Source of the DNA: Halorubrum trapanicum | Lineage (GTDB): Archaea > Halobacteriota > Halobacteria > Halobacteriales > Haloferacaceae | Direction: 5' to 3' | Length of the DNA stretch: 64,000 nucleotides | NCBI RefSeq assembly: GCF_017873555.1 | Contig: NZ_JAGGKE010000008.1 | Coordinates: 1 to 64,000, forward strand | Shown: piece by piece, positions 1 to 64,000 of the stretch | How positions within the stretch are numbered: position 1 is the first letter of the stretch | Layout: the number at the start of each line of letters is the position of its first letter | Translations under genes and position numbers: made by a program | Notes under the pieces: model-generated | Database searches by the model: none | Told to the model about the DNA's origin: nothing | The model's input: the letters and a program-made list of their open reading frames with translations, nothing else

Positions 1-104
1 ACCTCGCGCCTCCCCCGCCTCGTCGCTGGCGGCTATCGCCGCCAGCGACTCCCTCGCGCGTGCGACTCACGCCCTTCGGGCGTTCGTCGGCACGCGCCAC
101 CGCG
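1..104 (+). repeat. Structured dispersed repeat, copy C (3' part only)
   Basis: This is the right-hand part of a dispersed element seen again at 20503-20758 and 50275-50535; its left part lies before the window. A perfect 12-bp hairpin (22-33 with 38-49, loop TATC) is followed by the linker TCCCTCGCGCGTGC. A second hairpin follows: ACGCCC 69-74 with GGGCGT 78-83, flanked by a TC/TC internal loop and CGAC/GTCG. It is enclosed by GCGCGTGC 56-63 pairing with GCACGCGC 90-97. The element ends in CACCGC, as in the other copies. Hairpin sequences differ from the other copies, but the linkers are the same. No coding function is supported. Confidence 0.8.
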
Positions 105-161
105 GTTGATTCTTCGTCGTCGTCCCGGTGGCTTTTCGGCGTCGCTCGCGTGTTCCGATCC

Positions 162-1436
162 ATGACCGAGACAGCCGAGTCCGCCCCGACGGTCGCGGTC
201 GTCGGCGGCGGCGCGGTCGGCGTCACGGCGGCCTCCGACCTCGCGGCCCGCGGCGCGGACGTGACGCTCTACGAGCGCGGCGAGCTGGCGGCCGAGAGCT
301 CGGGTCGCGCGGCGGGCGTCCTCTACGACGCCTACGCCGAGGACGTCGACGCCGCGGTCGGCGCGCGGTCGATCGAGCGGTTCCGCGCGTTCGACCGGTC
401 GCTGCCGGGGTTCTCGTTTTCGCCCTGCCCGTACGTGATCGCGGTCCGCGAGGGCGACCCCGAGGCCGACGCCGTCCCGGCGATGGTCGAACGCATGCGC
501 GACCACGCCCGCGAGGTGTCCCTCGTTGACCCCGACGAACTCGGCGAGCGCTTCCCGTCGCTCCGGACCGACGACCTCGCCGTCGCGGCGGTCGCCGAGG
601 GCGCGGGGTGGACCGACCCGCCGAGCTACGTCCGCGCGCTCGGCGAGCGGGCCGCCCGGGAGGGCGTCGCCATAGAAACGGAGACCGCGGTCGCGCTCGG
701 CCCGCGGACCGACTCGGGACGCGAGATCCGGATTCGCGACGCCGGCGACGACGGGAACTCGGAGACCGAGACCCGCGCCTTCGACGCCGTCGTCGTCGCC
801 GTCGGGGCGCACACCCGGTCGCTGCTCGCGGACGCCGGCGTCGCGGTCCCGGTCGTCCCCTATCGCGTCCAGGCGCTCGTGGCTCGGGACGACTACGACG
901 GGCCGATGACCTACGACGCCACCGCGGACGCGTACCTCCGCCCGCACCCGGACGGCCTGCTCGCGGGCGACGGCACGGAACCGGTCCCGGCCGACCCCGA
1001 CGACTACCGGCGGGAGGCGGACGACTGGTTCCGCGAGGACATCGCTGCCGTCCTCGACGAGCGACTCGCCCGCGGCGACTCTCTCGACCGCGCCGATCGC
1101 ACTAACCGCACTGACCCCGACTCGGATGTCTCGCGGGCGTGGGCCGGACTCTGTACTGCGACCCCCGACGGCGACCCGCTCGTCGGGCCGGTCGAGTCGG
1201 CGGCGGACGACCCGACGCTGTTCGTCGCCGCCGGCTGGCAGGGGCACGGATTCATGCGCTCGCCGGCGATCGGCGAGACGCTCGCCGAGGGCGTGTTGGC
1301 GTCGCTCTCCGGGATCGCGTTCGACGCGCCCGACTCGCCGTGGATCGGCGCGTTCGACCCGACCCGGTTCGACGGCGACGAGGTGTTCGAGATCGCGGAG
1401 GGGATGTCGCTGTCGAACCGGACGGAGGAGACGTAA
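162..1436 (+). CDS. FAD-dependent oxidoreductase, DAO (D-amino-acid/glycine/sarcosine oxidase) family
   Basis: A 424-residue protein. The N-terminus has a Rossmann FAD-binding motif (VAVVGGGAVGV, residues ~10-20) and an acidic residue ending beta-2 (LYER). The C-terminus has the DAO signature FVAAGWQGHGFMRSPAIGE, where such proteins close the FAD site. The family oxidises amine groups of amino or imino acids to imines with H2O2 release or electron transfer; the substrate cannot be read here. ATG 162 is chosen over upstream starts because an in-frame extension would translate the structured repeat, and a TATA-like CTTTTC lies about 26 bp upstream. It is monocistronic and converges on the Hsp20 gene. 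Family assignment is firm, substrate unknown. Confidence 0.85.
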   Translation: MTETAESAPTVAVVGGGAVGVTAASDLAARGADVTLYERGELAAESSGRAAGVLYDAYAEDVDAAVGARSIERFRAFDRSLPGFSFSPCPYVIAVREGDPEADAVPAMVERMRDHAREVSLVDPDELGERFPSLRTDDLAVAAVAEGAGWTDPPSYVRALGERAAREGVAIETETAVALGPRTDSGREIRIRDAGDDGNSETETRAFDAVVVAVGAHTRSLLADAGVAVPVVPYRVQALVARDDYDGPMTYDATADAYLRPHPDGLLAGDGTEPVPADPDDYRREADDWFREDIAAVLDERLARGDSLDRADRTNRTDPDSDVSRAWAGLCTATPDGDPLVGPVESAADDPTLFVAAGWQGHGFMRSPAIGETLAEGVLASLSGIAFDAPDSPWIGAFDPTRFDGDEVFEIAEGMSLSNRTEET

Positions 1437-1454
1437 CCGGTCGAAAAAGCGCGG

Positions 1455-1871
1455 TCAGTCGTCTTCCTCGACCACGTCGACGTCGCTCGACTCCCCGCGT
1501 TTGGGGATCTCGACGTGGAGCGTGCCGTTGCGCGTGAGCGTCGCGTTCGCGCCCTCGGGGGTCACGTCCGCGTCGCGCGGGAGGTCGACGCTGCCGGACA
1601 GCGAGACGCCGCGGCCGGGGAACACGAGGTCGTGGCCGTCGTAGAAGTCGCGGAAGCGTTCGAGGCTCACCTCGACGGTGTGATCGAGGAAGGTGACGTC
1701 GACGTCCTCGCCGCGGACGCCGGGGGCGTCGAAGACGACGAGGTACGCGTCGTCGCTCTCGAGGAGGTCGGACGAGAGCGGGCGGCCCTCCTGGACGCGG
1801 CCCCACCCGCGGCCGACGCGTTCGAGGGCGCTGCGGAGCGCGGACCGACCGGTCTCGACGAGTCCGCCCAC
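1455..1871 (-). CDS. Hsp20/alpha-crystallin family small heat shock protein
   Basis: 138 residues, a typical small heat-shock length. After a short N-terminal helix region (1-30), residues ~38-130 fit an alpha-crystallin domain: DAYLVVFDAPGV (beta-strand region), a central VSLSGSVDLPRDAD segment matching the conserved 'f..sf.LP..vd' strand, and NGTLHVEIPKR, the A-x-x-x-n-G-v-L-x-I/V-x-x-P-K hallmark. Such proteins hold unfolding clients in the cytoplasm without ATP. The C-terminus is acidic and lacks a clear I-x-I/V tail, so oligomer assembly may differ from the model. It converges on the DAO gene and lies 3 bp after the zinc-ribbon gene's stop on the same strand, so the two may be co-transcribed. 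Confidence 0.85.
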   Translation of the reverse strand: MGGLVETGRSALRSALERVGRGWGRVQEGRPLSSDLLESDDAYLVVFDAPGVRGEDVDVTFLDHTVEVSLERFRDFYDGHDLVFPGRGVSLSGSVDLPRDADVTPEGANATLTRNGTLHVEIPKRGESSDVDVVEEDD

Positions 1872-1874
1872 GGC

Positions 1875-2030
1875 TCACACCTCGATTTCGACGAGGTCGC
1901 TCCCGCCGCAGTACGGACACGAGAGGTCCCCGACCGCGTGGTCGTCGGGCACGTCGTACGTGTAGTGGTTCTCGAACATGTCCAGCTCGCAGTCGTCGCT
2001 GACGCACTTGACCTCCATCGTCGATGGCAT
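1875..2030 (-). CDS. Small zinc-ribbon protein (51 aa)
   Basis: A short protein with two cysteine pairs, C-x4-C (VKCVSDDCE) near the N-terminus and CPYC near the C-terminus, separated by an acidic stretch; this predicts a single zinc ribbon. Acidic one-knuckle proteins of this size are common in haloarchaea and mostly of unknown function. The start at 2030 is favoured over the Met at 2018 because the TATA element (2055-2060 on the minus strand) sits about 27 bp upstream, the leaderless spacing. It is followed within 3 bp by the Hsp20 gene. Confidence 0.75.
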   Translation of the reverse strand: MPSTMEVKCVSDDCELDMFENHYTYDVPDDHAVGDLSCPYCGGSDLVEIEV

Positions 2031-2054
2031 GTCCCGATATTGTGTCGGCGAGGG

Positions 2055-2060
2055 CTTAAA
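2055..2060 (-). promoter_or_regulatory. TATA box (TTTAAG) for the zinc-ribbon/Hsp20 pair
   Basis: TTTAAG on the minus strand, centred about 27 bp upstream of the ATG at 2030. This fits TFB/TBP initiation at or next to the start codon. Confidence 0.6.
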
Positions 2061-2107
2061 CGGCGTGGCGGCGGCGACCCGGGGGCGCGAAACGCGCCGC
2101 GCGGCGG

Positions 2108-2503
2108 TCAGATCCCAGCGCCGCGAAGCCGCTCGGGAACGACCGTTCGCTCCGCGAGCAACGCGAGGAGGGTCCCGACCGCGACTCCCGCCAAGAACCC
2201 GGGACCGTACGAGAAAAGCGCCGGGGCGAACGCGAGCGCGACGCCGAGCCAGACCGAGGCGACGAGGATCCCCACGCCGCCGGCGACGTACGTCAGCGTC
2301 TCGCGGCGATCCTCCGGGACTCGGTCGCGCGCCAGCCACGCGATCGGTCCGAAGACGAGGGCGGTCCCGGCCGCCCACGCGGCCGCGACGCCCCACGGGC
2401 GCGGCTCGGCGGCGTAGAACTGTCCCGCGGCGAAGAGGAAGACGCCGCCGAACACGACGTATCGCACGACGCGCAGTCGGGTCGAAACCGTCTCGGAGGG
2501 CAT
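2108..2503 (-). CDS. Haloarchaeal small integral membrane protein
   Basis: 131 residues with four predicted membrane helices: VVRYVVFGGVFLFAAGQF, GVAAAWAAGTALVFGPIAWL, LTYVAGGVGILVASVWLGVALAF and FLAGVAVGTLLALLA. The third helix and an ALFSYGPGF turn suggest a compact four-helix bundle. No catalytic or ligand motif is visible. The ATG at 2503 is supported by a TATATAAA-type box at 2526-2533, 26 bp upstream. It is divergent from the radical SAM gene. Function unknown. Confidence 0.75.
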   Translation of the reverse strand: MPSETVSTRLRVVRYVVFGGVFLFAAGQFYAAEPRPWGVAAAWAAGTALVFGPIAWLARDRVPEDRRETLTYVAGGVGILVASVWLGVALAFAPALFSYGPGFLAGVAVGTLLALLAERTVVPERLRGAGI

Positions 2504-2525
2504 ACGATTCGATCCCGAGCGAGCT

Positions 2526-2533
2526 GATATAAA
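2526..2533 (-). promoter_or_regulatory. TATA box for membrane protein gene
   Basis: TTTATATC on the minus strand, centred 26 bp upstream of ATG 2503, in an AT-rich patch (GATATAAATAATT) that stands out from the GC-rich surroundings. Confidence 0.65.
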
Positions 2534-2644
2534 TAATTCCCCGCCGCGTTCCGTGCTGTGCGTTCCGCCGCCGCGTTCCGTCCGCGTGTCCGGCCCCCGA
2601 CGTTCCGCACGCTTTTCCCGTCTCGGCCGACTACGGAGGGTAAC

Positions 2645-4498
2645 ATGACCGATTCGCCCGCGTCGGCCCGGGGGTCGCTCCCGGCCGACCCGAACGACCT
2701 CTCCGTCACCGTCGTCGACGGGTACGTCGACGAGCCGGCCCACTTCGGCGTCCCGCCGTACCTCTCGACGTACCCGCGGTACACGGCGGGCGCGCTCGTC
2801 GACGCGGGCGTCCCCGAGTCGCAGATCACCTACCACACCATCGACGAACTGCGCGAGGACCGGTCGAAACACGCCGACGTGGCCGACGCGGACCTCATGG
2901 TGTACGTCGGCGGGATGACGGTGCCCGGGAACTACGTCGGCGGCACCCCGGCGGAGCCGGACGAGGTGCGCGAACTCGGCTGGACCGCCGACGGCGTGAC
3001 GCTGCTCGGCGGTCCCGTTCGATTCGGGGTCGGCGAGGAGAACGCTGGCGCACAGGAGACGCAGCGCGACGACCTCGACTACGACTTCGTCGCGATGGGC
3101 GACGTCGAGGCCGCGGCTCACGACCTCGTCCGCGAGGGGCTTGAGGGGTACGGCAACCGGATGCGGACGAACGAGGAGGTCGACCGCTGGGCGCGGCTGG
3201 GGGCGTTCGTCGTCGAGCAGCACCCGAACCACCCCGACTACCTCATCTGCGAGATGGAGACCTCCCGCGGCTGCGCCTACCGCTGCTCGTTCTGTACGGA
3301 GCCGCTGTACGGCGATCCGGCGTTCCGCGCGCCCGGTTCGGTCGTCGGCGAGGTCGACGCGCTCTCGGACCGCGGGGTGAAGCACTTCCGGCTCGGGCGG
3401 CAGGCCGACATCCTCGCGTTCGGCGGCGACGGCGAGGCGCCGAACCCGGACGCCCTCCGCGAGCTGTACGGCGGGATCCGCGAGGTCGCGCCCGACCTCC
3501 GGACGCTCCACCTCGACAACATGAACCCCGTGACGATCACGGACTACCCCGAGGCATCCCGCGAGGCGATCCGGGTCATCGCCGAGCACAACACCCCCGG
3601 CGACACGGCCGCGTTCGGTCTCGAATCCGCCGACCCGGTCGTTCAGGAGGAGAACAACCTGCTCGTCACCGCCGAGGAGTGTTTAGAGGCCGTCCGCGTC
3701 GTCAACGAGGAGGGCGGCTGGCGCCCGGGCGACACGCCCGAGACGACGCCCGGCGACCCGACCCGCGTCACCGGTCCCTCCACCGGGCCGGACGCCTCGC
3801 CGCGGCTGCCGAAGCTGCTCCCCGGGATCAACCTCGTCCACGGGCTGACGGGCGAGCGCCCGGAGACGTACGAGCACAACAGGGAGTTCCTCCAGTCGGT
3901 GTACGACGAGGGGCTGATGCTCCGCCGGATCAACATCCGGCAGGTGATGGCGTTCGCGGGCACCGAGATGGCCGAGACGGGCGCCGACATCGCACAGGAG
4001 CACAAAGAGCAGTTCCAGGCGTACAAGCGGGAGGTCCGCGAGACCATCGACAACCCGATGCTCGACCGCGTCGTCCCGCCGGGGACCGTCCTGCCCGACC
4101 TCCACCTCGAATACCATCAGGACGGGAAGACGTTCGGGCGCCAGCTCGGCACCTACGCGCTCCTCGTCGCGGTCCCGGGCGAGCGCGAGCTGGGGACCGC
4201 GATCGACGTGGCGATCACCGACCACGGCTACCGCTCCGTGACGGGCGTCCCGTACCCGCTCGACGTCAACGCGGCCTCGATGGACGAGCTGACGGCGATC
4301 CCCGGGATCAACCGGAACACGGCCGGCGACGTCGTGGTCGGCCGCCCGTACGAGTCTGTCGACGCGGTCGACGCCGGGGTCGCCGACCTCGGGGCGTACG
4401 CGGTCGCCGGCGACACCGACGTGCCGATCCCCGGCCGCGACCGTCCCGGCTCCGGACCCGGACCGGCCGCGCGGTCGTCGCTCGGCCGCGGGGACTGA
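2645..4498 (+). CDS. Radical SAM protein with C-terminal helix-hairpin-helix (COG1031-like)
   Basis: 617 residues. An N-terminal cobalamin-binding-like region (~20-170) is followed by the radical SAM core. Its cluster motif is CAYRCSFC, the C-x3-C-x2-C that ligates the 4Fe-4S cluster and cleaves SAM to the 5'-deoxyadenosyl radical. The C-terminus carries a helix-hairpin-helix (MDELTAIPGINRNTAGDVV), a nucleic-acid-binding module. This SAM plus HhH combination matches the archaeal COG1031 group, whose substrate is not established; RNA modification is a reasonable inference. The start is ATG 2645, with a TTTT-rich promoter element about 30 bp upstream. The MBL-fold gene follows after 3 bp, so the two probably form an operon. 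Confidence 0.85.
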   Translation: MTDSPASARGSLPADPNDLSVTVVDGYVDEPAHFGVPPYLSTYPRYTAGALVDAGVPESQITYHTIDELREDRSKHADVADADLMVYVGGMTVPGNYVGGTPAEPDEVRELGWTADGVTLLGGPVRFGVGEENAGAQETQRDDLDYDFVAMGDVEAAAHDLVREGLEGYGNRMRTNEEVDRWARLGAFVVEQHPNHPDYLICEMETSRGCAYRCSFCTEPLYGDPAFRAPGSVVGEVDALSDRGVKHFRLGRQADILAFGGDGEAPNPDALRELYGGIREVAPDLRTLHLDNMNPVTITDYPEASREAIRVIAEHNTPGDTAAFGLESADPVVQEENNLLVTAEECLEAVRVVNEEGGWRPGDTPETTPGDPTRVTGPSTGPDASPRLPKLLPGINLVHGLTGERPETYEHNREFLQSVYDEGLMLRRINIRQVMAFAGTEMAETGADIAQEHKEQFQAYKREVRETIDNPMLDRVVPPGTVLPDLHLEYHQDGKTFGRQLGTYALLVAVPGERELGTAIDVAITDHGYRSVTGVPYPLDVNAASMDELTAIPGINRNTAGDVVVGRPYESVDAVDAGVADLGAYAVAGDTDVPIPGRDRPGSGPGPAARSSLGRGD

Positions 4499-4501
4499 TC
4501 G

Positions 4502-5395
4502 ATGTCGGGCGACGACCCGGAGACCGGCGGCGGTCCGATCTCGAGCGACGAGCCCGCCGTCACCCGGATCGAAGTCCCCGTCGACACCCGCGCCCCCGGC
4601 GGGACCACGAACGCGTACCTCCTCGGCGGCCTGCTCGTCGACCCGGCGGCCCGGACCGACGCGCTCGACGCGGCGCTCGCGGAGCGCGGCTCGGACGACG
4701 CGGCCGCCCCCGCCGTCGAGGCGATCGCGGTCACCCACGCGCACCCTGACCACGTCGGCGGGGTCGCTGAGTACGCGGCCCTGACGGACGCGACCGTCGT
4801 CGCCCGCGAGGGTCACGCGGACCGCTTCGCCGCGGCGACCGGAATCGACCCCGACGAGACGGTCGCACCGGGCGAGGCGGTCGGTGACACCGCGGTCCGC
4901 GCGGTCGACACGTCGGGGCACGCGCCCGACCACGTCGCGTTCGCGGTCGGTGAGCCGGAGGAGAGATTTGAACCGTCGGCGGGCGGACCGGCGCCCTCCG
5001 CGCTGTGTTGCGGCGACCTCGCCGTCGCCGAGGGGAGCGTCGCGGTCGCCGCGCCCGAGGGCGACCTCTCGGCGTACCTCGCGAGCCTCGAACGCGTCCG
5101 CGACGCCGGCTACGACCGGCTCCTCCCGGGGCACGGCCCGCCGATCGACGACCCGGCGGCGACCTGCGACCGGCTGATCGAGCACCGGCTGGCGCGCGAG
5201 CGCGACGTGGTCGCCGCGATCGACGATGGTGCCGCGGACCTCGACGCGGTCGTCGACGGCGCCTACGGGAAGGACCTCTCCGGCGTGCGGGACCTCGCGC
5301 GGGCGACGGTCGCCGCGCACGTCGAGAAGCTGGTCGGCGAGGGGCGGGTCGAAGCGGCGTGGCGCGCGCGGTTGGCGGACGCCGGGTTCGACTGA
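4502..5395 (+). CDS. MBL-fold metallo-hydrolase with C-terminal winged helix (LACTB2-like)
   Basis: 297 residues. The zinc ligands are visible: THAHPDHVGG (HxHxDH), the third His in DTSGHAPDH, the bridging Asp in CCGDLA and a C-terminal His in LLPGHGPP. The last ~75 residues (from LARERDVVAAIDDG) resemble the winged-helix tail of LACTB2-type beta-lactamase-fold enzymes, some of which are endoribonucleases. Substrate is not evident. Coupling to the upstream radical SAM-HhH gene hints at RNA or thioester chemistry, but that is inference. Start ATG 4502 lies 3 bp after the preceding stop. Confidence 0.85.
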   Translation: MSGDDPETGGGPISSDEPAVTRIEVPVDTRAPGGTTNAYLLGGLLVDPAARTDALDAALAERGSDDAAAPAVEAIAVTHAHPDHVGGVAEYAALTDATVVAREGHADRFAAATGIDPDETVAPGEAVGDTAVRAVDTSGHAPDHVAFAVGEPEERFEPSAGGPAPSALCCGDLAVAEGSVAVAAPEGDLSAYLASLERVRDAGYDRLLPGHGPPIDDPAATCDRLIEHRLARERDVVAAIDDGAADLDAVVDGAYGKDLSGVRDLARATVAAHVEKLVGEGRVEAAWRARLADAGFD

Positions 5396-5428
5396 CTCCG
5401 CCCCTCCTGCCGCGCTCGTCGCGGCCGA

Positions 5429-6049
5429 CTATGGCTCCGCCTCCAACTCCCCGACGACCTCGGACAGCGGCGTCTCCGTCACGTCGACGAAGCGCCCGCC
5501 GGCGGCGACGATCCCGCCGTCGGTCTCGGGGTCGTCGCCGACGTGGACGAGGGCGGACGTCGAGGTCCCGAGCGCCTCGGCCGCGGCCTCGAACGCGGAG
5601 GGGTGCGGCTTGCGCCAGCCGCAGCCGACGCTCGTCGTGACCGCGTCGAACTCGCCGCGGAGTCCGGCGCGGATCAGCGTTCTGGGCACGAGTTCGGGGA
5701 CCGCGCAGTTCGAGAGCAGGCCGACTGGACCGCGCTCGCCGGCGCCGCGGACCGCGTCGAGCGCGCCGTCGCGTCGGGTCACGTCCGGGTCGAACGCCGC
5801 GATCACGGCGTGTCTGGCGACGTTCCCCGTCACGTCGACGCCGCGGGAGTCGAGCGCGCGGGCGACGTGTGCGGGGAGGGGGACCTCCGCGCCCGCCGGC
5901 GCCTCGACGTGTCGCTCGCCGTACGCGACGTGCCAGTCGTCGGGAACCGTCACGTCGCGGGACTCCAGTTCGCGCGCGACCGCTTCCGCCGGATCGGACG
6001 GGTACTCCACGTCGACGAGGGTCCCGAAGAGATCGAAGGTGACTGCCAC
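5429..6049 (-). CDS. HAD family hydrolase (phosphatase-like)
   Basis: 206 residues, GTG start. HAD motif I is FDLFGTLVDV, with the nucleophile Asp followed by Phe instead of the usual second Asp. Motif II is LLSNCAV (Ser/Asn), motif III is the Lys in GWRKPHPSAF, and motif IV is VHVGDDPETDGG. The cap is an alpha-helical insert (~15-95). The order fits the phosphoglycolate phosphatase/dehalogenase branch. Absence of the acid/base Asp two residues after the nucleophile makes a dehalogenase-like or weak phosphatase activity possible. It converges on the MBL gene. Substrate unknown. Confidence 0.8.
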   Translation of the reverse strand: MAVTFDLFGTLVDVEYPSDPAEAVARELESRDVTVPDDWHVAYGERHVEAPAGAEVPLPAHVARALDSRGVDVTGNVARHAVIAAFDPDVTRRDGALDAVRGAGERGPVGLLSNCAVPELVPRTLIRAGLRGEFDAVTTSVGCGWRKPHPSAFEAAAEALGTSTSALVHVGDDPETDGGIVAAGGRFVDVTETPLSEVVGELEAEP

Positions 6050-6133
6050 GATACCGCCGTTAGGGGCAAACCCGGATTGAAGCTGTCGGTCGGGGCGGCC
6101 GCTCCCGGTGGCGGTCGCACGCGTCCCGCGCGG

Positions 6134-6610
6134 TCACACCCCGAAGTGGAGCGTGAACAGCCGGTAGAGACCGGTCACCCACGCGCAGAGCCACAGCAGC
6201 ATGAAGCCGGCGACGCCCGCGCGGAGCCGCTTGCGCCAGTGGCCCATGTCCTCGTGGATCTCGTCGATGTCGACGTCGAGGTCCTCGTACGCGTCGGCGT
6301 TCCGCTTCGCTTGGAAGATCCGCACGATCCCGGTGAGCGCGAACGCCAGCAGGGCGTACGCCTGGACGCCGAAGAAGGCGTGGAGGATCGCCATCCCCGT
6401 CAGTTGATCGAGGACGCGCGGGATCATCCACCCGACGAGCGGGACGGTCGTGAGCAGGAGTCCGGCGACGATGTACCGCAAGTGCCGCATCAACACGTTC
6501 CACGACACCGTCTCCGCGTCGATCATGATCCAGGCGCCGTAGAGGAGGAACGGGAGGCTCGTCGTCACGGACACCCCGGCGAGCGCCGCGATGACCGACT
6601 CGTCGACCAT
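6134..6610 (-). CDS. Haloarchaeal membrane protein, four or five helices
   Basis: 158 residues. Predicted helices lie at about 8-28, 43-65, 72-95 and 128-150, with a cytoplasmic acidic loop (DAYEDLDVDIDEIHEDMGHW) between the last two. Several intramembrane His residues (MRHLRYI, LHAFFG, LHFGV) could be haem or metal ligands, which is suggestive next to the cytochrome b cluster, but there is no diagnostic motif. A TTTAC element about 27 bp upstream of ATG 6610 supports the start. Divergent from the next gene. Confidence 0.7.
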   Translation of the reverse strand: MVDESVIAALAGVSVTTSLPFLLYGAWIMIDAETVSWNVLMRHLRYIVAGLLLTTVPLVGWMIPRVLDQLTGMAILHAFFGVQAYALLAFALTGIVRIFQAKRNADAYEDLDVDIDEIHEDMGHWRKRLRAGVAGFMLLWLCAWVTGLYRLFTLHFGV

Positions 6611-6733
6611 ACTGCCGGTACGTGCTCGGGCGCGTAAAGCCCCGCGATCCGCGTCCGGCGACGCGGTCCCGGATTCTCGGCGGCCGGGCGCGGACGAAAA
6701 CAGTTAGCGTCAGGAGCACGTACCGCCGAAGCG

Positions 6734-7597
6734 ATGGAGGACACCTCGCCGCGGTCGGAGTCGGAGTCGCCGCCGGAGGAGCCGGTAGAGCCGGCGTCCG
6801 ACGGGACTCGAGAAGACGAGGCGCCGGAGACGGCCCCCGACGGCGCTTCAAGCGACGAGACCGACATCGAAGCCCTCCGCGAGCGCGTCGAGGCGGAGTA
6901 CGACTTCGACGACTTCGGACCGTCGGACATGGCCCAGATGAGCGCGGAAGAGTGGGACGCCGCCTTCGATCCCGACACGTGGATCACCGGCGACCGGCTC
7001 CTCGACCGCGTCGACGCCGAGTTGAAGTCGCGCATCGCGACCCGCGACGTGTTCGGCGTCTTGGAGCGCGTCCGCGAGGACGGCGAAGAGCGCATCCTCG
7101 TCTACTCCGACGAGGGGTACGCGATCATCCGCCCCACCGGTGAGGTGCGCGGCGAGGGGACGGTGCTCCGGGACATCGAACCGGTCGTCGCGCTCGCGGC
7201 GATGGAGTCGTACGAGGTGCCCGAACCGCCCGAGGACTGGTCGCTCCCGCACCCCGACAGCGTCCCGGACGGGTCGGGCGAGTTCGGCAACCTCGTGATA
7301 CAGGCCGTCGCCGCGGTCCAGGTGCTCGCCGGCGTCGCCCTCCTCGTCGCGAGCGCCGTGGCCGACCTCGGGACCATCGTCGCGCCGACGATGGGGGTCG
7401 TCTTCCTGCTCGTCGGCGTCTTCCTGTTCGCGATGGTGGCGAACGCGCGGCTCTCGGACCGGTTCCGCTCGGAGGAGTATCGGGACCGACTGCGCGCGCT
7501 CCGCGAGGCCAAGGAGCGCCCCGAGTTCGTCCCCGTCGAGGACGGCGTCGTGACCGACGAGGGCGCCGCCGCGAGTGACCGCGACCGCGACGAGTGA
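6734..7597 (+). CDS. Membrane-anchored acidic protein upstream of the cytochrome b cluster
   Basis: 287 residues. The first ~40 are acidic and disordered (Glu/Ser/Pro rich). A folded cytoplasmic region follows (~45-165), with AEEWDAAFDPDTWITGDRLLDRV and YSDEGYAIIRPTGEVRGEGTVLRD. Two membrane helices lie near ~185-205 and ~213-232, then a charged tail. No enzyme motif is recognised. Its constant company with the respiratory genes, if it holds in relatives, would argue for an assembly or regulatory role; this is inference. Start ATG 6734. A hairpin (7599-7614) directly follows the stop codon. Confidence 0.7.
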   Translation: MEDTSPRSESESPPEEPVEPASDGTREDEAPETAPDGASSDETDIEALRERVEAEYDFDDFGPSDMAQMSAEEWDAAFDPDTWITGDRLLDRVDAELKSRIATRDVFGVLERVREDGEERILVYSDEGYAIIRPTGEVRGEGTVLRDIEPVVALAAMESYEVPEPPEDWSLPHPDSVPDGSGEFGNLVIQAVAAVQVLAGVALLVASAVADLGTIVAPTMGVVFLLVGVFLFAMVANARLSDRFRSEEYRDRLRALREAKERPEFVPVEDGVVTDEGAAASDRDRDE

Positions 7598-7598
7598 T

Positions 7599-7614
7599 CC
7601 GCCGATTTCGGCGG
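7599..7614 (+). terminator. Hairpin after the acidic membrane protein gene
   Basis: CCGCCG/CGGCGG, a 6-bp perfect stem with loop ATTT, starts at the stop codon of the preceding gene. It may stop or process the transcript before the separately promoted halocyanin operon. It lacks a T-run, so its role as a terminator is uncertain. Confidence 0.35.
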
Positions 7615-7660
7615 TCTCAGACCCCGAAACCTCCACCACGTCGGCGGTTTCAGTCGGTGG

Positions 7661-7667
7661 GTTTAAG
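7661..7667 (+). promoter_or_regulatory. TATA box (GTTTAAG) for the halocyanin/cytochrome b operon
   Basis: GTTTAAG centred about 28 bp before ATG 7693; consistent with a leaderless transcript covering the cytochrome b cluster. Confidence 0.6.
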
Positions 7668-7692
7668 CGGACCCCGTCCTGAGTGAGCCTGT

Positions 7693-8337
7693 ATGAAAAG
7701 GCGGGACTTCGTGCGGACGGCCGGCGGCGCGACCGCCGCCGTCGCGGCCTCCGCCGGGGCGACCGGAACGGCGGCTGCACAGGAGGTACAGCCCGACTGG
7801 CCGAGCGGCGCCAACGGGAACGTCGGGTCGTACCAGGACGCCCGCGGCCAAGACGAGGTGACCATCTCGGTCGGCGCCGGCAGCAGCGGCCTCGCGTTCG
7901 ACCCGACGCTGGTGTGGGTCGACGAGGGGACGACCATCGTCTGGGAGTGGACGGGTAACGGCGGGTCGCACAACGTCCAGACGGTCGAGGACGGCGGCCC
8001 GGCCGCCCTCGACAGCGGCGACCCGGTCGGCGAGGAGGGGACCACCTACGAGTACGAGACCTCCGGCGAGGACGCCGGCATCACCCACTACCACTGTGTT
8101 CCCCACACCAACACCGGGATGCACGGCGGCATCGCCGTCGGCGAGGACGTCGCCACCGTCGAAGTCGGCGGCGCCAACACCGGATGGCCGGAGGACATCG
8201 CTTACGTCGGCGTCCCCCTCCACGCCCACTGGGTCGGTATCTCCGCGATGCTCGGCATCGGGATGACGTTCGTGTTCACCTTCTACATGCTCAAGTACGG
8301 CGAGTCGGCCCACACCGGCCACGGGGGTGCCAGATGA
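7693..8337 (+). CDS. Membrane-anchored halocyanin-type blue copper protein
   Basis: 214 residues. The N-terminus is a Tat signal (MKRRDF, then an Ala-rich hydrophobic stretch ending TAAAQ near residue 30). The cupredoxin domain spans ~50-160. All four type-1 copper ligands are visible: His93 (GSHN), Cys135 and His138 (HCVPH) and Met143 (TGMHG). A C-terminal membrane helix (~180-202) anchors it. Halocyanins are periplasmic-side electron carriers that replace cytochrome c in haloarchaea. Its place as first gene of the cytochrome b operon, overlapping the next gene by 4 bp, suggests it is a subunit or dedicated partner of the complex. No Rieske gene is present in the cluster. Confidence 0.9.
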   Translation: MKRRDFVRTAGGATAAVAASAGATGTAAAQEVQPDWPSGANGNVGSYQDARGQDEVTISVGAGSSGLAFDPTLVWVDEGTTIVWEWTGNGGSHNVQTVEDGGPAALDSGDPVGEEGTTYEYETSGEDAGITHYHCVPHTNTGMHGGIAVGEDVATVEVGGANTGWPEDIAYVGVPLHAHWVGISAMLGIGMTFVFTFYMLKYGESAHTGHGGAR

Positions 8338-8723
8338 GCTCCGGTGGTTCCTCGTACGGCGACATCCACCGGTACGAGCCGGCCCGCGAGAGCACCGCCG
8401 CCGCGATCGCGATCGTCCTCCTCACGATCATCGAGGTCGTGTTCGTCATGCTGTTCACCTTCGGACTGATGTCGGCGTGGGCGTCGACGGAGTCCGGGAA
8501 CATGTTCGTCGGCGCGCTGCTGGCGCTCATCTTCATCGACCTCGCGTTCATTTTACTCCTGTACCGGAAGGAGTTCCTTCCGGACGTGATGATCGTGAAG
8601 AAGCGCCGCCGCAAGTGGGAGGACCTGTACGTCCGTGAGGAGGACAAGGAGGGCGACGGCATCGACACCGGCAACCTCGCGGAGACGCTGAAGCGGGCGG
8701 TGTACCCGTACTACAAGAAGTGA
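8334..8723 (+). CDS. Small membrane subunit of the cytochrome b cluster
   Basis: 129 residues. Two membrane helices (~22-48 and ~55-76) are followed by a basic/acidic cytoplasmic tail (VKKRRRKWEDLYVREEDKEGD). The ATG overlaps the halocyanin stop (ATGA), so translational coupling is expected. It lies between halocyanin and the cytochrome b N-terminal subunit and is probably an accessory subunit. No cofactor motif is seen. Confidence 0.75.
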   Translation: MSSGGSSYGDIHRYEPARESTAAAIAIVLLTIIEVVFVMLFTFGLMSAWASTESGNMFVGALLALIFIDLAFILLLYRKEFLPDVMIVKKRRRKWEDLYVREEDKEGDGIDTGNLAETLKRAVYPYYKK

Positions 8724-8730
8724 TTCGACA

Positions 8731-9540
8731 ATGAGCCTGAAAAAGCAAGACGACATGGACCACAACGCGTGGCTCAAGAGTCAGGACCTCTCGCCCATCG
8801 AGACGGCGTTCCTGACCACGCTCATCTGGCTGGACAAGCGGCTCCGCATCGTCGATTACCTCGAGCTGCTGGAGACGATGTACTACCGCGCGAACCTCCA
8901 GATGCCGAAGAGCCACACCGAGCAGTACGACCTCGACAACAAGTTCTGGTACTGGTACCCGCTGTACTCGCTCGGGTCCCTCTCCATCATCGCGTACCTG
9001 CTCGCGGCGGTGTCCGGCGCGCTGCTCGGGTTCTACTACGCGCCGTCGACCGCTGGCGCGGCGGCGCAGGGCGATCCGACCGCCGCGTACGACTCGATGG
9101 TGATGATCATGCAAGACGTCCAGTTCGGCTTCATGCTCCGGTCGATCCACCGCTGGGCGGCGCAGTTCATGGTGGCGGCGGTGTTCCTCCACATGCTGCG
9201 GGTCTACTTCACCGGCGCGTACAAGGAGCCGCGCGAGGTCAACTGGATCCTCGGCGTCGTGCTCATCGCCCTGACGCTGCTGTTCGGCTTCTCCGGGTAC
9301 GTCCTCCCGTGGAAGCAGCTGTCCTTCTGGGCGGCGCAGATCGGCGTGGAGCTGGCCCTCGCGACCCCGCTCGTCGGCGAGTGGGCGGCCCAGCTGCTGT
9401 TCGGCGGCTTCACCCTCGGACAGGCGACGCTCGTGAGAATGTACATCCTGCACGTGTTCGTGTTGCCGTTCGTGGTCACCGCGCTCATCGCGGTCCACGT
9501 CGGCATCGTCTGGGTGCAGGGCATCGCGGAGCCGCACTAA
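8731..9540 (+). CDS. petB: Cytochrome b, N-terminal (b6-type) subunit
   Basis: 269 residues. Two haem-ligand pairs sit in helices two and four: His140/His154 (SIHRW...FLHML, 13 residues between) and His241/His256 (LHVFV...AVHVG, 14 between), which is b6-type spacing. FSGYVLPW is the conserved segment after helix three (G-Y-x-L-P-W). Together with the next gene it forms a split cytochrome b, as in b6f complexes, and would oxidise menaquinol and pass electrons towards halocyanin. Start ATG 8731 lies 7 bp after the preceding stop. The symbol follows the b6 naming. Confidence 0.9.
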   Translation: MSLKKQDDMDHNAWLKSQDLSPIETAFLTTLIWLDKRLRIVDYLELLETMYYRANLQMPKSHTEQYDLDNKFWYWYPLYSLGSLSIIAYLLAAVSGALLGFYYAPSTAGAAAQGDPTAAYDSMVMIMQDVQFGFMLRSIHRWAAQFMVAAVFLHMLRVYFTGAYKEPREVNWILGVVLIALTLLFGFSGYVLPWKQLSFWAAQIGVELALATPLVGEWAAQLLFGGFTLGQATLVRMYILHVFVLPFVVTALIAVHVGIVWVQGIAEPH

Positions 9541-9544
9541 TCCA

Positions 9545-10333
9545 ATGACCGACGACACCACACCCATGACGGACGGAGGCACCGACGACGAGGCGCGCAC
9601 CGACGGCGGCCCGCCGGCGACGGTCCCGCCGGACGACGAGACGCCGACCTGGTCCGAGCGGAAGGAGCGCAGTCAGGGGCTCGCGCAACTCACCTACCAG
9701 TACTTCGAGCGCTCCCGGCGCGAGGACGAGGACCTGCGTGCGGAGTCGACGTACGTCGAGCGCGACGTGCTGGGCTTCCCGACGTGGCCCCACGAGACGA
9801 TCCGCAACCTCGCTATCACCTCCTTTTTCCTCGGGGTCATCCTGCTCGTGGCCTCGATCCTGCCGTCGCACTTCGGCGACCCGGCGAACCCCGGCTCCAC
9901 GCCGGCGATCATCCTGCCCGACTGGTACCTCTACTGGTCGTTCGGCCTGCTGAAGCTCAGTCCGATCAACCCAGAACTCGCGGTGTTGGGCAGTAACATC
10001 GTCGTGTCCAACGAGCTGTACGGGCTCATCGCTCACGGCGCCATCTTCGGCGTCATCACGCTCGTTCCCTTCCTCAACAAGGGGAACGCGCGGCGCCCCG
10101 TCGAAGAGCCGGGCTGGGCCGCGCTCGGCGTGGCCGGGGTCATCCTGGCGATCACGCTGGCGGCGCTCGCCATCCAGAACTTCTTCCCGGTCCAGCTCGA
10201 GCTGCTGTTCTCGCTCGTGTTCATGCTCCCGATCGCGGGCGGCGTCATCACCTACGCGGTGTTGAAGACGATGCGCGAGGGGTACATGTACGACCTCAAC
10301 CGCCGGTACTACATGCTGCGACCGCCGAAGTAA
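9545..10333 (+). CDS. petD: Cytochrome b, C-terminal (subunit IV-like) subunit
   Basis: 262 residues. The long N-terminal extension (~1-80) is acidic. The first membrane helix region is followed by ILPDWYLYWSFGLLK, which contains the P-x-W-Y motif of the quinol-oxidation (Qo) loop; the PEWY/PDWY motif is diagnostic for subunit IV or the C-terminal half of cytochrome b. Further helices lie near ~155-175, 195-215 and 220-240. It begins 4 bp after petB and completes the split cytochrome b. Confidence 0.88.
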   Translation: MTDDTTPMTDGGTDDEARTDGGPPATVPPDDETPTWSERKERSQGLAQLTYQYFERSRREDEDLRAESTYVERDVLGFPTWPHETIRNLAITSFFLGVILLVASILPSHFGDPANPGSTPAIILPDWYLYWSFGLLKLSPINPELAVLGSNIVVSNELYGLIAHGAIFGVITLVPFLNKGNARRPVEEPGWAALGVAGVILAITLAALAIQNFFPVQLELLFSLVFMLPIAGGVITYAVLKTMREGYMYDLNRRYYMLRPPK

Positions 10334-10415
10334 CGCGCGGAATCCGCTGCCCCGTTTCCCCGACCGCGTCGCGCTCGCGGCTCTCACCCCGCCGTTCCGA
10401 CGCTCCGTGTCACTC

Positions 10416-10847
10416 ATGTCATCCTCAACAGACGGCGACTCCTCGCAGGCGTTCGACGAGACCGGCGACCCGATCGCTGGCGACGACGACGCCGACTCCC
10501 GCAACGAGCCGACCGGCCCGCGAAAGGGACCGGGCGGCCGGGAGATCGTCGTTCCCTTCAGGCTGTACAAGGCCGTGACCGTCTTCTCGACGCTCGCCGC
10601 GGTTGTGACCTACTTCGTCGGGTTCACGCTCATCGACGCCGCGACGCTTCAGATCAGCTTCGTCCGGACGACCATCGTCTACCTGCTCGATAGCGCCGGC
10701 GTCATGCCGCCGGAAGACATGCTCGTGGCGATACTCGCGATCACCGGCGTCGGATTCATCCTCCTCGGAACCGCCGTGTACGTGCTCGGGACCCGGTTCC
10801 GCGGACAAGGGATGGGAAAGTCTCAAGACGACCCCAGCGAAACGTGA
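10416..10847 (+). CDS. Two-helix membrane protein of the cytochrome b cluster
   Basis: 143 residues. A disordered acidic N-terminus (~45) is followed by a basic hinge (PRKGPGGREIVVPFRLYK) and two hydrophobic spans (~55-80 and ~108-130). ATG 10416 is preferred to the GTG nine bases upstream. It comes 82 bp after petD and 4 bp before the next small membrane gene, so it may be an accessory subunit or assembly factor of the complex. No known motif. Confidence 0.7.
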   Translation: MSSSTDGDSSQAFDETGDPIAGDDDADSRNEPTGPRKGPGGREIVVPFRLYKAVTVFSTLAAVVTYFVGFTLIDAATLQISFVRTTIVYLLDSAGVMPPEDMLVAILAITGVGFILLGTAVYVLGTRFRGQGMGKSQDDPSET

Positions 10848-10851
10848 GATA

Positions 10852-11130
10852 ATGGCAGACGAGTTCATGAAGGGCTTCGCCCTGTTCGTGATCGGCGGTC
10901 TCGGGTGGATCACCTTCGGCGGCTGGTACCGGACCCCGTCGTACTACGAGGTGGTACAGCTCGTGAACCCGCCGGAAGGTGTGAATACGGCGTACGGCGA
11001 GGTCGGCCTGCTCGCGGGCGACATGTTCTTCTGGCTGATGATCCTCGGCGCGTTGACGTTCTGGGTGCTCATCCCGGCCAGCCGGCAGCTCCGCGACTCC
11101 CTCAACGACGACGACGCGGCAGCGAACTGA
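10852..11130 (+). CDS. Small membrane protein of the cytochrome b cluster (92 aa)
   Basis: Two hydrophobic spans (~6-24 and ~55-76) flank a polar loop with several Tyr and Trp (GGWYRTPSYYEV), and the tail is acidic. It closes the six-gene run that starts with halocyanin, 4 bp after its neighbour. Function unknown; the context suggests an accessory membrane subunit. Confidence 0.7.
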   Translation: MADEFMKGFALFVIGGLGWITFGGWYRTPSYYEVVQLVNPPEGVNTAYGEVGLLAGDMFFWLMILGALTFWVLIPASRQLRDSLNDDDAAAN

Positions 11131-11231
11131 ACGCACGACTCCTCGTCTCGCTTTTCCTCGTCGCGGCTTCGCTCCCAGCGGCGCGGCGACGAACCGGGAG
11201 CTTTTCACCTCCGCTCGCTCCACCCTCGCGC

Positions 11232-11984
11232 ATGAGCGAGCCGACGCGCCGCCTCGCGGTTCTCGGCGACGGCGAGCCGGCGGCGGCGATCCGATCGGCG
11301 GCGACCACTGCGGGCGCGCGCCTCGCCGACCTCTCCGAGACCGACGGGATCGTCGCCGTCGGGGACGCCGCGCTGCGGGACGCGATGCGCGCGGTCGCAA
11401 CCGGGGACGCTCGTTCGGTTCCGGTCCTTCCGATCGGAGACGGTCGTCACGCGGTCGACCTCGACCTTGCGACCGACCGGATCGGCGGCGTCCTCGACGG
11501 ACTCGGCGGATCCGAGGCGTCGTTCGACCGCTTCTCGCGCGTCGCACATCCGGTCCTCGCGGTCGACGGAGCGGAGGACGGCCCACGTCGGTTCGCGGCG
11601 GCGGACGTCGCGTTCGTGACGGCGGCGCCCGCCCGGATCTCCGAGTACGAAATCGCGTTCTCCGACGGGGAGTCGGCGTCGGTGCGTGCGGACGGCGCCG
11701 CGGTCGCCACGCCGCTCGGCAGCGACGGGTACGCGGCGGCGGCCGGCGGGCCGGTGGTGTCGCCGGGGGGCGGTCTCTCCGTCGTCCCCGTCTCGCCGTT
11801 CACGACTCGTCCGGACACGTGGGTCGCGAGCGGCGGCGTCAGCGTCACGGTCGAGCGCGAGGAGGAGCCGGTCGCCTTGGTCGTCGACGGGACGCGACGG
11901 GGGACCGTCGAGCCGCACCGGTCGGTCCGGATCGAGACCGCGACGACGGTCGATCTCCTCTCACCGACGGCCGAGAACGGCTGA
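11232..11984 (+). CDS. NAD kinase-like protein with degenerate catalytic motifs
   Basis: 250 residues, shorter than usual NAD kinases. The C-terminal half carries the family signature: VATPLGSDGYAAAAGGPVV (residues ~158-176) matches TP-T-GS-T-AY..AGGP, and LVVDG matches the C-terminal DG strand. The nucleotide-phosphate loop GGDGT is reduced to VGDAAL (43-48), and the NE pair before the substrate loop is replaced by DV (ADVAFVTAAPAR). The glycine-rich ATP/polyphosphate site is therefore impaired. It may be a non-catalytic NAD(P)-sensing paralogue linked to the respiratory genes. A TTTTCA element about 27 bp upstream supports ATG 11232. Confidence 0.7.
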   Translation: MSEPTRRLAVLGDGEPAAAIRSAATTAGARLADLSETDGIVAVGDAALRDAMRAVATGDARSVPVLPIGDGRHAVDLDLATDRIGGVLDGLGGSEASFDRFSRVAHPVLAVDGAEDGPRRFAAADVAFVTAAPARISEYEIAFSDGESASVRADGAAVATPLGSDGYAAAAGGPVVSPGGGLSVVPVSPFTTRPDTWVASGGVSVTVEREEEPVALVVDGTRRGTVEPHRSVRIETATTVDLLSPTAENG

Positions 11985-12082
11985 GCGCGGGCGCGGTGGG
12001 TTCCACACTCGCGGCGTCGTGCTCGTCTCGCGGGCGCGCCGATCGGAAACACTCTAATACGTCGTGAACGGAAGTGGTGGAT

Positions 12083-12526
12083 ATGGACCCACTGCAGTTC
12101 CTCGTTCCCCTCGGCTGGCTGTCGGCCGTCGGGCCGGTGCTGCCGTACGCGATCTTCGTGATGACCGTCGCGAACCTCGCGACGCGGCACCTCGCGCACA
12201 AGCGGCACGTCGAACAGGGACAGGACGCCGACAGCGTGGAGGCGTACACGCCGCACGTGTTCACCAACGTCGGACTCGTCCTCCTGAGCTTCCTGTTCAT
12301 CCTCGACTCGCCGGTGAGCGGGACGATCCTGTCGGTACTCGTGCTGGCGATGTTCATCGCCGACTTCTTCGAGCTTGAGGCGCGCAACGTCGAGGCGCGC
12401 AACGACATGGAGATCGAGGCGCCGAAGAGTTCGATCGCCGCCTCGCTCGTCGTGTTGGTGTGGTCGTCGTACTACGCGCTGTTCTTCGTCATCGAAGGGT
12501 TCTGGAACCAGTTCGTCGTCGCCTGA
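12083..12526 (+). CDS. Membrane protein downstream of the cytochrome b cluster
   Basis: 147 residues with four predicted helices (~12-30, 58-75, 77-95, 118-140). A His-containing cytoplasmic loop (NLATRHLAHKRHVEQ) lies between helices one and two, and a charged loop (ELEARNVEARNDMEIE) before the last helix. ATG 12083 is chosen over a GTG nine bases upstream because a TATA element (CTCTAATA, ~12051-12058) lies about 28 bp ahead. Probably functionally tied to the respiratory cluster; no motif proves it. Confidence 0.7.
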   Translation: MDPLQFLVPLGWLSAVGPVLPYAIFVMTVANLATRHLAHKRHVEQGQDADSVEAYTPHVFTNVGLVLLSFLFILDSPVSGTILSVLVLAMFIADFFELEARNVEARNDMEIEAPKSSIAASLVVLVWSSYYALFFVIEGFWNQFVVA

Positions 12527-12562
12527 CGGACGCCGACCGCGGCTTCTCCTTCCGCTCTCCGC

Positions 12563-13885
12563 TCAGAACGGCCAGTCGCCGGTGAGCTTCATCCCCGTCG
12601 CCTTCCCCTCGGCTTCGAGCGCCGCGGCGATCTCGTCGGTGTCGCGACGCGGGATCGACGCGTCGGCTTCGGCGAGGTCGACGACGAGTTCGGTCAGGAG
12701 GATCGCCTGCTCTCTGAGATTCCGCGACTCCAGCTTGTCGAGGGTGTCGGCGTGGGTGTGGCCCCAGCCGCGGCCGCGCCCCTCGGTCTCGCCGGAGACC
12801 ATGTACCCCGGAACGCCCCGCTTCACGAACGGCCAGTGGTCGCTGTGGGGGACCAACTCCGCGCCCGTCGCGATCGGGTGATCGAAGCGGTCGCTCACGC
12901 GTTCGGCGGCCTCGGCGAGCGCGTCGAAGCCGTGGTGGTCGAGCCGGAGCGTCCGGCCGAACACGTTGCTGTCGACGTTGACGACGGCGCGGACCGCCTC
13001 CCGGTCGGCAGCCTCCGCGGCCACCGAGGAGCCGACGAGTCCGACCTCCTCGGCACCGAACGCGGCGAACCGCACCTTGATGTCGAGTTCGTCTTCCCGC
13101 GCCGCGAGCGCCCGCGCGACCTCGACGATCGTCGCCGTGCCGGCGCCGTTGTCCATCGCGCCCTCCGCGAGATCGTGGGCGTCGACGTGCGACGAGACGA
13201 GTAGGTGCTCGTCCGTGTCGGGACCGAGTTCGGCGACCGCGTTCCCGCTCGTCGCCGTCGGGGTCTCGCAGTCGACCGCGACGGTCACGTCGTCGCCCTC
13301 GTTCCGCCGCGCGAGCCGGGCGCCGGTCTCCTTCGAGACGCCGACCGCCGGCACCTCGCCGATGGGCGCGTCCGCCGTCCCGACGCTCCCCGTCGGCGGG
13401 AGCGTCCCCTCGACGTGGTTGGCGAAGACGAAGGCGGCGGCGCCGGCGTCGACCGCGCGGTAGTACTTCTCGCGGCGGTGGACGAACCGGTCGACGGACT
13501 CCGGCGTGTCCGACGAGACCATCACGACCTTGCCGTCGAGGTCGGTTTCGAAGTCCTCGGGGATCCCGTAGCCGAGGTCGACGAACTCCCCGGTCGCCTC
13601 GCCGCTCGGGCTTCGCGGCAGCGCGATACAGGCGTTCGGGCCGACCGCGAGCGGGTCGTCGGTCGCTGCGTCGCGGACCGCGCTGTCGCCGCGCTCCCAT
13701 CCCTGAATTTCGAACGCCTCTATCGCCGCGTTGCGCGCGCCGACGTCGTCGAACGCGTCGCGGGTCAGCTCCAGCGCCTCGCGCTCGCCCGTCGAGCCTG
13801 CCATCCGGTCGCCGACGTCGACGAGGTCGAGGAGGTGGTTCCAGCCCACGTCGCTCGTGAACGTCTCGCCGATCCAGTCGGTCAT
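12563..13885 (-). CDS. M28 family zinc metallopeptidase (aminopeptidase-like)
   Basis: 440 residues. The co-catalytic zinc ligands of M28 are visible: SSHVDAHDL (His and catalytic Asp two residues later), AMDNGAG (bridging Asp), AFGAEEVGLVGS (catalytic Glu pair), NVDSNVFG (Asp) and the terminal His in VPHSDHWPF. A PA-domain-like insertion (~115-200) precedes the catalytic core and may gate substrates. There is no signal peptide, so cytoplasmic action is expected. It would remove N-terminal residues from peptides. It converges on the membrane gene upstream. Confidence 0.88.
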   Translation of the reverse strand: MTDWIGETFTSDVGWNHLLDLVDVGDRMAGSTGEREALELTRDAFDDVGARNAAIEAFEIQGWERGDSAVRDAATDDPLAVGPNACIALPRSPSGEATGEFVDLGYGIPEDFETDLDGKVVMVSSDTPESVDRFVHRREKYYRAVDAGAAAFVFANHVEGTLPPTGSVGTADAPIGEVPAVGVSKETGARLARRNEGDDVTVAVDCETPTATSGNAVAELGPDTDEHLLVSSHVDAHDLAEGAMDNGAGTATIVEVARALAAREDELDIKVRFAAFGAEEVGLVGSSVAAEAADREAVRAVVNVDSNVFGRTLRLDHHGFDALAEAAERVSDRFDHPIATGAELVPHSDHWPFVKRGVPGYMVSGETEGRGRGWGHTHADTLDKLESRNLREQAILLTELVVDLAEADASIPRRDTDEIAAALEAEGKATGMKLTGDWPF

Positions 13886-13979
13886 ACGTGTGGGTGTCGC
13901 GGCCGCCGCTCAAGCGTTTCGGTGGCGGCGGGGGCGGCCGGAGTTCGGCGGACGGCCCGGATGGATTCGGCGGAAGAGG

Positions 13980-14639
13980 TCAGACCGGAACGGCCGGCAG
14001 CAGGACCGCCGCGGCCTCGGCGGCCGCGAACGTCGAGTCGTACAGATGGTTGAGGAGGAGGTAGGTGACGACCCCCAGCGCGAGCGAGAGGATCCACGCG
14101 CTCGCCGCGATCCGGCCGACGCGCCGGTGGGGCGTCTCGGTCCGCAGCTCCTGTTCCGTGTGCGTGAGTCCGAGGACGACCGCGTACAGGACGACCGGGA
14201 CGGAGACGACGGAGAGGACGATGTGAATCGCGAGCATGACCAGGTACGCCGGGTACACCGGGTCCCACAGCGGGACCCACGCGTACGCCGAGTCCAGCAC
14301 GAACTCCTTGGTCCCGCCGCCCGCGACCTTCGGGAGGTACATCCCGAGGAACAGGAGGATGAGACCGAACGAGGTCGTCATCGCCGCGGCGTGTTTCTTC
14401 ACCTCGCCGTTGCGGATCCAGTACCAGCCGAGCGAGAGGGAGATCACGGTGACCGTGTTGACGGCGGCGATGGCGTGTGCGAGCAGGTCGACGGTTCCCT
14501 GCGTGAGCGTCGGGAACAGCGCCTGGAACTCCGGCACGAGGAACACGCCGCCGACGGCACCGTAGCCGACGACCGTGAGGAGGACGGTTATCGCGGCGGG
14601 GTGGTCTTTCGCCCTGTCGCGAACGCTGGCGGTGGACAT
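13980..14639 (-). CDS. DUF420 family membrane protein
   Basis: 219 residues with six predicted helices. DUF420 traits are present: LAHAIAAVNTVTVISL in helix two, an RNGEVKKHAAAMTTSF segment, and HIVLSVVSVPVVL with an intramembrane His. DUF420 proteins occur beside haem-copper oxidase genes and are thought to help cytochrome oxidase assembly; no oxidase gene is next to it here. Start ATG 14639 is supported by a CTTATC element about 26 bp upstream. It may be read with the genes that follow it towards lower coordinates. Confidence 0.78.
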   Translation of the reverse strand: MSTASVRDRAKDHPAAITVLLTVVGYGAVGGVFLVPEFQALFPTLTQGTVDLLAHAIAAVNTVTVISLSLGWYWIRNGEVKKHAAAMTTSFGLILLFLGMYLPKVAGGGTKEFVLDSAYAWVPLWDPVYPAYLVMLAIHIVLSVVSVPVVLYAVVLGLTHTEQELRTETPHRRVGRIAASAWILSLALGVVTYLLLNHLYDSTFAAAEAAAVLLPAVPV

Positions 14640-14719
14640 ATCGGGAGGAGGGAACGGAGCGATAAGTCGGCTTCGGGTGCTCCCGCCGGTCGGGACGTTT
14701 CGCCACCGAGCGCGTCGTC

Positions 14720-14782
14720 GACTACGATCGATGACTCCGGTCGCGGTCGCGACTACCGATCGATGACTCCGGTCGCGGTCGC
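14720..14782. repeat. 31/32-bp tandem duplication across the egsA stop codon
   Basis: Copy 1 is 14720-14750 and copy 2 is 14751-14782. They are identical except for one C missing from copy 1. Copy 2 contains the last codons and the stop (TAG, 14753-14755) of egsA; copy 1 lies just past the stop. Confidence 0.9.
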
Positions 14783-15805
14783 GACCTCGACCGCGGCCTC
14801 CTCGTTGATCCCGCCCTGGAGGATGGTGTAGCGGTCGCGGATCTCGTGGGCGCTCGTCAGGGCGGCGATCAGCTCCGCGTCGTCGATCCCCAGTTCGCCC
14901 GCGGTCGTCGGCGCGTCCAGCTCCGCGAGCGCGTCGCGGATGGCGTTCCACCGACCGTTCTCGCCGCTGTGGAGGTACTCAGTCATGATCGACGCGACGC
15001 CGACCTGGTGGCCGTGGAGCGCCTTGCCGGGCGCGATGCGGTCGAGCTGGTGGGAGATCAGGTGTTCCGCGCCGGACGCGGGCCGCGAGGAGCCGGCGAT
15101 CGACATCGCGACGCCGGAGGAGACGAGCGCCTTCACGACGACCCACGCCGACTCCTCTAACCCCGGCCGGATCATGTCGGCGTTCTCGACGAGCAGCTCC
15201 GCGGTCATCTCCGAGAGCGCGCCCGCGTACTCGCTGTACTCGACGTTGCGCAGGCGGCGCGCGAGCCGCCAGTCCTTCACCGCGGTGTAGTTCGAGATGA
15301 TGTCCGCACAGCCCGCGGTGGTGAGCCGCCACGGCGCGTCCGCGATCAGCGTCGTGTCCGCGACGACCGCGAGCGGCGGGTCGGCGGCGACCGAGTGGCG
15401 CGTGTCGCCCTCGGGGATCGAGGAGCGCCCCGAGACGATGCCGTCGTGGGAGGCGACCGTCGGGACGGAGACGAAGCCGACGTCGAGGTGGTCGGCGGCC
15501 ATCTTCGCGATGTCGATCGGCTTCCCGCCGCCGAGGGCGATCAGGTAGCCGGGGTCGACCGCCTCCGCGGTCTCGGTCAGTTCCTCGACGGCCGCGAACG
15601 AGGCCTCCTCGACGACGGCGGTCGCGGGGTCGTCGAACTGCGCCCGGACGCGGTCGCCGGCGATCTCGTTGGGCGTGGGGCTGGTCACGATCAGCGGCCG
15701 TCCCGTGAGGTAGAGGTCGCCGACCGCCTCCCCGAGGTCGTCGATGACGCCGTGTCCCACGAGGACGTTCCGCGGGAGCTTGATCCACGTCGTCTTCTCG
15801 AACAT
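14753..15805 (-). CDS. egsA: sn-glycerol-1-phosphate dehydrogenase
   Basis: 350 residues, the normal length. It reduces dihydroxyacetone phosphate to sn-glycerol-1-phosphate with NAD(P)H, the step that sets the stereochemistry of archaeal ether lipids. Visible motifs are the nucleotide loop ALGGGKPIDIAK, the zinc-ligand Asp in TVASHDGIVSGRSSI, and zinc-ligand histidines in GAEHLISHQLD and HGHQVG. ATG 15805 (MFEKTTWIKLPR) is taken instead of an upstream in-frame ATG at 15844 because a TTTGA promoter element lies about 26 bp ahead and the family starts there. The last residues (ATGVIDR) lie in a tandem duplication. Confidence 0.92.
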   Translation of the reverse strand: MFEKTTWIKLPRNVLVGHGVIDDLGEAVGDLYLTGRPLIVTSPTPNEIAGDRVRAQFDDPATAVVEEASFAAVEELTETAEAVDPGYLIALGGGKPIDIAKMAADHLDVGFVSVPTVASHDGIVSGRSSIPEGDTRHSVAADPPLAVVADTTLIADAPWRLTTAGCADIISNYTAVKDWRLARRLRNVEYSEYAGALSEMTAELLVENADMIRPGLEESAWVVVKALVSSGVAMSIAGSSRPASGAEHLISHQLDRIAPGKALHGHQVGVASIMTEYLHSGENGRWNAIRDALAELDAPTTAGELGIDDAELIAALTSAHEIRDRYTILQGGINEEAAVEVATATGVIDR

Positions 15806-15923
15806 ACGGGGCGGTCGCGCCGACGGGTCAAAGCCGTTGTCCATGTCGGCCGCGACCGCTCGGGCGCAGGCGAGCCGGCGGGCGCGTGAGGTCGATCGGT
15901 CTCCCGATCGTTCGCTCGCCCCG

Positions 15924-16622
15924 CTACGCGCCGAGCGCCGTCAGCGTCGTCGCCGCGTCGTAGAGGAAGTAGACGCCGAAGCCGGCGAGCACGACCGCGG
16001 AGCCGACGGCGACGAGCGGCGCGAACGTCTCGATCCGGCGCTCCGCGGCGACGAGTCCGGTCGGGAACCCCACGATCCACGTCAACACGCCGAGGAAGAA
16101 CCCGCCGATGAGCGTCGGCGAGCCGGTGGCGACCACGAGCGTCCCGGCGAGGTCGCTCCCGATCACGGGTAGCTCGGCCAGCACGTCGAGTTCGCCGGGC
16201 CGGAGGAGACCGACGCCGATCGTCAGCCAGAACAGCACCTGGTACGGGTTCGTTAAGGCGAGCACCAGCGCCTTGCGGAACCCCTTCCCCTCCTCGACGA
16301 CGGGGCCGTCGCCCGAGGTCGGGCGGAACGACTCCCGTGCGCCTCGGGCCGCCCCGACGGCGAAGTACAGCATCAAGACGCCGCCGACCGCGACCATGGC
16401 GCCCTGTAACAGCGGGAACGACTCCACGACCGCGACGACGCCGACGTACGCGAGGACGAAGAAGATCGCGTCGGCGGTCGCGGCGCCGAGACCGGCCCGG
16501 AACCCGGCGACGCGACCGCGGAGGACCGACTCCTCGGCGATCACCGCGTTCATCGGGCCGGGCGGCGCCGCGAGCGCCAGCCCGAAGACGACGCCCGCAC
16601 CGAGCGTAACGAGAGTACTCAC
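15924..16622 (-). CDS. LysE family exporter
   Basis: 232 residues from a GTG start. Six predicted helices fit the family. The signature lies near the N-terminus: LAAPPGPMNAVIAEESVLRGRVAGFRAGLGA (P-G-P-x-N followed by G-x-R-x-G-x-x-A-G-x-G), with TNPYQVLFW in the middle. LysE-type carriers export amino acids or related metabolites. The GTG at 16622 has a TTTTTCAC element 23-30 bp upstream; an upstream ATG (16715) would add 31 polar residues across that promoter and is less likely. Confidence 0.8.
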   Translation of the reverse strand: MSTLVTLGAGVVFGLALAAPPGPMNAVIAEESVLRGRVAGFRAGLGAATADAIFFVLAYVGVVAVVESFPLLQGAMVAVGGVLMLYFAVGAARGARESFRPTSGDGPVVEEGKGFRKALVLALTNPYQVLFWLTIGVGLLRPGELDVLAELPVIGSDLAGTLVVATGSPTLIGGFFLGVLTWIVGFPTGLVAAERRIETFAPLVAVGSAVVLAGFGVYFLYDAATTLTALGA

Positions 16623-16772
16623 ACCGCTCGAAACGCCCGTTTTCGTGAAAAACCCCGCGACAGAGAGGCGGACAGTGGCGGTCGGTTCCGGGTCGTGTGC
16701 CCGAGATCGACGCACCGACGGACGGATCCGAACACCGGGGTCGGGACCGGCCCGGGACCGTCGACCGCGCGG

Positions 16773-17591
16773 CTACGCGTCCTGAAGCTCCGCGTCGCGG
16801 AGCGCCTCGTTGAGGTCCTCGCGGACGCGCTCGCCCGTCTCGCGGTCCATCGCCGTGGTGACGATCCGGTTCTCCTGGACGCTGGAGCCGTCCCGCAGGA
16901 GGAGCCGAACGTTGCCGTTGGTCCCCGCGCGCGTCGCCTTCGCGCGGAGGCCGGTCCGCGACCCCGTTCCCCCGGCGTCGATGGGACCGGGAACGATCTT
17001 CTTGACGTGCGGGTGTTCCGCGACGGTCTGGACGGCCTTTCGGCCCTTGCGGTCGCCGATGAGCGTCGAGTGTGACCCGCCGATCTTCTCGCGCGGCGGC
17101 GTCTCGACCACCGCCAGCGACCGGTCTCCCCGACGGTCGAGGACCCACGCGACGACCGGACTCACGTCCTCGTCGTCGCCGTCGCGCTCGCCGTCCGCGG
17201 TCGCGGCTCCGCTCTCGCCGGACGCACCGCCGCGGCCTCCCCCGCCCGCGCCGCCGTCGGGGACGCGGTAGAACTCGTGGTGGAGCTGCGCGCGGGTCTC
17301 GCGGAGCGGCTCGCGCTCGCCGGCGGCGTAGACGGTCTCGGGGCGCTTCCGCCGGATCTCGTCGGCGACGCGGCCGGCGAAGTTCCGCAGTTGGACCTCG
17401 CTCAGTCGCTCTCCCTCTTCCGGGCGCGTGGTGACCGTCGTCTCGCCGACGACCGTGTCCTCGTAGAGCAGCGTCAGGTGGGCGCGGTCGGTCTCGAACT
17501 CGGCGACGACCGCGTCGGCGTTGGCGGTGTTGCAGGTCAGACAGTAGTCCCCGGGCTTCTCGATCGGGGTGCCACACCGCCGGCAGTTCAT
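16773..17591 (-). CDS. DUF2103-type metal-binding protein
   Basis: 272 residues. The N-terminus holds a zinc knuckle (CRRCG...CLTCN). A central region with VYAAGEREPLRETR is followed by a low-complexity Gly-rich linker (~112-140). The C-terminal domain has GGSHSTLIGDRKGRKAVQTVAEHPHVKKIVPG, which fits the DUF2103 predicted metal-binding domain. Basic residues in the C-terminal half and the zinc ribbon suggest nucleic-acid contact, perhaps translation-related; this is inference. TTTTAC lies about 24 bp upstream of ATG 17591. Confidence 0.75.
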   Translation of the reverse strand: MNCRRCGTPIEKPGDYCLTCNTANADAVVAEFETDRAHLTLLYEDTVVGETTVTTRPEEGERLSEVQLRNFAGRVADEIRRKRPETVYAAGEREPLRETRAQLHHEFYRVPDGGAGGGGRGGASGESGAATADGERDGDDEDVSPVVAWVLDRRGDRSLAVVETPPREKIGGSHSTLIGDRKGRKAVQTVAEHPHVKKIVPGPIDAGGTGSRTGLRAKATRAGTNGNVRLLLRDGSSVQENRIVTTAMDRETGERVREDLNEALRDAELQDA

Positions 17592-17723
17592 ACCGATCGA
17601 ACGGACGTACCGGGTAAAAGGGCGTCCGTTTGCCGTCCGATCGGAGCCTCCGGGTCGCGGACGGGGTCGTCGCCGTCGACTCGGAGCGACCTCTTATTAC
17701 CCTCGCCGGACTCCGTACCGGAT

Positions 17724-18407
17724 ATGAACGGAGATCGACGCCGCGACGCCGACGACGGTGCGGAGGCGGATGTCGATGACGCGGAAACCGTCGAGGCGGC
17801 CGAGCCGGAGACCGTGGAGGACCGGCTGGCGCGGCTGGTCCGCGACGGTCGACTCAACGCGCTCGCGGCGTGGGCGATGATCGCGGTCCTCGCCGGCGTG
17901 CTCCTCGAAAGCGCGCTCGACTCCGATCTGCTGTCGGCGGCGATCGCGATCGGACTCGGCGCGGTGGTGCTCGCGCCCACCGTCGCGGCCCGCGACTGGC
18001 GGGCGATGCTGCCGGCGGAGCTGGTCGGTCTCGCACTGTTGCCGATCCTCATGCGCGCCCTCTTCGGCGGCGAACTCGGGACGTTCGCGACGTACGTCGC
18101 CATCGCGGCGCTGGCGCTCGTGATCGCCGTCGACCTCCAGATGTTCACCACGCTGCGGCTCACCCACTGGTTCGCGGTCGTCTTCGTCGTGATGGCGACG
18201 CTGGCGACCGCGGCGGTGTGGACGGTGCTTCGCTGGAACCTCGACCAGCGCGTGGGGACCGCCTACCTGACGACGAACGACGCGCTGATGGTCGAGTGGA
18301 TGTACGTCACGCTGGCCGGACTCGCCGCGGGGCTGCTCTTCGACGGCTACTTCCGGCGGCGCGGACGCCGCCTCCGGCGCGTCATCCGGCGGGTGGTGCG
18401 CCGATGA
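17724..18407 (+). CDS. Membrane protein, first gene of a two-gene operon
   Basis: 227 residues. The acidic cytoplasmic N-terminus (~45) is followed by six predicted helices and a strongly basic tail (RRRGRRLRRVIRRVVRR). Acidic stretches with Asp in DLQMFTTLRLTHWF and NDALMVEW may line a channel, but no family is recognised. A TTATTA element about 28 bp upstream supports ATG 17724. The stop overlaps the next start by 4 bp, implying coupling with the YjdF-like protein. Confidence 0.7.
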   Translation: MNGDRRRDADDGAEADVDDAETVEAAEPETVEDRLARLVRDGRLNALAAWAMIAVLAGVLLESALDSDLLSAAIAIGLGAVVLAPTVAARDWRAMLPAELVGLALLPILMRALFGGELGTFATYVAIAALALVIAVDLQMFTTLRLTHWFAVVFVVMATLATAAVWTVLRWNLDQRVGTAYLTTNDALMVEWMYVTLAGLAAGLLFDGYFRRRGRRLRRVIRRVVRR

Positions 18408-19039
18408 CGCTGCTCCCTCGTCCATCGCTCGCGTCGCAGCGGCGGCTCACGGGCGCGATGCAGGTCCTCCTCGTCGGTATCGTCGCGTACGGCTTCCTCG
18501 CGGGCGAGCAGAAGGCGATAAGCAACGGGATCATGGCGTTCCTCGTCACGCTGATCCCGGCGGCGCTCGAACGCCGGTACGACCTCCCCTTGGACCCCTG
18601 GCTCGCGCTGTGGATCACGATGGCGGTGTTCCTCCACACGATCGGGTCGGCCGGGTTCTACGCCCGGGTCGAGTGGTGGGACCACCTGACGCACGCGTTG
18701 TCGGCCTCGCTCGTCGCCGCGGTCGGGTACACGACGATGCGCGCGGTCGACCTCCACAGCGACGGGATCCGGATCCCGCCGCGGTTCGCGTTCGTCTTCA
18801 TCGTCGTGGTCGTCCTCGCGTTCGGCGTGCTCTGGGAGCTGTTCGAGTTCGGTCTCGACATCGTCGCGACCGAGACGGGCATCGACATGCCGCTCGCGCA
18901 ACACGGACTCGACGACACGATCCTCGATCTCATGTACAACACCGTCGGCGCGGTCCTGGTGGGCCTGTTCGGACAGGCGCACCTCACCGGGGTCGCGGAG
19001 ACGGTCCGCGACCGGCTGCTCGGGAGCGTGGCCGAGTAA
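18404..19039 (+). CDS. DUF2238/YjdF-like membrane protein
   Basis: 211 residues with about six helices. The segment VEWWDHLTHALSASLVAAVGY (W-D-x-x-x-H) and the WELFEFGLD segment near helix five match the DUF2238 (YjdF) membrane family; LDLMYNTVGAVLVG closes it. Function in the family is unknown. Translation is probably coupled to the upstream gene through the ATGA overlap. The stop codon lies in the first unit of a 19-bp tandem repeat. Confidence 0.75.
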   Translation: MTLLPRPSLASQRRLTGAMQVLLVGIVAYGFLAGEQKAISNGIMAFLVTLIPAALERRYDLPLDPWLALWITMAVFLHTIGSAGFYARVEWWDHLTHALSASLVAAVGYTTMRAVDLHSDGIRIPPRFAFVFIVVVVLAFGVLWELFEFGLDIVATETGIDMPLAQHGLDDTILDLMYNTVGAVLVGLFGQAHLTGVAETVRDRLLGSVAE

Positions 19040-19086
19040 GGGAAGCGCGGCTGAGTAGGGGGAGCACGGCCGAGTAGGGCGAACGC
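19030..19086. repeat. Three 19-bp imperfect tandem repeats across a stop codon
   Basis: Units at 19030-19048, 19049-19067 and 19068-19086 share GGCYGAGTARGG(G)AGCRC. The first unit includes the TAA stop of the YjdF-like gene; later units carry TAG in the same place. Nothing else is seen before the arsA stop at 19107. Confidence 0.85.
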
Positions 19087-19106
19087 GCGGCGGCGGTCCG
19101 GGCCGC

Positions 19107-20312
19107 TCAGTTCAGGCAGGCGGCGACGACCCGCAGCGCGGCCTCGCCCCGCACCTCGTTCGCGAGCAGGGGCACCCGCTTCACGTCGCGGGCGCGGAAC
19201 AGGTCGGTCGCTTCCCGGAGCGCGTTCTGTTGGACCTCCCAGCGGCGCGCGCAGAACTCGCAGGTGTCCGGGTTCGGCTCCACCACCCAGTCGGGATCGA
19301 TCGCGGTCCCGTTTCCGCCCGTCACGTCGCCGACGCCCTCCATCACCCGGTTGACGACGAGCGTGTTCACTGGAATCCCGAACTCGTCGAGGCGGGCGAC
19401 GAGCCGTTCGGACTCGACGACGCTCATCTCCTCTGGGATCATCACGACGCGGAAGTCGGTCTTCGCGGGGTCACGGAGGACGGCCCGCAGTCGCTCGATG
19501 CGCTCGCGCAGTTCCTCGAGGTCGGCGGAGGGGTCCGGCTCGTCGTCGCCCCCGCCGAACATCCCCTTGATCCCGTCCATCATCCCGGAGAAGCGCTGGC
19601 GGAGCTTCATCACGCGGCCGAGCATCGAGTCCATGATCTCCGGCAGCTGGAGCAGCCGGAGGGTGTGGCCGGTCGGCGCGGTGTCGACGACGACGCGGTC
19701 GAACCGCGGGTCGTCGAGGTACTCCAGCAGCTGGCGCATCGCCGCCGCCTCGTCGGCGCCGGGCATCGTGCCGCCGAGGAGGCCGCCGAGGCCGGCGTCT
19801 CCGTCCTCGTCCGCAGCTCCGGCGTCCCCGCCTGCGCCGCCCATCGGTCCCTCGCCGCCCATCCCGCCCATCGCGTCGCCCATCTCGCCCAGCCCGCCGA
19901 GGGGGTCGCCGTCGGCGCCGAACATCCCCTCGTCGACCGCGGCGTCGGGGTCGATCTCGACCGCGTACAGGGGTATGTCCTCGCGGATGCGCGCCGGCTC
20001 GGCGGGGATCTCCGTCTCGTAGGTGTCGGAAAGCGAGTGCGCGGGGTCCGTGGAGACGACGAGCGTCCGGACGCCGCCCGCGGCCGAGGCCAGCCCCGTC
20101 GCGGCCGCCATCGTCGTCTTCCCGACGCCCCCCTTCCCCCCGTACAGCACGTAGTCGGGCGCGTCGACGCCCGCCGGGAGGTCGGCGAGGTCGTCGTCGA
20201 CGGTGAGCGCCTCGTCCGTCTCCGCGGTCTCGACGGCGGTCTCGTCCCCGTCGGCGGTCCCCTCGTCGCTCTCGTCGACGCGGTCGACCGGCTCGACGTC
20301 GATGTCGTCCAT
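19107..20312 (-). CDS. ArsA/Get3 family ATPase
   Basis: 401 residues. An acidic N-terminal extension (~45) precedes the deviant Walker A GGKGGVGKTT (58-67), switch I DPAHSL and the A-loop region VVDTAPTGHTLRLLQLP. CEFCARRWEVQQ supplies the CxxC that bridges zinc in Get3 dimers. Between ~115 and ~190 there is a Gly/Met-rich insert (GGLGEMGDAMGGMGGEG) at the position of the TRC40 insert, which forms the hydrophobic groove for tail-anchored proteins. This favours membrane-protein targeting over arsenite export; no ars genes are adjacent. Single ATPase domain, so a homodimer is expected. Confidence 0.85.
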   Translation of the reverse strand: MDDIDVEPVDRVDESDEGTADGDETAVETAETDEALTVDDDLADLPAGVDAPDYVLYGGKGGVGKTTMAAATGLASAAGGVRTLVVSTDPAHSLSDTYETEIPAEPARIREDIPLYAVEIDPDAAVDEGMFGADGDPLGGLGEMGDAMGGMGGEGPMGGAGGDAGAADEDGDAGLGGLLGGTMPGADEAAAMRQLLEYLDDPRFDRVVVDTAPTGHTLRLLQLPEIMDSMLGRVMKLRQRFSGMMDGIKGMFGGGDDEPDPSADLEELRERIERLRAVLRDPAKTDFRVVMIPEEMSVVESERLVARLDEFGIPVNTLVVNRVMEGVGDVTGGNGTAIDPDWVVEPNPDTCEFCARRWEVQQNALREATDLFRARDVKRVPLLANEVRGEAALRVVAACLN

Positions 20313-20502
20313 ACTCGCGTGTCGTTCCGGCGGGCTTGTGTACCCGTCGGTCCCGAGAAGACAGATACGCAGTTCCTGCGCGCACCTGTTTCAAATCTTC
20401 AGTCGTCGGTTTGTAAATGGACTCTGACGGGTCCACAGCGACCACCTCCAAAGCCCCAGCCGCCCGGTTGGACGCAACTGACTCTCGAACAGCGGAGAAC
20501 GC
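20313..20502. other. Intergenic: arsA upstream region and outer repeat module
   Basis: Holds the arsA promoter region and, on the plus strand, a TATA-like TTTGTAAAT (20410-20418). A first AAGCCCCAGCC module (~20448-20465) resembles the start of the structured repeat that begins near 20503. No coding sequence is supported. Confidence 0.5.
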
Positions 20503-20758
20503 CTCCGAAGCCCCAACTGCGAGGACGCCGGACGCTCGTTGCGCTCCTCACTCGGTCGCTTCGCTCCCTCGTTTCGGTGCTTACGTCGCCTCCGGCGTCC
20601 TCGCAGTTGCCCCTTTGAGTCCCACCCCGACCGGAACCGCACCGCGGCCTCACACCTCCCCAGCCTCGCCGCTCACGCCCTGCGGGCGTTCGCGGCGTCC
20701 CTCGCGCGTGCGACTCGCGGCCGCCGGTGGCGGCCGCTCGCAGGCACGCGCCACCGCA
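20503..20758 (+). repeat. Structured dispersed repeat, copy A
   Basis: Complete copy. It opens with CTCCGAAGCCCCAACTG. A 19-bp perfect stem pairs 20514-20532 with 20591-20609 around a 58-nt pyrimidine-rich loop. Then come CCCCTTTGAGTCCCACCCCG and CCTCACACCTCCCC, followed by hairpin 2 (20667-20672/20692-20697 and 20675-20680/20684-20689 with a TC/TC internal loop). After the linker GTCCCTCGCGCGTGC, hairpin 3 has inner stem 20717-20725/20729-20737 and outer stem 20704-20711/20744-20751. It ends in GGCACGCGCCACCGCA. It lies between the 3' end of aroA and the start of arsA. Stem sequences differ from copy B but pairing is retained. Confidence 0.85.
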
Positions 20759-20780
20759 CGCAGTTCCGTCACTGTGAGTC

Positions 20781-22163
20781 CTATGCTTCTGTGTCGTCGC
20801 GTTCGACGGCCATCCCGAGGTCGGCCATCGCCTCGAAGAAATCGGGGAACGAGACGTCGACGTGTTCGGCGCCGCGGACCGTCGTCGTCCCCTCGGCGGC
20901 GAGCGCGGCGACCGCGAGGGCCATCACGATCCGGTGGTCGTGACGGCCGTCGACGGTCGCGCCGCGCAGGTCGCTCTCCTCGCCGTGGATCGTGAGGACA
21001 TCCGGCTCCTCGGTCGCCTCGGCGCCGAGTTTTTCGAGTTCCTCGGCCATCGCGGAGACGCGGTCAGTCTCCTTGTAGCGGACGTGCTCGCAGTTCTCGA
21101 TCCGCGTCTCCCCGTCCGCGACCGCGCCGAGCGCGGCGATCGTCGGGAGGAGGTCCGGGGTGTCGCCCACGTCGACGGTGACGCCGGAGAGGTCGGCGCG
21201 CTCGACCGCGATCTCGCCGGCCTCGCGGTCCCAGTCGACGGGCGCGCCCATGCGCTCGACGACCCCGACGATCGCGGCGTCGCCCTGTGCGCTGGGGCGC
21301 GCGCCCTCGATTCGCAGCGGCTCTCCCGGCGCGGCCGCGACCGCGCCCGCGCCGAGCAGGTAGGAGATGGAGGAGAAGTCGCCGGGGACCGCGTACGTCC
21401 CCTCGCTCGGCGCGTAGGTTTGTCCGCCCGGGACCGAGAAGCCCGCGGCGCCCGCGGCGCCGTCGAGGGGGTCACCGGACTCGTCGACCGGGGTCGCCTC
21501 GACGCCGAAGTCGGCGAGCAGTTCGAGCGTGATGTCGACGTACGGCGCCGACTTGAGATCGGTCGTGAGGTCGACTTCGACCCCCTCGTCGGTGACCGCG
21601 CCGGCCATCAGCAGCGCCGTGACGTACTGCGAGGAGACGTCGCCCGGGATCGCCACCTCGCCGCCCGCGAGCGGGCCGGCGACCACGAGCGGGGCCTGCC
21701 CGTTCGCCCGCGTCGACTCCGCACGGACGCCGAGGTCGGCGAGCGCGTCGAGGAGCGGTCCCTGCGGGCGCGAGCGCAGCGAGTCGTCGCCGGTGAGGAC
21801 GGTCGTGCCGTCCGCGAGCGCGGCCGCGGCGGTGACCAGTCGCATCGTCGTCCCCGAGTTCGCGCAGTCGATCACGTCGTCGGGGACCCCGGGACGGCCG
21901 TCGAACCCCTCGACGGCGAGGGCGTCGGCGCCGGCGAACTCCGACTCGGCCGCTGTCTCACCGTCGGCTCCCGCCGGGGCGACCGACCCGCCGAACGCGG
22001 TGACGGCGCGGGCGGTCGCCCGCGTGTCGGCGGAGATCAGGGGCGACTCGACGGTCGCGCCGTCGCTGTACCCGGCGGCGAGCAGCGCGCGGTGGGTGTA
22101 GCTCTTCGACGGCGGCGCGCGCGCGGTCCCGCGAAGGTCTGAGCGCGTGACGTGGGCGTCCAT
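20781..22163 (-). CDS. aroA: 3-phosphoshikimate 1-carboxyvinyltransferase (EPSP synthase)
   Basis: 460 residues, slightly longer than the ~430 norm through Ala/Gly insertions. It transfers the enolpyruvyl group of phosphoenolpyruvate to shikimate-3-phosphate in the aromatic amino acid pathway. Visible are the S3P-binding Lys/Ser ([12 protein letters not shown]), the first signature [11 protein letters not shown], the [11 protein letters not shown] loop, [11 protein letters not shown], and the second signature [19 protein letters not shown], then [16 protein letters not shown] 22163 ([12 protein letters not shown]) is the family-like start. It is monocistronic; the structured repeat lies 22 bp after its stop codon. 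Confidence 0.93.
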
Positions 22164-22269
22164 ACCCACTCCTGCCGGCCGCGGCGACAAGTCGGTACCG
22201 ACCGCGGCACGATTGCGATCGGTGCGCGTCGAGACGCAGCTGCGCTCGGCGCGCCGCCGCGGCACACCC

Positions 22270-22275
22270 TTTATA
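22270..22275 (+). promoter_or_regulatory. TATA box (TTTATA) for the MBF1 gene
   Basis: TTTATA centred 27 bp before ATG 22300; one of the best matches to the archaeal consensus in the window. Confidence 0.7.
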
Positions 22276-22299
22276 CCATCGGGAGCGTTAGCGTCGCGT

Positions 22300-22842
22300 A
22301 TGCCCCAGTGTGAGATGTGCGGCGCCGAGGAGGCCTCGCTGACGACGACGAAGGTCGAAGGCGCCGAGCTGGAGCTTTGTAGCTCGTGTACGGACTTCGG
22401 CACCGAAGTCCGCGACGAGTCGACCGGCTCCGGCGGCGGCAAGTACTCCACCAGCTCCAGCACCGGGAAGTCGTCCTCGTCTTCGTCGTCCGGCTCGTCC
22501 GGCTCGTCGAGCGGTTCCGGGAGCTCAGGCGGCTCGACCCGCCCCCGCGACATGTTCGACGACATGGACGAGATCGCCACCGACTACGACGAGCGGATCC
22601 GCGACGCGCGGGAGTCGCGCGGGCTGAGCCAGGAGGAGCTGGCCGACCAGCTCAACGAGAAGGCGAGCCTCATCCGCAAGCTCGAACGCAGCGACACGCT
22701 CCCGACCGACGAGGTCCAGCGCAAGCTCGAACGCGCGCTCGACATCTCGCTGGTCGAGGGCCAGTCGGCCGACGACGCCGACTGGGAGACCAACGACGCG
22801 GGCACGATGACCCTCGGCGACGTCGTCAAGCGGAAGGACTGA
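22300..22842 (+). CDS. Multiprotein bridging factor 1-like HTH protein
   Basis: 180 residues. The zinc ribbon (CEMCGAEEA...LCSSC, residues 4-31) is typical of archaeal MBF1. A Ser/Gly-rich linker (~40-80) follows, then a Cro/C1-type HTH ([36 protein letters not shown], ~105-145) and an acidic tail. In eukaryotes MBF1 bridges activators and TBP; archaeal MBF1 has been linked to ribosomes and is thought to act in translation. The leaderless start is supported by the TATA box at 22270-22275. Confidence 0.88.
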
Positions 22843-22891
22843 ACGGTCAGTTCCTCCGAACCTCACTTCTTCGTTGCTCGCGTTCTTACTG

Positions 22892-23302
22892 TCAGACGCG
22901 TCGCCGCATGCCGACGAGCAGGACCGCGAGCAGCCCGAACGCGACGAACGAGAGGTTCGGGATCGTGAGTCCGAACACCGGACTCCGCCACAGCACGGTC
23001 GCGCACGGGCCGCCGAGCGAACACTGCCCCATCGTCGCCTGGAGGTACGAGTGGTAGGCGGCGAGGCTCAGCCCGATCGCCACGAGCGGCAGCGCGGTCC
23101 GCCGGACCGCCGGTCGCTCCTCGACGGTCGCGACGCCGAGGACGACGACGAGCGGGTACATGGCGATCCGCTGGTACCAGCACAGGTCGCAGGGCGTCAG
23201 CCCGAGTCCGAGGCTGAACCAGAGGCTCCCCGCGGTCGCGACCGTCGCGACGACCGTCGCGGCCGACAGCCACGCGGTCGTCTCCGAGAGCCGACCCCTC
23301 AC
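22892..23302 (-). CDS. DsbB-like disulfide bond formation protein
   Basis: 136 residues from a GTG that overlaps the stop of the DICT gene (GTGTGA). Four helices are predicted. The first cysteine pair is in PCDLCWYQRIAMYP, the DsbB signature C-x2-C-W-Y-Q-R. The second pair is in QCSLGGPC on the next extracytoplasmic loop. DsbB reoxidises a periplasmic thiol oxidase and passes electrons to quinone. The coupling to a DICT sensor gene could make disulfide status part of a signalling unit (inference). Confidence 0.85.
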   Translation of the reverse strand: MRGRLSETTAWLSAATVVATVATAGSLWFSLGLGLTPCDLCWYQRIAMYPLVVVLGVATVEERPAVRRTALPLVAIGLSLAAYHSYLQATMGQCSLGGPCATVLWRSPVFGLTIPNLSFVAFGLLAVLLVGMRRRV

Positions 23303-24093
23303 ACGGTCTCCCCGCCCTCGTCCGTCTGCTCCGACCCGCCGTAGCGCTCGGTCAGGTAGTCGATGATGTAATCGACGGTCTCGGGGTCGTAGCTCCAGAA
23401 CCCGTAGAACTCTCCCGGGGCGCGCTCCTCGGCGAGCAGCGCGCACTTCGCGTCCTCGTACCCGCCGCCGTCGTACGCGACGAACCACGTCTCGCGGATC
23501 TCCGCGGTCTCGCCGACGTGGACGGCGTAGTGTTCGACGTCGGGCGCGTCCCCCTCGTCGGCGGCGTACGCGTGGACGTCGAGCCGCTCCTTCTCGCCGA
23601 GTAAGTCGTAGGTGTCGATCTCGCCGGTGAGCACGTCGAGCGTCTGGAATCCCGCGTGGAGCTCCCCGTCGCCGACCCGCCACGCCCGGTCCTCGATCTC
23701 GCGGGACGCGGCGACCATGTCCTCGCGCGAGTAGGAGGTGAACATCGTCTCGTCGAGGTGGTCTAACACCGGCTTTCCGACGCGTCCGCCGCTACCCCCC
23801 TCGGCGATCGGTTCGTCCCCCTCCGACGCACCTCTCCCGTCTCCCGACGATCCCGTCCCGTCCTCGCCGCGCCGAGGCAACAGCTCGTCGACCGTCACGG
23901 CCGTGACGAACTCACCGTCCCGCGCCAGCACGGCGAACTCCTTCGGTCCGGAGGCCGTCTGGTCGCCGACGATCCGGACGTTGCGGTCGGCGAAGTGTTC
24001 CCGAAGCTCGTCCGTCACCGCCGGGTCGGCGTTGAACACGGTCAACGTGGCCTCGTGGGCTTCCACGCCAGCGATGAGCTCGATGAGGGACAT
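23299..24093 (-). CDS. DICT sensory domain protein
   Basis: 264 residues. The N-terminal segment [18 protein letters not shown] is followed by a disordered Gly/Ser/Glu linker (~75-105) and a domain from ~110 with [29 protein letters not shown]. The C-terminal third carries [22 protein letters not shown] and ends [21 protein letters not shown]. This arrangement matches haloarchaeal DICT proteins, predicted ligand sensors related to diguanylate-cyclase-associated domains. No output domain is present. A TTATA element about 29 bp upstream supports ATG 24093. Confidence 0.75.
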
Positions 24094-24252
24094 CCCTTGT
24101 CGGACCCACAGCAGCGGGGTATAAGGTCGTTTCTGCTGTCCGGACCGCGAGGGTTCCTCGGAACCGGAACTCGCGAGGAGCCACGACGAGGGGTCGTCTG
24201 GGGAGCGCCGCGAAGCGTGAAGCTATTTGCGCCGCGCCCCCCGAGTGAGGGT

Positions 24253-24897
24253 ATGTTCATTCTGGTGAACCTCAAGGCGTACCCGTGCGATCCGATCGAC
24301 GTCGCGACCGCGGCCCGCGACGTGGCCGAGGCGTCCGGCGCCCGGATCGCGGTCTCGCCGCAGGCCGCCGACATCGCCCGCGTCGCGGACACCGGCGTCG
24401 AGACGTGGGCACAGCACGTCTCGCCGAACGCGCACGGCTCGCACACGGGGTCGACGCTCGCCGAGGCCGTCGGCGACAACGGCGCGGAGGGGACGCTCAT
24501 CAACCACTCCGAGAAGCGGCTGAAGCTCGCGGACGTCGACGGCTCCGTCCGGGCGGCCGAGCGTGCCGACCTCGAAACGATCGTCTGCGCGAACAACCCC
24601 GCGCAGGTCGGCGCCGCCGCCGCGCTCGGTCCCGACGCGGTCGCCGTCGAACCCCCGGAACTGATCGGGGGCGACGTCTCCGTCGCCACCGCCGACCCCG
24701 GGATCGTCGAGGACGCGGTCGCGGCCGCTGAGGCCGTCGACCCCGCGGTCGACGTGTTCTGCGGTGCCGGCGTCTCGACCGGCGAGGACGTGTCGACCGC
24801 CGGCGACCTCGGCGCCGCCGGGGTCCTGCTGGCCTCCGGCGTCGCGAAGGCCGACGACCCCGAGGCCGTGCTGGAAGACCTCGTCAGCGGCATCTGA
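24253..24897 (+). CDS. tpiA: Triosephosphate isomerase
   Basis: 214 residues, the compact archaeal size. It interconverts dihydroxyacetone phosphate and glyceraldehyde-3-phosphate in glycolysis/gluconeogenesis and supplies DHAP for EgsA. Catalytic residues are visible: Asn/Lys in LVNLKAYP, His in LINHSEKRL and Glu in [10 protein letters not shown] (the flexible loop region), with a phosphate-binding [10 protein letters not shown] near the end. ATG 24253 follows a CTATTTG element at about -29. Confidence 0.92.
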
Positions 24898-24981
24898 GCC
24901 GGGAGCCGAGTCGGCGGCCGCGGTGGTCCGGCGGCCGCTCGCGTCTCGACCGGTCTCGAAACGCCGCTGCGTTTGCGGATC

Positions 24982-24989
24982 TGTATAAA
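24982..24989 (+). promoter_or_regulatory. Distal TATA box upstream of dnaK
   Basis: TGTATAAA (24982-24989 region) would start transcription near 25011, giving a leader of about 100 nt before dnaK. The inverted repeat at 24998-25012 lies between this box and the predicted start. Confidence 0.5.
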
Positions 24990-24997
24990 GACACCGA

Positions 24998-25012
24998 TGT
25001 GAGCGACTCACA
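24998..25012. promoter_or_regulatory. Perfect inverted repeat TGTGAG-CGA-CTCACA near dnaK
   Basis: A 6-3-6 perfect palindrome placed between the distal TATA box and its predicted start site, a position where an archaeal repressor would block initiation. Candidate operator for heat-shock control of dnaK-dnaJ. Confidence 0.45.
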
Positions 25013-25075
25013 CGATCGAGAAACCGCACGACTGCGGCGGCTTCTTTCTTCCGCACGGATGGCAGCGTCTAGTAA

Positions 25076-25082
25076 CCTTTAA
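25076..25082 (+). promoter_or_regulatory. Proximal TATA box (CCTTTAA) of dnaK
   Basis: CCTTTAA centred about 32 bp before ATG 25111 and 23 bp before the alternative GTG 25102; predicted start site near 25105. Confidence 0.55.
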
Positions 25083-25110
25083 CCGAAACAAGCCGCTACC
25101 TGTGAGCAAG

Positions 25111-27039
25111 ATGGCGAGCAACAAAATTCTCGGTATCGACCTCGGTACCACCAACTCCGCGTTCGCGGTGATGGAGGGCGACGAGCCCGAGATCATCGCC
25201 AACGCGGAAGGCGACCGAACCACTCCGTCGGTCGTCGCCTTCGCCGACGACGACGAACGGCTCGTCGGCAAGCCGGCGAAGAACCAGGCAGTTCAGAACC
25301 CCGACCGCACGATCCAGTCGATCAAGCGGCACATGGGCGAGGACGACTACACCGTCGAGATCGGCGACGAGGAGTACACGCCGGAGCAGGTCTCGGCGAT
25401 GATCCTCCAGAAGATCAAACGCGACGCCGAGGAGTACCTCGGCGACGACGTCGAGAAGGCGGTCATCACCGTCCCCGCCTACTTCAACGACAAGCAGCGC
25501 CAGGCGACGAAGGACGCCGGCGAGATCGCCGGCTTCGAGGTCGAGCGCATCGTCAACGAGCCGACCGCGGCCTCCATGGCGTACGGGCTCGACGACGAGT
25601 CCGACCAGACCGTCCTCGTGTACGACCTCGGGGGCGGCACGTTCGACGTGTCGGTCCTCGATCTGGGCGGCGGCGTCTACGAGGTCGTCGCCACGAACGG
25701 GGACAACGACCTCGGCGGCGACGACTGGGACGAGGCGCTCATCGACCACCTCGCAGACGAGTTCCAGAACGACCACGGGATCGACCTCCGCGACGACCGG
25801 CAGGCGCTCCAGCGGCTAAAAGACGCCGCCGAGGAGGCGAAGATCGAGCTGTCGAACAAGAAGGAGACCACCGTCAACCTCCCCTTCATCACCGCGACCG
25901 ACAGCGGTCCGGTCCACCTCGAACAGTCCGTCACCCGCGCGACGTTCGAGAGCCTCACGTCGGACCTCATCGGGCGCACCGTCGATCCGACCGAGCAGGC
26001 GCTCTCCGACGCCGGCTACTCGAAGTCGGACATCGACGAGGTCATCCTCGTCGGCGGCTCCACCCGGATGCCGCAGGTTCAAGAGAAGGTCGAGGAGCTG
26101 GTCGGGCAGGAGCCGAAGAAGAACGTCAACCCGGACGAGGCGGTCGCGCTCGGCGCGGCGGTCCAAGGCGGCGTGCTCTCCGGCGACGTGGACGACATCG
26201 TCCTGCTGGACGTGACTCCGCTCTCGCTCGGGATCGAGGTGAAGGGCGGCCTCTTCGAGCGGCTCATCGAGAAGAACACCACGATCCCGACCGAGGAGTC
26301 GAAGGTGTTCACCACGGCCGCTGACAACCAGACCTCCGTCAACGTCCGCGTCTTCCAGGGCGAACGCGAGATCGCCGAGGAGAACGAGCTGCTCGGCGCG
26401 TTCCAGCTCTCCGGCATCCCGCCGGCTCCCGCCGGGACCCCGCAGATCGAGGTCTCCTTCAACATCGACGAGAACGGCATCGTCAACGTCGAGGCCGAGG
26501 ACCAGGGCTCCGGCAACGCCGAGTCGATCACCATCGAGGGCGGCGTCGGCCTCTCCGACGAGGAGATCGAGGAGATGCAAGAGGAGGCCGAAAAGCACAA
26601 GGAGGAAGACGAGGCCCGTCGCGAGCGGATCGAGGCCCGCAACGAGGCCGAGACGACGATCCAGCGCGCGGAAACCCTCCTCGAAGAGAACGAGGAGGAG
26701 CTGGACGACGACGAGCTGGTCGCCGACATCGAGGCGGCCATCGAGGACGTCGAGGACGTGCTCGAAGACGAGGACGCCGACACCGACGAGATCGAGTCCG
26801 CCACCGAGGCCCTCACCGAGGAGCTACAGGAGATCGGCAAGCAGATGTACGAGGGACAGGCCGCGCAGGCCGGTCCGGGCGGCGCGGGCGGCGCCGGTCC
26901 CGGCGGCATGGGCGGGATGGGCGGCGCCGGCGGTCCCGGAGGGGCAGCGGGCCCCGGCGGTGCCGGTCCCGGCGCCGACACGGACGACGAGGAGTACGTC
27001 GACGCCGACTTCGAGGACGTGGACGACGACGACGAGTAA
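25111..27039 (+). CDS. dnaK: Molecular chaperone DnaK (Hsp70)
   Basis: 642 residues. The ATPase domain opens with [17 protein letters not shown]. Phosphate loops are visible at [15 protein letters not shown] and [11 protein letters not shown], and the [10 protein letters not shown] stretch is conserved. The substrate domain begins after [16 protein letters not shown]. The lid is acidic, and the tail is a Gly/Met-rich stretch ending [16 protein letters not shown], the haloarchaeal form of the C-terminal interaction motif. The ATG at 25111 (MASNKILG) is favoured over GTG 25102. It works with DnaJ (72 bp downstream); grpE is not in this window. Confidence 0.95.
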
Positions 27040-27111
27040 CGCCGACCCGCTCGCCTTCGGACGGGCCGTTTAACACGACCCAACCACGAACGACTCAACA
27101 ACGAACAACGC

Positions 27112-28272
27112 ATGAGCGAAGATTTCTACGACGTCCTCGGCGTGTCGCGGGACGCCAGCGAGGAGGAGATCAAGAAGGCGTACCGCAAGCAGGCCGCCGA
27201 ACACCACCCCGACGTCAGCGACGACGACGACGCCGAGGAGCGGTTCAAGAAGATCCAGAAGGCCAAGGAGGTGCTCACCGACGAGCAGAAGCGGAAGCAG
27301 TACGACCAGATGGGTCACGACCGGTTCACCGAGGCCGACAAGCGCGGCGCGACCGGCGGCGGTCCGGGCGGCGCCGGCGGTCCCTTCGGCGGCGCGGGCG
27401 GTGCCGGGGGCGCCGGCGGCTTCGAGGACATCTTCAACCAGTTCTTCGGCGGTGGCGGTCGCGGCCGCGGCGGCGGTGGCGGCAACCGACCGCGACAGGG
27501 CCGCGACCTCAAGACGGGACTGACGATCGACCTCGAAGCGGCGTTCGAGGGCGCGACCAAGGAGGTCACGCTCACGCGGCCGACCGAGTGCGCCACCTGC
27601 GACGGCGCGGGGCACCCGCCCGACGCCGACGTGGAGACCTGCCCGCAGTGTAACGGTCGCGGGCAGGTCCAGCAGGTCCAGCAGACGCCGCTCGGGCGCG
27701 TCCAGCAGACGTCGACGTGTCCCCGCTGCGAGGGCGAGGGCGAGCTGTACAGCGAGGACTGTTCCGACTGCGGCGGCGACGGCGTCGTCCGCGAGGAGGC
27801 GACGCTCTCGGTCGAGATTCCGGCGGGAATCCGCTCCGGACAGAGCCTCCGGATGGAGCGCGAGGGCGCCCCCGGCGAGAACGGCGGCCCGAAGGGCGAC
27901 CTGCTCATCGAGGTCGACGTCGACGTCGGCGACCGGTTCGAGCGCGACGGCGACGACCTCCGCGTCAACGAGGCGGTCTCGTTCCCGCAGGCCGTCTTCG
28001 GCGACACCGTCGAGGTGGAGACGGTCGACGGCAGCGTCGAGATGGACGTTCCCGCCGGCACCCAGAGCGGCGAGACGTTCCGGCTTCAGGGGAAGGGAAT
28101 GCCCCGGCTCCGTCGTCGCGGGCGCGGCGACCTCTACGTTCAGGTCGCGGTCGTCGTCCCCGAGTCGCTCAACGACGAACAGCGCGAGGCGCTGGAGGCG
28201 TTCGCCGAGGCCGGCGGCGAGGACATCGACGTCGGCGGCGGCTTCTTCGAGAAGCTGAAAAGCTCGTTCTGA
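27112..28272 (+). CDS. dnaJ: Molecular chaperone DnaJ (Hsp40)
   Basis: 386 residues, class A. The J domain (1-70) contains EHHPDV, with the HPD that stimulates DnaK ATPase. A Gly/Phe-rich segment (~75-125) follows. The zinc centre has four C-x2-C-x-G-x-G repeats ([32 protein letters not shown]). The C-terminal beta-sandwich domains bind clients. The Gly runs in the linker are longer than in bacteria. It shares direction with dnaK and is probably co-transcribed. Confidence 0.95.
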
Positions 28273-28366
28273 CCGGCGTCTCCGCCACCGGTCGCGCGTC
28301 TCCGACTGCGGAGTCTCGGCTTCCGCGGCCCGTAGCTTTTCCGCCCTCCGGCCCGTCCACCGAGAC

Positions 28367-28687
28367 ATGGGCTACGACACGACGGCCTACGACGACGTCG
28401 AACCGCGCGCTCCCGGGATGTACTTCCTCCGTGAGGCGCTCGACTGCGAGAACCTCGGCGTGACCGTCGTCGAGGCCGACGACGGCTGGGAGGGGATGGA
28501 GCACGACCACGGCGACGCCCACCACGAGGAGGTGTACGTGCTGCTCCACGGCGAGGCGACGCTCACCGTCGCCGGGGACGACGTCGACCTCGCCCCCGGC
28601 GACGCGGTCCGCGTCGACCCCGGGTCCACGCGCGACCTCGCCTTCTCGGCGGACGGCTCGAAGATGGTCATCGCCGGCGCACCCTGA
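28367..28687 (+). CDS. Cupin domain protein
   Basis: 106 residues, a single small beta-barrel. The metal-site motif HDHGDAHHEEVYVLLHGEATLTV fits cupin motif 1 (G-x5-H-x-H-x3-E-x6-G), and PGDAVRVDPGSTRDL fits motif 2 with the usual His replaced by a polar residue. Likely binds a divalent metal; the reaction, if any, is unknown. A CTTTTCC element about 28 bp upstream supports ATG 28367. The last 34 bp, stop included, are duplicated immediately downstream. Confidence 0.8.
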   Translation: MGYDTTAYDDVEPRAPGMYFLREALDCENLGVTVVEADDGWEGMEHDHGDAHHEEVYVLLHGEATLTVAGDDVDLAPGDAVRVDPGSTRDLAFSADGSKMVIAGAP

Positions 28688-28724
28688 CGCCGGCTCGAAG
28701 ATGGTCATCGCCGGCGCGCCCTGA
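28654..28724. repeat. 34-bp tandem duplication of the cupin gene 3' end
   Basis: Copy 1 (28654-28687) encodes the last residues and the TGA of the cupin. Copy 2 (28691-28724) differs at one base and also ends in TGA; the period is 37 bp. Confidence 0.92.
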
Positions 28725-28812
28725 GCGTCGGCGCCGACGCCGCCGGATCTGTTTCTCGACCCTCGACGGGCGACGCCGCAGCGTTAAGGCCCGCGCGCTC
28801 CGAGAGCCGCGC

Positions 28813-29574
28813 ATGGACCTCGTCGGCGACCTGCTCGCTCGCGACCGGCGCAGCCGCGACGCGGCGCTCGTCACGCCGGACGGCCGGGAGCGAACCCACC
28901 ACGACCTGATCACGAACGGCTACAAGGCGGCGAACGTGCTCCGCTACCTCGGCGTCCGCACGGGCGCGACCGTCGCCGTCGACCCGACGCCGGGGTTTCA
29001 CACGACGCTCGCGTTCCTCGGCGCCGCCGCCGTCGGCGCCCCCGTTCGGTTCGACCCGGAAGCGGGGATCGAGGCGGGCAACCGCGTCGTGCTCCCCCCG
29101 GTCTCGACCGCGGCGGCCCTCGATCCGGCGCCCGGGACGAACCTCGCTGCGTTCGGGGGAGCGCCCGACCGCCCCGACACGACTCACTGGGAGCAGGAGC
29201 TGTGGAGCGAGAACCCGGGAACCCCGCCGAGCGACGTCGATCCCGCCGACACCGCTATCGTCGGGCCGGGTCGCGAGTTCAGCCACCGCGAACTGTGTTC
29301 GATCGCGGCCGCCGCCGTCGACGAGGCCGACTTGGACGGGGAGACGCGCGTGGTCCTCCGGCGTCCGTTCTCGGACGCGGCGGCCGTCGCGTGCGGCCTC
29401 GTCGCCCCGCTTTCGGTCGACGGGACCGCGGTCCTCGCTCCTTCGAGCGCCGGTCGCGAGGCGGACGACGGAGACGAGGAGTCCCGCGGCGACGTGGCCG
29501 TGGCTCCGGCGGATACGAACGTTCCGGAGCCGCGCCGGGTCGACCCGGCGACGCTCGCGTCGGCGGCGGAGTGA
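28813..29574 (+). CDS. Truncated adenylate-forming (ANL) ligase-like protein
   Basis: 253 residues, about half a full ligase. The N-terminal half reads like the start of an acyl/acetyl-CoA synthetase (ALVTPDGRERTHHDLITNGYKAANVLRYLGVRTGATVAV, then a GFHTTLAFLGAAAVGA helix). Where the ATP P-loop (SGTTGxPKG) should lie, only TAIVGPGREFSHRELCSIAAA is found, so the nucleotide-binding loop is missing. The C-terminal catalytic lid is absent too. Catalysis is therefore unlikely; it may be a regulatory or degenerate relic, although codon use looks normal and GTTAAGG lies about 29 bp upstream. Confidence 0.65.
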   Translation: MDLVGDLLARDRRSRDAALVTPDGRERTHHDLITNGYKAANVLRYLGVRTGATVAVDPTPGFHTTLAFLGAAAVGAPVRFDPEAGIEAGNRVVLPPVSTAAALDPAPGTNLAAFGGAPDRPDTTHWEQELWSENPGTPPSDVDPADTAIVGPGREFSHRELCSIAAAAVDEADLDGETRVVLRRPFSDAAAVACGLVAPLSVDGTAVLAPSSAGREADDGDEESRGDVAVAPADTNVPEPRRVDPATLASAAE

Positions 29575-29932
29575 ACGCTGCTCGGAGCCACGGTCGACCA
29601 GACCGAGCGCCGACGCAGATGACTCGTCTCTCGGCTCACGCCTGCGAACCACGCCGAACGTCAGATCCTGAGCGGACTCTTCTCAACATCCCGTCATATC
29701 TGTGGCGGATCGGGTTCGGACTGGCACTTACTCGACAGATTCATGATTTCAAGATCTAAACACACTTTTATTCTATAATGATTATTCATTTTTCCTTGTC
29801 GGCTTGCTGTTCTATACTTTGTAACACCTCGTACATTTCGACGAATAACTTAGTTTTCGTCCAATAATACGTTCTAAACGCCCTCCCTCAGCGTATCGTA
29901 ACATATTATAGTAATCAGTTGTAGGATGTGGT
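29575..29932. other. Intergenic, AT-rich promoter region of the peptide transporter operon
   Basis: No gene is supported. From about 29740 to 29930 the base composition falls well below the genome norm, with runs such as TTTTATTCTATAATGATTATTCATTTTT, unlike any other part of the window. It contains the TATA box at 29904-29911 and leaves room for regulator sites or a boundary of a transferred segment. Confidence 0.55.
29904..29911 (+). promoter_or_regulatory. TATA box (TATTATAG) of the transporter operon
   Basis: Centred about 26 bp before ATG 29933, giving a leaderless mRNA for the binding protein. Confidence 0.7.
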
Positions 29933-31936
29933 ATGCCAAGTCGGCACAACGCATCCGATAACAACCAAACTATAAATCGACGTAACGTTATCGCCACCAT
30001 CGGGGCGGCTGGAGCAGCCAGCCTGGCCGGGTGTGGCGGCCAATCCGACGGCGGCGACGGCAGTGACGGCGGCGACGGCAGTGACGGCGGCGATGGCGGT
30101 GACGGCGGCGACGGTGGAGACCTCTTCCCCCTCGACGTTCAGCTCGAAGTCAACGCCGACAACAGCGACCGGCTTCAGATGGTCGAGCTCATCGCCGAGT
30201 CGATGGAGCAGACCGGCTACTTCAACACGACGGTCGAGACGTACGAGTGGAACACGTACGTCGGCCGCGTGCTCAACCCCGAGTACCAGAACAACGGGTA
30301 CGTTCCCTGTATCGGCCTTTCCGGCACGTTCAACCCCGGGAGCTTCTGTAACGCCCTCCACCACTCCAGCAACATCGGCGCGTGTTGTAACCTCAACGGG
30401 ATCAGCGACTCCGAGCTGGACGACATGATGGACTCCGCGCGGTACGGTGTCGATGTCGCTCAGGATCCCGAACTCCGCGCAGAGCGGTACGACGAGGTCT
30501 GGAACTACCTCGCGGACGAGCGCTACAGCTCGATCACTCACTTCGGTCTCGCCACTTCCGTCTCCAACACGGACCTCCACGGCTTCGACATGTGGCCCTT
30601 CCAAGGCGGACTGTACAGCTACAACATGTTCGCGCCGCAGGAAGAGCAGGTCATGTGGATCGACCGCGACAACGCTGCGGGCGACTCCGACCTCTCGGAC
30701 CTCTCCGAGGGCGGCACGCTGTCCATGGCGATCTCCGCGAACGTCGAGTCGTTCGACCCGCCGCACAGCAGCGACACGACGTCGACGCTGGCGCAGAACT
30801 TCATCTACGAGGGACTTGTCGCCAACGACAAGCAGGGTAACATCCACCCGTGGCTCGCCGAGAGCTACGAGCTGCTGGACACGACCGACGTCGACCGAAC
30901 CGCGTACGCGGACTACATGTCGGCGGTCGGGACGACCGAGGAGGGCGCGATAGACACGGACGAGCAGGTCATCGTCCAGCACCCGGAGGACAGCCCCGCC
31001 GAGGACGACGAGGTCCGCGTGCTGCTCCCCGACGACGCCACCGAGGCGGCCGAGGACGGGACCTACGGGATGCAGTACCGGTACAACCTCCAGCAGGGCG
31101 TCGAGTTCCACAACGGCGACGAGCTCACCGCGGAGGACGTGGTCGCGACCTACGAGTACGCCGAGAACTCCGTGCTCGCCCCGCAGACGTTCGACTCGGT
31201 GCTGACCGTGACGCAGGTCGACGAGTACACCGTCGACATCTACGCTCAGGTCGCTGACGCCGAGGCCGAGCGCTCGCTCCCCGCGCTGCTCATTCTCAAC
31301 GCCACGCAGATCGAGGAGGTCGAGAAGGGCAACATCGACCCGCGTCAGGGCAACACCCCCATCGGGACGGGTCCCTACGAGTTCTCCGAGTTCGAGGACG
31401 CCCAGTACTACGAGGTCACGAAGTTCGACAACTACTGGACCGAGCAGAAGGGCGTTAGCGAGGCGTTCAGCTGGTTCGACGGCTCCGACGAGTTCCCGGA
31501 CGGTCCGGTCATCGACGCCTTCGAGATCGACATCGTCCCCGACAACTCCACCCGTTCCGGGGCGCTCCAGAACGGGGAGATCGACTCCACCTACGGGCTG
31601 AACACCTCGACGCTCGACCAGTTCGACTCCTCGGAGGAGTTCCTCCTCTACGAGATCGAGACCGGCGGCTACGAGTACATCCAGTACCCGGTCAACGTCG
31701 CGCCGTTCGACGACGCTCGGCTCCGGCAGGCGATCAACCACCTGATCCCGCGCGAACGGATCGTCGAGAACGTGTTCAGCGGCTACGGGCGTCCGGCGTG
31801 GACGCCTATCCCCGAGCTGGCACAGGGAAGCGGGACCGCCGACGCCGAGGCCTTAGAGGAAGAGCTTCGGCCGACGAACGAGTACAACGTCGAACGCGCC
31901 GAAGAGCTGCTCGAGCAGGTCGCCGCGGACAACTGA
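29933..31936 (+). CDS. Family 5 peptide ABC transporter binding protein, apparently circularly permuted
   Basis: 667 residues. It has a Tat lipoprotein signal: RRNVIATIGAAGAASLAGC, lipid Cys34, then a Gly/Asp/Ser linker (35-63). Residues ~66-245 (LDVQLEVNADNSDRLQMV, YEWNTYVGRVL, ISDSELDDMMDSA, AERYDEVWNYLAD) resemble the C-terminal lobe of SBP_bac_5 proteins. Residues ~258-667 resemble the canonical N-terminal start (GTLSMAISANVESFDP, IYEGLV, LAESYEL), the middle (GVEFHNGDELTAEDVV, GTGPYEF) and the region up to NVERAEELLEQVA, after which the C-lobe would normally follow. The order is thus C-lobe then the rest. It heads the operon with permeases 88 bp downstream and should deliver peptides or similar solutes at the outer membrane face. 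Confidence 0.85.
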   Translation: MPSRHNASDNNQTINRRNVIATIGAAGAASLAGCGGQSDGGDGSDGGDGSDGGDGGDGGDGGDLFPLDVQLEVNADNSDRLQMVELIAESMEQTGYFNTTVETYEWNTYVGRVLNPEYQNNGYVPCIGLSGTFNPGSFCNALHHSSNIGACCNLNGISDSELDDMMDSARYGVDVAQDPELRAERYDEVWNYLADERYSSITHFGLATSVSNTDLHGFDMWPFQGGLYSYNMFAPQEEQVMWIDRDNAAGDSDLSDLSEGGTLSMAISANVESFDPPHSSDTTSTLAQNFIYEGLVANDKQGNIHPWLAESYELLDTTDVDRTAYADYMSAVGTTEEGAIDTDEQVIVQHPEDSPAEDDEVRVLLPDDATEAAEDGTYGMQYRYNLQQGVEFHNGDELTAEDVVATYEYAENSVLAPQTFDSVLTVTQVDEYTVDIYAQVADAEAERSLPALLILNATQIEEVEKGNIDPRQGNTPIGTGPYEFSEFEDAQYYEVTKFDNYWTEQKGVSEAFSWFDGSDEFPDGPVIDAFEIDIVPDNSTRSGALQNGEIDSTYGLNTSTLDQFDSSEEFLLYEIETGGYEYIQYPVNVAPFDDARLRQAINHLIPRERIVENVFSGYGRPAWTPIPELAQGSGTADAEALEEELRPTNEYNVERAEELLEQVAADN

Positions 31937-32024
31937 GGCGTTCCGCGGACATCCCGTTTCCGATCACACAAATGACGTCATTACGTCTACTGACAACTGA
32001 ACTCGCCACGATAACCACGCAACG

Positions 32025-32981
32025 ATGAGCCTCCAACGTTTCATACTGAAACGAACGCTGTCGATAATCCCGATCATGTTCGGGGTATCGGTGATCACGT
32101 TCGGGATGTTCCACCTGACTCCCGGCGACCCGGTCACCCGACTCGTCGCATTGAACCCGGACGTGACAGCGGCCGAAGAGGCCGCGCTCCGCCAGCGCTG
32201 GGGGCTTTCCGGTCCCGTCTGGGAACAGTACCTGGACTGGATTTCGAACGTGCTCGTCGGCGACTTCGGTCAGGAACTCCAGACGGGCCGTGAAGTCTCC
32301 GCTATCGTGTGGCGGCGGCTCCCGGAGACCATCGCGCTCGGTCTCTTCGGGTGGGCGTTCGCGCTCGTCATCGCCATTCCAGCTGGGATCTACGCGGCGG
32401 TCAACAAAAACCAGCTCGGAGACACCATCAGCCGCTTCCTCGCGCTGTCCGGGATCTCGATCCCGAACTTCTGGCTCGGCTTGATCTTGATCCTGATATT
32501 CTCGCTGTACCTGGGTCTGTTCCCGGTGCTTGCGCCTTCGAGGCAGTCGCTTCTCTCCCCGGAGATGCTGTGGTATCTGATCCTCCCGGGCATCACTATC
32601 GGGACCGCTTCGGCGGCTAGCATCATGCGCGTGATGCGCACCTCGATGACGGAGGAACTGAACAAGGAGTACGTCACCGCGGCCCGCGCGAAGGGACTCC
32701 CCGAGCGGACGGTGATTCTCAAACACGTACTGCGGAACTCCCTGATCTCGGTCGTCACGCTCGCGGCGACGCTCACGGCATCCATCGTGGCCGGGTCGGT
32801 CGTCGTGGAAGTCGTGTTCAACTGGCCGGGACTCGGACGGGAGTTCATCAACGCTATCAACCAGCGGGAGATCAACGTCGTCATGGCGATCACCCTCTTT
32901 ACCGGGTTCTTCGTCATTCTCGCGAACCTCGTTGCTGACATCGTGTACGCGGCGCTTGACCCGAGGATCCGATATGACTGA
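32025..32981 (+). CDS. Peptide/solute ABC permease, DppB type
   Basis: 318 residues with six helices. The N-terminal helix and the AALRQRWGLSGPVWEQYLDWISNVLVGDFGQEL loop are DppB traits. The EAA-like loop that contacts the ATPases is EYVTAARAKGLPERTVILKHVLRN. It pairs with the next gene (overlap of 8 bp) to form the membrane channel. The substrate type is inferred only from family and operon. Confidence 0.9.
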   Translation: MSLQRFILKRTLSIIPIMFGVSVITFGMFHLTPGDPVTRLVALNPDVTAAEEAALRQRWGLSGPVWEQYLDWISNVLVGDFGQELQTGREVSAIVWRRLPETIALGLFGWAFALVIAIPAGIYAAVNKNQLGDTISRFLALSGISIPNFWLGLILILIFSLYLGLFPVLAPSRQSLLSPEMLWYLILPGITIGTASAASIMRVMRTSMTEELNKEYVTAARAKGLPERTVILKHVLRNSLISVVTLAATLTASIVAGSVVVEVVFNWPGLGREFINAINQREINVVMAITLFTGFFVILANLVADIVYAALDPRIRYD

Positions 32982-34026
32982 TCGACACACCCACGACGAA
33001 CGCGGCCGGATCCGCATCTCCGGATTCGATTCGGACCGCGTCAGAGACCGAGAGCCGATGTCCGACTGGACCGACGAATCGAGCGGCGAAACGGTCGGTC
33101 GCTGGCGGCGCGGCTTCCGGAAGTTCAAGCGGAATCGCTCCGCGATCGGCGCGCTCGTCGTCGTCGTCGTGATGGCGCTGGCGGCGTTCTTCGCGCGTCC
33201 CATCGAGGTGTTCGGCGTGGTCGTCCAGCCGTTCTCGCTGGCCCCGTACGACCCCACGACGATCCTGTACTTGGGGGTCGACCCGAGCGTGAACGTGTAC
33301 GACCCGCCGTCGTGGCAGTATCCGATGGGCGTCGACGGCTCCGGCCGCGACCTGTTCTCGCGGCTCCTCGTCGGCGGTCGGTACAGCCTCTCGATCGGCT
33401 TCATCGTCGTCGGACTCACGGCGTCGTTCGGTCTGATCTACGGCTCCATCTCGGGGTACTACGGCGGCAACGTCGACGAACTGATGATGCGAATCGTCGA
33501 CACCATCTTCGCGTTCCCCGGACTCATCCTGGCGCTCATCATCGTCGCCATCCTCGGCGGCGGCTACTGGCAGCTCGTCTTGGCGTTCAGCCTCTTCGGC
33601 TGGGCGGGATACGGTCGTCTCGTCAGAGGTGAAGTGCTGAAGATCAAGGAGAACGAGTACGTGCTGGCGGCGAAAGCGCTCGGTGCGCGCGACCGCTCGG
33701 TGGTGTTCAGACACATCGCCCCGAACGCGATGCCGCCGCTCATCGTTCTGGCGTCGCTCAACATCGGAAGCGTCGTCATCGGCGTCGCTGCGCTCGGGTT
33801 CCTCGGACTCGGGCTGGACCCCAGTTCGGCCGAGTGGGGAACGATGTTGAACGCCACGCGGTCGACGCTGATCCAGGGACCGGGCGGCCAGATCCCGTGG
33901 TGGGCGACGGTGTATCCCGGTGCGGCCATCTTCATCTTCGTGATGTCAATGAACATGATCGGTGACGGTATCAACGACGCACTGGACGCACAGCAGACGG
34001 GTGTCGGCCGCGGGGGTGAGGACTGA
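32974..34026 (+). CDS. Peptide/solute ABC permease, DppC type
   Basis: 350 residues. A ~55-residue charged N-terminal extension precedes a basic DppC-type motif (RRGFRKFKRNRSAIGALVVV) and six helices. HPMGVDG-like PMGVDGSGRDLFSRLLVGGRYSLSIGF is the conserved extracytoplasmic/second-helix segment, and EYVLAAKALGARDRSVVFRHIAPNAMPP is the EAA loop. Start ATG 32974 overlaps the dppB-type stop; the stop shares one base with the next start. Confidence 0.9.
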   Translation: MTDRHTHDERGRIRISGFDSDRVRDREPMSDWTDESSGETVGRWRRGFRKFKRNRSAIGALVVVVVMALAAFFARPIEVFGVVVQPFSLAPYDPTTILYLGVDPSVNVYDPPSWQYPMGVDGSGRDLFSRLLVGGRYSLSIGFIVVGLTASFGLIYGSISGYYGGNVDELMMRIVDTIFAFPGLILALIIVAILGGGYWQLVLAFSLFGWAGYGRLVRGEVLKIKENEYVLAAKALGARDRSVVFRHIAPNAMPPLIVLASLNIGSVVIGVAALGFLGLGLDPSSAEWGTMLNATRSTLIQGPGGQIPWWATVYPGAAIFIFVMSMNMIGDGINDALDAQQTGVGRGGED

Positions 34027-35102
34027 TGGCGCTGCTCGAAGTGAAGGATCTCACCGTCCGCTTCTACACGCAAGAAGGCGTGGTGACCGCCGTCGACGAC
34101 CTCTCGTACCGCATCGAGCGGGGCGAGAAGTTCGGCGTGGTCGGCGAGAGCGGAGCGGGCAAAAGCGTCACCGCGCTCTCCGTGTTGCGACTGATCGACA
34201 GCCCCGGCCAGATCGAGAGCGGCGAGATCCTGTTCAAAGGCGAGGACCTGCTGGAGATGTCCGAGTCGGAGATCCGCTCGATCCGCGGCAACGAGATCTC
34301 GATGATCTTCCAGGACGCGCAGACGGCGCTCAATCCGGTGTACACGGTCGGCGGCCAGATCGCGGAGGCGATCGAACACCACCTGGACTACACCAGCAAG
34401 GAGGCGAAGGCCCGAACGATCCAGCTGCTCGATCGCGTCGGTATTCCGGAGGCCGAAGAGCGGTTCTCCGACTACCCGCACGAGTTCTCCGGCGGGATGC
34501 AACAGCGGGCGATCATCGCGATGGCCCTGTCGTGCGATCCCGATCTGATCGTCGCGGACGAGCCGACGACCGCGCTCGACGTGACGATCGAAGCGCAGAT
34601 CCTCGACGAACTCAGAGATCTGGCCGACGAGTTCGACACGGCGATCCAGCTCATCACCCACGACCTCGGCGTCATCGCCGAGGTCTGTGACCGCGTCATG
34701 GTGATGTACGCCGGGAAACCGGTCGAAAAGGCACCGGTCGAGGAGCTGTACTACGACCCCAAACACCCGTACACGGTCGGACTGATGAGCTCTATCCCTC
34801 GCGTCAACGACAAGCGAGAGCGGCTCCAGACGATCCCCGGCGTGATGCCGGACCTCGTCGAGCTTCCCTCCGGGTGTAGCTTCCACCCGCGCTGTCCGTT
34901 CGCCGAGGAGAAGTGTACGCGGAAGGAGCCGCCGCTCACCGACGTCGAATCGGGCGCGGAGGCCACGCTCGACACCGAACACTCCGCCGCCTGTCTCGAG
35001 TACACGGAGGGTCTCTCGCAGGGGCTCACCTACTCCGTCGAGACGACCGGTCCGGCGGACGGCGCCGCCGCGGGGTACGTCGAGGGTGATCGCGATGAGT
35101 AG
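34026..35102 (+). CDS. Peptide ABC transporter ATPase, DppD/OppD type
   Basis: 358 residues. Walker [12 protein letters not shown]-loop region [18 protein letters not shown] signature [15 protein letters not shown], Walker [14 protein letters not shown]-loop ITHDLGV. The oligopeptide-specific C-terminal segment has a cysteine cluster ([14 protein letters not shown]...C) that binds an iron-sulfur cluster in relatives. It powers the DppB/DppC pair as a heterodimer with the next gene. Confidence 0.92.
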
Positions 35103-36423
35103 CGCCGAGCCGATCCTCCGCGTCGAGGGGTTAGAGAAGTACTACGACTCCACCGGCGGGTTCGTCGACAAGCTGCTCGGTCGGTCGCAGTGGGTGAAGG
35201 CGGTCGACGGCGTCGACCTCGAACTCCACGAGGGCGAGACGCTCGGCGTCGTCGGCGAGTCCGGGTGCGGGAAGACGACGCTCGGCCGGAGCATGCTTCG
35301 CCTGATCGAGCCGACGGGCGGCTCCGTCTACTACAAGGGCGAAGACATCACGGACCTGTCCAGCTCGGATCTCCGAAACCTCCGGAAGGACGTCCAGTAC
35401 ATCTTCCAGGACCCGTTCTCCAGCCTGAATCCCCGTCTGACCGTCGGCGACATCATCGGGGAGCCGCTCGACATCCACGACATCGCGTCCGGGGAAGCGC
35501 GGAAAGAGCGGATCTACGAACTGCTCGAAACCGTCGGGCTGAACCCGAGCCACGCGAACCGCTACCCGCACGAGTTCTCCGGCGGCCAGCGGCAGCGGAT
35601 CGGTATCGCCCGCGCGCTCGCCGTCGACCCCGAGGTGATCGTCTGCGACGAGCCGGTGTCGGCGCTCGACGTGAGCGTTCAAGCGCAGATCCTCAACCTC
35701 ATGGAGAACCTGCAAGAGGAGTTCGGTCTCTCGTACGTGTTCATCGCCCACGACCTCAGCGTCGTCGAACACATCTCCGACCGGATCGCGGTCATGTACC
35801 TCGGCGAGGTGGCCGAGATCGCGCCGACGGAGGAGGTGTTCGAACCGCCGTACCACCCGTACTCGGAGGCGCTCCTCTCCGCGATCCCCGAGCCGGACCC
35901 GCTCTGGGAGGGCGAACAGATCTTCCTGTCCGGCACCGTCCCCTCCCCGTTGAATCCGCCGTCGGGCTGTCGGTTCCACACCCGGTGTCCGAAGGTGATC
36001 CGCGACGCCGACTACGACCTTCCACAGGAGACGTGGCGGTCGATCATGGACCTGAAACTCCGGGCGCGGGAGTCGGACTCCGTCGGGTCGGTGACGGCGG
36101 AGCTCGAAAGCGACGTGGAGGGGTCGCGCATCGACCCGGCGGACGCGTCGCGCGAGGAGTTCGGTCGGATGGTCCGCACCGAGTTCGACCTCCCGGAGAG
36201 CCTGTCGGACGACGACGCGGAACGCGCGGTCTCGGAGGCGATCGACCTGCTCCGCGACGAGGATCTGTCCTCGGCGGCGACGGCGCTGGAGGACGCGTTC
36301 ACCTCGCCCTGCTCGACGCACGAGCCGGACGCCTACGAGGTGGGCGACGACCACCACATCTCGTGTCTCCGGTTCGACGACCGGTTCGACTCCGAGCGGG
36401 AAGTGTTCGGTAACGCGGCGTAG
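35095..36423 (+). CDS. Peptide ABC transporter ATPase, DppF/OppF type
   Basis: 442 residues, longer than the ~330 norm. The ATPase core has [56 protein letters not shown] and IAHDLSV. The cysteine cluster begins at [10 protein letters not shown]. Unlike bacterial DppF, an acidic ~100-residue insert separates it from the last cysteines ([19 protein letters not shown]), a layout shared with the second system's ATPase (37188-38531). ATG 35095 overlaps the previous stop by 8 bp. Confidence 0.9.
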
Positions 36424-36450
36424 TCGAAGACGTCCCTTTCTTTCCCCGGC

Positions 36451-36534
36451 GTTCCGCGTTTTTCCCGTTCAGCCCGACGTTTCGCGTTTTTCCCGTTCAG
36501 CCCGACGTTTCGCGTTTTTCCCGTTCAACCGGGG
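36451..36534. repeat. Three 28-bp tandem repeats with T-tracts after the transporter operon
   Basis: Units 36451-36478, 36479-36506 and 36507-36534 each contain GCGTTTTTCCCGTTCA. Each carries a T5 run on the plus strand, 28 bp after the operon's last stop. Archaeal termination uses T-runs, so the array could be a triplicated terminator for the dpp operon. Confidence 0.85.
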
Positions 36535-36591
36535 GTCCGCCCGTCCGACTCCAGCGTAATGCTTTATCCTTCGACCCACGTAGGTGTCCCA

Positions 36592-37131
36592 ATGCGTCGG
36601 ATCTACGAGTCGAACGCCCTCCACCGCGACGACGAGGAGGCGCACGCCCCGTCGGAAAAGGAGCGAACGACCAAGCTTCAGGCGCTGCGGTCGGTCCCGT
36701 CGTCGACGCTGAGCGATCTCCTGATCCCGCGACGGCTGCGTCACCTTCCGGTGTCGGTCGGCGTCGAAACCCCGGACGACGAGTACGAGGTCGGCGAGCC
36801 GGTCCCGTTCACCGTGACGATCCGCAACCGCCTGCCGCTCCCGATATCGATCCCGACGGTCTCGCCGCTCCTCTGGGAGTGGACCGTCGACGGCAACGTC
36901 GAGGCGGCCGAGATCCCGATCCGGGACCCGCCCGACGAGGCGGGACAGCTGTCGTTCGACCGCGGCGAGCGCAAGGAGTTCCGGAAGCGGTGGGACCAGC
37001 TGTTCAGAGTCTCGGAACGGGAGTGGGAACCGGCGGCGGCCGGGAATCACACCATCGGCGTCGCGGTCAACGCGACGGACGCCGAGAACCGCGGCCTGAC
37101 CGACGAGACGACGGTGCGGATCGTCCGCTGA
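36592..37131 (+). CDS. Haloarchaeal conserved protein with Ig-like/BsuPI-like fold
   Basis: 179 residues, no signal peptide or membrane span. The central part (~55-165) has the strand pattern LPVSVGVETPDDEYEVGEPVPFTVTIRNRLPLPISIPT...W.WTVDG and ends AGNHTIGVAVNAT, which resembles immunoglobulin-like domains of intracellular proteinase inhibitor (BsuPI) type, a weak call. GCTTTATCC about 27 bp upstream supports ATG 36592 over an in-frame ATG that would overlap the TATA box. It converges on the second transporter cluster. Confidence 0.6.
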   Translation: MRRIYESNALHRDDEEAHAPSEKERTTKLQALRSVPSSTLSDLLIPRRLRHLPVSVGVETPDDEYEVGEPVPFTVTIRNRLPLPISIPTVSPLLWEWTVDGNVEAAEIPIRDPPDEAGQLSFDRGERKEFRKRWDQLFRVSEREWEPAAAGNHTIGVAVNATDAENRGLTDETTVRIVR

Positions 37132-37187
37132 TCCGGCGTCGCCATCCGACCGGGGGGCGACCGTCTCTATCGCGCCTCTCACCCGCT

Positions 37188-38531
37188 CTAACTCTCGTTT
37201 TTTCCGTCTCCGTCCGACCGGGCCGGCTCCGAGGTTCCCCCTCGACCGTGTCGGAGACAGCTGACGGTCCCGGTCGCGTCCCGGTCCGCGTCGCGCCCGG
37301 CCGGGCGAGCGACGGCCGCCGGGGTCTCGCGTTCGCAGACGCTGGTGAACGCCGCGGCCAGTATCTCGTCCGCGGCGTCGACGTCGCCGGCGGCGAGTTC
37401 CGCGGCCGCGTCTTCGACCGCCGCCTCCGCTTCGGGATCGCGGAGTTCCTCGCTCAGACCGACGGCGCGTCGGACCTCCGTCGCGGTGCGGCCCCCGGCG
37501 TCGCCGTCGCCGCTCGTCGGCGTCTCGCTTTCGCGGTCTCCGACCGCGCTCTCCGGAAGCTCCCCCGCCTGGACCGAGAACCTGAATCCCGCGATCGTCC
37601 GCCAGGTCTCCTCGGGAACCGAGAGGTCGTCCGGTGGGATCACGTCCGGACACCGGGGGTGGAACCGACAGCCCGACGGCGGGTCGCTCGGGTTCGGCAC
37701 CGTGTCCGTCAGCGGCCGCCCCAGCTCCCGGTCCGTCGGGTCGAGGGAGGGGACGGAGGAGAGCAACACTCGCGTGTACGGGTGCGCCGGGTCCGCCAAC
37801 ACGGTCTCGGTCGCGCCCCGCTCGACGATCTCACCGAGGTACATGACCGCGATCCGGTCGCAGCTCCGCCGGATGACGTCGAGGTCGTGGCTGATGAACA
37901 GGACGGCGATGTCGAACTCGCGTCGGATCCGGTCCAGCAGGTCGAGTATCTCGGAGCGGACTCGCGCGTCGAGCGCGCTCGTCGGCTCGTCCGCGACGAT
38001 GAGGTCGGGGCTGACGACGAGCGCCCGCGCGATCGAGATCCGCTGTTTCTCGCCCCCGGAGAACTCGTGCGGGTAGCGGTCCAGGTCGTCGCCCGACAGG
38101 CCGACGCGTTCGAGGATGTCCGCGACGATCGCGCGACGCCGGTCGGCGTCGTCGAGACCGTGGATCCGGAGGGGTTCGGCCACCGCCTCCCCGATCGTCA
38201 TCCGCGGATCGAGGGCGTCGTTGGGATCCTGAACGATCAGCTGCGCGCGGCGGCGGAAATCCCGACGCTCGTCGCCGGACAGCTCCGAGACCGGATCGCC
38301 GTCGAACCGGACTTCGCCGGCCGTCGGCTCCTCGAGTCCCAAGACGGTGTGGGCCGTCGTCGTCTTGCCGCTGCCCGACTCGCCGACGATCCCGAGGGCC
38401 TCCCCGCGTTCGACGTCGAAGCTCACCCCGTCGACGGCGCGGACGCGACCGACCTCGCGCCGGAGCAGTCCGCGGGTGATCGGGTAATGCTTCTCCAGGC
38501 CGCGGACCGAGCAGATCGGCTCCTCGGTCAT
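37188..38531 (-). CDS. Second peptide ABC system: DppF/OppF-type ATPase
   Basis: 447 residues. [58 protein letters not shown] and ISHDLDV complete the ATPase. The cysteine motif CRFHPRCPDV is followed by an acidic Ala/Glu-rich insert and final cysteines (VCERE, VSCLRHG). The insert resembles that of the first system's DppF-type ATPase. The start overlaps the upstream DppD-type gene by 4 bp. It shares only family-level similarity with the first system, so it is not a recent copy. Confidence 0.9.
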   Translation of the reverse strand: MTEEPICSVRGLEKHYPITRGLLRREVGRVRAVDGVSFDVERGEALGIVGESGSGKTTTAHTVLGLEEPTAGEVRFDGDPVSELSGDERRDFRRRAQLIVQDPNDALDPRMTIGEAVAEPLRIHGLDDADRRRAIVADILERVGLSGDDLDRYPHEFSGGEKQRISIARALVVSPDLIVADEPTSALDARVRSEILDLLDRIRREFDIAVLFISHDLDVIRRSCDRIAVMYLGEIVERGATETVLADPAHPYTRVLLSSVPSLDPTDRELGRPLTDTVPNPSDPPSGCRFHPRCPDVIPPDDLSVPEETWRTIAGFRFSVQAGELPESAVGDRESETPTSGDGDAGGRTATEVRRAVGLSEELRDPEAEAAVEDAAAELAAGDVDAADEILAAAFTSVCERETPAAVARPAGRDADRDATGTVSCLRHGRGGTSEPARSDGDGKNES

Positions 38532-39652
38532 CGCCGCTCGCCCTCCGTGTCCGGAGTCGGCGTCGCGGGCGACTCCGCGGGGTCCGTGGACCGCCGCTCC
38601 GCTCCCCGCTCCGCCCGGCTGTCCATCGGCGACGTCGCGTTCTCGCGGATCGCCGACGGATCCCCGTCCGGTCCGTAATGAACGCACGACGCCGCGTGGT
38701 CCGACGAGTCGGCGACCGAGCGGAACGCCGGCTGCGCGCCGCCCGCGCACTCGTCGACCGCGTGCGGGCACTCCGCGCGGAACCGGCAGCCGTCGGTCGG
38801 TATCTCGCCGCGGGCGGTCCGCTCCGCGATTGACGCCCCGTCGCTCACCCCGTAGCTGTCGAACAGCGCCTGCGTGTACGGATGTGAGGGGTCGGAGAAC
38901 ACCGCCTCGACGGGACCTCGCTCGACGATCGTGCCGCCGTACATGACCAGCACGCGGTCGGCGACGGCGGCGACGACCCGCAGGTCGTGCGTCACGAGCA
39001 GCATGCTCGTCCCGTCGCCGGCGATCGACCGGAACAGGTCGAGCAGCCGCGCCTGAACGGTCACGTCCACCGCGGTCGTCGGCTCGTCGGCTATCAGCAG
39101 GTCCGGGTCTCCCGCCAACGCGACCGCGATGGCGATCCGCTGTTGCATCCCGCCCGAGAACTCGTGCGGGTGGCTGTCGAGGCGCTCGCCCGCCCGGGGG
39201 ATACCCACCCGGCGCAGCAGGTCGACCGCCCGGTCTCGCGCCGTCGACCGGCTCACGTCCTCGTGGATCCGTATCGGCTCCGTCACCTGTTCGCCGACGG
39301 TGTACACCGGGTCGAGCGCGCTCTGCGGGTTCTGGAACACGTGCGCGATCCGGCGTCCCCGGATCGACCGCAGCTCCGCCTCCGACCGGTCGGCGACGGA
39401 CTCGCCGTCGAACTCGACCGCGTCGGACGACACCTCGGCCGGGGGTTGCGGGACGAGACCGGTGAGCGACTCGCAGGTGACGCTCTTGCCGCTGCCGGAC
39501 TCGCCGACCAGACACACCGTTTCGCCACGGTCGACGTCGAAGCTCACCCCGTCAACCGCGTGGAGCCAGCCGTCGTCGGTCCGGATCCGCGTCCGGAGGT
39601 CGCGCACGGAGAGGAGCGGGGTCCCGTCGGTTCCGCCGCGGGAGCGAGTCAC
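38528..39652 (-). CDS. Second peptide ABC system: DppD/OppD-type ATPase
   Basis: 374 residues. [58 protein letters not shown] and VTHDLRV are all intact. The C-terminal cysteines lie in CRFRAECPHAVDEC and ASCVHYG. A disordered tail (~335-374) is rich in Ser, Arg and Thr. The ATGA overlap on both sides couples it to its partners. Confidence 0.9.
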   Translation of the reverse strand: MTRSRGGTDGTPLLSVRDLRTRIRTDDGWLHAVDGVSFDVDRGETVCLVGESGSGKSVTCESLTGLVPQPPAEVSSDAVEFDGESVADRSEAELRSIRGRRIAHVFQNPQSALDPVYTVGEQVTEPIRIHEDVSRSTARDRAVDLLRRVGIPRAGERLDSHPHEFSGGMQQRIAIAVALAGDPDLLIADEPTTAVDVTVQARLLDLFRSIAGDGTSMLLVTHDLRVVAAVADRVLVMYGGTIVERGPVEAVFSDPSHPYTQALFDSYGVSDGASIAERTARGEIPTDGCRFRAECPHAVDECAGGAQPAFRSVADSSDHAASCVHYGPDGDPSAIRENATSPMDSRAERGAERRSTDPAESPATPTPDTEGERR

Positions 39653-40860
39653 GACCGGTCACCCCGCGGGTCGAGGGCGTCTCGGACGCCGTCTCCGAGC
39701 GTCTTGAACGCGACGAGCGTCGCCGTCAGCGCGGCGGCCGGGAGCGACGACACCCACCAGATCTTGTGGGCCGGCTGGTCGGCGCGCTCCTGTAGCTGTC
39801 CGGCGACCGCGGCGTTGATCGACTCGCTGATCGTCGACCCCCACGAGTAGGTGCCGATCTCGTGGAACCCGAGGAAGGCGACGCCCGCCTCGATGAGGAC
39901 GAACAGCGCGAGCAGCTGGAACACGGCCGGAACGAGCGTGTTCGTGCTGTTGGGGAGGATGTGCCGCCGGGCGACGTACGCGCCCGACGCCCCGAGGCTC
40001 CGGGCGACCAGAACGTACCCCTCCTCGCGGCGCTGGATCACCTCGCTGCGAACCAACCGAGCGATCCCGCCCCAACTGAGCAGGCCGAACGTCGCGAGCA
40101 GCAACAGGAGCGAGGGACCGTAGTAGGCGTAGCCGATGAAGTACAGCAGCAGCGCCGGGATACACAGCTGGACGTCGACGTACGACGACAGCAGGTCGTC
40201 GACGACGCCGCCGCGGATCCCCGCGACGACCCCGACCGCCGCGGCCAGCGGAACGATGAACGCCGCCGAGATGACGGTCACGTACGCCGCGGTCCGGGCG
40301 CCCTCGACTAGGAGGAACCCGAGCGGGTGGCCGCGCTCGTTCGTCCCCAACGGGTACTCCCACGTTCCGTGACACACGCGGTCGAACGGCCCGCCCGTCT
40401 CGACGCCGAGACACTCCTGCGGGGGAACGGTGCTGGCGAACCCCACGGGCGGGTGGTAGGCGTGCTGGAACCGGAGCGGCGGGGAGCCGCCGAGCGCCGA
40501 ACCCACCACGCCGACGGCGACGAGTCCGGCGACGAACGCGCCCGAGAGCACCACCGCGGGCCGCCGTCGGAGGACGCCGCGGAGCGAGACGGGCCGTCGC
40601 CGCAGCCGCTTCGCGAACGGGACCGCGCCGTACGCCGCGACGACCGTCACGGCGAGGAGGAACGCCCAATCGAGGGTGACCGGCCGCCAGTCACCGATCA
40701 GGTACAGCCCCGCCGACAGCTCCTGGTACGCGCGACCGAGCGCGAGAAGCGCCACGCCGACCGCCAGCGCCGCCCGCTCGGCCGTGACGGTTCGTTTCGA
40801 CTGCTGAATCTCGTTCCAATCGAGGTCTTCGAACCGCGGATCGTCTTCTGTCGGCGGCAT
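39649..40860 (-). CDS. Second peptide ABC system: DppC-type permease
   Basis: 403 residues, long for the family. Two extra N-terminal helices (~28-50 and ~63-80) precede the usual core. A large extracytoplasmic insert (~125-170) has a Cys pair (PPQECLG...RVCHGTW) that could form a disulfide, then YPLGTNERGHPLGFLLVEG, the DppC loop. The EAA loop is EEGYVLVARSLGASGAYVARRHILPNS. It heads the minus-strand half of the split system, with TTAAAA at 40894-40899 as promoter. Confidence 0.85.
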   Translation of the reverse strand: MPPTEDDPRFEDLDWNEIQQSKRTVTAERAALAVGVALLALGRAYQELSAGLYLIGDWRPVTLDWAFLLAVTVVAAYGAVPFAKRLRRRPVSLRGVLRRRPAVVLSGAFVAGLVAVGVVGSALGGSPPLRFQHAYHPPVGFASTVPPQECLGVETGGPFDRVCHGTWEYPLGTNERGHPLGFLLVEGARTAAYVTVISAAFIVPLAAAVGVVAGIRGGVVDDLLSSYVDVQLCIPALLLYFIGYAYYGPSLLLLLATFGLLSWGGIARLVRSEVIQRREEGYVLVARSLGASGAYVARRHILPNSTNTLVPAVFQLLALFVLIEAGVAFLGFHEIGTYSWGSTISESINAAVAGQLQERADQPAHKIWWVSSLPAAALTATLVAFKTLGDGVRDALDPRGDRS

Positions 40861-41112
40861 ACGGAGGGTGACCGTAGTATCGACGGACGGGGGTTAAAAC
40901 CACCTGACCGATCCGCGACGCGACGGTGAATATTATCCGCCGTTCGGGGTGAATCAGCGGCACGCGTCAGAGACACGCCCGTGATTTAATATCTTCCCGC
41001 TCGTGGTGCCCGCAAACGTGTCCTCCGAATCGCCCTCGAAGCCTCGGTCGATCCCCCCGGTTTTGGGGGTCGTTCACGCGACGACGCCGGCGCGGAACGG
41101 AGGTCCGTCCGG
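40861..41112. promoter_or_regulatory. Divergent control region of the second peptide transporter
   Basis: Contains TTAAAA (40894-40899) for the minus-strand DppC-D-F genes and ATTTAATAT (40984-40992) for the plus-strand DppB gene. The latter predicts a leader of roughly 100 nt. The leader holds a hairpin (CCCCC/GGGGG around GGTTTT, ~41051-41070) and a GGAGGT Shine-Dalgarno at 41099-41104, 8 bp before ATG 41113, unusual in a region where most genes look leaderless. Confidence 0.55.
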
Positions 41113-42054
41113 ATGAACCCGCTTCGGATCCTCACGAAGCGGGTGCTCATGGGTCTCGTGACCTCCTGGGTCGTCCTCACGACGATATTCGCGCTGTTCA
41201 CGCTCACCGAGGACTGGGTGTTGTCCGGACAGATCGGCGCCGCCAGGTTCGCCGGCGAGAACGACCCCGAGGCGCTCGCGGCGATCAGAGCGGAGTACTT
41301 CGCGGCGCGGGGACTCGACAGGCCGCTGACGGACGTGTACGTCGACTGGCTCGGGAACATGGTCACCCTCAACTGGGGGAGTTCCATGTCCACCGGCGAA
41401 CCGGTGTTCCCGCTCGTGATGGACGCGGCCGCGCGGACGGCCGCGTACGTCGTCCCCGCCCTCGTATTGGCCGTGATCTGCGGGGTCTCGATCGGGATGT
41501 CCGCCGCGTTGTACCCGAAGAGCCGCGTCGGGTCCGGCGGCGTCGCGGCGGCGTATCTGCTGTTCGCTGTGCCGACCTTCTGGCTCGGCGGGATGATCCT
41601 GTCGTTCACGCTCGACGGGCGACTGGACCGCTCGCCGCTCGTCTTCGATCACCTGCTCCCGATCGGGCTGACGTTCACCGCGCTGCTCGGCGGCTACGTC
41701 AGCTACTCGCGCGCTCACTCGCGGGAGTACGCCACCGCCGAGTTCGTCTCGCTCGTCAAAGCGAAGGGCGCGTCGGGGTATCGCGTCGCCTATCACGTCC
41801 TCCGGAACGCCGCGATCCCGTTCTTCTCGATGCTGTTCACCGAGGCGCTCGGACTGCTCGTCCTCTCGACGTTCGTGATCGAGGTCCTGTTCGGCATCGA
41901 GGGGTTCGGTCTCCTGTTGCTGCAGGCGGTCGCCGACCGCGACCTCCCCGTGCTCCTCGGCGGAACCGTCGTCGTGATCGGCGTCGGCGTGTTCGGGAAC
42001 GTCGTTCAGGACATGGCGTACGGCTACCTCGACCCGCGGGTCGAGATGGGGTAG
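41113..42054 (+). CDS. Second peptide ABC system: DppB-type permease
   Basis: 313 residues, six helices. The family loop AAIRAEYFAARGLDRPLTDVYVDWLGNMVTLNWG and the EAA loop ATAEFVSLVKAKGASGYRVAYHVLRNAAIP are clear. It is transcribed away from its presumed partners (DppC, D, F) across a 252-bp control region. No binding protein gene accompanies either half; the binding protein of the first system or one elsewhere may serve it. Confidence 0.88.
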   Translation: MNPLRILTKRVLMGLVTSWVVLTTIFALFTLTEDWVLSGQIGAARFAGENDPEALAAIRAEYFAARGLDRPLTDVYVDWLGNMVTLNWGSSMSTGEPVFPLVMDAAARTAAYVVPALVLAVICGVSIGMSAALYPKSRVGSGGVAAAYLLFAVPTFWLGGMILSFTLDGRLDRSPLVFDHLLPIGLTFTALLGGYVSYSRAHSREYATAEFVSLVKAKGASGYRVAYHVLRNAAIPFFSMLFTEALGLLVLSTFVIEVLFGIEGFGLLLLQAVADRDLPVLLGGTVVVIGVGVFGNVVQDMAYGYLDPRVEMG

Positions 42055-42071
42055 TAACCGTTGGAACGGGT

Positions 42072-43091
42072 TCAGGGCGTGATTCCCGTGTCCTCGCCCG
42101 GCGTCGCGACCTTCTCCGGTTCGAGCTCGAGGATGTGTTCGCCGCAGTCCTCACAGCGGATCGCGACCACCTCGTGCGCCATACAGCAGGACTCGACGGT
42201 GTTCGCCGTCGCGGCGACCTCGCCCCCGCACACCGGACACGAGGAGATGAACGACCGGAGCGACTGGAGGATCGAGAGCCGCTGTTCGGCCGGCACGTCG
42301 AGCCACCGGTCGGTGCGCTCGACGAGGGCGAGATGCGACGCCACGTCCGCGAGGTACGCGCCGTCGCCCGGCCACTTCCGGACGCGCCGCAGGACGGTCA
42401 CCGCGGGGTAGTCACGGTCCTCGAAGGCGACCTCGTCCGGGGTCACGCCGAACATCTCGGCGAGCGTCTCCGCTCCGACGGCCTCGCGTTCGAGCGACGA
42501 GACGTGCGCATCGACCGTCTCGGCGAACTCCGCTTCGAAGACCAGGTCCTCGCCGCCGTCCGTCGGCTCGACGACGCCGACGTCGAGGAGGAACTCGATC
42601 GGGTCCACGGCGTTCTCGCGCTGGTCCCGGATCCGCTCGACCGTCTCGAACTCCGGTTCGTCAGCGTCGGTCTGGTCGGTGTCGTCGGCGTCGGCCGCTT
42701 CGTCGGCGTCGTCGGCCCGCCCGGAGGTCTCGTCGACCGTCCCGTCCGGCTCGAACGTGGTCACCGTCACCTCGTCGGACCGCCCGGTCGGCGCCTCCTC
42801 CCAGCCGTCTCGGGGCCCCTCGGGAGCTTTCCCGAACAGGCGGAGCACGCGGTCGGGGAGATACCGCTTCGTCAGCTCCGGCGTGCCGGGGACCAGATAG
42901 CCTCGGTAGTAGATACTCCCCAGCGACGCGACCAGCACGACCGCAGCGACCACCGGGCCGAACACCGCCGCCGCCGCGGTCAGCGCGACGGCGAGAATCC
43001 CGTTGAGAACGGTGCACGGAACGCAGCGGTTCTCCCCGGTGTACTCCGGCTCGCGGATCCTGTCTCGCAATGACGTGCCACTGGAGCTCAT
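42072..43091 (-). CDS. Haloarchaeal membrane/zinc protein of unknown function
   Basis: 339 residues. Residues ~20-28 hold a C-x2-C (RCVPC), and two adjacent membrane helices span ~30-62. A large acidic, disordered segment (~95-150, Asp/Glu/Thr rich) follows, then a folded part with TLAEMFGVTPDEVAFEDRDYPAVTVLRRVRKWPGDG. The C-terminus is a zinc-binding domain (CPVCGG ... CCMAHEVVAIRCEDCG). A TTTTAT element about 24 bp upstream supports ATG 43091. Function unknown; it shares direction with the AglJ gene. Confidence 0.7.
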   Translation of the reverse strand: MSSSGTSLRDRIREPEYTGENRCVPCTVLNGILAVALTAAAAVFGPVVAAVVLVASLGSIYYRGYLVPGTPELTKRYLPDRVLRLFGKAPEGPRDGWEEAPTGRSDEVTVTTFEPDGTVDETSGRADDADEAADADDTDQTDADEPEFETVERIRDQRENAVDPIEFLLDVGVVEPTDGGEDLVFEAEFAETVDAHVSSLEREAVGAETLAEMFGVTPDEVAFEDRDYPAVTVLRRVRKWPGDGAYLADVASHLALVERTDRWLDVPAEQRLSILQSLRSFISSCPVCGGEVAATANTVESCCMAHEVVAIRCEDCGEHILELEPEKVATPGEDTGITP

Positions 43092-43180
43092 GTGCGCAGA
43101 TGTCTCCGCAGCGATAAAAGCGGACGGTGTCCCGGATCACGTCGCCCCGAAACCGACCGCCGAGGGCGTTTCGGTCCCGG

Positions 43181-44215
43181 TCAGTCGTCGGCCTCTCCGG
43201 CCTCCTCGTGCGGTGTCGAATCGGGACCGCGGCCCTCGGAACCGCGGTCCTCGCCGGCGTCGTGCCCCCCGGTCTCGGAGGGGCGCCCGGGCGTCCCGGC
43301 GTCGACCGCCCGCTCGTACCGCTCGATCTGCTCGCGGTGGAGCGAGTGGATCATGTCCGCGAGGACGCCGAACACGAGCAGCTGGATCCCGAGGATGACC
43401 GCGCCGACCGCGCCGACGGCGATCACCTCGTGGCTGATCCCAAACGCGAGGTACCGGTACAGCACGAACGCCCCCATCGCGGCTCCCGCCGCCGTCGACG
43501 CCACGCCGGCGCTGCCGAAGTAGAACAGCGGGTTGTTCGTCTTCGCCTTGCGGTACAGCTCCAAGAAGATCACGCCGCCGTCCCGGATCGGGTGGAGGTT
43601 CGTCGCCGAGCCGCCGGGTCGCTCTCGGTAGGTGATCGGCACCACGGCGACCGAGACGCGGTTCTTCACGCACTCGACGGCCATCTCGGTCTCGATGCCG
43701 AACCCGTCCGCGGTGAGGTGGAGCCGCTCGAACGACTCGCGGGTGAACGCGCGGTACCCCGAGAGGATGTCGCCGTAGTCCTCTCGGTGGATCGCCCGGA
43801 ACGCGAGGTTGATCAGGCGGTTTCCGATCCGATTCAGGCGCGTCATCGCGCCCGGGCGCATGTCCGCGAAGCGGTCTCCGATGACGTGGTCGGTCTCGCC
43901 GGCGAGGAGGGGATCGAGCATCGCGTCCGCGTCCGCAGCGTCGTAGGTGGCGTCGGCGTCCGCCATCAGGACGTACGACGCGTCGACGTGGTCGCGGACC
44001 GCCTCCCGAACCGCCTGCCCCTTCCCGCGTCCCGACTGTTCCGCGACGCGAGCGCCGGCCTCGCGGGCGATCGACCGCGTCTCGTCCGTCGAGCCGCCGT
44101 CGATCACGAGGACGTTCTCGAACCCGGCGTCGCGGAAGTCCTCGACGACGCGTGCGACCGTCTCGGCCTCGTTCATCGTCGGCAACAGGACGCAGACGTC
44201 GTCGTACTCGCTCAT
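43181..44215 (-). CDS. aglJ: S-layer glycoprotein N-glycosylation glycosyltransferase, AglJ-like
   Basis: 344 residues. GT-A family 2 fold: VCVLLPTMNEAETVARVV at the N-terminus, VLIDGGSTDET-type loop, and the DxD-like metal site in LMADADATYDAADAD. DILSGYRAFTRESFERLHLTADGFGIETEMAVECVK and the TNNPLFYFGSAG stretch follow closely what I recall of Haloferax AglJ, which adds the first hexose to dolichol phosphate. Two C-terminal membrane helices (~235-255 and ~265-290) anchor it, and the tail is disordered. TTTAC about 28 bp upstream supports ATG 44215. Other agl genes are not in this window. Confidence 0.82.
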   Translation of the reverse strand: MSEYDDVCVLLPTMNEAETVARVVEDFRDAGFENVLVIDGGSTDETRSIAREAGARVAEQSGRGKGQAVREAVRDHVDASYVLMADADATYDAADADAMLDPLLAGETDHVIGDRFADMRPGAMTRLNRIGNRLINLAFRAIHREDYGDILSGYRAFTRESFERLHLTADGFGIETEMAVECVKNRVSVAVVPITYRERPGGSATNLHPIRDGGVIFLELYRKAKTNNPLFYFGSAGVASTAAGAAMGAFVLYRYLAFGISHEVIAVGAVGAVILGIQLLVFGVLADMIHSLHREQIERYERAVDAGTPGRPSETGGHDAGEDRGSEGRGPDSTPHEEAGEADD

Positions 44216-44338
44216 CAGGCGACCGATCACGGGGGAGTCGGTAAACTCTGTCCCTCCGGGTCGCCGCCGAAACGATTCCGGAGACGCGGGGCCGCGATCA
44301 CCCACACGCTCATGTATGTGAGCATCGATCGTGGTCGT

Positions 44339-44719
44339 ATGTCGCACCCACCGGAGCAACACGCCGACGAACTGCTCAGCGCCGCCCGCACGGCGACGGG
44401 CGACGAGCTGCGGAGCCTCACGTACTTCACGACGGCGGACGTCGAGCAGCTGTACCTCCGCAGCGACCTGAGTCGGACCGCCGATCTGGTCGGTTTCGCC
44501 GAGAACGAGCGACAGGGGTTCCACGCGCAGTCGATGTACGCCGACACCCAGCTCGGCGACTACCGGTTCACGGTTCGGGTGTTCGAGAACGGCTACCTCA
44601 CCCGGGTCATCGCCAACGACCACGGGGTGTGGGTGACCACCGACTCGATGGAGATGGACCGGTTCGAGGAGCTGGCGAGCGCGCTCGCGTCGATCCTCCG
44701 ATCGTTCGATCCCGCCTGA
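44339..44719 (+). CDS. Haloarchaeal conserved protein (126 aa)
   Basis: No signal or membrane span. An N-terminal helical part (DELLSAARTATGDELRSLTYFTTADVEQLYLRSDLS) and a C-terminal alpha/beta part (YRFTVRVFENGYLTRVIANDHGVWVTTDSMEMDRFEELASAL) resemble the roadblock/DICT-like small sensory folds found beside haloarchaeal regulators, but the link is weak. It is divergent from aglJ and converges on the CheY-like gene. Confidence 0.6.
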   Translation: MSHPPEQHADELLSAARTATGDELRSLTYFTTADVEQLYLRSDLSRTADLVGFAENERQGFHAQSMYADTQLGDYRFTVRVFENGYLTRVIANDHGVWVTTDSMEMDRFEELASALASILRSFDPA

Positions 44720-44749
44720 CCCCCCGGAGAGTCGGATCCCGGAGGGCGT

Positions 44750-45109
44750 TCAGCTGAGGTGGCTCTCGAACTCGCCGACCAGCTCGTCGGCGTCGACGGG
44801 CTTCGTCACGTAGCCGTCGGCGCCCGCCTTCACCGCCTCCATCATCTTCTCCTGCTGGTCGACGCTCGTACACATCACGATCACCGCGTCGGGCCACCGG
44901 TCTTTGATCGCGCCGGTCGCCTCGATCCCGGTCATCTCCGGCATCACGACGTCCATCGACACCGCGTCCGGCTCGTACGCCTCGAACAGCTCGACCGCCT
45001 CCGCGCCGTTTTCCGCCTCGTCGACGACCTCGAACCGGTCCTCCAGCGCGTCCCGAACGACGGTCCGCTGGAACGAGGAGTCGTCGACGACGAGTACCCG
45101 CTCGGTCAT
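44750..45109 (-). CDS. CheY-like single-domain response regulator
   Basis: 119 residues, receiver domain only. Acidic pocket (VVDDSS), phospho-acceptor Asp53 (SMDVVMPEMTG), Thr in VMCTSV and Lys in YVTKP are intact, so phosphorylation should occur. No output domain or chemotaxis gene is next to it; it could signal to a kinase or flagellar switch elsewhere. GCTTAT about 27 bp upstream supports ATG 45109. Confidence 0.88.
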   Translation of the reverse strand: MTERVLVVDDSSFQRTVVRDALEDRFEVVDEAENGAEAVELFEAYEPDAVSMDVVMPEMTGIEATGAIKDRWPDAVIVMCTSVDQQEKMMEAVKAGADGYVTKPVDADELVGEFESHLS

Positions 45110-45240
45110 ACCCGTTATCCCCGCCTGACCGACATAAGCGCGCGGATCGTTCGCCGTGGTACCGGTGTCGGTCCGCGGCCGGATCTCGGACCCACCTCTC
45201 GGACGTCCGAGCGCGGCGCCGTCTCCGGGCGAGTCCCCTT

Positions 45241-45260
45241 GCATATCCGATGAAGCATAT
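45241..45260. promoter_or_regulatory. Direct repeat GCATAT-N8-GCATAT upstream of the PhoU-AbrB gene
   Basis: GCATAT at 45241-45246 and 45255-45260, 14 bp apart, lie just upstream of the TATA element GTTAAG (45279-45284). This is a plausible operator for autoregulation by the AbrB domain of the adjacent gene. Confidence 0.4.
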
Positions 45261-45308
45261 AATGAACATGGGAACAACGTTAAGGTCTATCCCACGATAC
45301 GGTCGCGT

Positions 45309-46340
45309 ATGGAAACGCGGAAGGTCCAACGGTTGGGACCGTCGACGCTGGCGATGACCCTCCCGGCCGAGTGGGCACAGGAACACGGCGTGAACAAAGG
45401 CGACGAGGTGTCGCTGCGGATGGGCGGCAAGGGAACGCTCACGGTGCTTCCCGAGTCGGTGAGCACGGAGGAGTCGGAGGCGGTGATCAACGCCGACGGA
45501 CTCGACGCGCGCTCGCTCGAACGCGCCATCGTCGCGCAGTACGTGCTCGGCCGTCGCGTGATCCACGTCCGGAGCGAGGGGACGCTCGACAGCGAACACA
45601 TCAACGCGGTGTACAAAGCCGAGACGCAGCTGATGGGACTCGGCGTCATCGAGGAGACGCCGGAGGACATCTCGATCCGCTGTTCCGTCGACCCCGAGGA
45701 CTTCACGCTCGACAACCTGCTCGAACGGCTGGAGAACACCGGGTCGACGATGCGCGGCGAGGCCGTGAAGGCGCTCGCGCACGGCAACCCCGACCTCTCG
45801 CAGCGCGCGCTCAACCGCGAGCGGCAGGCGAACAAGATATTCGTCCTCCTGCTCCGGCTCATCTTCACGGCCTACCAGAACCCGAACCTCGCCCGCGCGG
45901 TCGGACTCGAAGAGGGGTTCCCGCTGATCGGCTACCGCTCCGTCGCGAAGAACCTCGAACTCACCGCCGACAACGCGGAAGACATCGCCGAGATCGTGAT
46001 GGAGGCCGACGGCCACACCCTCGACGTCGACAGCGCGACGATGCGGCAGATCCGCGAGTTCACCGACCAGGTCGACGAGCTGACCGCGCTCGCGGTCCGG
46101 GCCGTCGTCGAGCGCGACTACGACCTCACCGTCGAGTGCCGCGACCTGTTCTCGCGGCTTGAGGACCGTGAACAGGAGATCCTCGACGAGCTGCCGAACG
46201 ACCTGGACAACGAGACGCTGCTCATGACCCGCGAGGTGCTCGTCAGCCTCCAGCACACTGCTGAGTACGCCATGCGGAACGCGGAGATTGCGGCGAACCT
46301 CGCGCTCAACGAGGCGTCAGATCACGTCGAGATAATCTGA
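45309..46340 (+). CDS. PhoU family regulator with N-terminal AbrB/SpoVT domain
   Basis: 343 residues. Residues 1-50 form a SpoVT/AbrB DNA-binding domain (RKVQRLGPSTLAMTLPAEWAQEHGVNKGDEVSLR). The rest is two PhoU helical bundles; the second starts near FPLIGYRSVAKNLELTADNAEDIAE and ends QHTAEYAMRNAEIAANLAL. Haloarchaeal proteins of this type regulate phosphate uptake genes. No pst genes are adjacent. GTTAAG 27 bp upstream supports ATG 45309. Confidence 0.85.
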   Translation: METRKVQRLGPSTLAMTLPAEWAQEHGVNKGDEVSLRMGGKGTLTVLPESVSTEESEAVINADGLDARSLERAIVAQYVLGRRVIHVRSEGTLDSEHINAVYKAETQLMGLGVIEETPEDISIRCSVDPEDFTLDNLLERLENTGSTMRGEAVKALAHGNPDLSQRALNRERQANKIFVLLLRLIFTAYQNPNLARAVGLEEGFPLIGYRSVAKNLELTADNAEDIAEIVMEADGHTLDVDSATMRQIREFTDQVDELTALAVRAVVERDYDLTVECRDLFSRLEDREQEILDELPNDLDNETLLMTREVLVSLQHTAEYAMRNAEIAANLALNEASDHVEII

Positions 46341-46430
46341 CCCCCGAAGCCGCGTCAGCGCTCGCCGCGCCGCCCCCGACCGCGTCGCTCGGTTCGCATG
46401 AACTAAGTGGTCCCCCGCGAAGCGGTTCGT

Positions 46431-46613
46431 ATGAGCGAGGGTTCCATCGAATCGGACAAGGAGGTCGGCGTCGCGCTCGCGCTCGGCGCCATCGCTGTCG
46501 TCGGCGCCGTGGTGATGGTAGCGTATCCCGGACAGCTCGGGAAGGCGTGGGGGTTCGCGGGCGCGTTCGTCTTCGCGACGCTCGCCGTCGGCGCGGTCCA
46601 GCTGTTCGACTGA
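46431..46613 (+). CDS. Small two-helix membrane protein (60 aa)
   Basis: A short charged N-terminus (MSEGSIESDKE) precedes two hydrophobic spans (~13-33 and ~37-57) joined by PGQLGKAWG. ACTAAGTG about 27 bp upstream supports ATG 46431. No known motif; small proteins like this are common in haloarchaea. Confidence 0.6.
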   Translation: MSEGSIESDKEVGVALALGAIAVVGAVVMVAYPGQLGKAWGFAGAFVFATLAVGAVQLFD

Positions 46614-46718
46614 CCGGTCGCGGGGACCGCCGGCTCAACCGTTTCTCCGCGGCGACTTCGGCGTCCGCCTCGTGGAAAACGAGAAACCGTTAAGAATGTC
46701 AGACACGTACGTCCGCCA

Positions 46719-46946
46719 ATGAGCGAGTACACCGAGGAGGAACAGCGGATCCTCGCGTACCTCACGGACAGCGTCACCCGTGGCGAGCGGTACGTTCGCT
46801 CGAAGACGATCGCCGACGCGATCGGTCTCACCGCCAAACAGGTGGGGTCGCGGCTCCCCCGCCTCGCCGAGAAGTCGGACGACGTCGACATCGAGAAGTG
46901 GGGCCGAGCCAAGTCGACGACCTGGCGCGTGACGCCGGAAGGGTGA
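46719..46946 (+). CDS. Small winged-helix DNA-binding protein (75 aa)
   Basis: Helices EEEQRILAYLTDSV, SKTIADAIG and TAKQVGSRLPRLAEKS followed by a wing (VDIEKWGRAKSTTWRVT) fit a minimal winged helix. The Lys/Arg-rich recognition helix suggests DNA binding. CGTTAAGA about 30 bp upstream supports ATG 46719. The last codons and TGA stop form the first unit of a nine-unit 19-bp tandem array. Confidence 0.7.
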   Translation: MSEYTEEEQRILAYLTDSVTRGERYVRSKTIADAIGLTAKQVGSRLPRLAEKSDDVDIEKWGRAKSTTWRVTPEG

Positions 46947-47105
46947 CGGCCCACCGGAAGGGTGACGCCCTGCCGGAAGGGTGACGGCCCACCGGAAGGG
47001 TGGCGCCTCGCCGGAAGGGTGGCGCCTCGCCGGAAGGGTGGCGCCTCGCCGGAAGGGTGGCGCCTCGCCGGAAGGGTGGCGCCTCGCCGGAAGGGTGGTG
47101 CGGTC
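46935..47105. repeat. Nine 19-bp tandem repeats starting in a stop codon
   Basis: Units begin CCGGAAGGGTG at 46935, 46954, 46973, 46992, 47011, 47030, 47049, 47068 and 47087. The first three continue ACGGCCCA or ACGCCCTG; the next five are identical (GCGCCTCG). The first carries the TGA of the winged-helix gene. There are no spacers, so it is not a CRISPR. Confidence 0.95.
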
Positions 47106-47175
47106 CCCCCCCGTCCGCGCGCTGTCGCGTCCCCCACTGCCGTCACGTTCTCCGCATCCGACTCCGCCGACGCGC

Positions 47176-47183
47176 ATTTTTAA
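47176..47183 (+). promoter_or_regulatory. TATA box (ATTTTTAA) for the SRPBCC/nitrilase pair
   Basis: Centred about 29 bp before ATG 47209; leaderless arrangement, located 70 bp past the tandem repeat array. Confidence 0.65.
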
Positions 47184-47208
47184 CCCCCGTCGCCCCAAAC
47201 GGGATCGT

Positions 47209-47640
47209 ATGACCGTTCGAGTCTCCCGGACGTTCGAGTTCGACGCGCCGCCCGCCGACGTGTGGGCGTTCATCTCGGACGCGGAGCAGCGCGCGGGCGC
47301 CATCAGCGTGGTCGACTCCTTCGAGGTCCACGACGACGGGAGCGCGACCTGGCACGTCGCGCTCCCGATACCGATGATCCGCTCGACGATCGACGTCGAG
47401 ACGGAAGACGTCGAGCGCGACCCCCCGAACCGAGTGAAGTTCGTCGGGAAGTCGCGGGCGTTCCGCGTCACCGGCGAACACGAGATCACCGAGACCGACG
47501 GCGGCGGCTGCCGGCTCGCCAACGAGTTCGTCGTCGACGGAAGCCTCCCCGGCGTCGAGTCCTTCTTCAAGCGGAACTTCGACGCCGAACTGGACAACTT
47601 AGAGGACGCGCTCCGCGCCTCGCTCGCCTCGCCGGCATGA
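47209..47640 (+). CDS. SRPBCC/CoxG-like lipid- or ligand-binding protein
   Basis: 143 residues forming one START-like helix-grip domain: FEFDAPPADVWAFISDAEQ (first helix), a beta-sheet rich centre, and a long C-terminal helix (GVESFFKRNFDAELDNLEDALRASL). The pocket probably binds a small hydrophobic ligand. Its stop overlaps the nitrilase-like start by 4 bp, so the two are coupled; joint function unknown. Confidence 0.8.
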   Translation: MTVRVSRTFEFDAPPADVWAFISDAEQRAGAISVVDSFEVHDDGSATWHVALPIPMIRSTIDVETEDVERDPPNRVKFVGKSRAFRVTGEHEITETDGGGCRLANEFVVDGSLPGVESFFKRNFDAELDNLEDALRASLASPA

Positions 47641-48443
47641 GACTCGCGGGCGTCCAGCTGGCGGTCGAGGGCGGCGACATCGAAGGGAACGTCGAGCGAG
47701 CGCTCGACCGCGTCCGAGCGGCCGCCGCCGAGGGCGCCGACCTCGTGGTCCTCCCCGAGCTGTTCGACGTCGGCTACTTCGCGTTCGACTCGTACGGCCG
47801 CGCCGCGGAGAGCCTCGCCGGCGACCGGCTCGCCCGGTTCGCCGCCGCGGCCGCCGACCACGACGTCGCGGTGCTCGCCGGGACGGTCGTGGAGGACCTC
47901 TCGGCGTCGGCGGCGGATGGGGTCGACGTGCCGGCCGAGTCCGGTCTCGCCAACGCCGCGGTGCTGTTCGACGCCGACGGGGAACGCCGGCTCGTCTACC
48001 GGAAGCGGCACCTGTTCGGGTACGGCTCCGAGGAGACGGACCGGATGGTCCCCGGCGAGCGGACGCCCGTGGTCGACCTCGCGGGCGTCACGGTCGGGGT
48101 GACGACCTGCTACGACCTCCGGTTCCCGGAGCAGTTCCGCGCGATGGTCGACGCGGGCGTCGAGTGCGTGCTGGTGCCGAGCGCGTGGCCGTACCCGCGG
48201 ATCGAGCACTGGCGGACGCTCGGCCGGGCGCGAGCGATCGAGAACCTGACGTACGTCGCCGCCGTCAACGGGAGCGGTCGGTTCGGCGACGACGCGCTCT
48301 GCGGGCGGAGCGCGGTGTACGACCCCTGGGGGACCGCGCTCGCGTCGGTCGGCGACGAGCCGGGCGTCGTCACCGCGACGGTGGACCCCGAGCGAGTGGC
48401 CGCGGTCCGCGAAGAGTTCCCCGCGCTCCGCGACCGTCGGTGA
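47637..48443 (+). CDS. Carbon-nitrogen hydrolase (nitrilase superfamily)
   Basis: 268 residues. The catalytic triad is visible as Glu41 (VLPELFD), Lys123 (YRKRHLF) and Cys158 (TTCYDLRFPEQFRAM). The last stretch fits the omega-amidase/NIT group better than aliphatic nitrilases. The enzyme would hydrolyse an amide to acid and ammonia, with the substrate unknown. Start ATG 47637 overlaps the SRPBCC stop. Confidence 0.88.
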   Translation: MRLAGVQLAVEGGDIEGNVERALDRVRAAAAEGADLVVLPELFDVGYFAFDSYGRAAESLAGDRLARFAAAAADHDVAVLAGTVVEDLSASAADGVDVPAESGLANAAVLFDADGERRLVYRKRHLFGYGSEETDRMVPGERTPVVDLAGVTVGVTTCYDLRFPEQFRAMVDAGVECVLVPSAWPYPRIEHWRTLGRARAIENLTYVAAVNGSGRFGDDALCGRSAVYDPWGTALASVGDEPGVVTATVDPERVAAVREEFPALRDRR

Positions 48444-49185
48444 GTCGGTCCGCGACGGTCGATGAACCCCTCCGTGACCGCCCGCTGACGCCTGCGACGC
48501 GGCGCCGATCCTGACGTCCGGGGTCGGGGAAATCCCGAGCGACGGATCCGGATCTCACATATTTATACCCGTGAGGCACGTACCGGTAAATGCCGAAGTC
48601 CGACGCTTTTCTCGTTGGAGTTCGGCGCTAACGATCCGCGCGCCCGTCCCGACCACCCGGGCGGCGCCGCCGCCGACAGCCTGGGGGTCCGCTGTCCGGC
48701 CGCCGCCCGTCCGCCTCCCACTCGCCTTTCGCCCACCGCTCCTCGTCTTCCACCCCTTTCCGCTTCCGACTCCTCTCCGCTTCCGACTCCTCTCCGCTTC
48801 CCACCGTTTCCACCTCTTCGGCTGTTCTCGCCTCGTCTTCCATCGTCAGCTCGAATCCGATTCGGTGACGACGCGGTGAAACCCGCCCCGCTGCGACCTG
48901 AGTATCCGTATTGATAACTCGGCCGGTACGTTCTTACGTCGGTCGGCGGAGAACGTAAACGCCGCGGACGAATCCGAGCGGCCCCATCCCGTTTCGGGCG
49001 GGCCGGTCGGCCACTCGCTTCCACCGTCCGTCGTCCGTCGGCTTGGGTTCGGGTCCACCCGCTCCCACACCGAGCCCGAACCCGTTTCTGTACGTACTTC
49101 CCGTTCCGGACAGCGACCGACAGCGTTGGCGCGTCCGGGCCGGAAGCGCAAGGACGAAACCCTCGGCCGACGAACCGGCGGTCGA
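48444..49185. other. 742-bp intergenic region with possible leaderless micro-ORF and RNA hairpin
   Basis: No conventional gene is supported. On the plus strand an ATTTATA box (48561-48567) lies 26 bp before ATG 48590, which opens a 13-codon frame (MPKSDAFLVGVRR, stop 48629-48631). About 28 nt further on is a strong nested hairpin: GGGCGGCG 48659-48666 with CGCCGCCC 48701-48708, enclosing GACAGC 48675-48680 with GCTGTC 48691-48696. A pyrimidine-rich tract (~48709-48840) follows. A non-coding or leader RNA is possible. The remainder to 49185 shows nothing identifiable. Confidence 0.4.
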
Positions 49186-50220
49186 ATGTTCCCCCGCGAG
49201 TACCGCGGCGTCGCCTTCGTCGTCGGGCTGTTCGTGATCGTCCAGGTGGGCGCGCTGGCGCTGGTCCCGGAGTTCGTCGCGAGCGACTACCAGGCGGTCG
49301 AGAACCCCGATAACCCCGCCAACAGCGTGTTGTACGTCGTCGCCATCGTCGCGATGACCGGGCTGATGCTGGCGGCGTTCCGATACGACCTCGACGGGGC
49401 GATCCGACTCCTGATCGTCGGCGTCTCCGCGTGGCTCTCGTGGTACGTCTTCTCCGCGCTCGTCTCGCCGCTCGCGGCCGCCGTCCCCGCGGTCGCGGTC
49501 GCGGTCGGTCTCCTCCTCTACCCCGAGTGGTACGTGATCGACACCGCCGGGGTGTTGATGGGCGCTGGCGCGGCGGGGCTGTTCGGCATCTCCTTCGGCC
49601 TGCTGCCGGCGCTCGTCCTGCTCGCCGTCCTCGCCGTCTACGACGCGATCTCCGTGTACGGCACCGAGCACATGCTGTCGCTCGCGGAGGGAATTATGGA
49701 CCTCAACATCCCGGTCGTGCTGGTGATCCCGCTGTCGCTGTCGTACTCGCTGCTCGACGGCGGCGCGGCCAGCGAGGAAGCCGCGGGGGTCGGCGAGGAC
49801 GTGGAGACCGAGTCGGACGTGAAGGCCGACTCCGCCGACGAGAACGAGGCCGCTGGCGATGACGGGGGAGAACCTGGCTCGGAGGTCGACGCCGCCGAAC
49901 CCGCGGAGGCCGGCGACCGCGACGCCTTCTTCATCGGTCTCGGGGACGCCGTGATCCCGACGGTGTTGATCGCGAGCGCGGCGACGTTCTCGCCGGCGGC
50001 GGACCTCGCGGTCCCCTTCCTCGGCGTCAACCTCCCCGCGCTGCTGGCGATGGTCGGGACCCTCGCGGGGCTGCTCGTCCTCATGCGCTGGGTGATACGG
50101 GGGCGGCCGCACGCGGCGCTTCCGCTGTTGAACGGCGGGGCTATCGGCGGGTACCTGGTCGGGTCGGTGGTTGCCGGCGTGCCGCTGATCGAGGCACTGG
50201 GACTCGCGGGGATCCTGTAG
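49186..50220 (+). CDS. Presenilin-family intramembrane aspartyl protease
   Basis: 344 residues with about eight to nine helices. The two catalytic aspartates are in YDAISVYGTEH (Asp153, helix 6 YD motif) and GLGDAVIP (Asp254, helix 7 GxGD motif). ALPLLNGG near the C-terminus stands for the PAL motif. Between the catalytic helices lies a long acidic loop (~192-246). Archaeal presenilin homologues cut membrane-spanning peptides. ATG 49186 is taken over an in-frame TTG 60 bp upstream. It converges on the PUA gene with the structured repeat between. Confidence 0.85.
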   Translation: MFPREYRGVAFVVGLFVIVQVGALALVPEFVASDYQAVENPDNPANSVLYVVAIVAMTGLMLAAFRYDLDGAIRLLIVGVSAWLSWYVFSALVSPLAAAVPAVAVAVGLLLYPEWYVIDTAGVLMGAGAAGLFGISFGLLPALVLLAVLAVYDAISVYGTEHMLSLAEGIMDLNIPVVLVIPLSLSYSLLDGGAASEEAAGVGEDVETESDVKADSADENEAAGDDGGEPGSEVDAAEPAEAGDRDAFFIGLGDAVIPTVLIASAATFSPAADLAVPFLGVNLPALLAMVGTLAGLLVLMRWVIRGRPHAALPLLNGGAIGGYLVGSVVAGVPLIEALGLAGIL

Positions 50221-50245
50221 GCCGGTTCGGGCGTCTACCGATTTC

Positions 50246-50254
50246 ATTATAAAC
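50246..50254 (+). promoter_or_regulatory. TATA box in front of structured repeat copy B
   Basis: ATTATAAAC centred at 50250 would place a transcription start at about 50276, which coincides with the first conserved bases (CGAAGCCCCAG) of the repeat. There is no coding gene on this strand downstream, so the box most likely drives an RNA. Confidence 0.55.
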
Positions 50255-50274
50255 GGCTGATCGACACGAACACA

Positions 50275-50535
50275 CCGAAGCCCCAGCCGCGAGGCGGACA
50301 GACGCTCGCTGCGCTCCTCACTCGATCGCTCACTTCGTTCGCTCTCCCGTTCGGTGCTGGCGTCGCCTCTGTCCGCCTCGCGGCTGCCCCTTCGAGTCCC
50401 GCCCCGGCCGCACAGCGACCGCACCTCACGCCTCCCCAACCTCGCGGTTCGCGCTCTCCGAGCGCTCACCGCGTCCCTCGCGCGTGCTGTCTCGCGGCCG
50501 CCGATGGCGGCCGCTCGCAGGCACGCGCCACCGCA
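50275..50535 (+). repeat. Structured dispersed repeat, copy B (possible ncRNA)
   Basis: Complete copy. A 19-bp perfect stem pairs 50284-50302 with 50368-50386 around a 65-nt loop. Then come CCCCTTCGAGTCCCGCCCCG and CCTCACGCCTCCCCAACCTCG. Hairpin 2 pairs 50443-50448/50468-50473 and 50451-50456/50460-50465 with a TC/TC internal loop and 3-nt loop. After the linker GTCCCTCGCGCGTGC, hairpin 3 has inner stem 50494-50502/50506-50514 and outer stem 50480-50487/50521-50528, ending CACCGCA. It sits between the convergent 3' ends of the presenilin and PUA genes. Confidence 0.88.
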
Positions 50536-50570
50536 GTCCGTTCTTCAGTAATAGTCGCGGTTTCGGTCTC

Positions 50571-51080
50571 TTAGTCGTCGTCAGCGGGGTTCCCGTCGCG
50601 CGTCTTCACGGCGACGCCGGAGCCGAGCTGCTCGGCCTCCGCGCCCGAGAGTTCGGCGCGGCCGACGCCGAAGATGGCGCCGCTCTCGTCGACGACGAGC
50701 ACCTCGTCGCCGGGGCGGATCCCGTCGTCCGCGGCGGTGACGAACTTCGCGAACGCGTCGCGCCCCTCGCGCACGAACGGCTCGCTCTCCCCGCCGACGA
50801 CCATCCGGTGTCGCGGGGCGGCGAACGCGTCGGCGATCCGCTTCCCGCCCGCCAGACCGAGCGTGAACCGGCCGTCGGTGCCGTACGAGACGAGGCGGTC
50901 GCCCTCGCTGCTGCCGGGGGTGTCGTCGACGTCGCCGTCGATCACCTGTCGCGGGCGGCCGCCGCTCGACCGGCGCACGGTGAGCGGGTCGTCCGGCGGG
51001 AACAGGGCCTCGCCCGCGCCGCTCCCGAACTGGTAGTCGGCGGCGGTCCGCAGGTCCGCGAGCGTCTCGGCGTCGGTCAT
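50571..51080 (-). CDS. PUA domain protein
   Basis: 169 residues. The N-terminal ~75 residues (LRTAADYQFGSGAGEALFPPDD...GRPRQVIDGD) have the form of the domain preceding PUA in RNA-modification proteins. Residues ~85-165 are a PUA fold (GIRPGDEVLVVDESGAIFGVGRAELSGAEAEQL with a beta-barrel pattern). PUA domains bind tRNA or rRNA. No catalytic domain is attached, so it may be an RNA-binding accessory factor. Confidence 0.8.
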   Translation of the reverse strand: MTDAETLADLRTAADYQFGSGAGEALFPPDDPLTVRRSSGGRPRQVIDGDVDDTPGSSEGDRLVSYGTDGRFTLGLAGGKRIADAFAAPRHRMVVGGESEPFVREGRDAFAKFVTAADDGIRPGDEVLVVDESGAIFGVGRAELSGAEAEQLGSGVAVKTRDGNPADDD

Positions 51081-51147
51081 GCCCGCGATACCGACCGCGC
51101 GCTGAAAGCGGTTGCGACACCGTTCGCCGCCGCGTTCGACTCCCGGG

Positions 51148-54100
51148 TCACCCGAGCGCGGGATACGTCGCGGCGACGCCGTCGCCGTCGACGCGCCAGC
51201 GGTCGGCGATCTCCCGGTACGCGGCGGGATCCGCGGCCGCGTCCGCCGGAATCGCGTCGGGCGGCGACTCCCGAAGCGCCTCGGCCAGCGTCTCGGGATC
51301 GATTCCGTCGGTCCCGCTCGTCCCGTCGGACTCCCCGGCGAGCAGGTCCGCGATCCGGTCGGCCGCGTCGACTATCGCGCCGGCGGCCTCGATCCGGCGG
51401 CCGAGGTCGAGCGCCGCGGTGAGTCGGTCGGCGGCCGCGACGGCGTCGCTGCGCTCGGCCTCGACGGCGCCGAGCGCCGAGAGCGCCTCCGCCTCGGCCT
51501 GCGTGAACCCGCCCTCCCGCGCGGCGTCGAGCGCGGACCGCAGCGCCGTCGCCGCCGCGTCGTGGTCGCCCCGTGCGAGCGCGAGCCGTCCCCGGACCCG
51601 TTCCATCTCGGCCAGTCGCTTGTGGCCGGCGTGGTCGTCGAGCAGCGCCGCGGTCCGCTCTACCCGCCGCTCGGCCGCGGACAGGTCGCCGCGGTCGACC
51701 GCCACCTCCGCCAGGATCGCGGCCACCATCGCGCACCGCGTGTCGGCGTCCAGCGCGTCGAGGCGGTCGAGCGCGCCAGTCAGGAACCGCTCCGCCCGGT
51801 CGAGGTCGCCGGCGAGGTGCGCCGCGCTGCCCAGGTGGCTCAGCGCGAACGCCTCGTACATGTCCGAGCCGATCCGCTCGGCGATGACGCGCGCCGCGGA
51901 CGCGCGGTCGACCGCCTCCTCGACCGCGCCGCGCTGCTCGGCGACCGCCGCGAGGTTCAGAAGGGAGATGGCCTCGCGGTGTTCGTCGCCGACCGTCCGG
52001 TAGCCGTCGAGCGCGCGGCTCGCGGTTCGATTCGCGGCGTCGAGGTCCCCCCGTCGCCGCAGCGCGACCGCGAGGTTCGTCCGGACGTTCGCCTCGCCGT
52101 GGGTGTCGTCGTGCGCGCGGAACAGGTCGCCAGCGACGCGGTAGTGGTCGAGGACCGCGTCGGTCCCGTCGAGGGAGTCGAGCGCGTTGCCGACGTCCAT
52201 CAGCGCCTTCGCCCTCGCGATGGGGTCGCCGACCTCGACCGCGATGGCGTACGCCCGCGACGCCGCCTCGTACGCCTCCTCGTAGTCGCCGTCGAAGTGC
52301 GCCGCCTGCGCTCGCCCCCTGACCGCCGCCGCGAGTCCACGGCGGTCGCCCGCGGCCGCGAACAGCTCCTCGGCCCGCTCGAACCGCTCTCGCGCCGCGT
52401 CGTACTCGCCGCGGCGGCGGGCCACGTCGCCGTACCCGCGCTGGCGCTCGGCCGCCCCGGCCTCGTCGACGGGTCGCCACGCGTCGAGCGCGTCGGTCGC
52501 GCCGTCGAGGTCGCCGGCGTCGACGTACATCCGCACCACCCACTCCGGCGGGCGGTCGCGCAGGTCGTCCGGGCACGCGTCCGGGAGGTCGATCCACGCG
52601 TAGCGGACACGGCCGTACAGGGGCGCGAGCCGGGGGTAGCGCCGCCCGACGCCGAACACCGCCCGAACCGTCTCGGCCGCCCACGCGCTCGGGTCGCGCT
52701 CGATCCGGTCTACCGTCGGGGCCTCCCCCCCGACGGCGCGCCGGATCCGAGAGCGACGCGCGGGGTCGTCCGCGAGCGCGAGCACCCGCGAGACGGCTCG
52801 CCCGACGCGTCTGGCGACCACCGGGTCCGGTTCCCGGTCCAAGAGCCGATCCAAGAACAGCACCGACCACTCGTCGTGAACGGTGCGGTACTCCTCGCCT
52901 CCCGACCCGACGAGGACGGTCCCAGTGAGCCGGTCGAGCGCCCGCCGAACCTCCTCGACCGTCGGCGAGGGATCGCCGTCGGTCCCGTTCGTCCCGCCCC
53001 GATCCGGGCCGTCGACGAGCGCGTACGCCAGGGTCCGAACGCCGTTCACGCCGGCGACGTTGAGGAGGTTCGCCAACACCGCGACGTCCACGGTCGGCGG
53101 CGGCCGGTTCCGGACCTCCCGGACCGCCTCCGCGACCGCCGCCTCCAGCCCGGACGCCGGTCCCCCGTCGCCGTCGTCGCCGCTTCTCTCCGCCCTCGCT
53201 CCGTCGCCGCTTCTCTCCGCCCTCGCTCCGTCGCCGCCGCGATCTCCGACCGCCCCGCCGACTCCGTCGCCGGTCGCGCGGACGAGGCGGTGGACGAGAG
53301 CGAGCAGTTCGCCGACGCGCTCGTCGTCGGCGCGCCGCACGTCGGCGAGCAGCGCCCCCGGCTCGGCCGCCGGGGCGGAGCCGGTGCGGTCGGCGACGTG
53401 GCGGACGAACCGCTCGACCTCGCGCTCGTCGAGCCGCGGCATCCGGACGGTCTCGATCGCCCGCCGGTAGCGGAGGTCCGCGGGCGAGAGCGGGATCCCA
53501 TCGGGGTCGTCGTACGGCTCCTCGCGGGCGTCGAACAGGAACGAGACGTCGTCGCGGTCGGCCAGCTCGCGGGCGACGCCGACCGCCTCCGCGGCCCCCG
53601 GATCGACGGCGTCCTCGACGACGACGAGGTGGTGCCCCTCGCCCCCGGTGACCCGCTCGCGCAGCTGCTCGGTCGCGGTGAACGCCTCGCCGCCGTCGCT
53701 CGCTCGGTACGTCACCGGACCGCGTCCCGATCGGTACCACTCGACGGCGACGCGCCGGCAGACGGTGCTTTTCCCGCTTCCCGGCGGGCCGACCAGCGCG
53801 TGGTCGGTCCCCTCGGCGAGACCGTCGGCGAGCAGCCCGGCGATCGAACGCCGGTCGCCGTCGCGCACCGCGGTCCTGTCGAGGACGTACCCCGCGTCGA
53901 CCTCGGGGAACGACGCCGTGGCGCGGAGCGGTCCGTACGGGTCCGGATCCCCGGCGAGCCGGTCCTCGTCGACCGCGTGGAACCCTTGTGCCGAGAGCGC
54001 GTCGCGTCCGTCGCCGTCGCCGTTCCGCCCGAACAGCCCGCCCGCGCCGCGCTCTCCCCTCGCGCCCGTCCCGCCGCGCTCTCCCCTCGCGCCCGTCCCG

Positions 54101-55002
54101 CCGCGCTCTCTCCTCACACCCACCCCGCCGTCGCTTTCCCGGTCGCCCGGGTCCGCGGCCTCGTCGCGGGACGGGTCGCCCGAACCGTCTCCCTCGGACC
54201 GATCGCCCTCCGCCTGCGTCTCGGTGTTGCCCATCGCCGCGAGCGCCTCGCCGCCGTCGCGGCCCCGGCCGATCAGGTCGCGCACCCTCGCCTCCGCCCA
54301 CGCGACCGCCTCGGGATCGGTCGACGCGGCCGCGCCGTGGAGCGTGCCGTCGCCGTCGAAGGTGAGGAGGAGCGCGGTCCCGTCGGCCGCGACCGCCCCA
54401 ACGTCGACGGCGTCGACCGCCGCGATCCGACACCCGTCACGGCGCGCGACGGCTCCGAGGTCGTCCGCGAACCGATCGGCCGCGTGCCGGAACGCCCGCT
54501 CCGCCAGCGCGAGGTCAACGGTCCCGCCGCCGACCGCCGCGCGTCGGAGCCGCTCCGCGACCCGGGGGTAGGGGAACGCCGGCAGCGCGGCGGCGACCGC
54601 GTCCGCGTCGGCGAGCGCGTCGTCGAGGACCTCGAGCGGTCGGTACGGGTCCGGGGCCGCGGCCCGGTACGTCTCCGCCTCGCGGAGGACCGCGGGGGAG
54701 ACGTCGGCGTCCGCGCCGAGCGGGTCGAGCACGTCGCCCGCGGCCGCGAGGTCGTCGGCGACCGTCAGGAACTCGCGGTACTCGCTCGCGAGCAGCCGCC
54801 CCGAGAGCGTCGTCCGGTAGCCATCCGTCTCGCCGGCGACGAGTCCGGCCGCCTCCAGCTCGTCTATCGCGCGGTTCACCGTCGACCTGGAGTGGCCGAG
54901 CGCGTCGACGAGCTCGTGTTTTCGCAGCGGTCCCGCGGCGAGCCGTTCGAGGAAGTCGAGGCGCCGCTCGACGACGCCCACGAGGTCCGACGGCTCCGTC
55001 AT
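51148..55002 (-). CDS. Very large winged-helix / STAND NTPase / TPR regulator (1284 aa)
   Basis: Residues ~10-65 are a winged helix (LDFLERLAAGPLRKHELVDALGHSRSTVNRAIDELE). Residues ~70-245 follow the haloarchaeal FilR1/HVO_A0261-type ligand domain (YRPLEVLDDALADADAVAAALPAFPYP, DGTLHGAAASTDP). A Gly/Arg repeat linker (~255-335) comes next, then an NTPase with Walker A GPPGSGKST (405-413) and Walker B VVVEDAV (~460-466), and a STAND-like helical arm. From ~850 to ~1220 there are TPR-like helical repeats. This joins a standard haloarchaeal repressor front end to a MalT-like NTPase/TPR body. Divergent from the ALDH-like gene, probably its regulator. The start is supported by GTTATAT (55028-55034). 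Confidence 0.8.
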   Translation of the reverse strand: MTEPSDLVGVVERRLDFLERLAAGPLRKHELVDALGHSRSTVNRAIDELEAAGLVAGETDGYRTTLSGRLLASEYREFLTVADDLAAAGDVLDPLGADADVSPAVLREAETYRAAAPDPYRPLEVLDDALADADAVAAALPAFPYPRVAERLRRAAVGGGTVDLALAERAFRHAADRFADDLGAVARRDGCRIAAVDAVDVGAVAADGTALLLTFDGDGTLHGAAASTDPEAVAWAEARVRDLIGRGRDGGEALAAMGNTETQAEGDRSEGDGSGDPSRDEAADPGDRESDGGVGVRRERGGTGARGERGGTGARGERGAGGLFGRNGDGDGRDALSAQGFHAVDEDRLAGDPDPYGPLRATASFPEVDAGYVLDRTAVRDGDRRSIAGLLADGLAEGTDHALVGPPGSGKSTVCRRVAVEWYRSGRGPVTYRASDGGEAFTATEQLRERVTGGEGHHLVVVEDAVDPGAAEAVGVARELADRDDVSFLFDAREEPYDDPDGIPLSPADLRYRRAIETVRMPRLDEREVERFVRHVADRTGSAPAAEPGALLADVRRADDERVGELLALVHRLVRATGDGVGGAVGDRGGDGARAERSGDGARAERSGDDGDGGPASGLEAAVAEAVREVRNRPPPTVDVAVLANLLNVAGVNGVRTLAYALVDGPDRGGTNGTDGDPSPTVEEVRRALDRLTGTVLVGSGGEEYRTVHDEWSVLFLDRLLDREPDPVVARRVGRAVSRVLALADDPARRSRIRRAVGGEAPTVDRIERDPSAWAAETVRAVFGVGRRYPRLAPLYGRVRYAWIDLPDACPDDLRDRPPEWVVRMYVDAGDLDGATDALDAWRPVDEAGAAERQRGYGDVARRRGEYDAARERFERAEELFAAAGDRRGLAAAVRGRAQAAHFDGDYEEAYEAASRAYAIAVEVGDPIARAKALMDVGNALDSLDGTDAVLDHYRVAGDLFRAHDDTHGEANVRTNLAVALRRRGDLDAANRTASRALDGYRTVGDEHREAISLLNLAAVAEQRGAVEEAVDRASAARVIAERIGSDMYEAFALSHLGSAAHLAGDLDRAERFLTGALDRLDALDADTRCAMVAAILAEVAVDRGDLSAAERRVERTAALLDDHAGHKRLAEMERVRGRLALARGDHDAAATALRSALDAAREGGFTQAEAEALSALGAVEAERSDAVAAADRLTAALDLGRRIEAAGAIVDAADRIADLLAGESDGTSGTDGIDPETLAEALRESPPDAIPADAAADPAAYREIADRWRVDGDGVAATYPALG
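53177..53230. repeat. Two 27-bp in-frame tandem repeats in the STAND gene
   Basis: Identical units 53177-53203 and 53204-53230 encode two GARAERSGD segments inside a disordered linker. In-frame, so length changes here would be tolerated. Confidence 0.85.
54046..54126. repeat. Three 27-bp in-frame tandem repeats in the STAND gene
   Basis: Units 54046-54072 and 54073-54099 are identical and 54100-54126 is diverged. They encode RGERGGTGA-type repeats in the linker between the FilR1-like domain and the NTPase. Confidence 0.85.
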
Positions 55003-55119
55003 ACGTCCCTCCGCACCGCCCCCACCGATATAACTGTTTCCTCGGTGACGACTCGACCCGCGCGGTGACACAGTGTTCCACGGGGTGAGAATAAGCCGGA
55101 TCGGGCCGCAGTCGGGTCT
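55003..55119. promoter_or_regulatory. Divergent promoter region, STAND regulator / ALDH-like gene
   Basis: 117 bp holding GTTATAT (55028-55034, minus) for the regulator and GAATAAG (55089-55095, plus) for the ALDH-like gene, each about 28 bp from its ATG. The small shared space favours joint control by the winged-helix domain of the regulator. Confidence 0.55.
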
Positions 55120-56676
55120 ATGGTTGGGGACCGAACGACAGAGAGCAACGAGACGGGAGCGACGGACGACCTCGACGAACCGGAATCGGACGGTTCCACG
55201 GCGAGGAACGAACTCGACGGCGCGGACGGTCTCGGCGAGCCGGAGGGGACCGACTCCGACGAAGCGACTCCGAGGGACGGCCGGCCCGGAGCGAGCACCC
55301 CGAACCTGTCTGGCCGCGCGTCGCGGACGGTCGATTCGGCGCGGACGGCGGCCGACGAGCTCGCGGCCTGGGACCCCGACGACGTCGACGCGCTCGTGCG
55401 GTCGGTCGGCGAGCGCCTGGCGGACCGGGAGACGGTCAGCCGGCTCGCGCGGTCGGCGGCCAACGAGACGGGGCGGGGGCATCCGGGAACGAAGGCCGAA
55501 AAGATCGCGACCGCGCTCGACGCCGCCCGACGGACGCTCCGGGACGCGCCGACCGCGGGCGTGGTCGACCGCGACGGCGCGGCGGGCACGGTGACCGTCG
55601 CCGGACCGATCGGCGTCGTCGGCGCGGCGGTCCCCGCGACGCACCCGGTCGTGGTCCCCGCGGTCCTCTCGCTGTACGGGCTCGCCGCCCGGAACGCGGT
55701 CGTCTTCGCCCCCTCGCCGTCGACCGTCGAGACCTGCGACGTCGTCGTCGAGACCGTCCGCCGGGCGCTCGCCGAGGCCGGAGCGCCGACCGGCGCGGTC
55801 TCGATGCTGCCCGCGCCCGCCTCCAAGCCGGGGACGGACGCCCTGTTCGAGCGGGCCGACTTCGCCGTCGCGGCCGGCTCCGAGGCGACGGTCGCCGCCG
55901 GGCAGCGCTGCGGCACGCCGAACGTCGCCGCCGGCGCGGAGGGGGTCGTCGCCGTCGCCGACGGGTCGGTCCCGGCCGAGGCCGTGGCGACGCGAGTGGC
56001 GGTCGGCGCGACCTACGACTTCGGCGCCCACCCCGCGGGCGACGCCGCTGTCGTCACGGTGTCGCCGGCGGTCGGCCCGCTGTGCTCCGCGCTGGAGGAC
56101 GAGGGCGGGTACGTCCTCGACGCCGCCGAGCGCGACCGCCTCCGGGCGCTCCTCGACGAGGGCGAAACGGACGAAACAGCTGAGGCGGACCCTCGCGGGA
56201 ACTCGCCGCGGTGGCTGGCGGCCGCGCTCGACCTCCCGGGCGCGGCCCGAGAGGCGGCCTTCCTCGTCGCCGAACCCGACGGCGCCGACGGCCCGCTCGC
56301 GACGCTGCCCGGGATCCCCGCGGTCGCGGTCCACGGCCGCGACGGGTTCGACGCCGCGACCGCGCTCGCCGCCGAGGTCGGCGCCCCCCACGCCGCGGCG
56401 GTCCACACGACCCAACAGCGCCGCGCTCGCCGGGTCGCGGAGCGGCTCTCCCCCGGCCGCCTCGTCGTCAATCAGCCGGGGATCGCGGCGACGGGAGCGC
56501 GCTCGAACGGGTTCGAGGCGGCGCCCGTGCTGGGCGGCGGGACCGCCGAGGGGAGTCAGCTGTGCGGCGGACTCACCCCAGCGCGCCTCGCGCGGACGAC
56601 GACCGTCGCCGCGACGAGCGTCGTCGACGAGGCGGCACACCGGAACGGCGCGGGCGACACGCTTCGCGGGCCCTGA
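55120..56676 (+). CDS. Aldehyde dehydrogenase-like protein lacking the catalytic Cys
   Basis: 518 residues. An acidic, disordered N-terminus (~65) is followed by an ALDH fold of the acylating (EutE/PduP/AdhE) type: GPIGVVGAAVPATHPVV (cofactor loop), SLYGLAARNAVVFAPSPST and VAAGSEATVAAG. The catalytic segment, usually F-D-N-x-x-x-C, reads TYDFGAHPAGDAAVV, with Pro305 where the nucleophilic Cys belongs. The protein ends with a GGLTPARLARTTTV-type segment. Thioester chemistry is therefore not expected; it may be a scaffold, sensor or a different enzyme. Divergent from the STAND regulator. Confidence 0.75.
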   Translation: MVGDRTTESNETGATDDLDEPESDGSTARNELDGADGLGEPEGTDSDEATPRDGRPGASTPNLSGRASRTVDSARTAADELAAWDPDDVDALVRSVGERLADRETVSRLARSAANETGRGHPGTKAEKIATALDAARRTLRDAPTAGVVDRDGAAGTVTVAGPIGVVGAAVPATHPVVVPAVLSLYGLAARNAVVFAPSPSTVETCDVVVETVRRALAEAGAPTGAVSMLPAPASKPGTDALFERADFAVAAGSEATVAAGQRCGTPNVAAGAEGVVAVADGSVPAEAVATRVAVGATYDFGAHPAGDAAVVTVSPAVGPLCSALEDEGGYVLDAAERDRLRALLDEGETDETAEADPRGNSPRWLAAALDLPGAAREAAFLVAEPDGADGPLATLPGIPAVAVHGRDGFDAATALAAEVGAPHAAAVHTTQQRRARRVAERLSPGRLVVNQPGIAATGARSNGFEAAPVLGGGTAEGSQLCGGLTPARLARTTTVAATSVVDEAAHRNGAGDTLRGP

Positions 56677-56715
56677 GTCGAGCGGGTCGGAAGGGGTCCG
56701 GCGCGAACCGAGCCG

Positions 56716-57627
56716 TCAGAGCTCGATCCGGTCGACGATCGCCTCGTTGCCGTCGACGCCGTCGCTGTGGGTGTTGATCGCGACCGTCCGGATCTTCGCT
56801 TCGAGCAGCGACCCGTCGATCTTCGCCTTCAGCAGCGAGTCGACCTGGTAGACGCCGGCGGCGTTGTTCATCCGGATCACGACCTGAACCGGGGTCTCGT
56901 CGCCTTCGCGGAGCGAGACGCGCTCGATCGCCTGCGAGGAGACGGTGTTTATCCCGCGCCCGCCCTCCTCGTAGGGGACCCGCGAGCGCCCGCGCTCCAT
57001 GTCGAGTCCGTCGGCGATCCGGACGACGCCCGCCTCCAGCGTGAGCGGCTGCTCCTCGGTGTGGTGACAGAGGATGGCGTGGAGCACCTCGGCCTTCACG
57101 CGGACCTGGTCCGCCACGTCGTAGAAGGCCGGAAGGAGGTCGTCGAGCAGGTCGGCCGCGAGCGGGATCGAGTAGTACGGGTGGTCGTGGCGGTGGACGA
57201 CGTGGCCGATGTCGTGGAGCGTCGCCGCCAGCGCGATGACCACCGGCTCGTCCGCCTCGTCCAGCCCCTGCTGGCGGGCGCCGTTGAACTCGACGCCGCC
57301 GGCCTTGAGCAGGTCGTACAGCCGCAGCGCGCGGTCGCGGACGATCTCGACGTGCTTGGAACCGTGGTCGTTGTACCCCTTCCGCGCGACCGGGTTGACG
57401 TTCTGCGCCTCCAGGTAGGCGAGGATCTCCTCGTCCGACGTGAGCCGCGACATGACCTCGTTGAGCCGGTCGTCGGGGAACGCGTGGTCGGCGTCCGGGT
57501 CGTACTCGTGGCGGCCGGCGTCGGTGTCGGCGTCGACCTCCTCGTGCGCGCCCGGCGCGTCGTCCGCGGTCGGATCGGGGGCGCTGTCCGCGGCCGGCTC
57601 GGGTTCGTCCTCGGCAGGGTCGCTCAT
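56716..57627 (-). CDS. HD domain phosphohydrolase
   Basis: 303 residues. An acidic disordered N-terminus (~50) is followed by the HD domain. DHGSKHVEIVRDRALRLYDLL gives the first metal His, TLHDIGHVVHRHDHPYY the HD doublet and following histidines, and VRIADGLDMERGRSRVP the last Asp. The second half binds regulatory or nucleic acid partners in related proteins. Such enzymes hydrolyse phosphate esters of nucleotides or nucleic acids; the substrate is unknown. TTTAT about 28 bp upstream supports ATG 57627. Confidence 0.85.
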   Translation of the reverse strand: MSDPAEDEPEPAADSAPDPTADDAPGAHEEVDADTDAGRHEYDPDADHAFPDDRLNEVMSRLTSDEEILAYLEAQNVNPVARKGYNDHGSKHVEIVRDRALRLYDLLKAGGVEFNGARQQGLDEADEPVVIALAATLHDIGHVVHRHDHPYYSIPLAADLLDDLLPAFYDVADQVRVKAEVLHAILCHHTEEQPLTLEAGVVRIADGLDMERGRSRVPYEEGGRGINTVSSQAIERVSLREGDETPVQVVIRMNNAAGVYQVDSLLKAKIDGSLLEAKIRTVAINTHSDGVDGNEAIVDRIEL

Positions 57628-57784
57628 GTGTCCACCAGAGTCGCCCGCCCGGGATAAATGTGCGAGCCGCGCGGCTCGAGCGACCGGGTCGCCGCTCGAC
57701 GACCGGAGCGACCCGCGGGCCCAACCGCGACGGAGCCTACCGGCGCCCCGGCCGCTTATCCCGCCGCCGGCTGTGGTCTCGCGC

Positions 57785-58468
57785 ATGGCGCTCGACCCCG
57801 ACCGCGTCTCGACGGTGACGTTCGACTCGTACAGCACGCTCGTTGACGTCGAGGCCGCCGAGGCCGCGCTGGCGGACCGCGTCGCCGACCCCGAGCCGGT
57901 GTCGCGGCTGTGGCGGTCGCGGTCGCTGGCGTACACGTTCGTCGCGAACGCGGTCGACGCCTACCAGCCGTTCTACGAGGTGAACCGCGACGCGCTGACG
58001 TACGCGCTCGCGGCGCACGGCGTCGACCTCTCCGACGCCGAGCGCGACGAGATCCTCGCGGTGTACCACGAGCTTGAGGTGTTCGACGACGTGCGCGACG
58101 CGATCCGACGCCTCCGCGACGCCGGCTACGACTGCTACGTCCTCTCGAACGGCGACCCCGAGATGCTCGCGTCGCTCGTCGACCACGCCGACATCGCGGA
58201 CCTGATCGAGGACGCGATCAGCGCCGACGAGGTGGAGACGTTCAAGCCCGACGCCGAGATCTACCGCCACGGCGCGGCCCGAACCGGGACGCCGATCGAC
58301 GAGGTGGTCCACACGACCGCCGGCTGGTTCGACGTGCTTGGCGCGCGCCACGCCGGGATGCGGGCCGCGTGGGTCGACCGGAAGGGAACGCCGTGGGAGC
58401 CGTTCGGCGGCGATCCGGACGTCACCGTCGAGACGCTCCACGAGCTGGCGGACCTGCTCGGGGCCTGA
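57785..58468 (+). CDS. HAD hydrolase, haloacid dehalogenase type II-like
   Basis: 227 residues. Motif I is VTFDSYSTLVDV (nucleophile Asp, D-x-Y-x-T as in L-2-haloacid dehalogenases), motif II YVLSNGDP, motif III FKPDAEIY, and the C-terminal motif TTAGWFDVLGARHAGMRAAWVDR. The cap is helical (~20-95). The layout fits dehalogenase type II, although in archaea such proteins often act on other substrates. It is followed by the 302-bp leader region of the lysine operon. Confidence 0.82.
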   Translation: MALDPDRVSTVTFDSYSTLVDVEAAEAALADRVADPEPVSRLWRSRSLAYTFVANAVDAYQPFYEVNRDALTYALAAHGVDLSDAERDEILAVYHELEVFDDVRDAIRRLRDAGYDCYVLSNGDPEMLASLVDHADIADLIEDAISADEVETFKPDAEIYRHGAARTGTPIDEVVHTTAGWFDVLGARHAGMRAAWVDRKGTPWEPFGGDPDVTVETLHELADLLGA

Positions 58469-58770
58469 CCGGTCCCGGATCGGTATCCCGGGAAGCGGGT
58501 CCCTCGGCGACCGCCGCGGCAGTTTCGACCCGAGGCACAACGTATAAGCGCGAGAGCGATCCATATGCCGGTGTGACTCGATCCGCGTCCGCACGCGGTC
58601 AGCCGTCGACGCCAGCGACGCGGCTCTTCTCGAAGAAACGCGCGTGATCCGTCCGCCGGCGGGAGTGGCGACCCCGTCCCGGACGACCCCCGACCCGCGC
58701 GCACCGGTCCGCTGAGCGACCCGGGTCCTCACCGACCCGGACCCACCGATCCGAACTCACCGCAGCACCC
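58469..58770 (+). promoter_or_regulatory. Leader region of the dap (lysine) operon with possible leader peptide
   Basis: TATAAG (58543-58548) predicts transcription from about 58572, giving a leader of ~200 nt before dapA. A GTG at 58573 opens a 24-codon frame (58573-58647) whose end reads Phe-Ser-Lys-Lys-Arg-Ala-stop, with tandem AAG AAA codons in an otherwise Lys-poor setting. A hairpin (CCGGGT 58721-58726 with ACCCGG 58735-58740) lies 30 nt before the dapA ATG. This could form a lysine-dependent attenuation system (inference). Confidence 0.45.
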
Positions 58771-59772
58771 ATGACGGACACCACCACCACGACACCCTAC
58801 GCGACGCACGAGGAGACGGACAGCGAGAGGACCGACGCCCCCTTCGAGGGCGTGTATCCGGCCATGACCACGCCGTTCGCCGACGACGGCGCGGTCGACC
58901 ACGACCAGCTCGCCGAGAACGCCCGCTACCTCGAACGCGCCGGCGTCGACGGCGTCGTCCCCGTCGGCTCGACCGGCGAGTCGGCGACGATGAGCCACGA
59001 CGAGCACGTCGCGGTGATCGAGACGGTCCGCGACGCGCTCGACGACATCCCCGTGATCGCGGGCACCGGCTCGAACAACACCGCGGAGGCGCTCTCGCTC
59101 TCGGAGCGCGCGGCCGACGCGGGCGCCGACGGCCTGCTGCTCATCTCGCCGTACTACAACAAGCCCGAGCCGCAGGGGTTCTTAGACCACTATCGGACCA
59201 TCGCCGACGCGGTCGACCTCCCGCAGATCGTCTACAACGTGCCGAGTCGCACGGGCCAGTCGATCCCGGTCGACGTCACCGTCGAACTCGCGGAACACCC
59301 GAACATTCGGGGGTACAAGGCGGCCTCCGGCGACCTGAACCTCATCAGCGAGGTGATAGAGCGCACCCGCGACGAGGCGTTCGCGGTGCTGTCGGGCGAC
59401 GACGGACTCACGCTCCCCGTCCTCTCTATCGGCGGCACGGGCACGATCAGCGTCGTCGCCAACGTCGAGCCGGAGCGCGCCTGCGCGATGGTCGGCGCCG
59501 CGCTCTCGGGCGACTACGACCGGGCGCGGACGCTTCACCACGAGCTGTCGCCGCTCGTCCGCGAGCTGTTCGCCGAGACGAACCCGATCCCGGTGAAGGA
59601 GGCGATGCACGTCCGCGGGCGCGGCGGGCCGCACGTTCGTTCGCCGCTCTCGCGGCTCTCCGAGGACCGCCGCGAGTCGCTCCGCGACCTGCTGGCCGCG
59701 TACGACGAGCGCGCGCCGGGGACGATCGACCCGACGGCCGTCGACCCGGCGGCGACGGGGGGCGCGGAATGA
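58771..59772 (+). CDS. dapA: 4-hydroxy-tetrahydrodipicolinate synthase
   Basis: 333 residues. It condenses pyruvate with aspartate semialdehyde in DAP/lysine synthesis. The (beta/alpha)8 barrel opens at YPAMTTPFADDGAVDHDQL; GSTGESATMSHDEH binds the substrate carboxylate; VYNVPSRTGQSIP holds the catalytic Tyr; and the Schiff-base Lys is in IRGYKAASGDLN. A ~25-residue acidic N-terminal extension precedes the barrel. The stop overlaps the dapB start (ATGA). Confidence 0.93.
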   Translation: MTDTTTTTPYATHEETDSERTDAPFEGVYPAMTTPFADDGAVDHDQLAENARYLERAGVDGVVPVGSTGESATMSHDEHVAVIETVRDALDDIPVIAGTGSNNTAEALSLSERAADAGADGLLLISPYYNKPEPQGFLDHYRTIADAVDLPQIVYNVPSRTGQSIPVDVTVELAEHPNIRGYKAASGDLNLISEVIERTRDEAFAVLSGDDGLTLPVLSIGGTGTISVVANVEPERACAMVGAALSGDYDRARTLHHELSPLVRELFAETNPIPVKEAMHVRGRGGPHVRSPLSRLSEDRRESLRDLLAAYDERAPGTIDPTAVDPAATGGAE

Positions 59773-60577
59773 GCAGAGCAGATCTGTCGATCGCCGTCAC
59801 CGGCGCGGGCGGTCGCATGGGCCGCGAGGTGATCGAAGCGGCCGCCGGCCGCGAGGGCGTCGCCGTCGCGGTCGCGGTCAACCGCACACCGACCGACCCC
59901 GTCGCGGGCGTCGCGGGCTTGTACGCGCCGACCTCGCCGAACTGCTCGCGGACGAGGAGCCGGACGCCCTCGTCGACTTCACCGGGCCGACCTCGGCGGT
60001 CGCGTACGCCGAGACCTGCGCCGACGCCGGCGTCCCGCTCGTGACCGGGACGACCGGCTTCGCGGACGCCCAGATCGACAGCCTCCGGGCCGCGAGCGAG
60101 GCGGTTCCCCTCCTCAAGGCGTCGAACTTCGCGCGCGGCGTGGCCGCGCTCCGCCGGGCGGTCCGCGAGGCCGCCGCCGCGCTCCCGGGTTACGACGTCG
60201 AACTGACGGAGACGCACCACAACGCGAAGCGCGACGCCCCCTCGGGCACCGCGAAGTCGATCCTCGACGACGTGGAGGCCGTGCGCCCCGACCTCGACGA
60301 GCGCGTCCACGGCCGCGAGGGCGACGCGCCGCGGAGCCCGGGCGAGGTCGGCGTCCACGCCCGCCGCGCGGGCGACGTGACCGGCGAACACGAGGTCCTG
60401 CTGGCCGGGAACCGCGAGACGCTCGAACTGACGCACCGCGCCGGCGACCGCGGGGTGTTCGCCGAGGGGGCGATCGACGCCGCCGCGTGGCTCGCCGACA
60501 GCGACCCGGGCTGGTACGGGTTCGGCGACGTGTTGGACGGCGGGGAGGGAGGCGACGTCGGTGGCACCGATGAATAA
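59769..60577 (+). pseudogene. dapB: 4-hydroxy-tetrahydrodipicolinate reductase, frameshifted
   Basis: The 5' part reads MSRADLSIAVTGAGGRMGREVIEAAAG, the DapB NAD(P)H-binding start, up to about VAGVAG (~59920). After this the correct continuation is in another frame: DLAELLADEEP from 59930, then VDFTGPTSAVAYAE, VPLVTGTTGF, TETHHNAKRDAPSGTA (substrate and catalytic His/Lys region) and LTHRAGDRGVFAEGAI, to stop 60577. Total length is two bases over a multiple of three, so one base is missing (or two extra) near 59900-59930. Neighbouring pathway genes are intact, so this is either a real lesion or a sequencing error. Confidence 0.85.
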
Positions 60578-60601
60578 CTCACGTACATACGAACATCGAC
60601 G

Positions 60602-60610
60602 AATAAATAC
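60602..60610 (+). promoter_or_regulatory. Internal TATA box before dapD
   Basis: AATAAATAC centred about 29 bp before ATG 60635, in a 57-bp AT-rich gap. It could express dapD-lysA-dapF-dapE independently of the dapA leader. Confidence 0.6.
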
Positions 60611-60634
60611 CGCCACTCATCCATACACTACCCA

Positions 60635-61474
60635 ATGACGCTCGAAGCCGACGTATCCGATCTGTGGGACCGCTATCAGGACGGGCTGACCGCCGCCGAC
60701 GCGACGGACGAGGACGCCGCCGTCGTCGACGAGTTCCTCGCCGCGCTGGAGGCCGGCGAGGTCCGCGCGGCCGAGAAGACCGGCGACGACGTGACCTCGT
60801 GGGAGGCCAACGAGTGGGTCAAGCGGGGGATCCTGCTCAACTTCGGCCTGCGCGAGACGGAGCCGCGCGAGTACGGCGGCGTCACCTACCACGACGTGCT
60901 CCCGCTGCGCGACACCGACGACCTCGCTGAGCGCGGCACCCGGAACACGCCGGACGGGACCGCGATCCGGCGCGGCGCGTACCTCGGGAGCGACTGCATC
61001 ATGATGAGCCCCTCGTTCGTCAACATGGGTGCGTACGTCGGCGACGGCACCCTCGTCGACTCCTGTGACACCGTCGGCTCCTGCGCGCAGCTCGGCGAGA
61101 ACGTCAAGCTCGGCGCCAACACGCTGATCGGCGGCGTCCTCGAACCCGTCGAGGACGCGCCCGTAATTATCGAGGACGGCGTCTCGCTCGGCGCCGGCTG
61201 CCGGGTCACCTCGGGCTTCCGCGTCGGCGAGAACTCGATCGTCGGCGAGAACACGCTCCTCACGCCGCGGATCCCCGTCTACGACCTCGTCGAGGAGGAA
61301 ATTATCTACGGCCACCTCCCGGCCGAGCGCCGGGCGTTCACCCGGATGGTTGAGTCGTCCGTCGGCGACCACGACCTCTTCGAGGGCGGCGCGTACAAGC
61401 CCGCGGTCGTGGCGACGGGCGTCGAGGAGGACACCCTCGAAGCGACGCGGCGGGAGGACGCCCTCCGCGAATGA
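60635..61474 (+). CDS. dapD: Tetrahydrodipicolinate N-succinyltransferase
   Basis: 279 residues. Left-handed beta-helix repeats are visible from RRGAYLGSDCIMMSPSFVNMGAYVGDGTLVDSCDTVGSCAQLGENVKLGANTLIGGVLEP onward. It transfers a succinyl group from succinyl-CoA to tetrahydrodipicolinate. This places the operon in the succinylase branch, agreeing with the dapE-type gene at the window end. A helical N-terminal part (~1-100) is typical. The stop overlaps lysA (ATGA). Confidence 0.9.
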   Translation: MTLEADVSDLWDRYQDGLTAADATDEDAAVVDEFLAALEAGEVRAAEKTGDDVTSWEANEWVKRGILLNFGLRETEPREYGGVTYHDVLPLRDTDDLAERGTRNTPDGTAIRRGAYLGSDCIMMSPSFVNMGAYVGDGTLVDSCDTVGSCAQLGENVKLGANTLIGGVLEPVEDAPVIIEDGVSLGAGCRVTSGFRVGENSIVGENTLLTPRIPVYDLVEEEIIYGHLPAERRAFTRMVESSVGDHDLFEGGAYKPAVVATGVEEDTLEATRREDALRE

Positions 61475-62907
61475 GCGACCGCGACGCGGCCGCCGAACCG
61501 ATCGCAGAACCCACGGAGGGTAACCCGCCGGTCCGCCGCGTGAGCGACTGGGACGCCGATAGCCTGCGCGACCTCGCCGCCGAGCACGACACGCCCCTGT
61601 ACGTCCAGGACCTCGACCGCGTCCGCGAGAACTGCGAGCGCCTGCTCGCGGCGTTCCCCGACGCGGACGTGCGGTACGCCGTCAAGGCGCACACCGGGCG
61701 CGCCGTCTTAGCGGCGGTCCGCGACGCCGGACTCGACGCCGAGTGCGCTTCGGCGGGCGAGGTCGACCGCGCGCTCGCGGCCGGCTTCGACGGGTCTCGG
61801 CTCCACTACACCGCGGTCAACCCCCCCGCCCGAGACCTCGACTACGTCGCCGGCGTCGCCGAGGCGGAGCCGGAGCTGACCGTCACGGTCGGCGCGACCG
61901 ACACCCTCGACCGCCTCGCGGAGCGCGGCTACGACGGTCGAGTCTGCGTCCGCGTGAACCCCGGCGTCGGCGCGGGCCACCACGAGAAGGTCACCACCGG
62001 CGGCGCCGCGAAGTTCGGGATCCCGTACGACCGCGCCGCGGAGGCGACCCGAGCGGCGGCCGAGCGATTCGACGTGGTCGGAATTCACGCCCACGCCGGC
62101 TCCGGCATCGACCCGGACCAGCTGGACAGCCACCGCGAACTGGTCGCGCGGATGGGCGACCTGGCGCGCGAGCTGGCGGGTCCGAGCAACGCAGGTGCCG
62201 GCTCCTCCGGCGGCCCAGACGCGGCCTCCGACGCCGACCCCGTCGACCTCGAATACGTCGACGTCGGCGGGGGGTTCGGCGTCCCCTACGAGGAGGACGC
62301 CCCGGCGCTCGACCTGCCGGCCGTCGCGGAGGCGACCCGCGAGGCGGTCGCGCCGCTCCCGGAGGGCACCGACCTCGCGATAGAGCCAGGGCGCTACGTC
62401 GTCGCGGACGCCGGCGTCCTCCTGACGCGGGTGAACGCCGTGAAGCCGACGCCCGACGAGACGGTCGTCGGCGTCGACGCCGGGATGACGGACCTCCTGC
62501 GCCCGGCGATGTACGACGCGTACCACCCGATCCGAAATCTGGGAGGCGGCCGGGAACGCGACGGGGGCGACGCTCCCGCCCCCGCCGAGCGGGAGGCAAC
62601 CCCTGTCACGGTCGCCGGACCTATCTGTGAGACCGGCGATACCCTCTGTAGAGACCGAGCGCTCGCCGAGCCGGCCCGCGGGGACTGCCTCGCGGTCGGC
62701 GTCGCTGGCGCGTACGGATACGAGATGGCGAGTCAATACAACTCACGACCGCGGCCGGCGGAGGTCGCGCTCGACGACGGAACCGCGACGGTCGCCCGCC
62801 GCCGAGAGACGCTCTCCGACCTGACGACGGTCGAACGGGAGGCGACCTCCGGCGGCGACCGACCGGAGGCGACTCGCGGTGACGACCGAACGGGGGCGGA
62901 CCGATGA
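61471..62907 (+). CDS. lysA: Diaminopimelate decarboxylase
   Basis: 478 residues, slightly long. It removes CO2 from meso-DAP to give L-lysine. The PLP-binding Lys is in RYAVKAHTGRAVL, the glycine-rich phosphate site in YVDVGGGFGVPYEED, and the conserved Cys/Glu in GPICETGDTLC. YGYEMASQYNSRPRPAEVAL closes the active site from the partner subunit. An insertion (~245-255) and an Arg/Glu/Asp-rich tail explain the extra length. Overlaps dapF by 4 bp. Confidence 0.92.
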   Translation: MSDRDAAAEPIAEPTEGNPPVRRVSDWDADSLRDLAAEHDTPLYVQDLDRVRENCERLLAAFPDADVRYAVKAHTGRAVLAAVRDAGLDAECASAGEVDRALAAGFDGSRLHYTAVNPPARDLDYVAGVAEAEPELTVTVGATDTLDRLAERGYDGRVCVRVNPGVGAGHHEKVTTGGAAKFGIPYDRAAEATRAAAERFDVVGIHAHAGSGIDPDQLDSHRELVARMGDLARELAGPSNAGAGSSGGPDAASDADPVDLEYVDVGGGFGVPYEEDAPALDLPAVAEATREAVAPLPEGTDLAIEPGRYVVADAGVLLTRVNAVKPTPDETVVGVDAGMTDLLRPAMYDAYHPIRNLGGGRERDGGDAPAPAEREATPVTVAGPICETGDTLCRDRALAEPARGDCLAVGVAGAYGYEMASQYNSRPRPAEVALDDGTATVARRRETLSDLTTVEREATSGGDRPEATRGDDRTGADR

Positions 62908-63818
62908 GCGTCCACGCCGTCCCGGTCGAGAAGTACCACGGCACGGGCAACGACTTCCTCGTCGTCGACGCGGCCGCCGAGGACGTCGGCGACCGCGCGG
63001 CGTTCGCCCGCGCGCACTGCGACCGCGAGACCGGCGTCGACGTGGGAACCGGTCGGTGCGGCGCGGACGGCGTCCTCTTCCTCAGCCTCGCGGAGCGGTT
63101 CGACCCGACGCGCGTCGTGATGACGCTCGTCCAGCCGGACGGCTCGACCGCGACGATGTGCGGCAACGGCGCCCGCGTCGTCGCCCGGTGGGCGCACGAC
63201 CGGACCGGCGACCGCGAGTTCATGATCGACACGCAGGCCGGCACCCGGCGCGCGACGGTGACCGCGGACGCGAGCGCGGCCACCATCGAGATGGGCGTGC
63301 CGACGTTCGACCCCCGCCGCGTCCCGGTCGCCCGCGAGCGCGCCCTCGCGGACGGGCCGCTGGTCGACGAGCCGGTCGAGGGGGTGACCGTCACCGCCGT
63401 CAACACCGGCGTCCCCCACGCGGTCGCGTTCGTCGACGGCGGCCGCGACGACCCTGACGGCATCGACGCGGTCGATCTCGAATCTGTCGCGCCGCCGGTC
63501 CGCCACGCCGACGTCTTCCCCGAGGGCGCGAACGTGAACCTCGCGGCGGTCGTCGACGACGGGAGCGGCGACGGGCCGGCGGTCCTCGACCAGCGCACCT
63601 TCGAGCGCGGCGTCGAGGGGGAGACGCGCTCCTGCGGCACCGGCGCGGTCGCGGTCGTCGCGGCCGCCCGCCGGCTGGGGCTGATCGACGGCGACTCGGC
63701 CGTGAGCCGTCCGCCGGGCGGCGAGCTGGAGATCACCGTTCCAGACGCGGGCCACGCGACGCTGACCGGGCCGGTCGCCCACGAGTTCTCTGGGACGCTC
63801 CCCGCCGATCCACGATGA
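62904..63818 (+). CDS. dapF: Diaminopimelate epimerase
   Basis: 304 residues. It converts LL-DAP to meso-DAP without cofactor. The opening KYHGTGNDFLVVD, the first catalytic Cys86 in MCGNGARVVARW and the second in TRSCGTGAVAV are intact, as is GVPHAVAFVD. Because lysA precedes dapF, gene order does not follow pathway order. Overlaps the next start by 4 bp. Confidence 0.93.
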   Translation: MSVHAVPVEKYHGTGNDFLVVDAAAEDVGDRAAFARAHCDRETGVDVGTGRCGADGVLFLSLAERFDPTRVVMTLVQPDGSTATMCGNGARVVARWAHDRTGDREFMIDTQAGTRRATVTADASAATIEMGVPTFDPRRVPVARERALADGPLVDEPVEGVTVTAVNTGVPHAVAFVDGGRDDPDGIDAVDLESVAPPVRHADVFPEGANVNLAAVVDDGSGDGPAVLDQRTFERGVEGETRSCGTGAVAVVAAARRLGLIDGDSAVSRPPGGELEITVPDAGHATLTGPVAHEFSGTLPADPR

Positions 63819-64000
63819 GCGGCGGGATCGGCGCCGGTTCCGGCTCGAATGGGGGATCCGACTTCGATCCGGTCTCGTTCCTCGAAGACGCGGTTCAGAT
63901 TCCCTCCCACGAGTCGGTCGACGAGGTGCGCGAGTTCGTCGTCGACCTGCTGGACGCTCGCGGCGCCGACCCCGCGGTCGTCGCGGACGGCTGCGTCCTC
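63815..64000 (+). CDS. dapE: M20 family peptidase, probable succinyl-DAP desuccinylase (partial)
   Basis: Only the first 62 codons are in the window. After a Gly/Ser-rich start, FDPVSFLEDAVQIPSHESVDEVREFVVDLLDARGAD is the typical N-terminal helix and P-S-x-S/H-x-x-E segment of M20 deacylases. The position after dapF in a succinylase-type operon makes DapE the likely identity, but the metal ligands lie beyond the edge. Confidence 0.75.
   Translation, partial: MSGGIGAGSGSNGGSDFDPVSFLEDAVQIPSHESVDEVREFVVDLLDARGADPAVVADGCVL

Follow-up and report, generated by a model that had tools for sequence, protein, structure and literature searches.

The window analyzed here, a 64,000-nt stretch of the Halorubrum trapanicum genome, holds two copies of a dispersed repeat (A and B) whose first stem is perfectly paired in each copy and differently spelled in the two. 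The question raised by this locus is which process has kept the arms matched and what kind of element carries them. By reading the arms directly we recovered the perfect 19-bp stem 1 in both copies at the exact positions given in an earlier note on this DNA; the left arms of A and B differ at 6 of 19 positions and the right arm matches every difference. The elements and their neighbours are the following:

20503..20766, minus strand: copy A, whole element (profile HMM match 20508-20757, 202 bits)
20506..20627, minus strand: core of copy A (G-tracts, stem 1, head) in RNA sense (covariance model R1, 87.7 bits, E 1.3e-15)
20514..20532, plus strand: copy A, left arm of stem 1, CAACTGCGAGGACGCCGGA, exact reverse complement of 20591-20609
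20591..20609, plus strand: copy A, right arm of stem 1, TCCGGCGTCCTCGCAGTTG, exact reverse complement of 20514-20532
20667..20697, minus strand: copy A, hairpin 2, CGCCGC/GCGGCG and ACGCCC/GGGCGT (from the sequence)
20704..20751, minus strand: copy A, hairpin 3, outer GCGCGTGC/GCACGCGC, inner GCGGCCGCC/GGCGGCCGC (from the sequence)
about 20446/20450..20506, no strand assigned: flank unit of copy A, 57 nt, AAAGCCCCAGCCG... then GAAGCCCC, repeating the edge of the element
20781-22580 and 19107-20312, both minus strand: aroA-like ORF (its 3' end) and ArsA-like ORF (its start), with copy A intergenic between them (names read from translations)
50275..50543, minus strand: copy B, whole element (profile HMM match 50278-50534, 193 bits)
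50276..50404, minus strand: core of copy B in RNA sense (covariance model R1, 74.1 bits, E 6.5e-13)
50284..50302, plus strand: copy B, left arm of stem 1, CAGCCGCGAGGCGGACAGA, exact reverse complement of 50368-50386
50368..50386, plus strand: copy B, right arm of stem 1, TCTGTCCGCCTCGCGGCTG, exact reverse complement of 50284-50302
50443..50473, minus strand: copy B, hairpin 2, CGCGGT/ACCGCG and GCGCTC/GAGCGC (from the sequence)
50480..50528, minus strand: copy B, hairpin 3 (from the sequence)
49126-50220, plus strand, and 50571-51080, minus strand: convergent presenilin-like and PUA-like ORFs beside copy B (names read from translations)
1..102, minus strand: copy C, truncated at the window start and covering only model positions 139-253 (profile HMM, 41 bits)

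The window also contains, at 46914-47122, a 19-nt tandem repeat array of about 10 units (CCGGAAGGGTGGCGCCTCG and variants).

The element is about 255 nt long, intergenic and non-coding. Stem 1, hairpin 2 and hairpin 3 are highly divergent in sequence among the copies, each being self-complementary, and constant single-stranded blocks lie between them; hairpin 2, for example, has another sequence in copy B and in other copies yet keeps its pairing. On the minus strand the core reads, in order, GGGNGGGACU(G/C)AAAGGGGC, arm 1, CGACGCAAGCACCGCA, a small hairpin, GAGGAGCGCAGCGAG, arm 2 and GGGGCUUU, or in RNA letters GGG-N-GGG-ACU(G/C)AAA-GGGG-C, arm 1, internal loop, arm 2 and GGGG-CUUU. Between the arms we observed a conserved purine-rich internal loop and the small hairpin, which has GA on each side (tandem G.A pairs as a cap). 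On the minus strand the core is preceded in this genus, on its 5' side, by GGGGAGGCGUGAGG, a conserved block, together with hairpins 3 and 2. Four GGG runs are present, at model positions 1-3, 5-7 and 16-18 and directly ahead of the final CUUU. The GGGNGGG motif is intact in 35 of 39 congeneric copies (N is free, with C or T about equally frequent) and the last G-tract in 40 of 40. We conjecture from the sequence that these four tracts may assemble into a quadruplex in which the head hairpin would be one of the loops; the haloarchaeal cytoplasm is rich in KCl. The stem-1 flank of most copies consists of units of 57-66 nt that repeat the stem-1 edge of the element, one to three in tandem, and in many copies these units carry a TTATAA box. 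Small inserts of two short hairpins (e.g. GAGAGAGCTTCGCTCTCTC beside CGAAAGGCGCGAAGCGCCTTTCG) were also seen within heads or hairpins (L107, L109, L111, L233, L247, L268 and L275) and are possibly a second, nested palindromic element.

Using BLAST with copy B as query we obtained 227 candidates in the own genome, 40 of which were scored as copies, with an identity to copy B of about 75-88%. A profile HMM built from 37 own-genome copies gave a density of 31-50 copies per Mb in unbiased 20-kb stretches of five congeneric genomes, which extrapolates to roughly 120-150 copies per 3-Mb genome, and copies were present in all 35 congeneric genomes searched. We then turned to the rest of the archaea with the covariance model R1, composed of 16 sequences from other genera only and none from this genus. 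R1 recovers both A and B on the minus strand (E values listed above) and matches 94 of 116 genomes of the class; at the level of the phylum 19 of 148 genomes match, all 19 inside the order, and the 124 archaeal genomes searched beyond the order gave no match. In a pattern scan of named genomes the base GCCCCTTTC(A/G)GTCCCACCC, with differing arms, was found in at least 18 named haloarchaeal genera (including Haloarcula, Natrinema, Haladaptatus, Halorussus, Halobaculum and Natronococcus), and part of the conservation in this pan-class sample is there by construction as the sample was collected with the motif. The same constant base carries a second class of heads, GGTCGCTC...GATATTCGC...GCGAATAGT...GAGACGAC, in L231, L269, L283 and L304, and heads are precisely missing in L224, L240, L302, L318 and L324. 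Furthermore, of 138 oriented matches 35 stand head to head with a second copy, separated by about 15-27 nt (examples with a gap of about 25 nt are L247 5175-5236, L229 3225-3288, L234 7052-7116 and L245 3883-3945), and in other genera such a dimer forms as a whole a larger palindrome with GAAAGCCCC/GGGGCTTTC ends. The family and the fold described in the earlier note are thus real, but its extent had been drawn too narrowly: the element is class-wide, has modular heads and occurs in head-to-head dimers.

The fold proved to be conserved and covarying over many copies and genera. The pairing of the stem-1 arms lies well above what chance would give. Among 74 distinct stem-1 arm pairs of the same genus 96% of the positions are Watson–Crick, compared to 73% with partners shuffled, and among 100 distinct arm pairs from other haloarchaea the values are 93% and 44%; as pairing at 8 or more of 11 positions was required for a copy to enter the test, the observed percentages are biased upwards. 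Applying RNAalifold to a cross-genus alignment of 24 sequences we obtained 30 pairs, and in 20 of these 30 both sides have changed. In this alignment 94.1% of the cells are paired (74.7% after shuffling) and the covariation score is 0.506, compared to 0.166 with shuffled and at most 0.093 with slid partners; these controls are shuffles and slid partners among related copies, and the comparisons are hence not tree-aware probabilities. Two pairs deserve attention, 52-95 (CG in 18 sequences, GC in 6) and 55-92 (CG in 16, UA in 8), as they covary within the asymmetric internal loop while their neighbours remain unpaired. Palindrome correction would not produce such a loop.

Such correction does take place. 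Between intact arms, 5 of 47 unbiased copies (11%) and additionally L098 carry the inner part of stem 1 in inverted orientation; the inverted inner loops were located at L154 9929-10170, L156 6524-6757, L164 2317-2527, L165 14042-14282, L196 993-1231 and L098 2860-3155. L165 also has a perfect AAAGCCCC/GGGGCTTT in place of the conserved mismatch AAAGCCCC/GCCCCTTT, and in L097 hairpin 3 is now a perfect palindrome, while the close relative L094 retains the imperfection of the family. These inverted loops and perfected mismatches are footprints of replication template switching, which is known to homogenise the arms of hairpins and to invert their loops without selection, and which has been documented to create compensatory changes of several bases (PMC8794818, PMC8604942). 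As template switching is a mutational route to matched arms, matched arms alone do not prove selection, and the reasoning of the earlier note, that drift could not have kept the arms matched and that selection must have done so, is incomplete at this step. The selection that it proposed nevertheless finds support in the covariation of the internal loop and in a strand-specific tolerance of wobble pairs. A purely mutational explanation would go further and regard the copies as neutral DNA palindromes, in which template switching and gene conversion keep the arms matched and the fold is not under selection. The seven copies named above, in which the loop is inverted or a stem has become perfect, and the published behaviour of template switching speak for it; however, the unpaired segments are conserved class-wide, the conserved mismatches persist in most copies though correction can erase them, and the internal-loop pairs covary without turning into perfect palindromes. 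It also predicts equal numbers of A.C and G.T mismatches, and the observed numbers are unequal. We therefore disfavour this explanation and consider it quite unlikely.

The mismatch counts further indicate which strand folds. Isolated stem-1 mismatches, read on the plus strand, are A.C in 25 and G.T in 7 cases across genera (p 0.002) and A.C in 18 and G.T in 2 cases in the own genus (p 0.0004); when only distinct contexts are counted, the numbers are 6 versus 2 in the own genus and 24 versus 7 in the class-wide set. A strand-blind process predicts equal A.C and G.T, and the excess of A.C argues against it. Since an A.C on the plus strand is a G.U wobble on the minus strand, the minus strand is the folded one, and not the plus strand as had been written before. 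U.G pairs are found at 48-100 and 46-102 of the cross-genus alignment. The minus-strand fold was also calculated to be more stable in 79 of 79 copies, which lends weak support only because the G-rich strand scores better by composition. The asymmetry could also stem from a strand-biased C-to-T mutation or from a DNA hairpin on that strand. From the sequence, the folded minus strand is probably RNA (putative). The inverted head in 11% of the sampled copies is a point against a strict RNA motif, as it would spoil such a motif.

Regarding transcription signals, of 37 own-genome copies 20 have TTATAA or TTTAAA at a distance of 31-43 nt beyond the stem-1 edge, and 15 have it 9-20 nt beyond the opposite edge. 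Being palindromic, these TATA-like boxes near either end do not indicate a direction, and for the minus strand no convincing promoter was found among those examined in the 37 copies. A plus-strand RNA with a TATA box upstream at about -26 was considered as well; the spacing fits many copies, and the candidate was dropped as the mismatch asymmetry favours the minus strand.

For the position relative to genes, A and B each begin 20-40 nt past a stop codon in the same sense, and this arrangement as well as the strong hairpins would suit a cis-acting regulatory or terminator element at gene ends. However, among 38 own-genome copies the flanking genes (simple gene caller) are tandem in 20, convergent in 10 and divergent in 8 cases, as in random placement. 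In other genera 64 tandem, 31 divergent and 18 convergent settings follow the background (158, 94 and 67, respectively), and no head-to-head dimer was found in a convergent setting. These two sets rule out the association with gene 3' ends that A and B had suggested, and a cis-acting role of this kind is not supported and appears very improbable. Comparing relatives, we observed an element at the A site in 3 of 4 comparable genomes and at the B site in 3 of 3, with arms that are not always the same, and found other element sites empty in relatives. This occupancy indicates that most copies are passed on in place and that copies have been both gained and lost. In the genomes G015 and G005 a single element (L109 and L112) is flanked by a presenilin-like gene, the neighbour of B, and an aroA-like gene, the neighbour of A; this is the arrangement that recombination between copies would give. 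As a separate observation, around 770-1500 of L094 and L097 a duplicated fragment of the aroA-like 3' end adjoins the element, with further sequence between the two fragments.

The dispersed, intergenic and non-coding copies and the orthologous sites that are both occupied and empty would also be expected of a classical MITE, in which the stem-1 arms are the terminal inverted repeats of a DNA transposon. In this genus, however, only one end of the element carries stem 1, which is followed by two further hairpins; in other genera the dimers end in GAAAGCCCC/GGGGCTTTC. The arms differ in almost every copy and the loops are constant, opposite to what a transposon end would show. At clean pairs of occupied and empty sites, where the neutral flanks are too diverged, we saw no target-site duplication, and neither a transposase inside a copy nor an autonomous partner gene was found. 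We regard a MITE as the least probable of the explanations considered.

The main rival to the RNA reading is a single-stranded DNA version. Here the minus strand would fold as DNA during replication, with the hairpin and the G-tracts, and be recognised by a trans-acting HUH/Y1 single-strand transposase, as in IS200/IS605-derived elements and REPs, and RNA would not be needed. G.T is the best-tolerated mismatch in DNA, so that the strand asymmetry fits this version too, and the inverted loops and the corrections templated by the hairpin demonstrate folding of the DNA. The high copy number, the random orientation between genes and the precise head losses listed above agree with it, and the own genome has four Y1_Tnp genes as candidates for the enzyme. 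On the other hand, none of the phage records contains a match to the element and only 4 plasmid records contain partial matches (the best in Halorubrum salinarum, 82%), most sites are conserved between species, which means slow movement, and the covariation in the purine-rich asymmetric loop resembles an RNA motif. On balance we judge the DNA version to be rather unlikely.

Our preferred explanation, towards which we lean slightly, is a non-autonomous dispersed element acting through its folded minus strand, putatively as RNA more likely than as DNA, with arms that are matched by selection together with template switching. A and B would be two of the roughly 120-150 copies in this genome, and the working form would be the folded minus strand, the fold being required in a single-stranded nucleic acid of that strand (probably RNA, less likely DNA). 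The element would have spread as a non-autonomous repeat by means of an enzyme acting in trans and would then have been inherited mostly in place. Two causes would contribute to the matching of the arms: selection would remove unpaired changes and tolerate G.U, and template switching during replication would occasionally copy one arm into the other and also flip the loop. More tentatively, and with considerable doubt, we propose a new class of archaeal RNA, a quadruplex-capable hairpin RNA in about 80% of the sampled genomes of the class and with more than 100 copies in some, which would spread non-autonomously via its folded strand, its head being flipped or swapped and its base constant. If transcribed, the element would rank with the most abundant structured RNA genes of the class (about 80% of the sampled haloarchaeal genomes, up to about 150 copies each). 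The family further offers many replicates for asking which shares selection and DNA template switching have in the 'compensatory covariation' that is used to call RNA structures, and the two signals are separable here via the wobble asymmetry and the internal-loop pairs.

A structure-defined element of this kind invites comparison with Rfam. In the window all of the 4227 families stay below their gathering scores, and at a relaxed threshold only chance-level scores were obtained over copy A. In open papers on haloarchaeal repeats, the core sequence, structured RNAs and quadruplexes we found no description (subscription papers and preprints were outside this scope); conserved but unassigned haloarchaeal RNAs have been reported in one study among the sRNAs of a halite community (PMC7002113). 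The remark in the earlier note that no named family was known thus agrees with Rfam and with the open literature searched, and a description elsewhere is possible.

Among known systems, the bacterial intergenic palindromic repeats that fold as RNA (ERIC/IRU, BIME/REP and Correia-type) are dispersed and intergenic, about 100-250 nt long, present in tens to hundreds of copies and rich in strong compensated hairpins. By description our element is like them in dispersal, size, copy number and hairpins, but here the fold is conserved class-wide in archaea, the arms are randomised, heads are inverted or exchanged, and head-to-head dimers and four conserved G-tracts occur. With the IS200/IS605-derived palindromic elements and REP/RAYT it shares strand-specific hairpins, non-coding copies and a possible Y1 transposase in trans; the strand specificity, seen here as the mismatch asymmetry, is expected of an RNA too, and in contrast to those elements no conserved insertion tetranucleotide was identified. 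Finally, homogenised arms and inverted loops are common to our element and to the hotspots of template switching at quasipalindromes (PMC8794818, PMC8604942), whereas here the events span the copies of one dispersed family and so provide many replicates.

Follow-up and report, generated by a model that had tools for sequence, protein, structure and literature searches.

BOX elements of Streptococcus pneumoniae, known only from streptococci, are high-copy intergenic composite repeats with a modular build, a predicted RNA fold and slow or no current movement (PMC3049150). In these respects they resemble the element described here, which was found in a 64,000-nucleotide stretch of Halorubrum trapanicum DNA (the window); some BOX elements have been shown to be expressed (PMC3049150). 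BOX copies differ in the number of their boxB modules (PMC3049150), whereas in the Halorubrum element the parts mostly keep their number and order, and it is the sequences of the hairpins that are replaced; the two also differ in sequence and in domain of life. REP and BIME sequences are likewise high-copy extragenic palindromes, but a REP is a single palindrome of 20-40 bp with a tag (PMC3733652), compared to a unit of ~250 nt with three hairpins and conserved linkers. The haloarchaeal PATEs come close in being non-coding, a few hundred bp long and heterogeneous among copies, with palindromes near their ends and no target duplication seen (PMC3119063; PMC10544981). The Halorubrum element differs from them in its three hairpins with conserved internal linkers, in sites that are mostly common between species, and in lacking end similarity to the IS605-type loci of its own genome. 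The right-end hairpin of the IS605/TnpB loci in that genome (the omega RNA end) shares GA-rich helix arms and a twin-hairpin module in the loop with the element, but it is tnpB-linked and lacks the linkers, and its short AAAGCCCCA resemblance is probably due to chance. No earlier description of the element was found in the open-access literature searched, and Rfam at the curated gathering score gave no match across the window with its three copies and only chance-level ones around the copy at 20507-20757.

The sequence at 20660-20758, the subject of an earlier note on this DNA, constitutes the right half of a ~250-nt intergenic element (~20507-20757) flanked by aroA (EPSP synthase) and a gene for an ArsA-type ATPase, and is one of three copies within the window (1-103, ~20507-20757 and ~50277-50534). 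On the plus strand, the left part of the element runs through a foot (A/G)AAG, CCCC, the long hairpin 1, GCCC, a foot CTT(T/C) and GAGTCCC, and the right part through a variable GCACC/GCACAG spacer, CCTCACGCCTCCCCAGCCTC, hairpin 2, TCCCTCGCGCGTGC, hairpin 3 and GGCACGCGCCACCGC (Table 1).

Table 1. Parts of the element at the aroA locus and further copies in the window.
Feature	Position	Strand	Basis or remark
Whole element	20507..20757	minus (strand inferred to fold)	Mismatch asymmetry (strand)
Hairpin 1 with foot GAAG (20507-20510) / CTTT (20613-20616)	20507..20616	minus	Inverted repeat 20514-20535 / 20588-20609; foot covariation
Conserved GAGTCCC linker following hairpin 1	20617..20623	.	Anchor motif TGCCCCTTYGAGTCCC, 124 genome matches
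Conserved linker CCTCACACCTCCCCAGCCTC (minus: GAGGCTGGGGAGGTGTGAGG)	20648..20667	.	Alignments
Hairpin 2: GCCGC, TC/TC internal loop, ACGCCC, loop TGC, GGGCGT, GCGGC	20668..20697	minus	Sequence; identical hairpin 2 in L107
Linker TCCCTCGCGCGTGC; enclosing stem 5' arm = 20704-20711	20698..20711	.	Core-pattern matches, subtype comparison
Hairpin 3, with TC/TC internal loop	20712..20743	minus	Sequence
GCACGCGC (enclosing stem 3' arm) and CACCGC (element right boundary)	20744..20757	.	Between-species flank orthology only beyond CACCGC
Left leader, which in many copies comprises a ~57-nt unit (TTATAAATA, GAACACC; tandem at times)	20440..20506	.	
Second complete window copy	50277..50534	minus	
Third copy, right end only; truncated at window/contig start	1..103	minus	

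The two-armed core CCTCGCGCGTGC-N(10-60)-GCACGCGCCA had 81 exact matches in the Halorubrum genome, compared to none for a reversed-pattern control. Copies picked by an exact linker pattern are biased toward linker conservation; to remove this bias, an independent anchor motif adjoining hairpin 1 was used, whose 124 matches indicate about 124 copies in the genome. When genomes from 84,980 species were scanned, the matches listed were all from Halorubrum, apart from one uncultured archaeon bin. Weaker relatives, often in multiple copies, were detected in 12 other genera of Halobacteriales with a covariance model of 52 right halves, the model being of moderate information content and the scores in distant genera mostly modest. 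On the minus strand of these relatives the linkers are recognisable (GGYGCGCG, GCGCGAGGGA, GAGGTTGGGGAGGYGTGAGG, GAAAGGGG / GGGGCTTTC) and the hairpins are different; named plasmid-borne relatives include those of Halobaculum and Halorussus.

The linkers are strongly conserved though not invariant. As the earlier note had claimed, TCCCTCGCGCGTGC and GGCACGCGCCACCGC are exact in all three window copies, and the last hairpin of each is enclosed by pairing of GCGCGTGC with GCACGCGC. The claim of invariance holds for the window copies but fails genome-wide, where a subtype CTCGCACGCGC...GGCGCGCGCC occurs among the 124 copies found with the anchor motif. The outcome that the note named as refuting its proposal did not arise: the linkers vary little, and where the sequence of the enclosing stem changes, pairing is mostly retained by wobble on the minus strand. 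The 2x2 TC/TC internal loop was counted in nearly all hairpin 3s (196 in 222) and in many hairpin 2s (108 in 180). It is present where the earlier note had described it, and also, overlooked there, in hairpin 3 of the two copies (A and B) for which only a hairpin 2 loop had been reported.

Whereas linkers and pairing are conserved, the sequences of the hairpins are not. Among 63 copies, the pairwise similarities of hairpins 1, 2 and 3 were uncorrelated (Mantel r 0.00-0.05, within shuffles), and none of the 29 pairs with a near-identical hairpin 2 or 3 had a second hairpin in common. Unrelated loci, and other species too, can hold identical hairpins; an identical hairpin 2 was found at another locus of the same genome for 25 of 60 copies, and an identical hairpin 3 for 29 of 82. 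The copy at 20507-20757 has a hairpin 1 nearly equal to that of locus L117, whereas its hairpin 2 equals that of L107. At 31 pairs of sites with both flanks orthologous between species (mean 87% identity), the hairpins were as dissimilar as in random pairs, while the sequence directly beyond CACCGC was still more similar than random. The proposal of hairpins exchangeable between conserved linkers is thus borne out, with hairpins that are unlinked, common to unrelated loci and unrelated at orthologous sites. The further suggestion that hairpins move between positions 2 and 3 fares less well, as the TC/TC loop occurs at both but the repertoires are largely separate, with only the ACGCCC/GGGCGT apical hairpin (13 hairpin 2s, 4 hairpin 3s) and a CTCCGCTTCGCTCCGG apical extension in common.

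Covariation in the right half is far above that of shuffles and slid-partner controls, and the outer pair of the hairpin 1 foot covaries over the genus (A/T 151, G/C 36, exceptions 12). The element therefore has the covarying base pairs by which a structured non-coding RNA is recognised. Single mismatches on the plus strand, in counts that take in related copies, were A.C rather than G.T in hairpin 3 (35 vs 0, or 18 vs 1 by distinct sequence), the enclosing stem (22 vs 4), hairpin 1 (29 vs 7) and, less markedly, hairpin 2 (13 vs 9). An A.C on the plus strand is a G.U on the minus strand, and the conserved TC/TC loop, retained in most hairpin 3s, reads GA/GA there; selection thus probably acts on the minus-strand fold. 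GA/GA forms a sheared tandem that is common in RNA and also stable in DNA. From the sequence patterns, the folded molecule is most likely RNA, with the proviso that G.T is better tolerated in single-stranded DNA too, so that the mismatch asymmetry does not in itself separate the two. Folding energy was rejected as evidence on strand: the minus strand was the more stable in 60 of 60 copies, but the difference between strands was nearly as large in shuffles (-25.9 vs -21.3 kcal/mol) and is mostly one of composition. It is possible to regard the element instead as a neutral DNA relic, in which pairing is maintained by copying between the arms of palindromes with no selection on the fold. The hairpins are often perfect, and a few copies (L050, L109, L247, L279) have a hairpin 1 interior inverted between the arms, which shows recombination or template switching between them. 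However, correction between palindrome arms would erase the TC/TC mismatch that most hairpin 3s retain, the mismatches are strand-asymmetric, and linker conservation spans families of Halobacteriales, all of which makes a relic very unlikely.

The element also appears to have stayed largely in place. In other Halorubrum species, 55 of 112 copies adjoin sequence orthologous to the flank of a copy in the genome studied here, in the same orientation, in comparisons that cover part of the genome. Within 400 kb of one other genome (G054), 13 sites could be mapped, of which 11 were filled, 1 was absent and 1 was ambiguous, the genomes compared being from other species only. At the site that lacks the element the borders are unclean and no target duplication was found, and the aroA sites, which had seemed empty, proved to contain the element in G054, with an extra gene between it and aroA. 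No MITE-type terminal inverted repeat joins both ends of the copy at 20507-20757. Present mobility is not supported, as most sites are shared and neither a clean empty site nor a target duplication came to light, while a PATE-like mobile origin is possible. The corresponding alternative is a non-autonomous MITE/PATE-type element that an IS605-type (HUH) transposase would recognise by its hairpins in single-stranded DNA, that would have spread through transposition and whose heterogeneity would reflect many old subfamilies. Haloarchaea do bear PATEs that carry palindromes and are heterogeneous in sequence (PMC3119063), one PATE of Halorubrum lacusprofundi is expressed mainly from one strand (PMC10544981), and hairpins of one strand with tolerance of G.T would suit recognition as single-stranded DNA. 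The genome also holds 4 TnpA and 13 TnpB loci, yet the linkers or the model match in 0 of these 17. Further against this alternative, site and orientation are mostly conserved between species, the single absent site has the borders described above, phages and IMG/VR gave no match to the element, and plasmids gave only 9 places among 72,556. We consider it unlikely, and a link to IS605 transposons was negative for the element itself and positive only for the twin-hairpin modules nested in some copies (see below).

No copy of 83 overlapped a predicted gene, the gene calls near copies being made with a simple composition score. At 47 of 82 copies the right-end gene is read in the minus-strand direction and ends just short of the element, and copies lie least often between divergent genes (11 of 77), both of which would suit a 3' end or terminator element of adjacent mRNAs. 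This explanation is the one that we hold least probable, as the right-end gene has the opposite orientation at the other 35 of 82, all four neighbour arrangements are represented and a T-rich stretch in a fixed position was not noticed. A strict orientation relative to neighbouring genes, or an association with a gene or pathway, was not found. With regard to transcription, a search for a minus-strand promoter with proper spacing found none, and a TATA with the conserved GAACACC, at promoter-like spacing, points the opposite way from a minus-strand RNA. A TATA-like TTTATAAA lies 7-24 nt outside GCACGCGC in about half of the copies, irrespective of the direction of the next gene; it was rejected as a promoter of a minus-strand RNA, since the usual spacing would place the start inside the enclosing stem and the distance is variable.

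Judging by the sequence comparisons, we give about even credence to the reading that the element belongs to an old, mostly vertically inherited family of non-coding intergenic sequences of Halobacteriales, with selection for the fold of one strand, most likely as a minus-strand RNA, and with exchange of hairpins. A more specific version, put forward tentatively and with less confidence, is a multi-copy class of structured non-coding RNA across Halobacteriales, with ~100 loci per genome in Halorubrum, functional linkers and hairpins continually replaced from a genome-wide pool. The putative minus-strand RNA would start near GCGGUGGCGCG. Its purine-rich conserved linkers (minus strand: GCGAGGGA, GAGGYTGGGGAGGYGTGAGG, GTGGGACTNAAAGGGG) would be the recognition parts and the hairpins a scaffold, and any hairpin that pairs would be accepted because recognition would lie in the linkers; the pattern of conservation suggests that they are probably recognised by a trans-acting protein or RNP. 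Near-identical linkers would allow hairpins to be exchanged among copies by ectopic gene conversion in the polyploid genome, which is the simplest explanation of why unrelated loci hold identical hairpins; efficient gene conversion has been documented in Haloferax volcanii (PMC8223754, PMC11276520). The element is a clear natural example of wholesale replacement of stem sequences at fixed genomic sites with retention of linkers and secondary structure, and as such a system for testing ectopic gene conversion in polyploid archaea. Should the minus strand prove to be expressed, the element would also represent an undescribed class of haloarchaeal RNA that is not in Rfam.

Several copies carry additional sequences. 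Long C/G runs replace hairpin 2 in some (L079, L103, L114, L128, L374, L386, L395), and many contigs of the assembly (G000) terminate close to a copy, at a distance of no more than a few hundred bp; both probably reflect errors of sequencing or assembly where hairpins are strong. At L049, L067, L068, L118, L120, L378 and L385, the spacer from hairpin 1 to hairpin 2 contains a separate insert of ~110 nt (CCGGAAGACG...GCGGGACCGC). Some copies have on their left a tandem array of a ~57-nt unit that contains AAAGCCCCAGCCGCTCG and TTATAAATA (for example G000:C2:360626-360755); the unit may be a remnant of copies stripped of all hairpins. In the genome studied here, some copies carry twin-hairpin modules (~50-57 nt; a pair of perfect hairpins with a short joining linker), which are inserted at several points that recur among copies (L053, L054, L055, L060, L061, L080, L081, L083, L090, L102, L113, L115, L116, L120, L121, L130 and L376-L393), with two or more in tandem at L061, L120 and L130. 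A similar module occupies the loop of the right-end hairpin at a TnpB locus and also adjoins a TnpA gene (L346:1882-1943, L339:2001-2058), and it may therefore be a small mobile unit that targets the hairpin loops of unrelated elements.

Follow-up and report, generated by a model that had tools for sequence, protein, structure and literature searches.

The intergenic spacer studied here lies between two convergent genes in a 64,000-nucleotide stretch of the Halorubrum trapanicum genome (positions 1 to 64,000 of contig NZ_JAGGKE010000008.1, hereafter the window). The upstream plus-strand gene encodes an SPP/presenilin-type membrane protease (PF06550; 49186–50220, start predicted) and ends 47 nt ahead of the core of a repeated element, copy B, which was delimited at 50268–50535 by homology search and profile and has the plus orientation of its family; the family model itself matches 50269–50534 in a profile search. 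The downstream minus-strand gene (51080–50571), assigned by domain match to a protein with TGT_C2 and PUA domains, has its stop codon 35–36 nt beyond copy B, in agreement with the original prediction that the element ends shortly before that stop. No gene overlapping copy B was predicted by a simple codon-score gene script. A predicted TATA-like box, ATTATAAAC, on the plus strand at 50246–50254, starting 32 nt ahead of AAGCCCC, and the opening motif CGAAGCCCCAG from 50276 are both present as claimed. The window also holds copy A of the family at 20497–20758, located by homology search and profile, together with part of a third copy, whose right end, at 1–103, is truncated by the window's left edge and was recognized by a profile match to model positions 150–265.

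Within copy B, hairpin P1 occupies 50276–50394, with arms at 50276–50305 and 50365–50394 and an apex at 50306–50364 carrying TC steps that read as GA on the minus strand. The P1–P2 linker (50395–50442), which contains the near-invariant CTCACGCCTCCCCAACCTCG, is followed by hairpin P2 (50443–50473), differing in sequence and length from copy to copy, and by hairpin P3 (50480–50528, arms 50480–50502 and 50506–50528). On the plus strand, the order throughout the family is GAACACCTCCAAAGCCCCAG, P1, CTGCCCCTTTGAGTCCCACCC, a variable CCGCA-like stretch, CCTCACGCCTCCCCAGCCTCG, P2, TCCCTCGC, P3, and ACCGCA, and the linkers between the three hairpins are nearly invariant.

Fold and folding strand of the element

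Folded as RNA, copy B gives three hairpins from either strand, with z scores of −6.0 (plus) and −5.3 (minus); as DNA, the scores are −6.0 and −6.2, and both strands exceed their own shuffles by about the same margin. Predicted folding energies are −157.8 kcal/mol for the minus strand versus −132.6 for the plus strand as RNA, and −91.5 versus −80.7 as DNA. Covariation was assessed in 37 copies from the H. trapanicum genome (L015 and L046 were left out), with P2 kept outside the consensus structure because its length varies. Standard pairs fill 97.1% of the cells of the 44 consensus pairs, a percentage that is partly circular because the structure was derived from the same alignment. The two-sided changes are the stronger argument for the fold, as they occur in 26 of the 44 pairs compared with a shuffle mean of 14.9 (0 of 500 shuffles reach 26) and with 3–6 in slid controls. 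Folding, covariation, and the family profile thus bear out the predicted conserved unit, about 260 nt long and comprising three stem-loops.

At the apex of P1, covarying two-base steps are interleaved with almost unvarying TC.TC mismatches, and all five apex TC dinucleotides are retained in 201 of 220 copies. Palindrome repair was considered as the sole cause of the covariation and rejected, because arms made palindromic by repair alone would lose both these TC.TC steps and the GNA loops. P1 is flipped in 11 of the 139 module hits in the H. trapanicum genome, at nine loci by profile counts.

The tandem TC mismatches of the plus strand are GA.GA on the minus strand, where 178 of 226 copies have a closed GNA loop (C-GNA-G, variable N). 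GA pairs in tandem adopt the sheared geometry, and purine mismatches typify both RNA and DNA. Given tandem GA.GA under GNA loops, the minus strand was therefore read as the likely folding strand. The available part of one report describes GNA loops as giving unusually stable DNA mini-hairpins, such as d(GCGAAGC) (PMC4686876); the family resembles these in its minus-strand C-GNA-G loops with variable N and differs in scale, since those hairpins are a physical motif of short DNA molecules and are not known as an element spread across a genome. The minus strand also has conserved G-tracts, noted as a candidate G-quadruplex.

A count of 27 pairs in 230 copies (5,955 cells) gave 5,754 Watson-Crick, 44 G.T, and 100 A.C pairs as read on the plus strand. 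Because A.C on the plus strand is G.U on the minus strand, the excess of A.C leans to the minus strand. A single pair supplies 30 of the 100 A.C cells, and without it A.C to G.T is 70:44 (nominal p = 0.019, relatedness uncorrected); a stricter count of the P1 stem showed no lean, with 17 A.C and 16 G.T in the genus and 4 and 5, respectively, in other genera. The wobble count therefore favors the minus strand only weakly, and the folded molecule may be either DNA or RNA.

Copy number, placement, and age of the family

In a DNA search of the H. trapanicum genome, copy B had at least 44 matches (40 of 228 candidates scored), and 39 other places match it at E ≤ 2.2e-44. A sequence-only profile, R1, built from 37 copies, gave at least 180 matches at E ≤ 0.01 (150 candidates scored). 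From the listed R1 matches, 127 were kept after second pieces, opposite-strand doubles, and the weakest matches were dropped, and these merge into ~126 chromosomal loci. None of the 139 module hits overlaps a predicted gene. Among 135 hits with both neighbors, a count that a few copies, split into two pieces, enter twice, 53 are in convergent spacers, 31 between two plus-strand genes, 30 between two minus-strand genes, and 21 in divergent spacers; gene starts used here are rough because the codon-score script was trained on few window genes. Convergent spacers are enriched relative to the 5 of 42 window gene gaps longer than 20 nt (Fisher p = 0.0007), and downstream minus-strand genes stop at a median of 47 nt from the element. 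As the copies adjoin many unrelated genes in both orientations (31 versus 30), a regulator special to the convergent pair at copy B, as had been suggested, is unlikely.

Six low-GC contigs (C12, C13, C15, C17, C18, and C21) carry 0 of the 126 loci, compared with ~15.9 expected. GC is 0.55–0.60 in their first 20 kb versus 0.70 at element loci; C22 (GC 0.68), the last contig in the GC measurement, likewise carries no locus. Similarity to haloarchaeal plasmids extends over parts of C12, C13, and C17. Plasmid records gave two partial family matches, phage records none, and viral contigs no match to one exact 20-base family pattern. Spacing between loci has a coefficient of variation of 0.85 (n = 111 gaps). 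Two arrangements were considered and rejected. For a replichore strand bias, all seven scored copies on contig C1 share one strand, yet three one-contig genomes are mixed (40 scored candidates per genome, judged by eye); for an autonomous unit bounded by two copies, the translations of the enclosed genes look by eye like housekeeping genes and not transposases. Where two copies stand close together on either side of one or two genes, their order is −+, left ends facing, in 11 of 16 cases (nominal p = 0.0003, with at least one pair orthologous to another), at loci including L015, L031, L036, L038, L045, L056, L145, L147, L181, and others.

At the copy B site, the element is present in the same orientation in 13 of 13 species in which both flanking genes remain neighbors. 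The downstream PUA-domain gene occurs in 52 of 52 genus genomes, and of 30 loci of this gene compared, 22 have the element at the 3′ end, 7 lack it, and one has it ~0.9 kb away. Aligning 14 orthologous copies of B shows nearly identical linkers and differing stems. These comparisons mark copy B as an old, vertically kept member of the family. In two genomes, at G022:C1:2471362-2471867 and G041:C99:7914-8409, the PUA-domain gene lies in two frames or pieces, unlike in other genomes.

The cores within the H. trapanicum genome are 71–92% alike (mean 79.7%, 676 compared pairs), indicating no recent burst, and the 38 cores compared include no near-identical copies; L046 was excluded from this comparison because C/G runs make up its right half. 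Both flanking genes are shared by 43 copy pairs (184 copies, first loci; a few of the pairs are two pieces of one copy). Three genomes (G026, G018, and G028) have short spacers without the element at the two sites compared, so that no copy there is essential. For the family as a whole, conservation may reflect purifying selection on single copies or homogenization by gene conversion.

The family was matched in all 52 genus genomes searched and, at 1e-5 with strict filters, in 165 of the 292 genomes of a class-wide sample, representing 50 of its 77 genera. This distribution is patchy, 127 of the 292 sampled genomes having no match at 1e-5; outside the genus, with 35 listed genus members subtracted, 130 of 257 match. 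Twenty better-matching genomes that we chose yield between 1 and 50 matches apiece, and many of these approach full length. Low-complexity hairpins may contribute false matches among the weakest, and 6 of 189 loci, all from a pattern scan, have no profile match at 1e-5. Diverged copies occur in other haloarchaeal genera and families, and those of the twenty genomes retain GAAAGCCCC, GGCCCCTTTCAGTCCCACCC, CCTCCCCAGCC, and CGCGCGCC, while their stems differ. A description of the element was not found in the literature searched, which covered few subscription journals, and the element's sequence strings had no match in the searched paper texts. The main text of the RepRanger paper (PMC12306157) makes no mention of Halorubrum, Halobacteri-, Haloferax, or Haloarcula, and no such repeat is described in the available part of the H. 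lacusprofundi genome paper (PMC5018182).

TATA boxes and candidate transcription

Allowing at most one mismatch, TTTATAAA occurs at −50 to −31 from AAGCCCC in 21 of 39 H. trapanicum copies, the place at which the copy B box stands, and at +10 to +19 past the last CGCGCC in 16 of 39, against a background of 0.07 per 160 nt at the same loci. The larger set of 139 module hits has 62 left and 53 right boxes; in 74 full copies from other species of the genus, each end bears the box in 32 and both ends do in 18. On the minus strand the right box reads YTTATAAAT, the same as the left box, and by eye the two point inward. The right box is found beside downstream genes of either orientation, and the left box is part of a 57/66-bp unit that in some copies repeats the element's first bases upstream. 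A conserved promoter, as expected of an independent small RNA gene, is absent upstream in all 34 copies from other genera, and one of these 34 has a downstream box. Among copy B orthologues with readable upstream sequence, only ~6 of 13 keep a clear TATA by eye.

The original prediction took the left box to start a plus-strand RNA and regarded a discrete noncoding RNA as the simplest reading, while missing the inward box at the right end, the upstream repeat unit, how many copies there are, and the fact that copy B has kept its position. Its interpretation is supported in part, in that the TATA recurs across the genus with a spacing that fits a start at the P1 foot, although the core occurs without it elsewhere. 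The absence of the box in other genera and in several copy B orthologues that retain the core indicates that a plus-strand start is not the conserved feature, and the matching inward box at the right end means that one strand is not singled out. Together with the minus-strand mismatches and loops, these results argue against a discrete noncoding RNA as the simplest reading. A plus-strand RNA from the copy B TATA is possible, and we take the inward boxes, with any transcription from them, as a genus-level extra that would lie outside the core function.

Rival readings, known repeat families, and variant copies

The family was compared with two known types of repeat. The palindrome-associated transposable elements (PATEs) of Haloquadratum walsbyi (PMC3119063) are, in the part of that report available, likewise haloarchaeal, short, noncoding, and palindromic, have no terminal inverted repeats, and exist as tens to hundreds of diverged copies. 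They differ in having near-terminal palindromes common to IS605-type transposons and strain-specific insertions, whereas this family has no profile match in the surroundings of the 10 genus Y1 loci searched, so that a link to IS605 was not seen there, and has a fixed three-hairpin plan, invariant linkers, old shared positions, and class-wide spread. The bacterial REP/BIME/REPIN elements with RAYT transposases, as far as the sources available describe them, resemble the family in their many intergenic, chromosomal, palindromic copies in both orientations and their long persistence; the intergenic, palindromic, and many-copy traits are all found here. REP units are 20–40 bp, in contrast to ~260 nt and three hairpins. 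A Y1 transposase (PF01797) scores over the cut-off in 41 of 52 genus genomes and is absent from 11, all of which carry the family, so that a dependence on RAYT is not borne out; the part of PMC6006769 available reports only the IS200 subclass among archaeal Y1 proteins. The best reading is that the family is REP-like in behavior yet no member of REP.

Our leading interpretation, tentative and with a little less than an even chance of being right, is that the haloarchaeal chromosomal family of structured interspersed repeats to which copy B belongs works as a site in the chromosome in the manner of REP/BIME. Selection would act on one strand in its folded state, most probably the minus strand with its tandem GA.GA under C-GNA-G loops, whether the fold forms in single-stranded DNA, in extruded DNA, or in RNA. 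A putative host factor would recognize the fold and the linkers, and the element would act as a chromosome site, not as the gene of one RNA; some Halorubrum copies with inward boxes at both ends may be transcribed. A fold with fixed linkers, long kept in place, nearly absent from plasmids, and independent of TATA fits a chromosomal site better than a single RNA that regulates two genes. Counting against this interpretation are the patchiness of the distribution, the sites that are empty, and the inversion of P1 in 11 of 139 module hits, and any present host function of the family is putative. A bolder version, which we regard as rather improbable, is a chromosome-maintenance site about every 20 kb, kept off plasmids, in which a purine-rich strand with a G-rich linker would fold into very stable GNA/tandem-GA hairpins, and where, for instance, a factor of replication, repair, or the nucleoid might land on DNA that is single-stranded or extruded; this would be an archaeal counterpart of REP/BIME that arose without Y1 transposases.

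Against this chromosomal site stand three other explanations. Multi-copy, discrete structured RNAs, each started by the left box at GAACACC or CGAAG at the P1 foot and running through P3, or in a variant transcribed from the minus strand, would account for the fixed places of the box in the genus and its geometry, for the structure and covariation, and for the slight preference for G.U on the minus strand, and the purine mismatches suit RNA as well as DNA. This explanation is doubtful given the boxes lacking in other genera and in several copy B orthologues, the presence of boxes at both ends, and the little strand asymmetry of the wobbles; by our estimate from archaeal spacing, the right-end box would start a minus-strand RNA inside P3. 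Rfam 15 gave no match at the gathering score within the 64-kb window, and a permissive search (E ≤ 1) gave one chance-level match (E = 0.19) outside copy B. A non-autonomous mobile element (PATE-, MITE-, or SINE-like), whose structure would be kept for the sake of its own movement and which would have little host function now, agrees with the dispersal in many copies, the variation in copy number between genera (1 to 50 in the 20 chosen genomes), the repeated end unit upstream, and the empty sites that exist between species (one genome per species compared). A mobile origin is likely for the spread of the family. As an account of the family today, we judge mobility unlikely, as the element is rare on plasmids and was not found in phage records, its cores lack near-identical copies and hold old shared positions, and, besides the 11 genomes lacking a Y1 transposase, the family profile had no match at E ≤ 1 around 10 Y1 loci of the genus. 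Of MITE features, there is only the short inward TTATAAAT at both ends, confined to the genus; no terminal inverted repeat could be paired with a transposase, and flanks at empty sites are too diverged for a target duplication to be read.

A terminator, 3′-UTR, or insulator element at convergent gene ends would explain the enrichment in convergent spacers and the nearby minus-strand stops. It is nevertheless highly improbable, since 82 of the 135 hits lie outside convergent spacers, 21 of them divergent, tandem spacers have no orientation bias, convergent orthologous pairs occur without the element at empty sites, and no T-run follows the copy B hairpins by eye. If the chromosomal-site interpretation is true, ~1% of the chromosome (~126 copies of ~260 bp in 3.08 Mb) would be an unannotated, structured element, strongly conserved and shared by many genera of one archaeal class. 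It would provide ready sites for testing archaeal chromosome organization and account for many unexplained intergenic spacers, and the question of whether REP elements are selfish or useful would become testable in a second domain of life.

Several copies depart from the common plan. The H. trapanicum loci with P1 inverted as a unit in an otherwise normal element are L398, L408, L409, L412, L416, L422, L423, L428, and L430; P1 is also inverted within an otherwise normal element in L167, L337, and L194, the last a copy B orthologue in which the inversion was noted at the P1 apex. In L046 (G000 C20, ~23950–24160), the right half consists almost wholly of C/G runs, which probably stem from faulty assembly or base calling. 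L323 (G033) is a shortened form with the P3 foot fused to the element's left end, which looks like an internal deletion, and L269 (G253, another genus) has modules that consist of P1 alone, two of which face each other.
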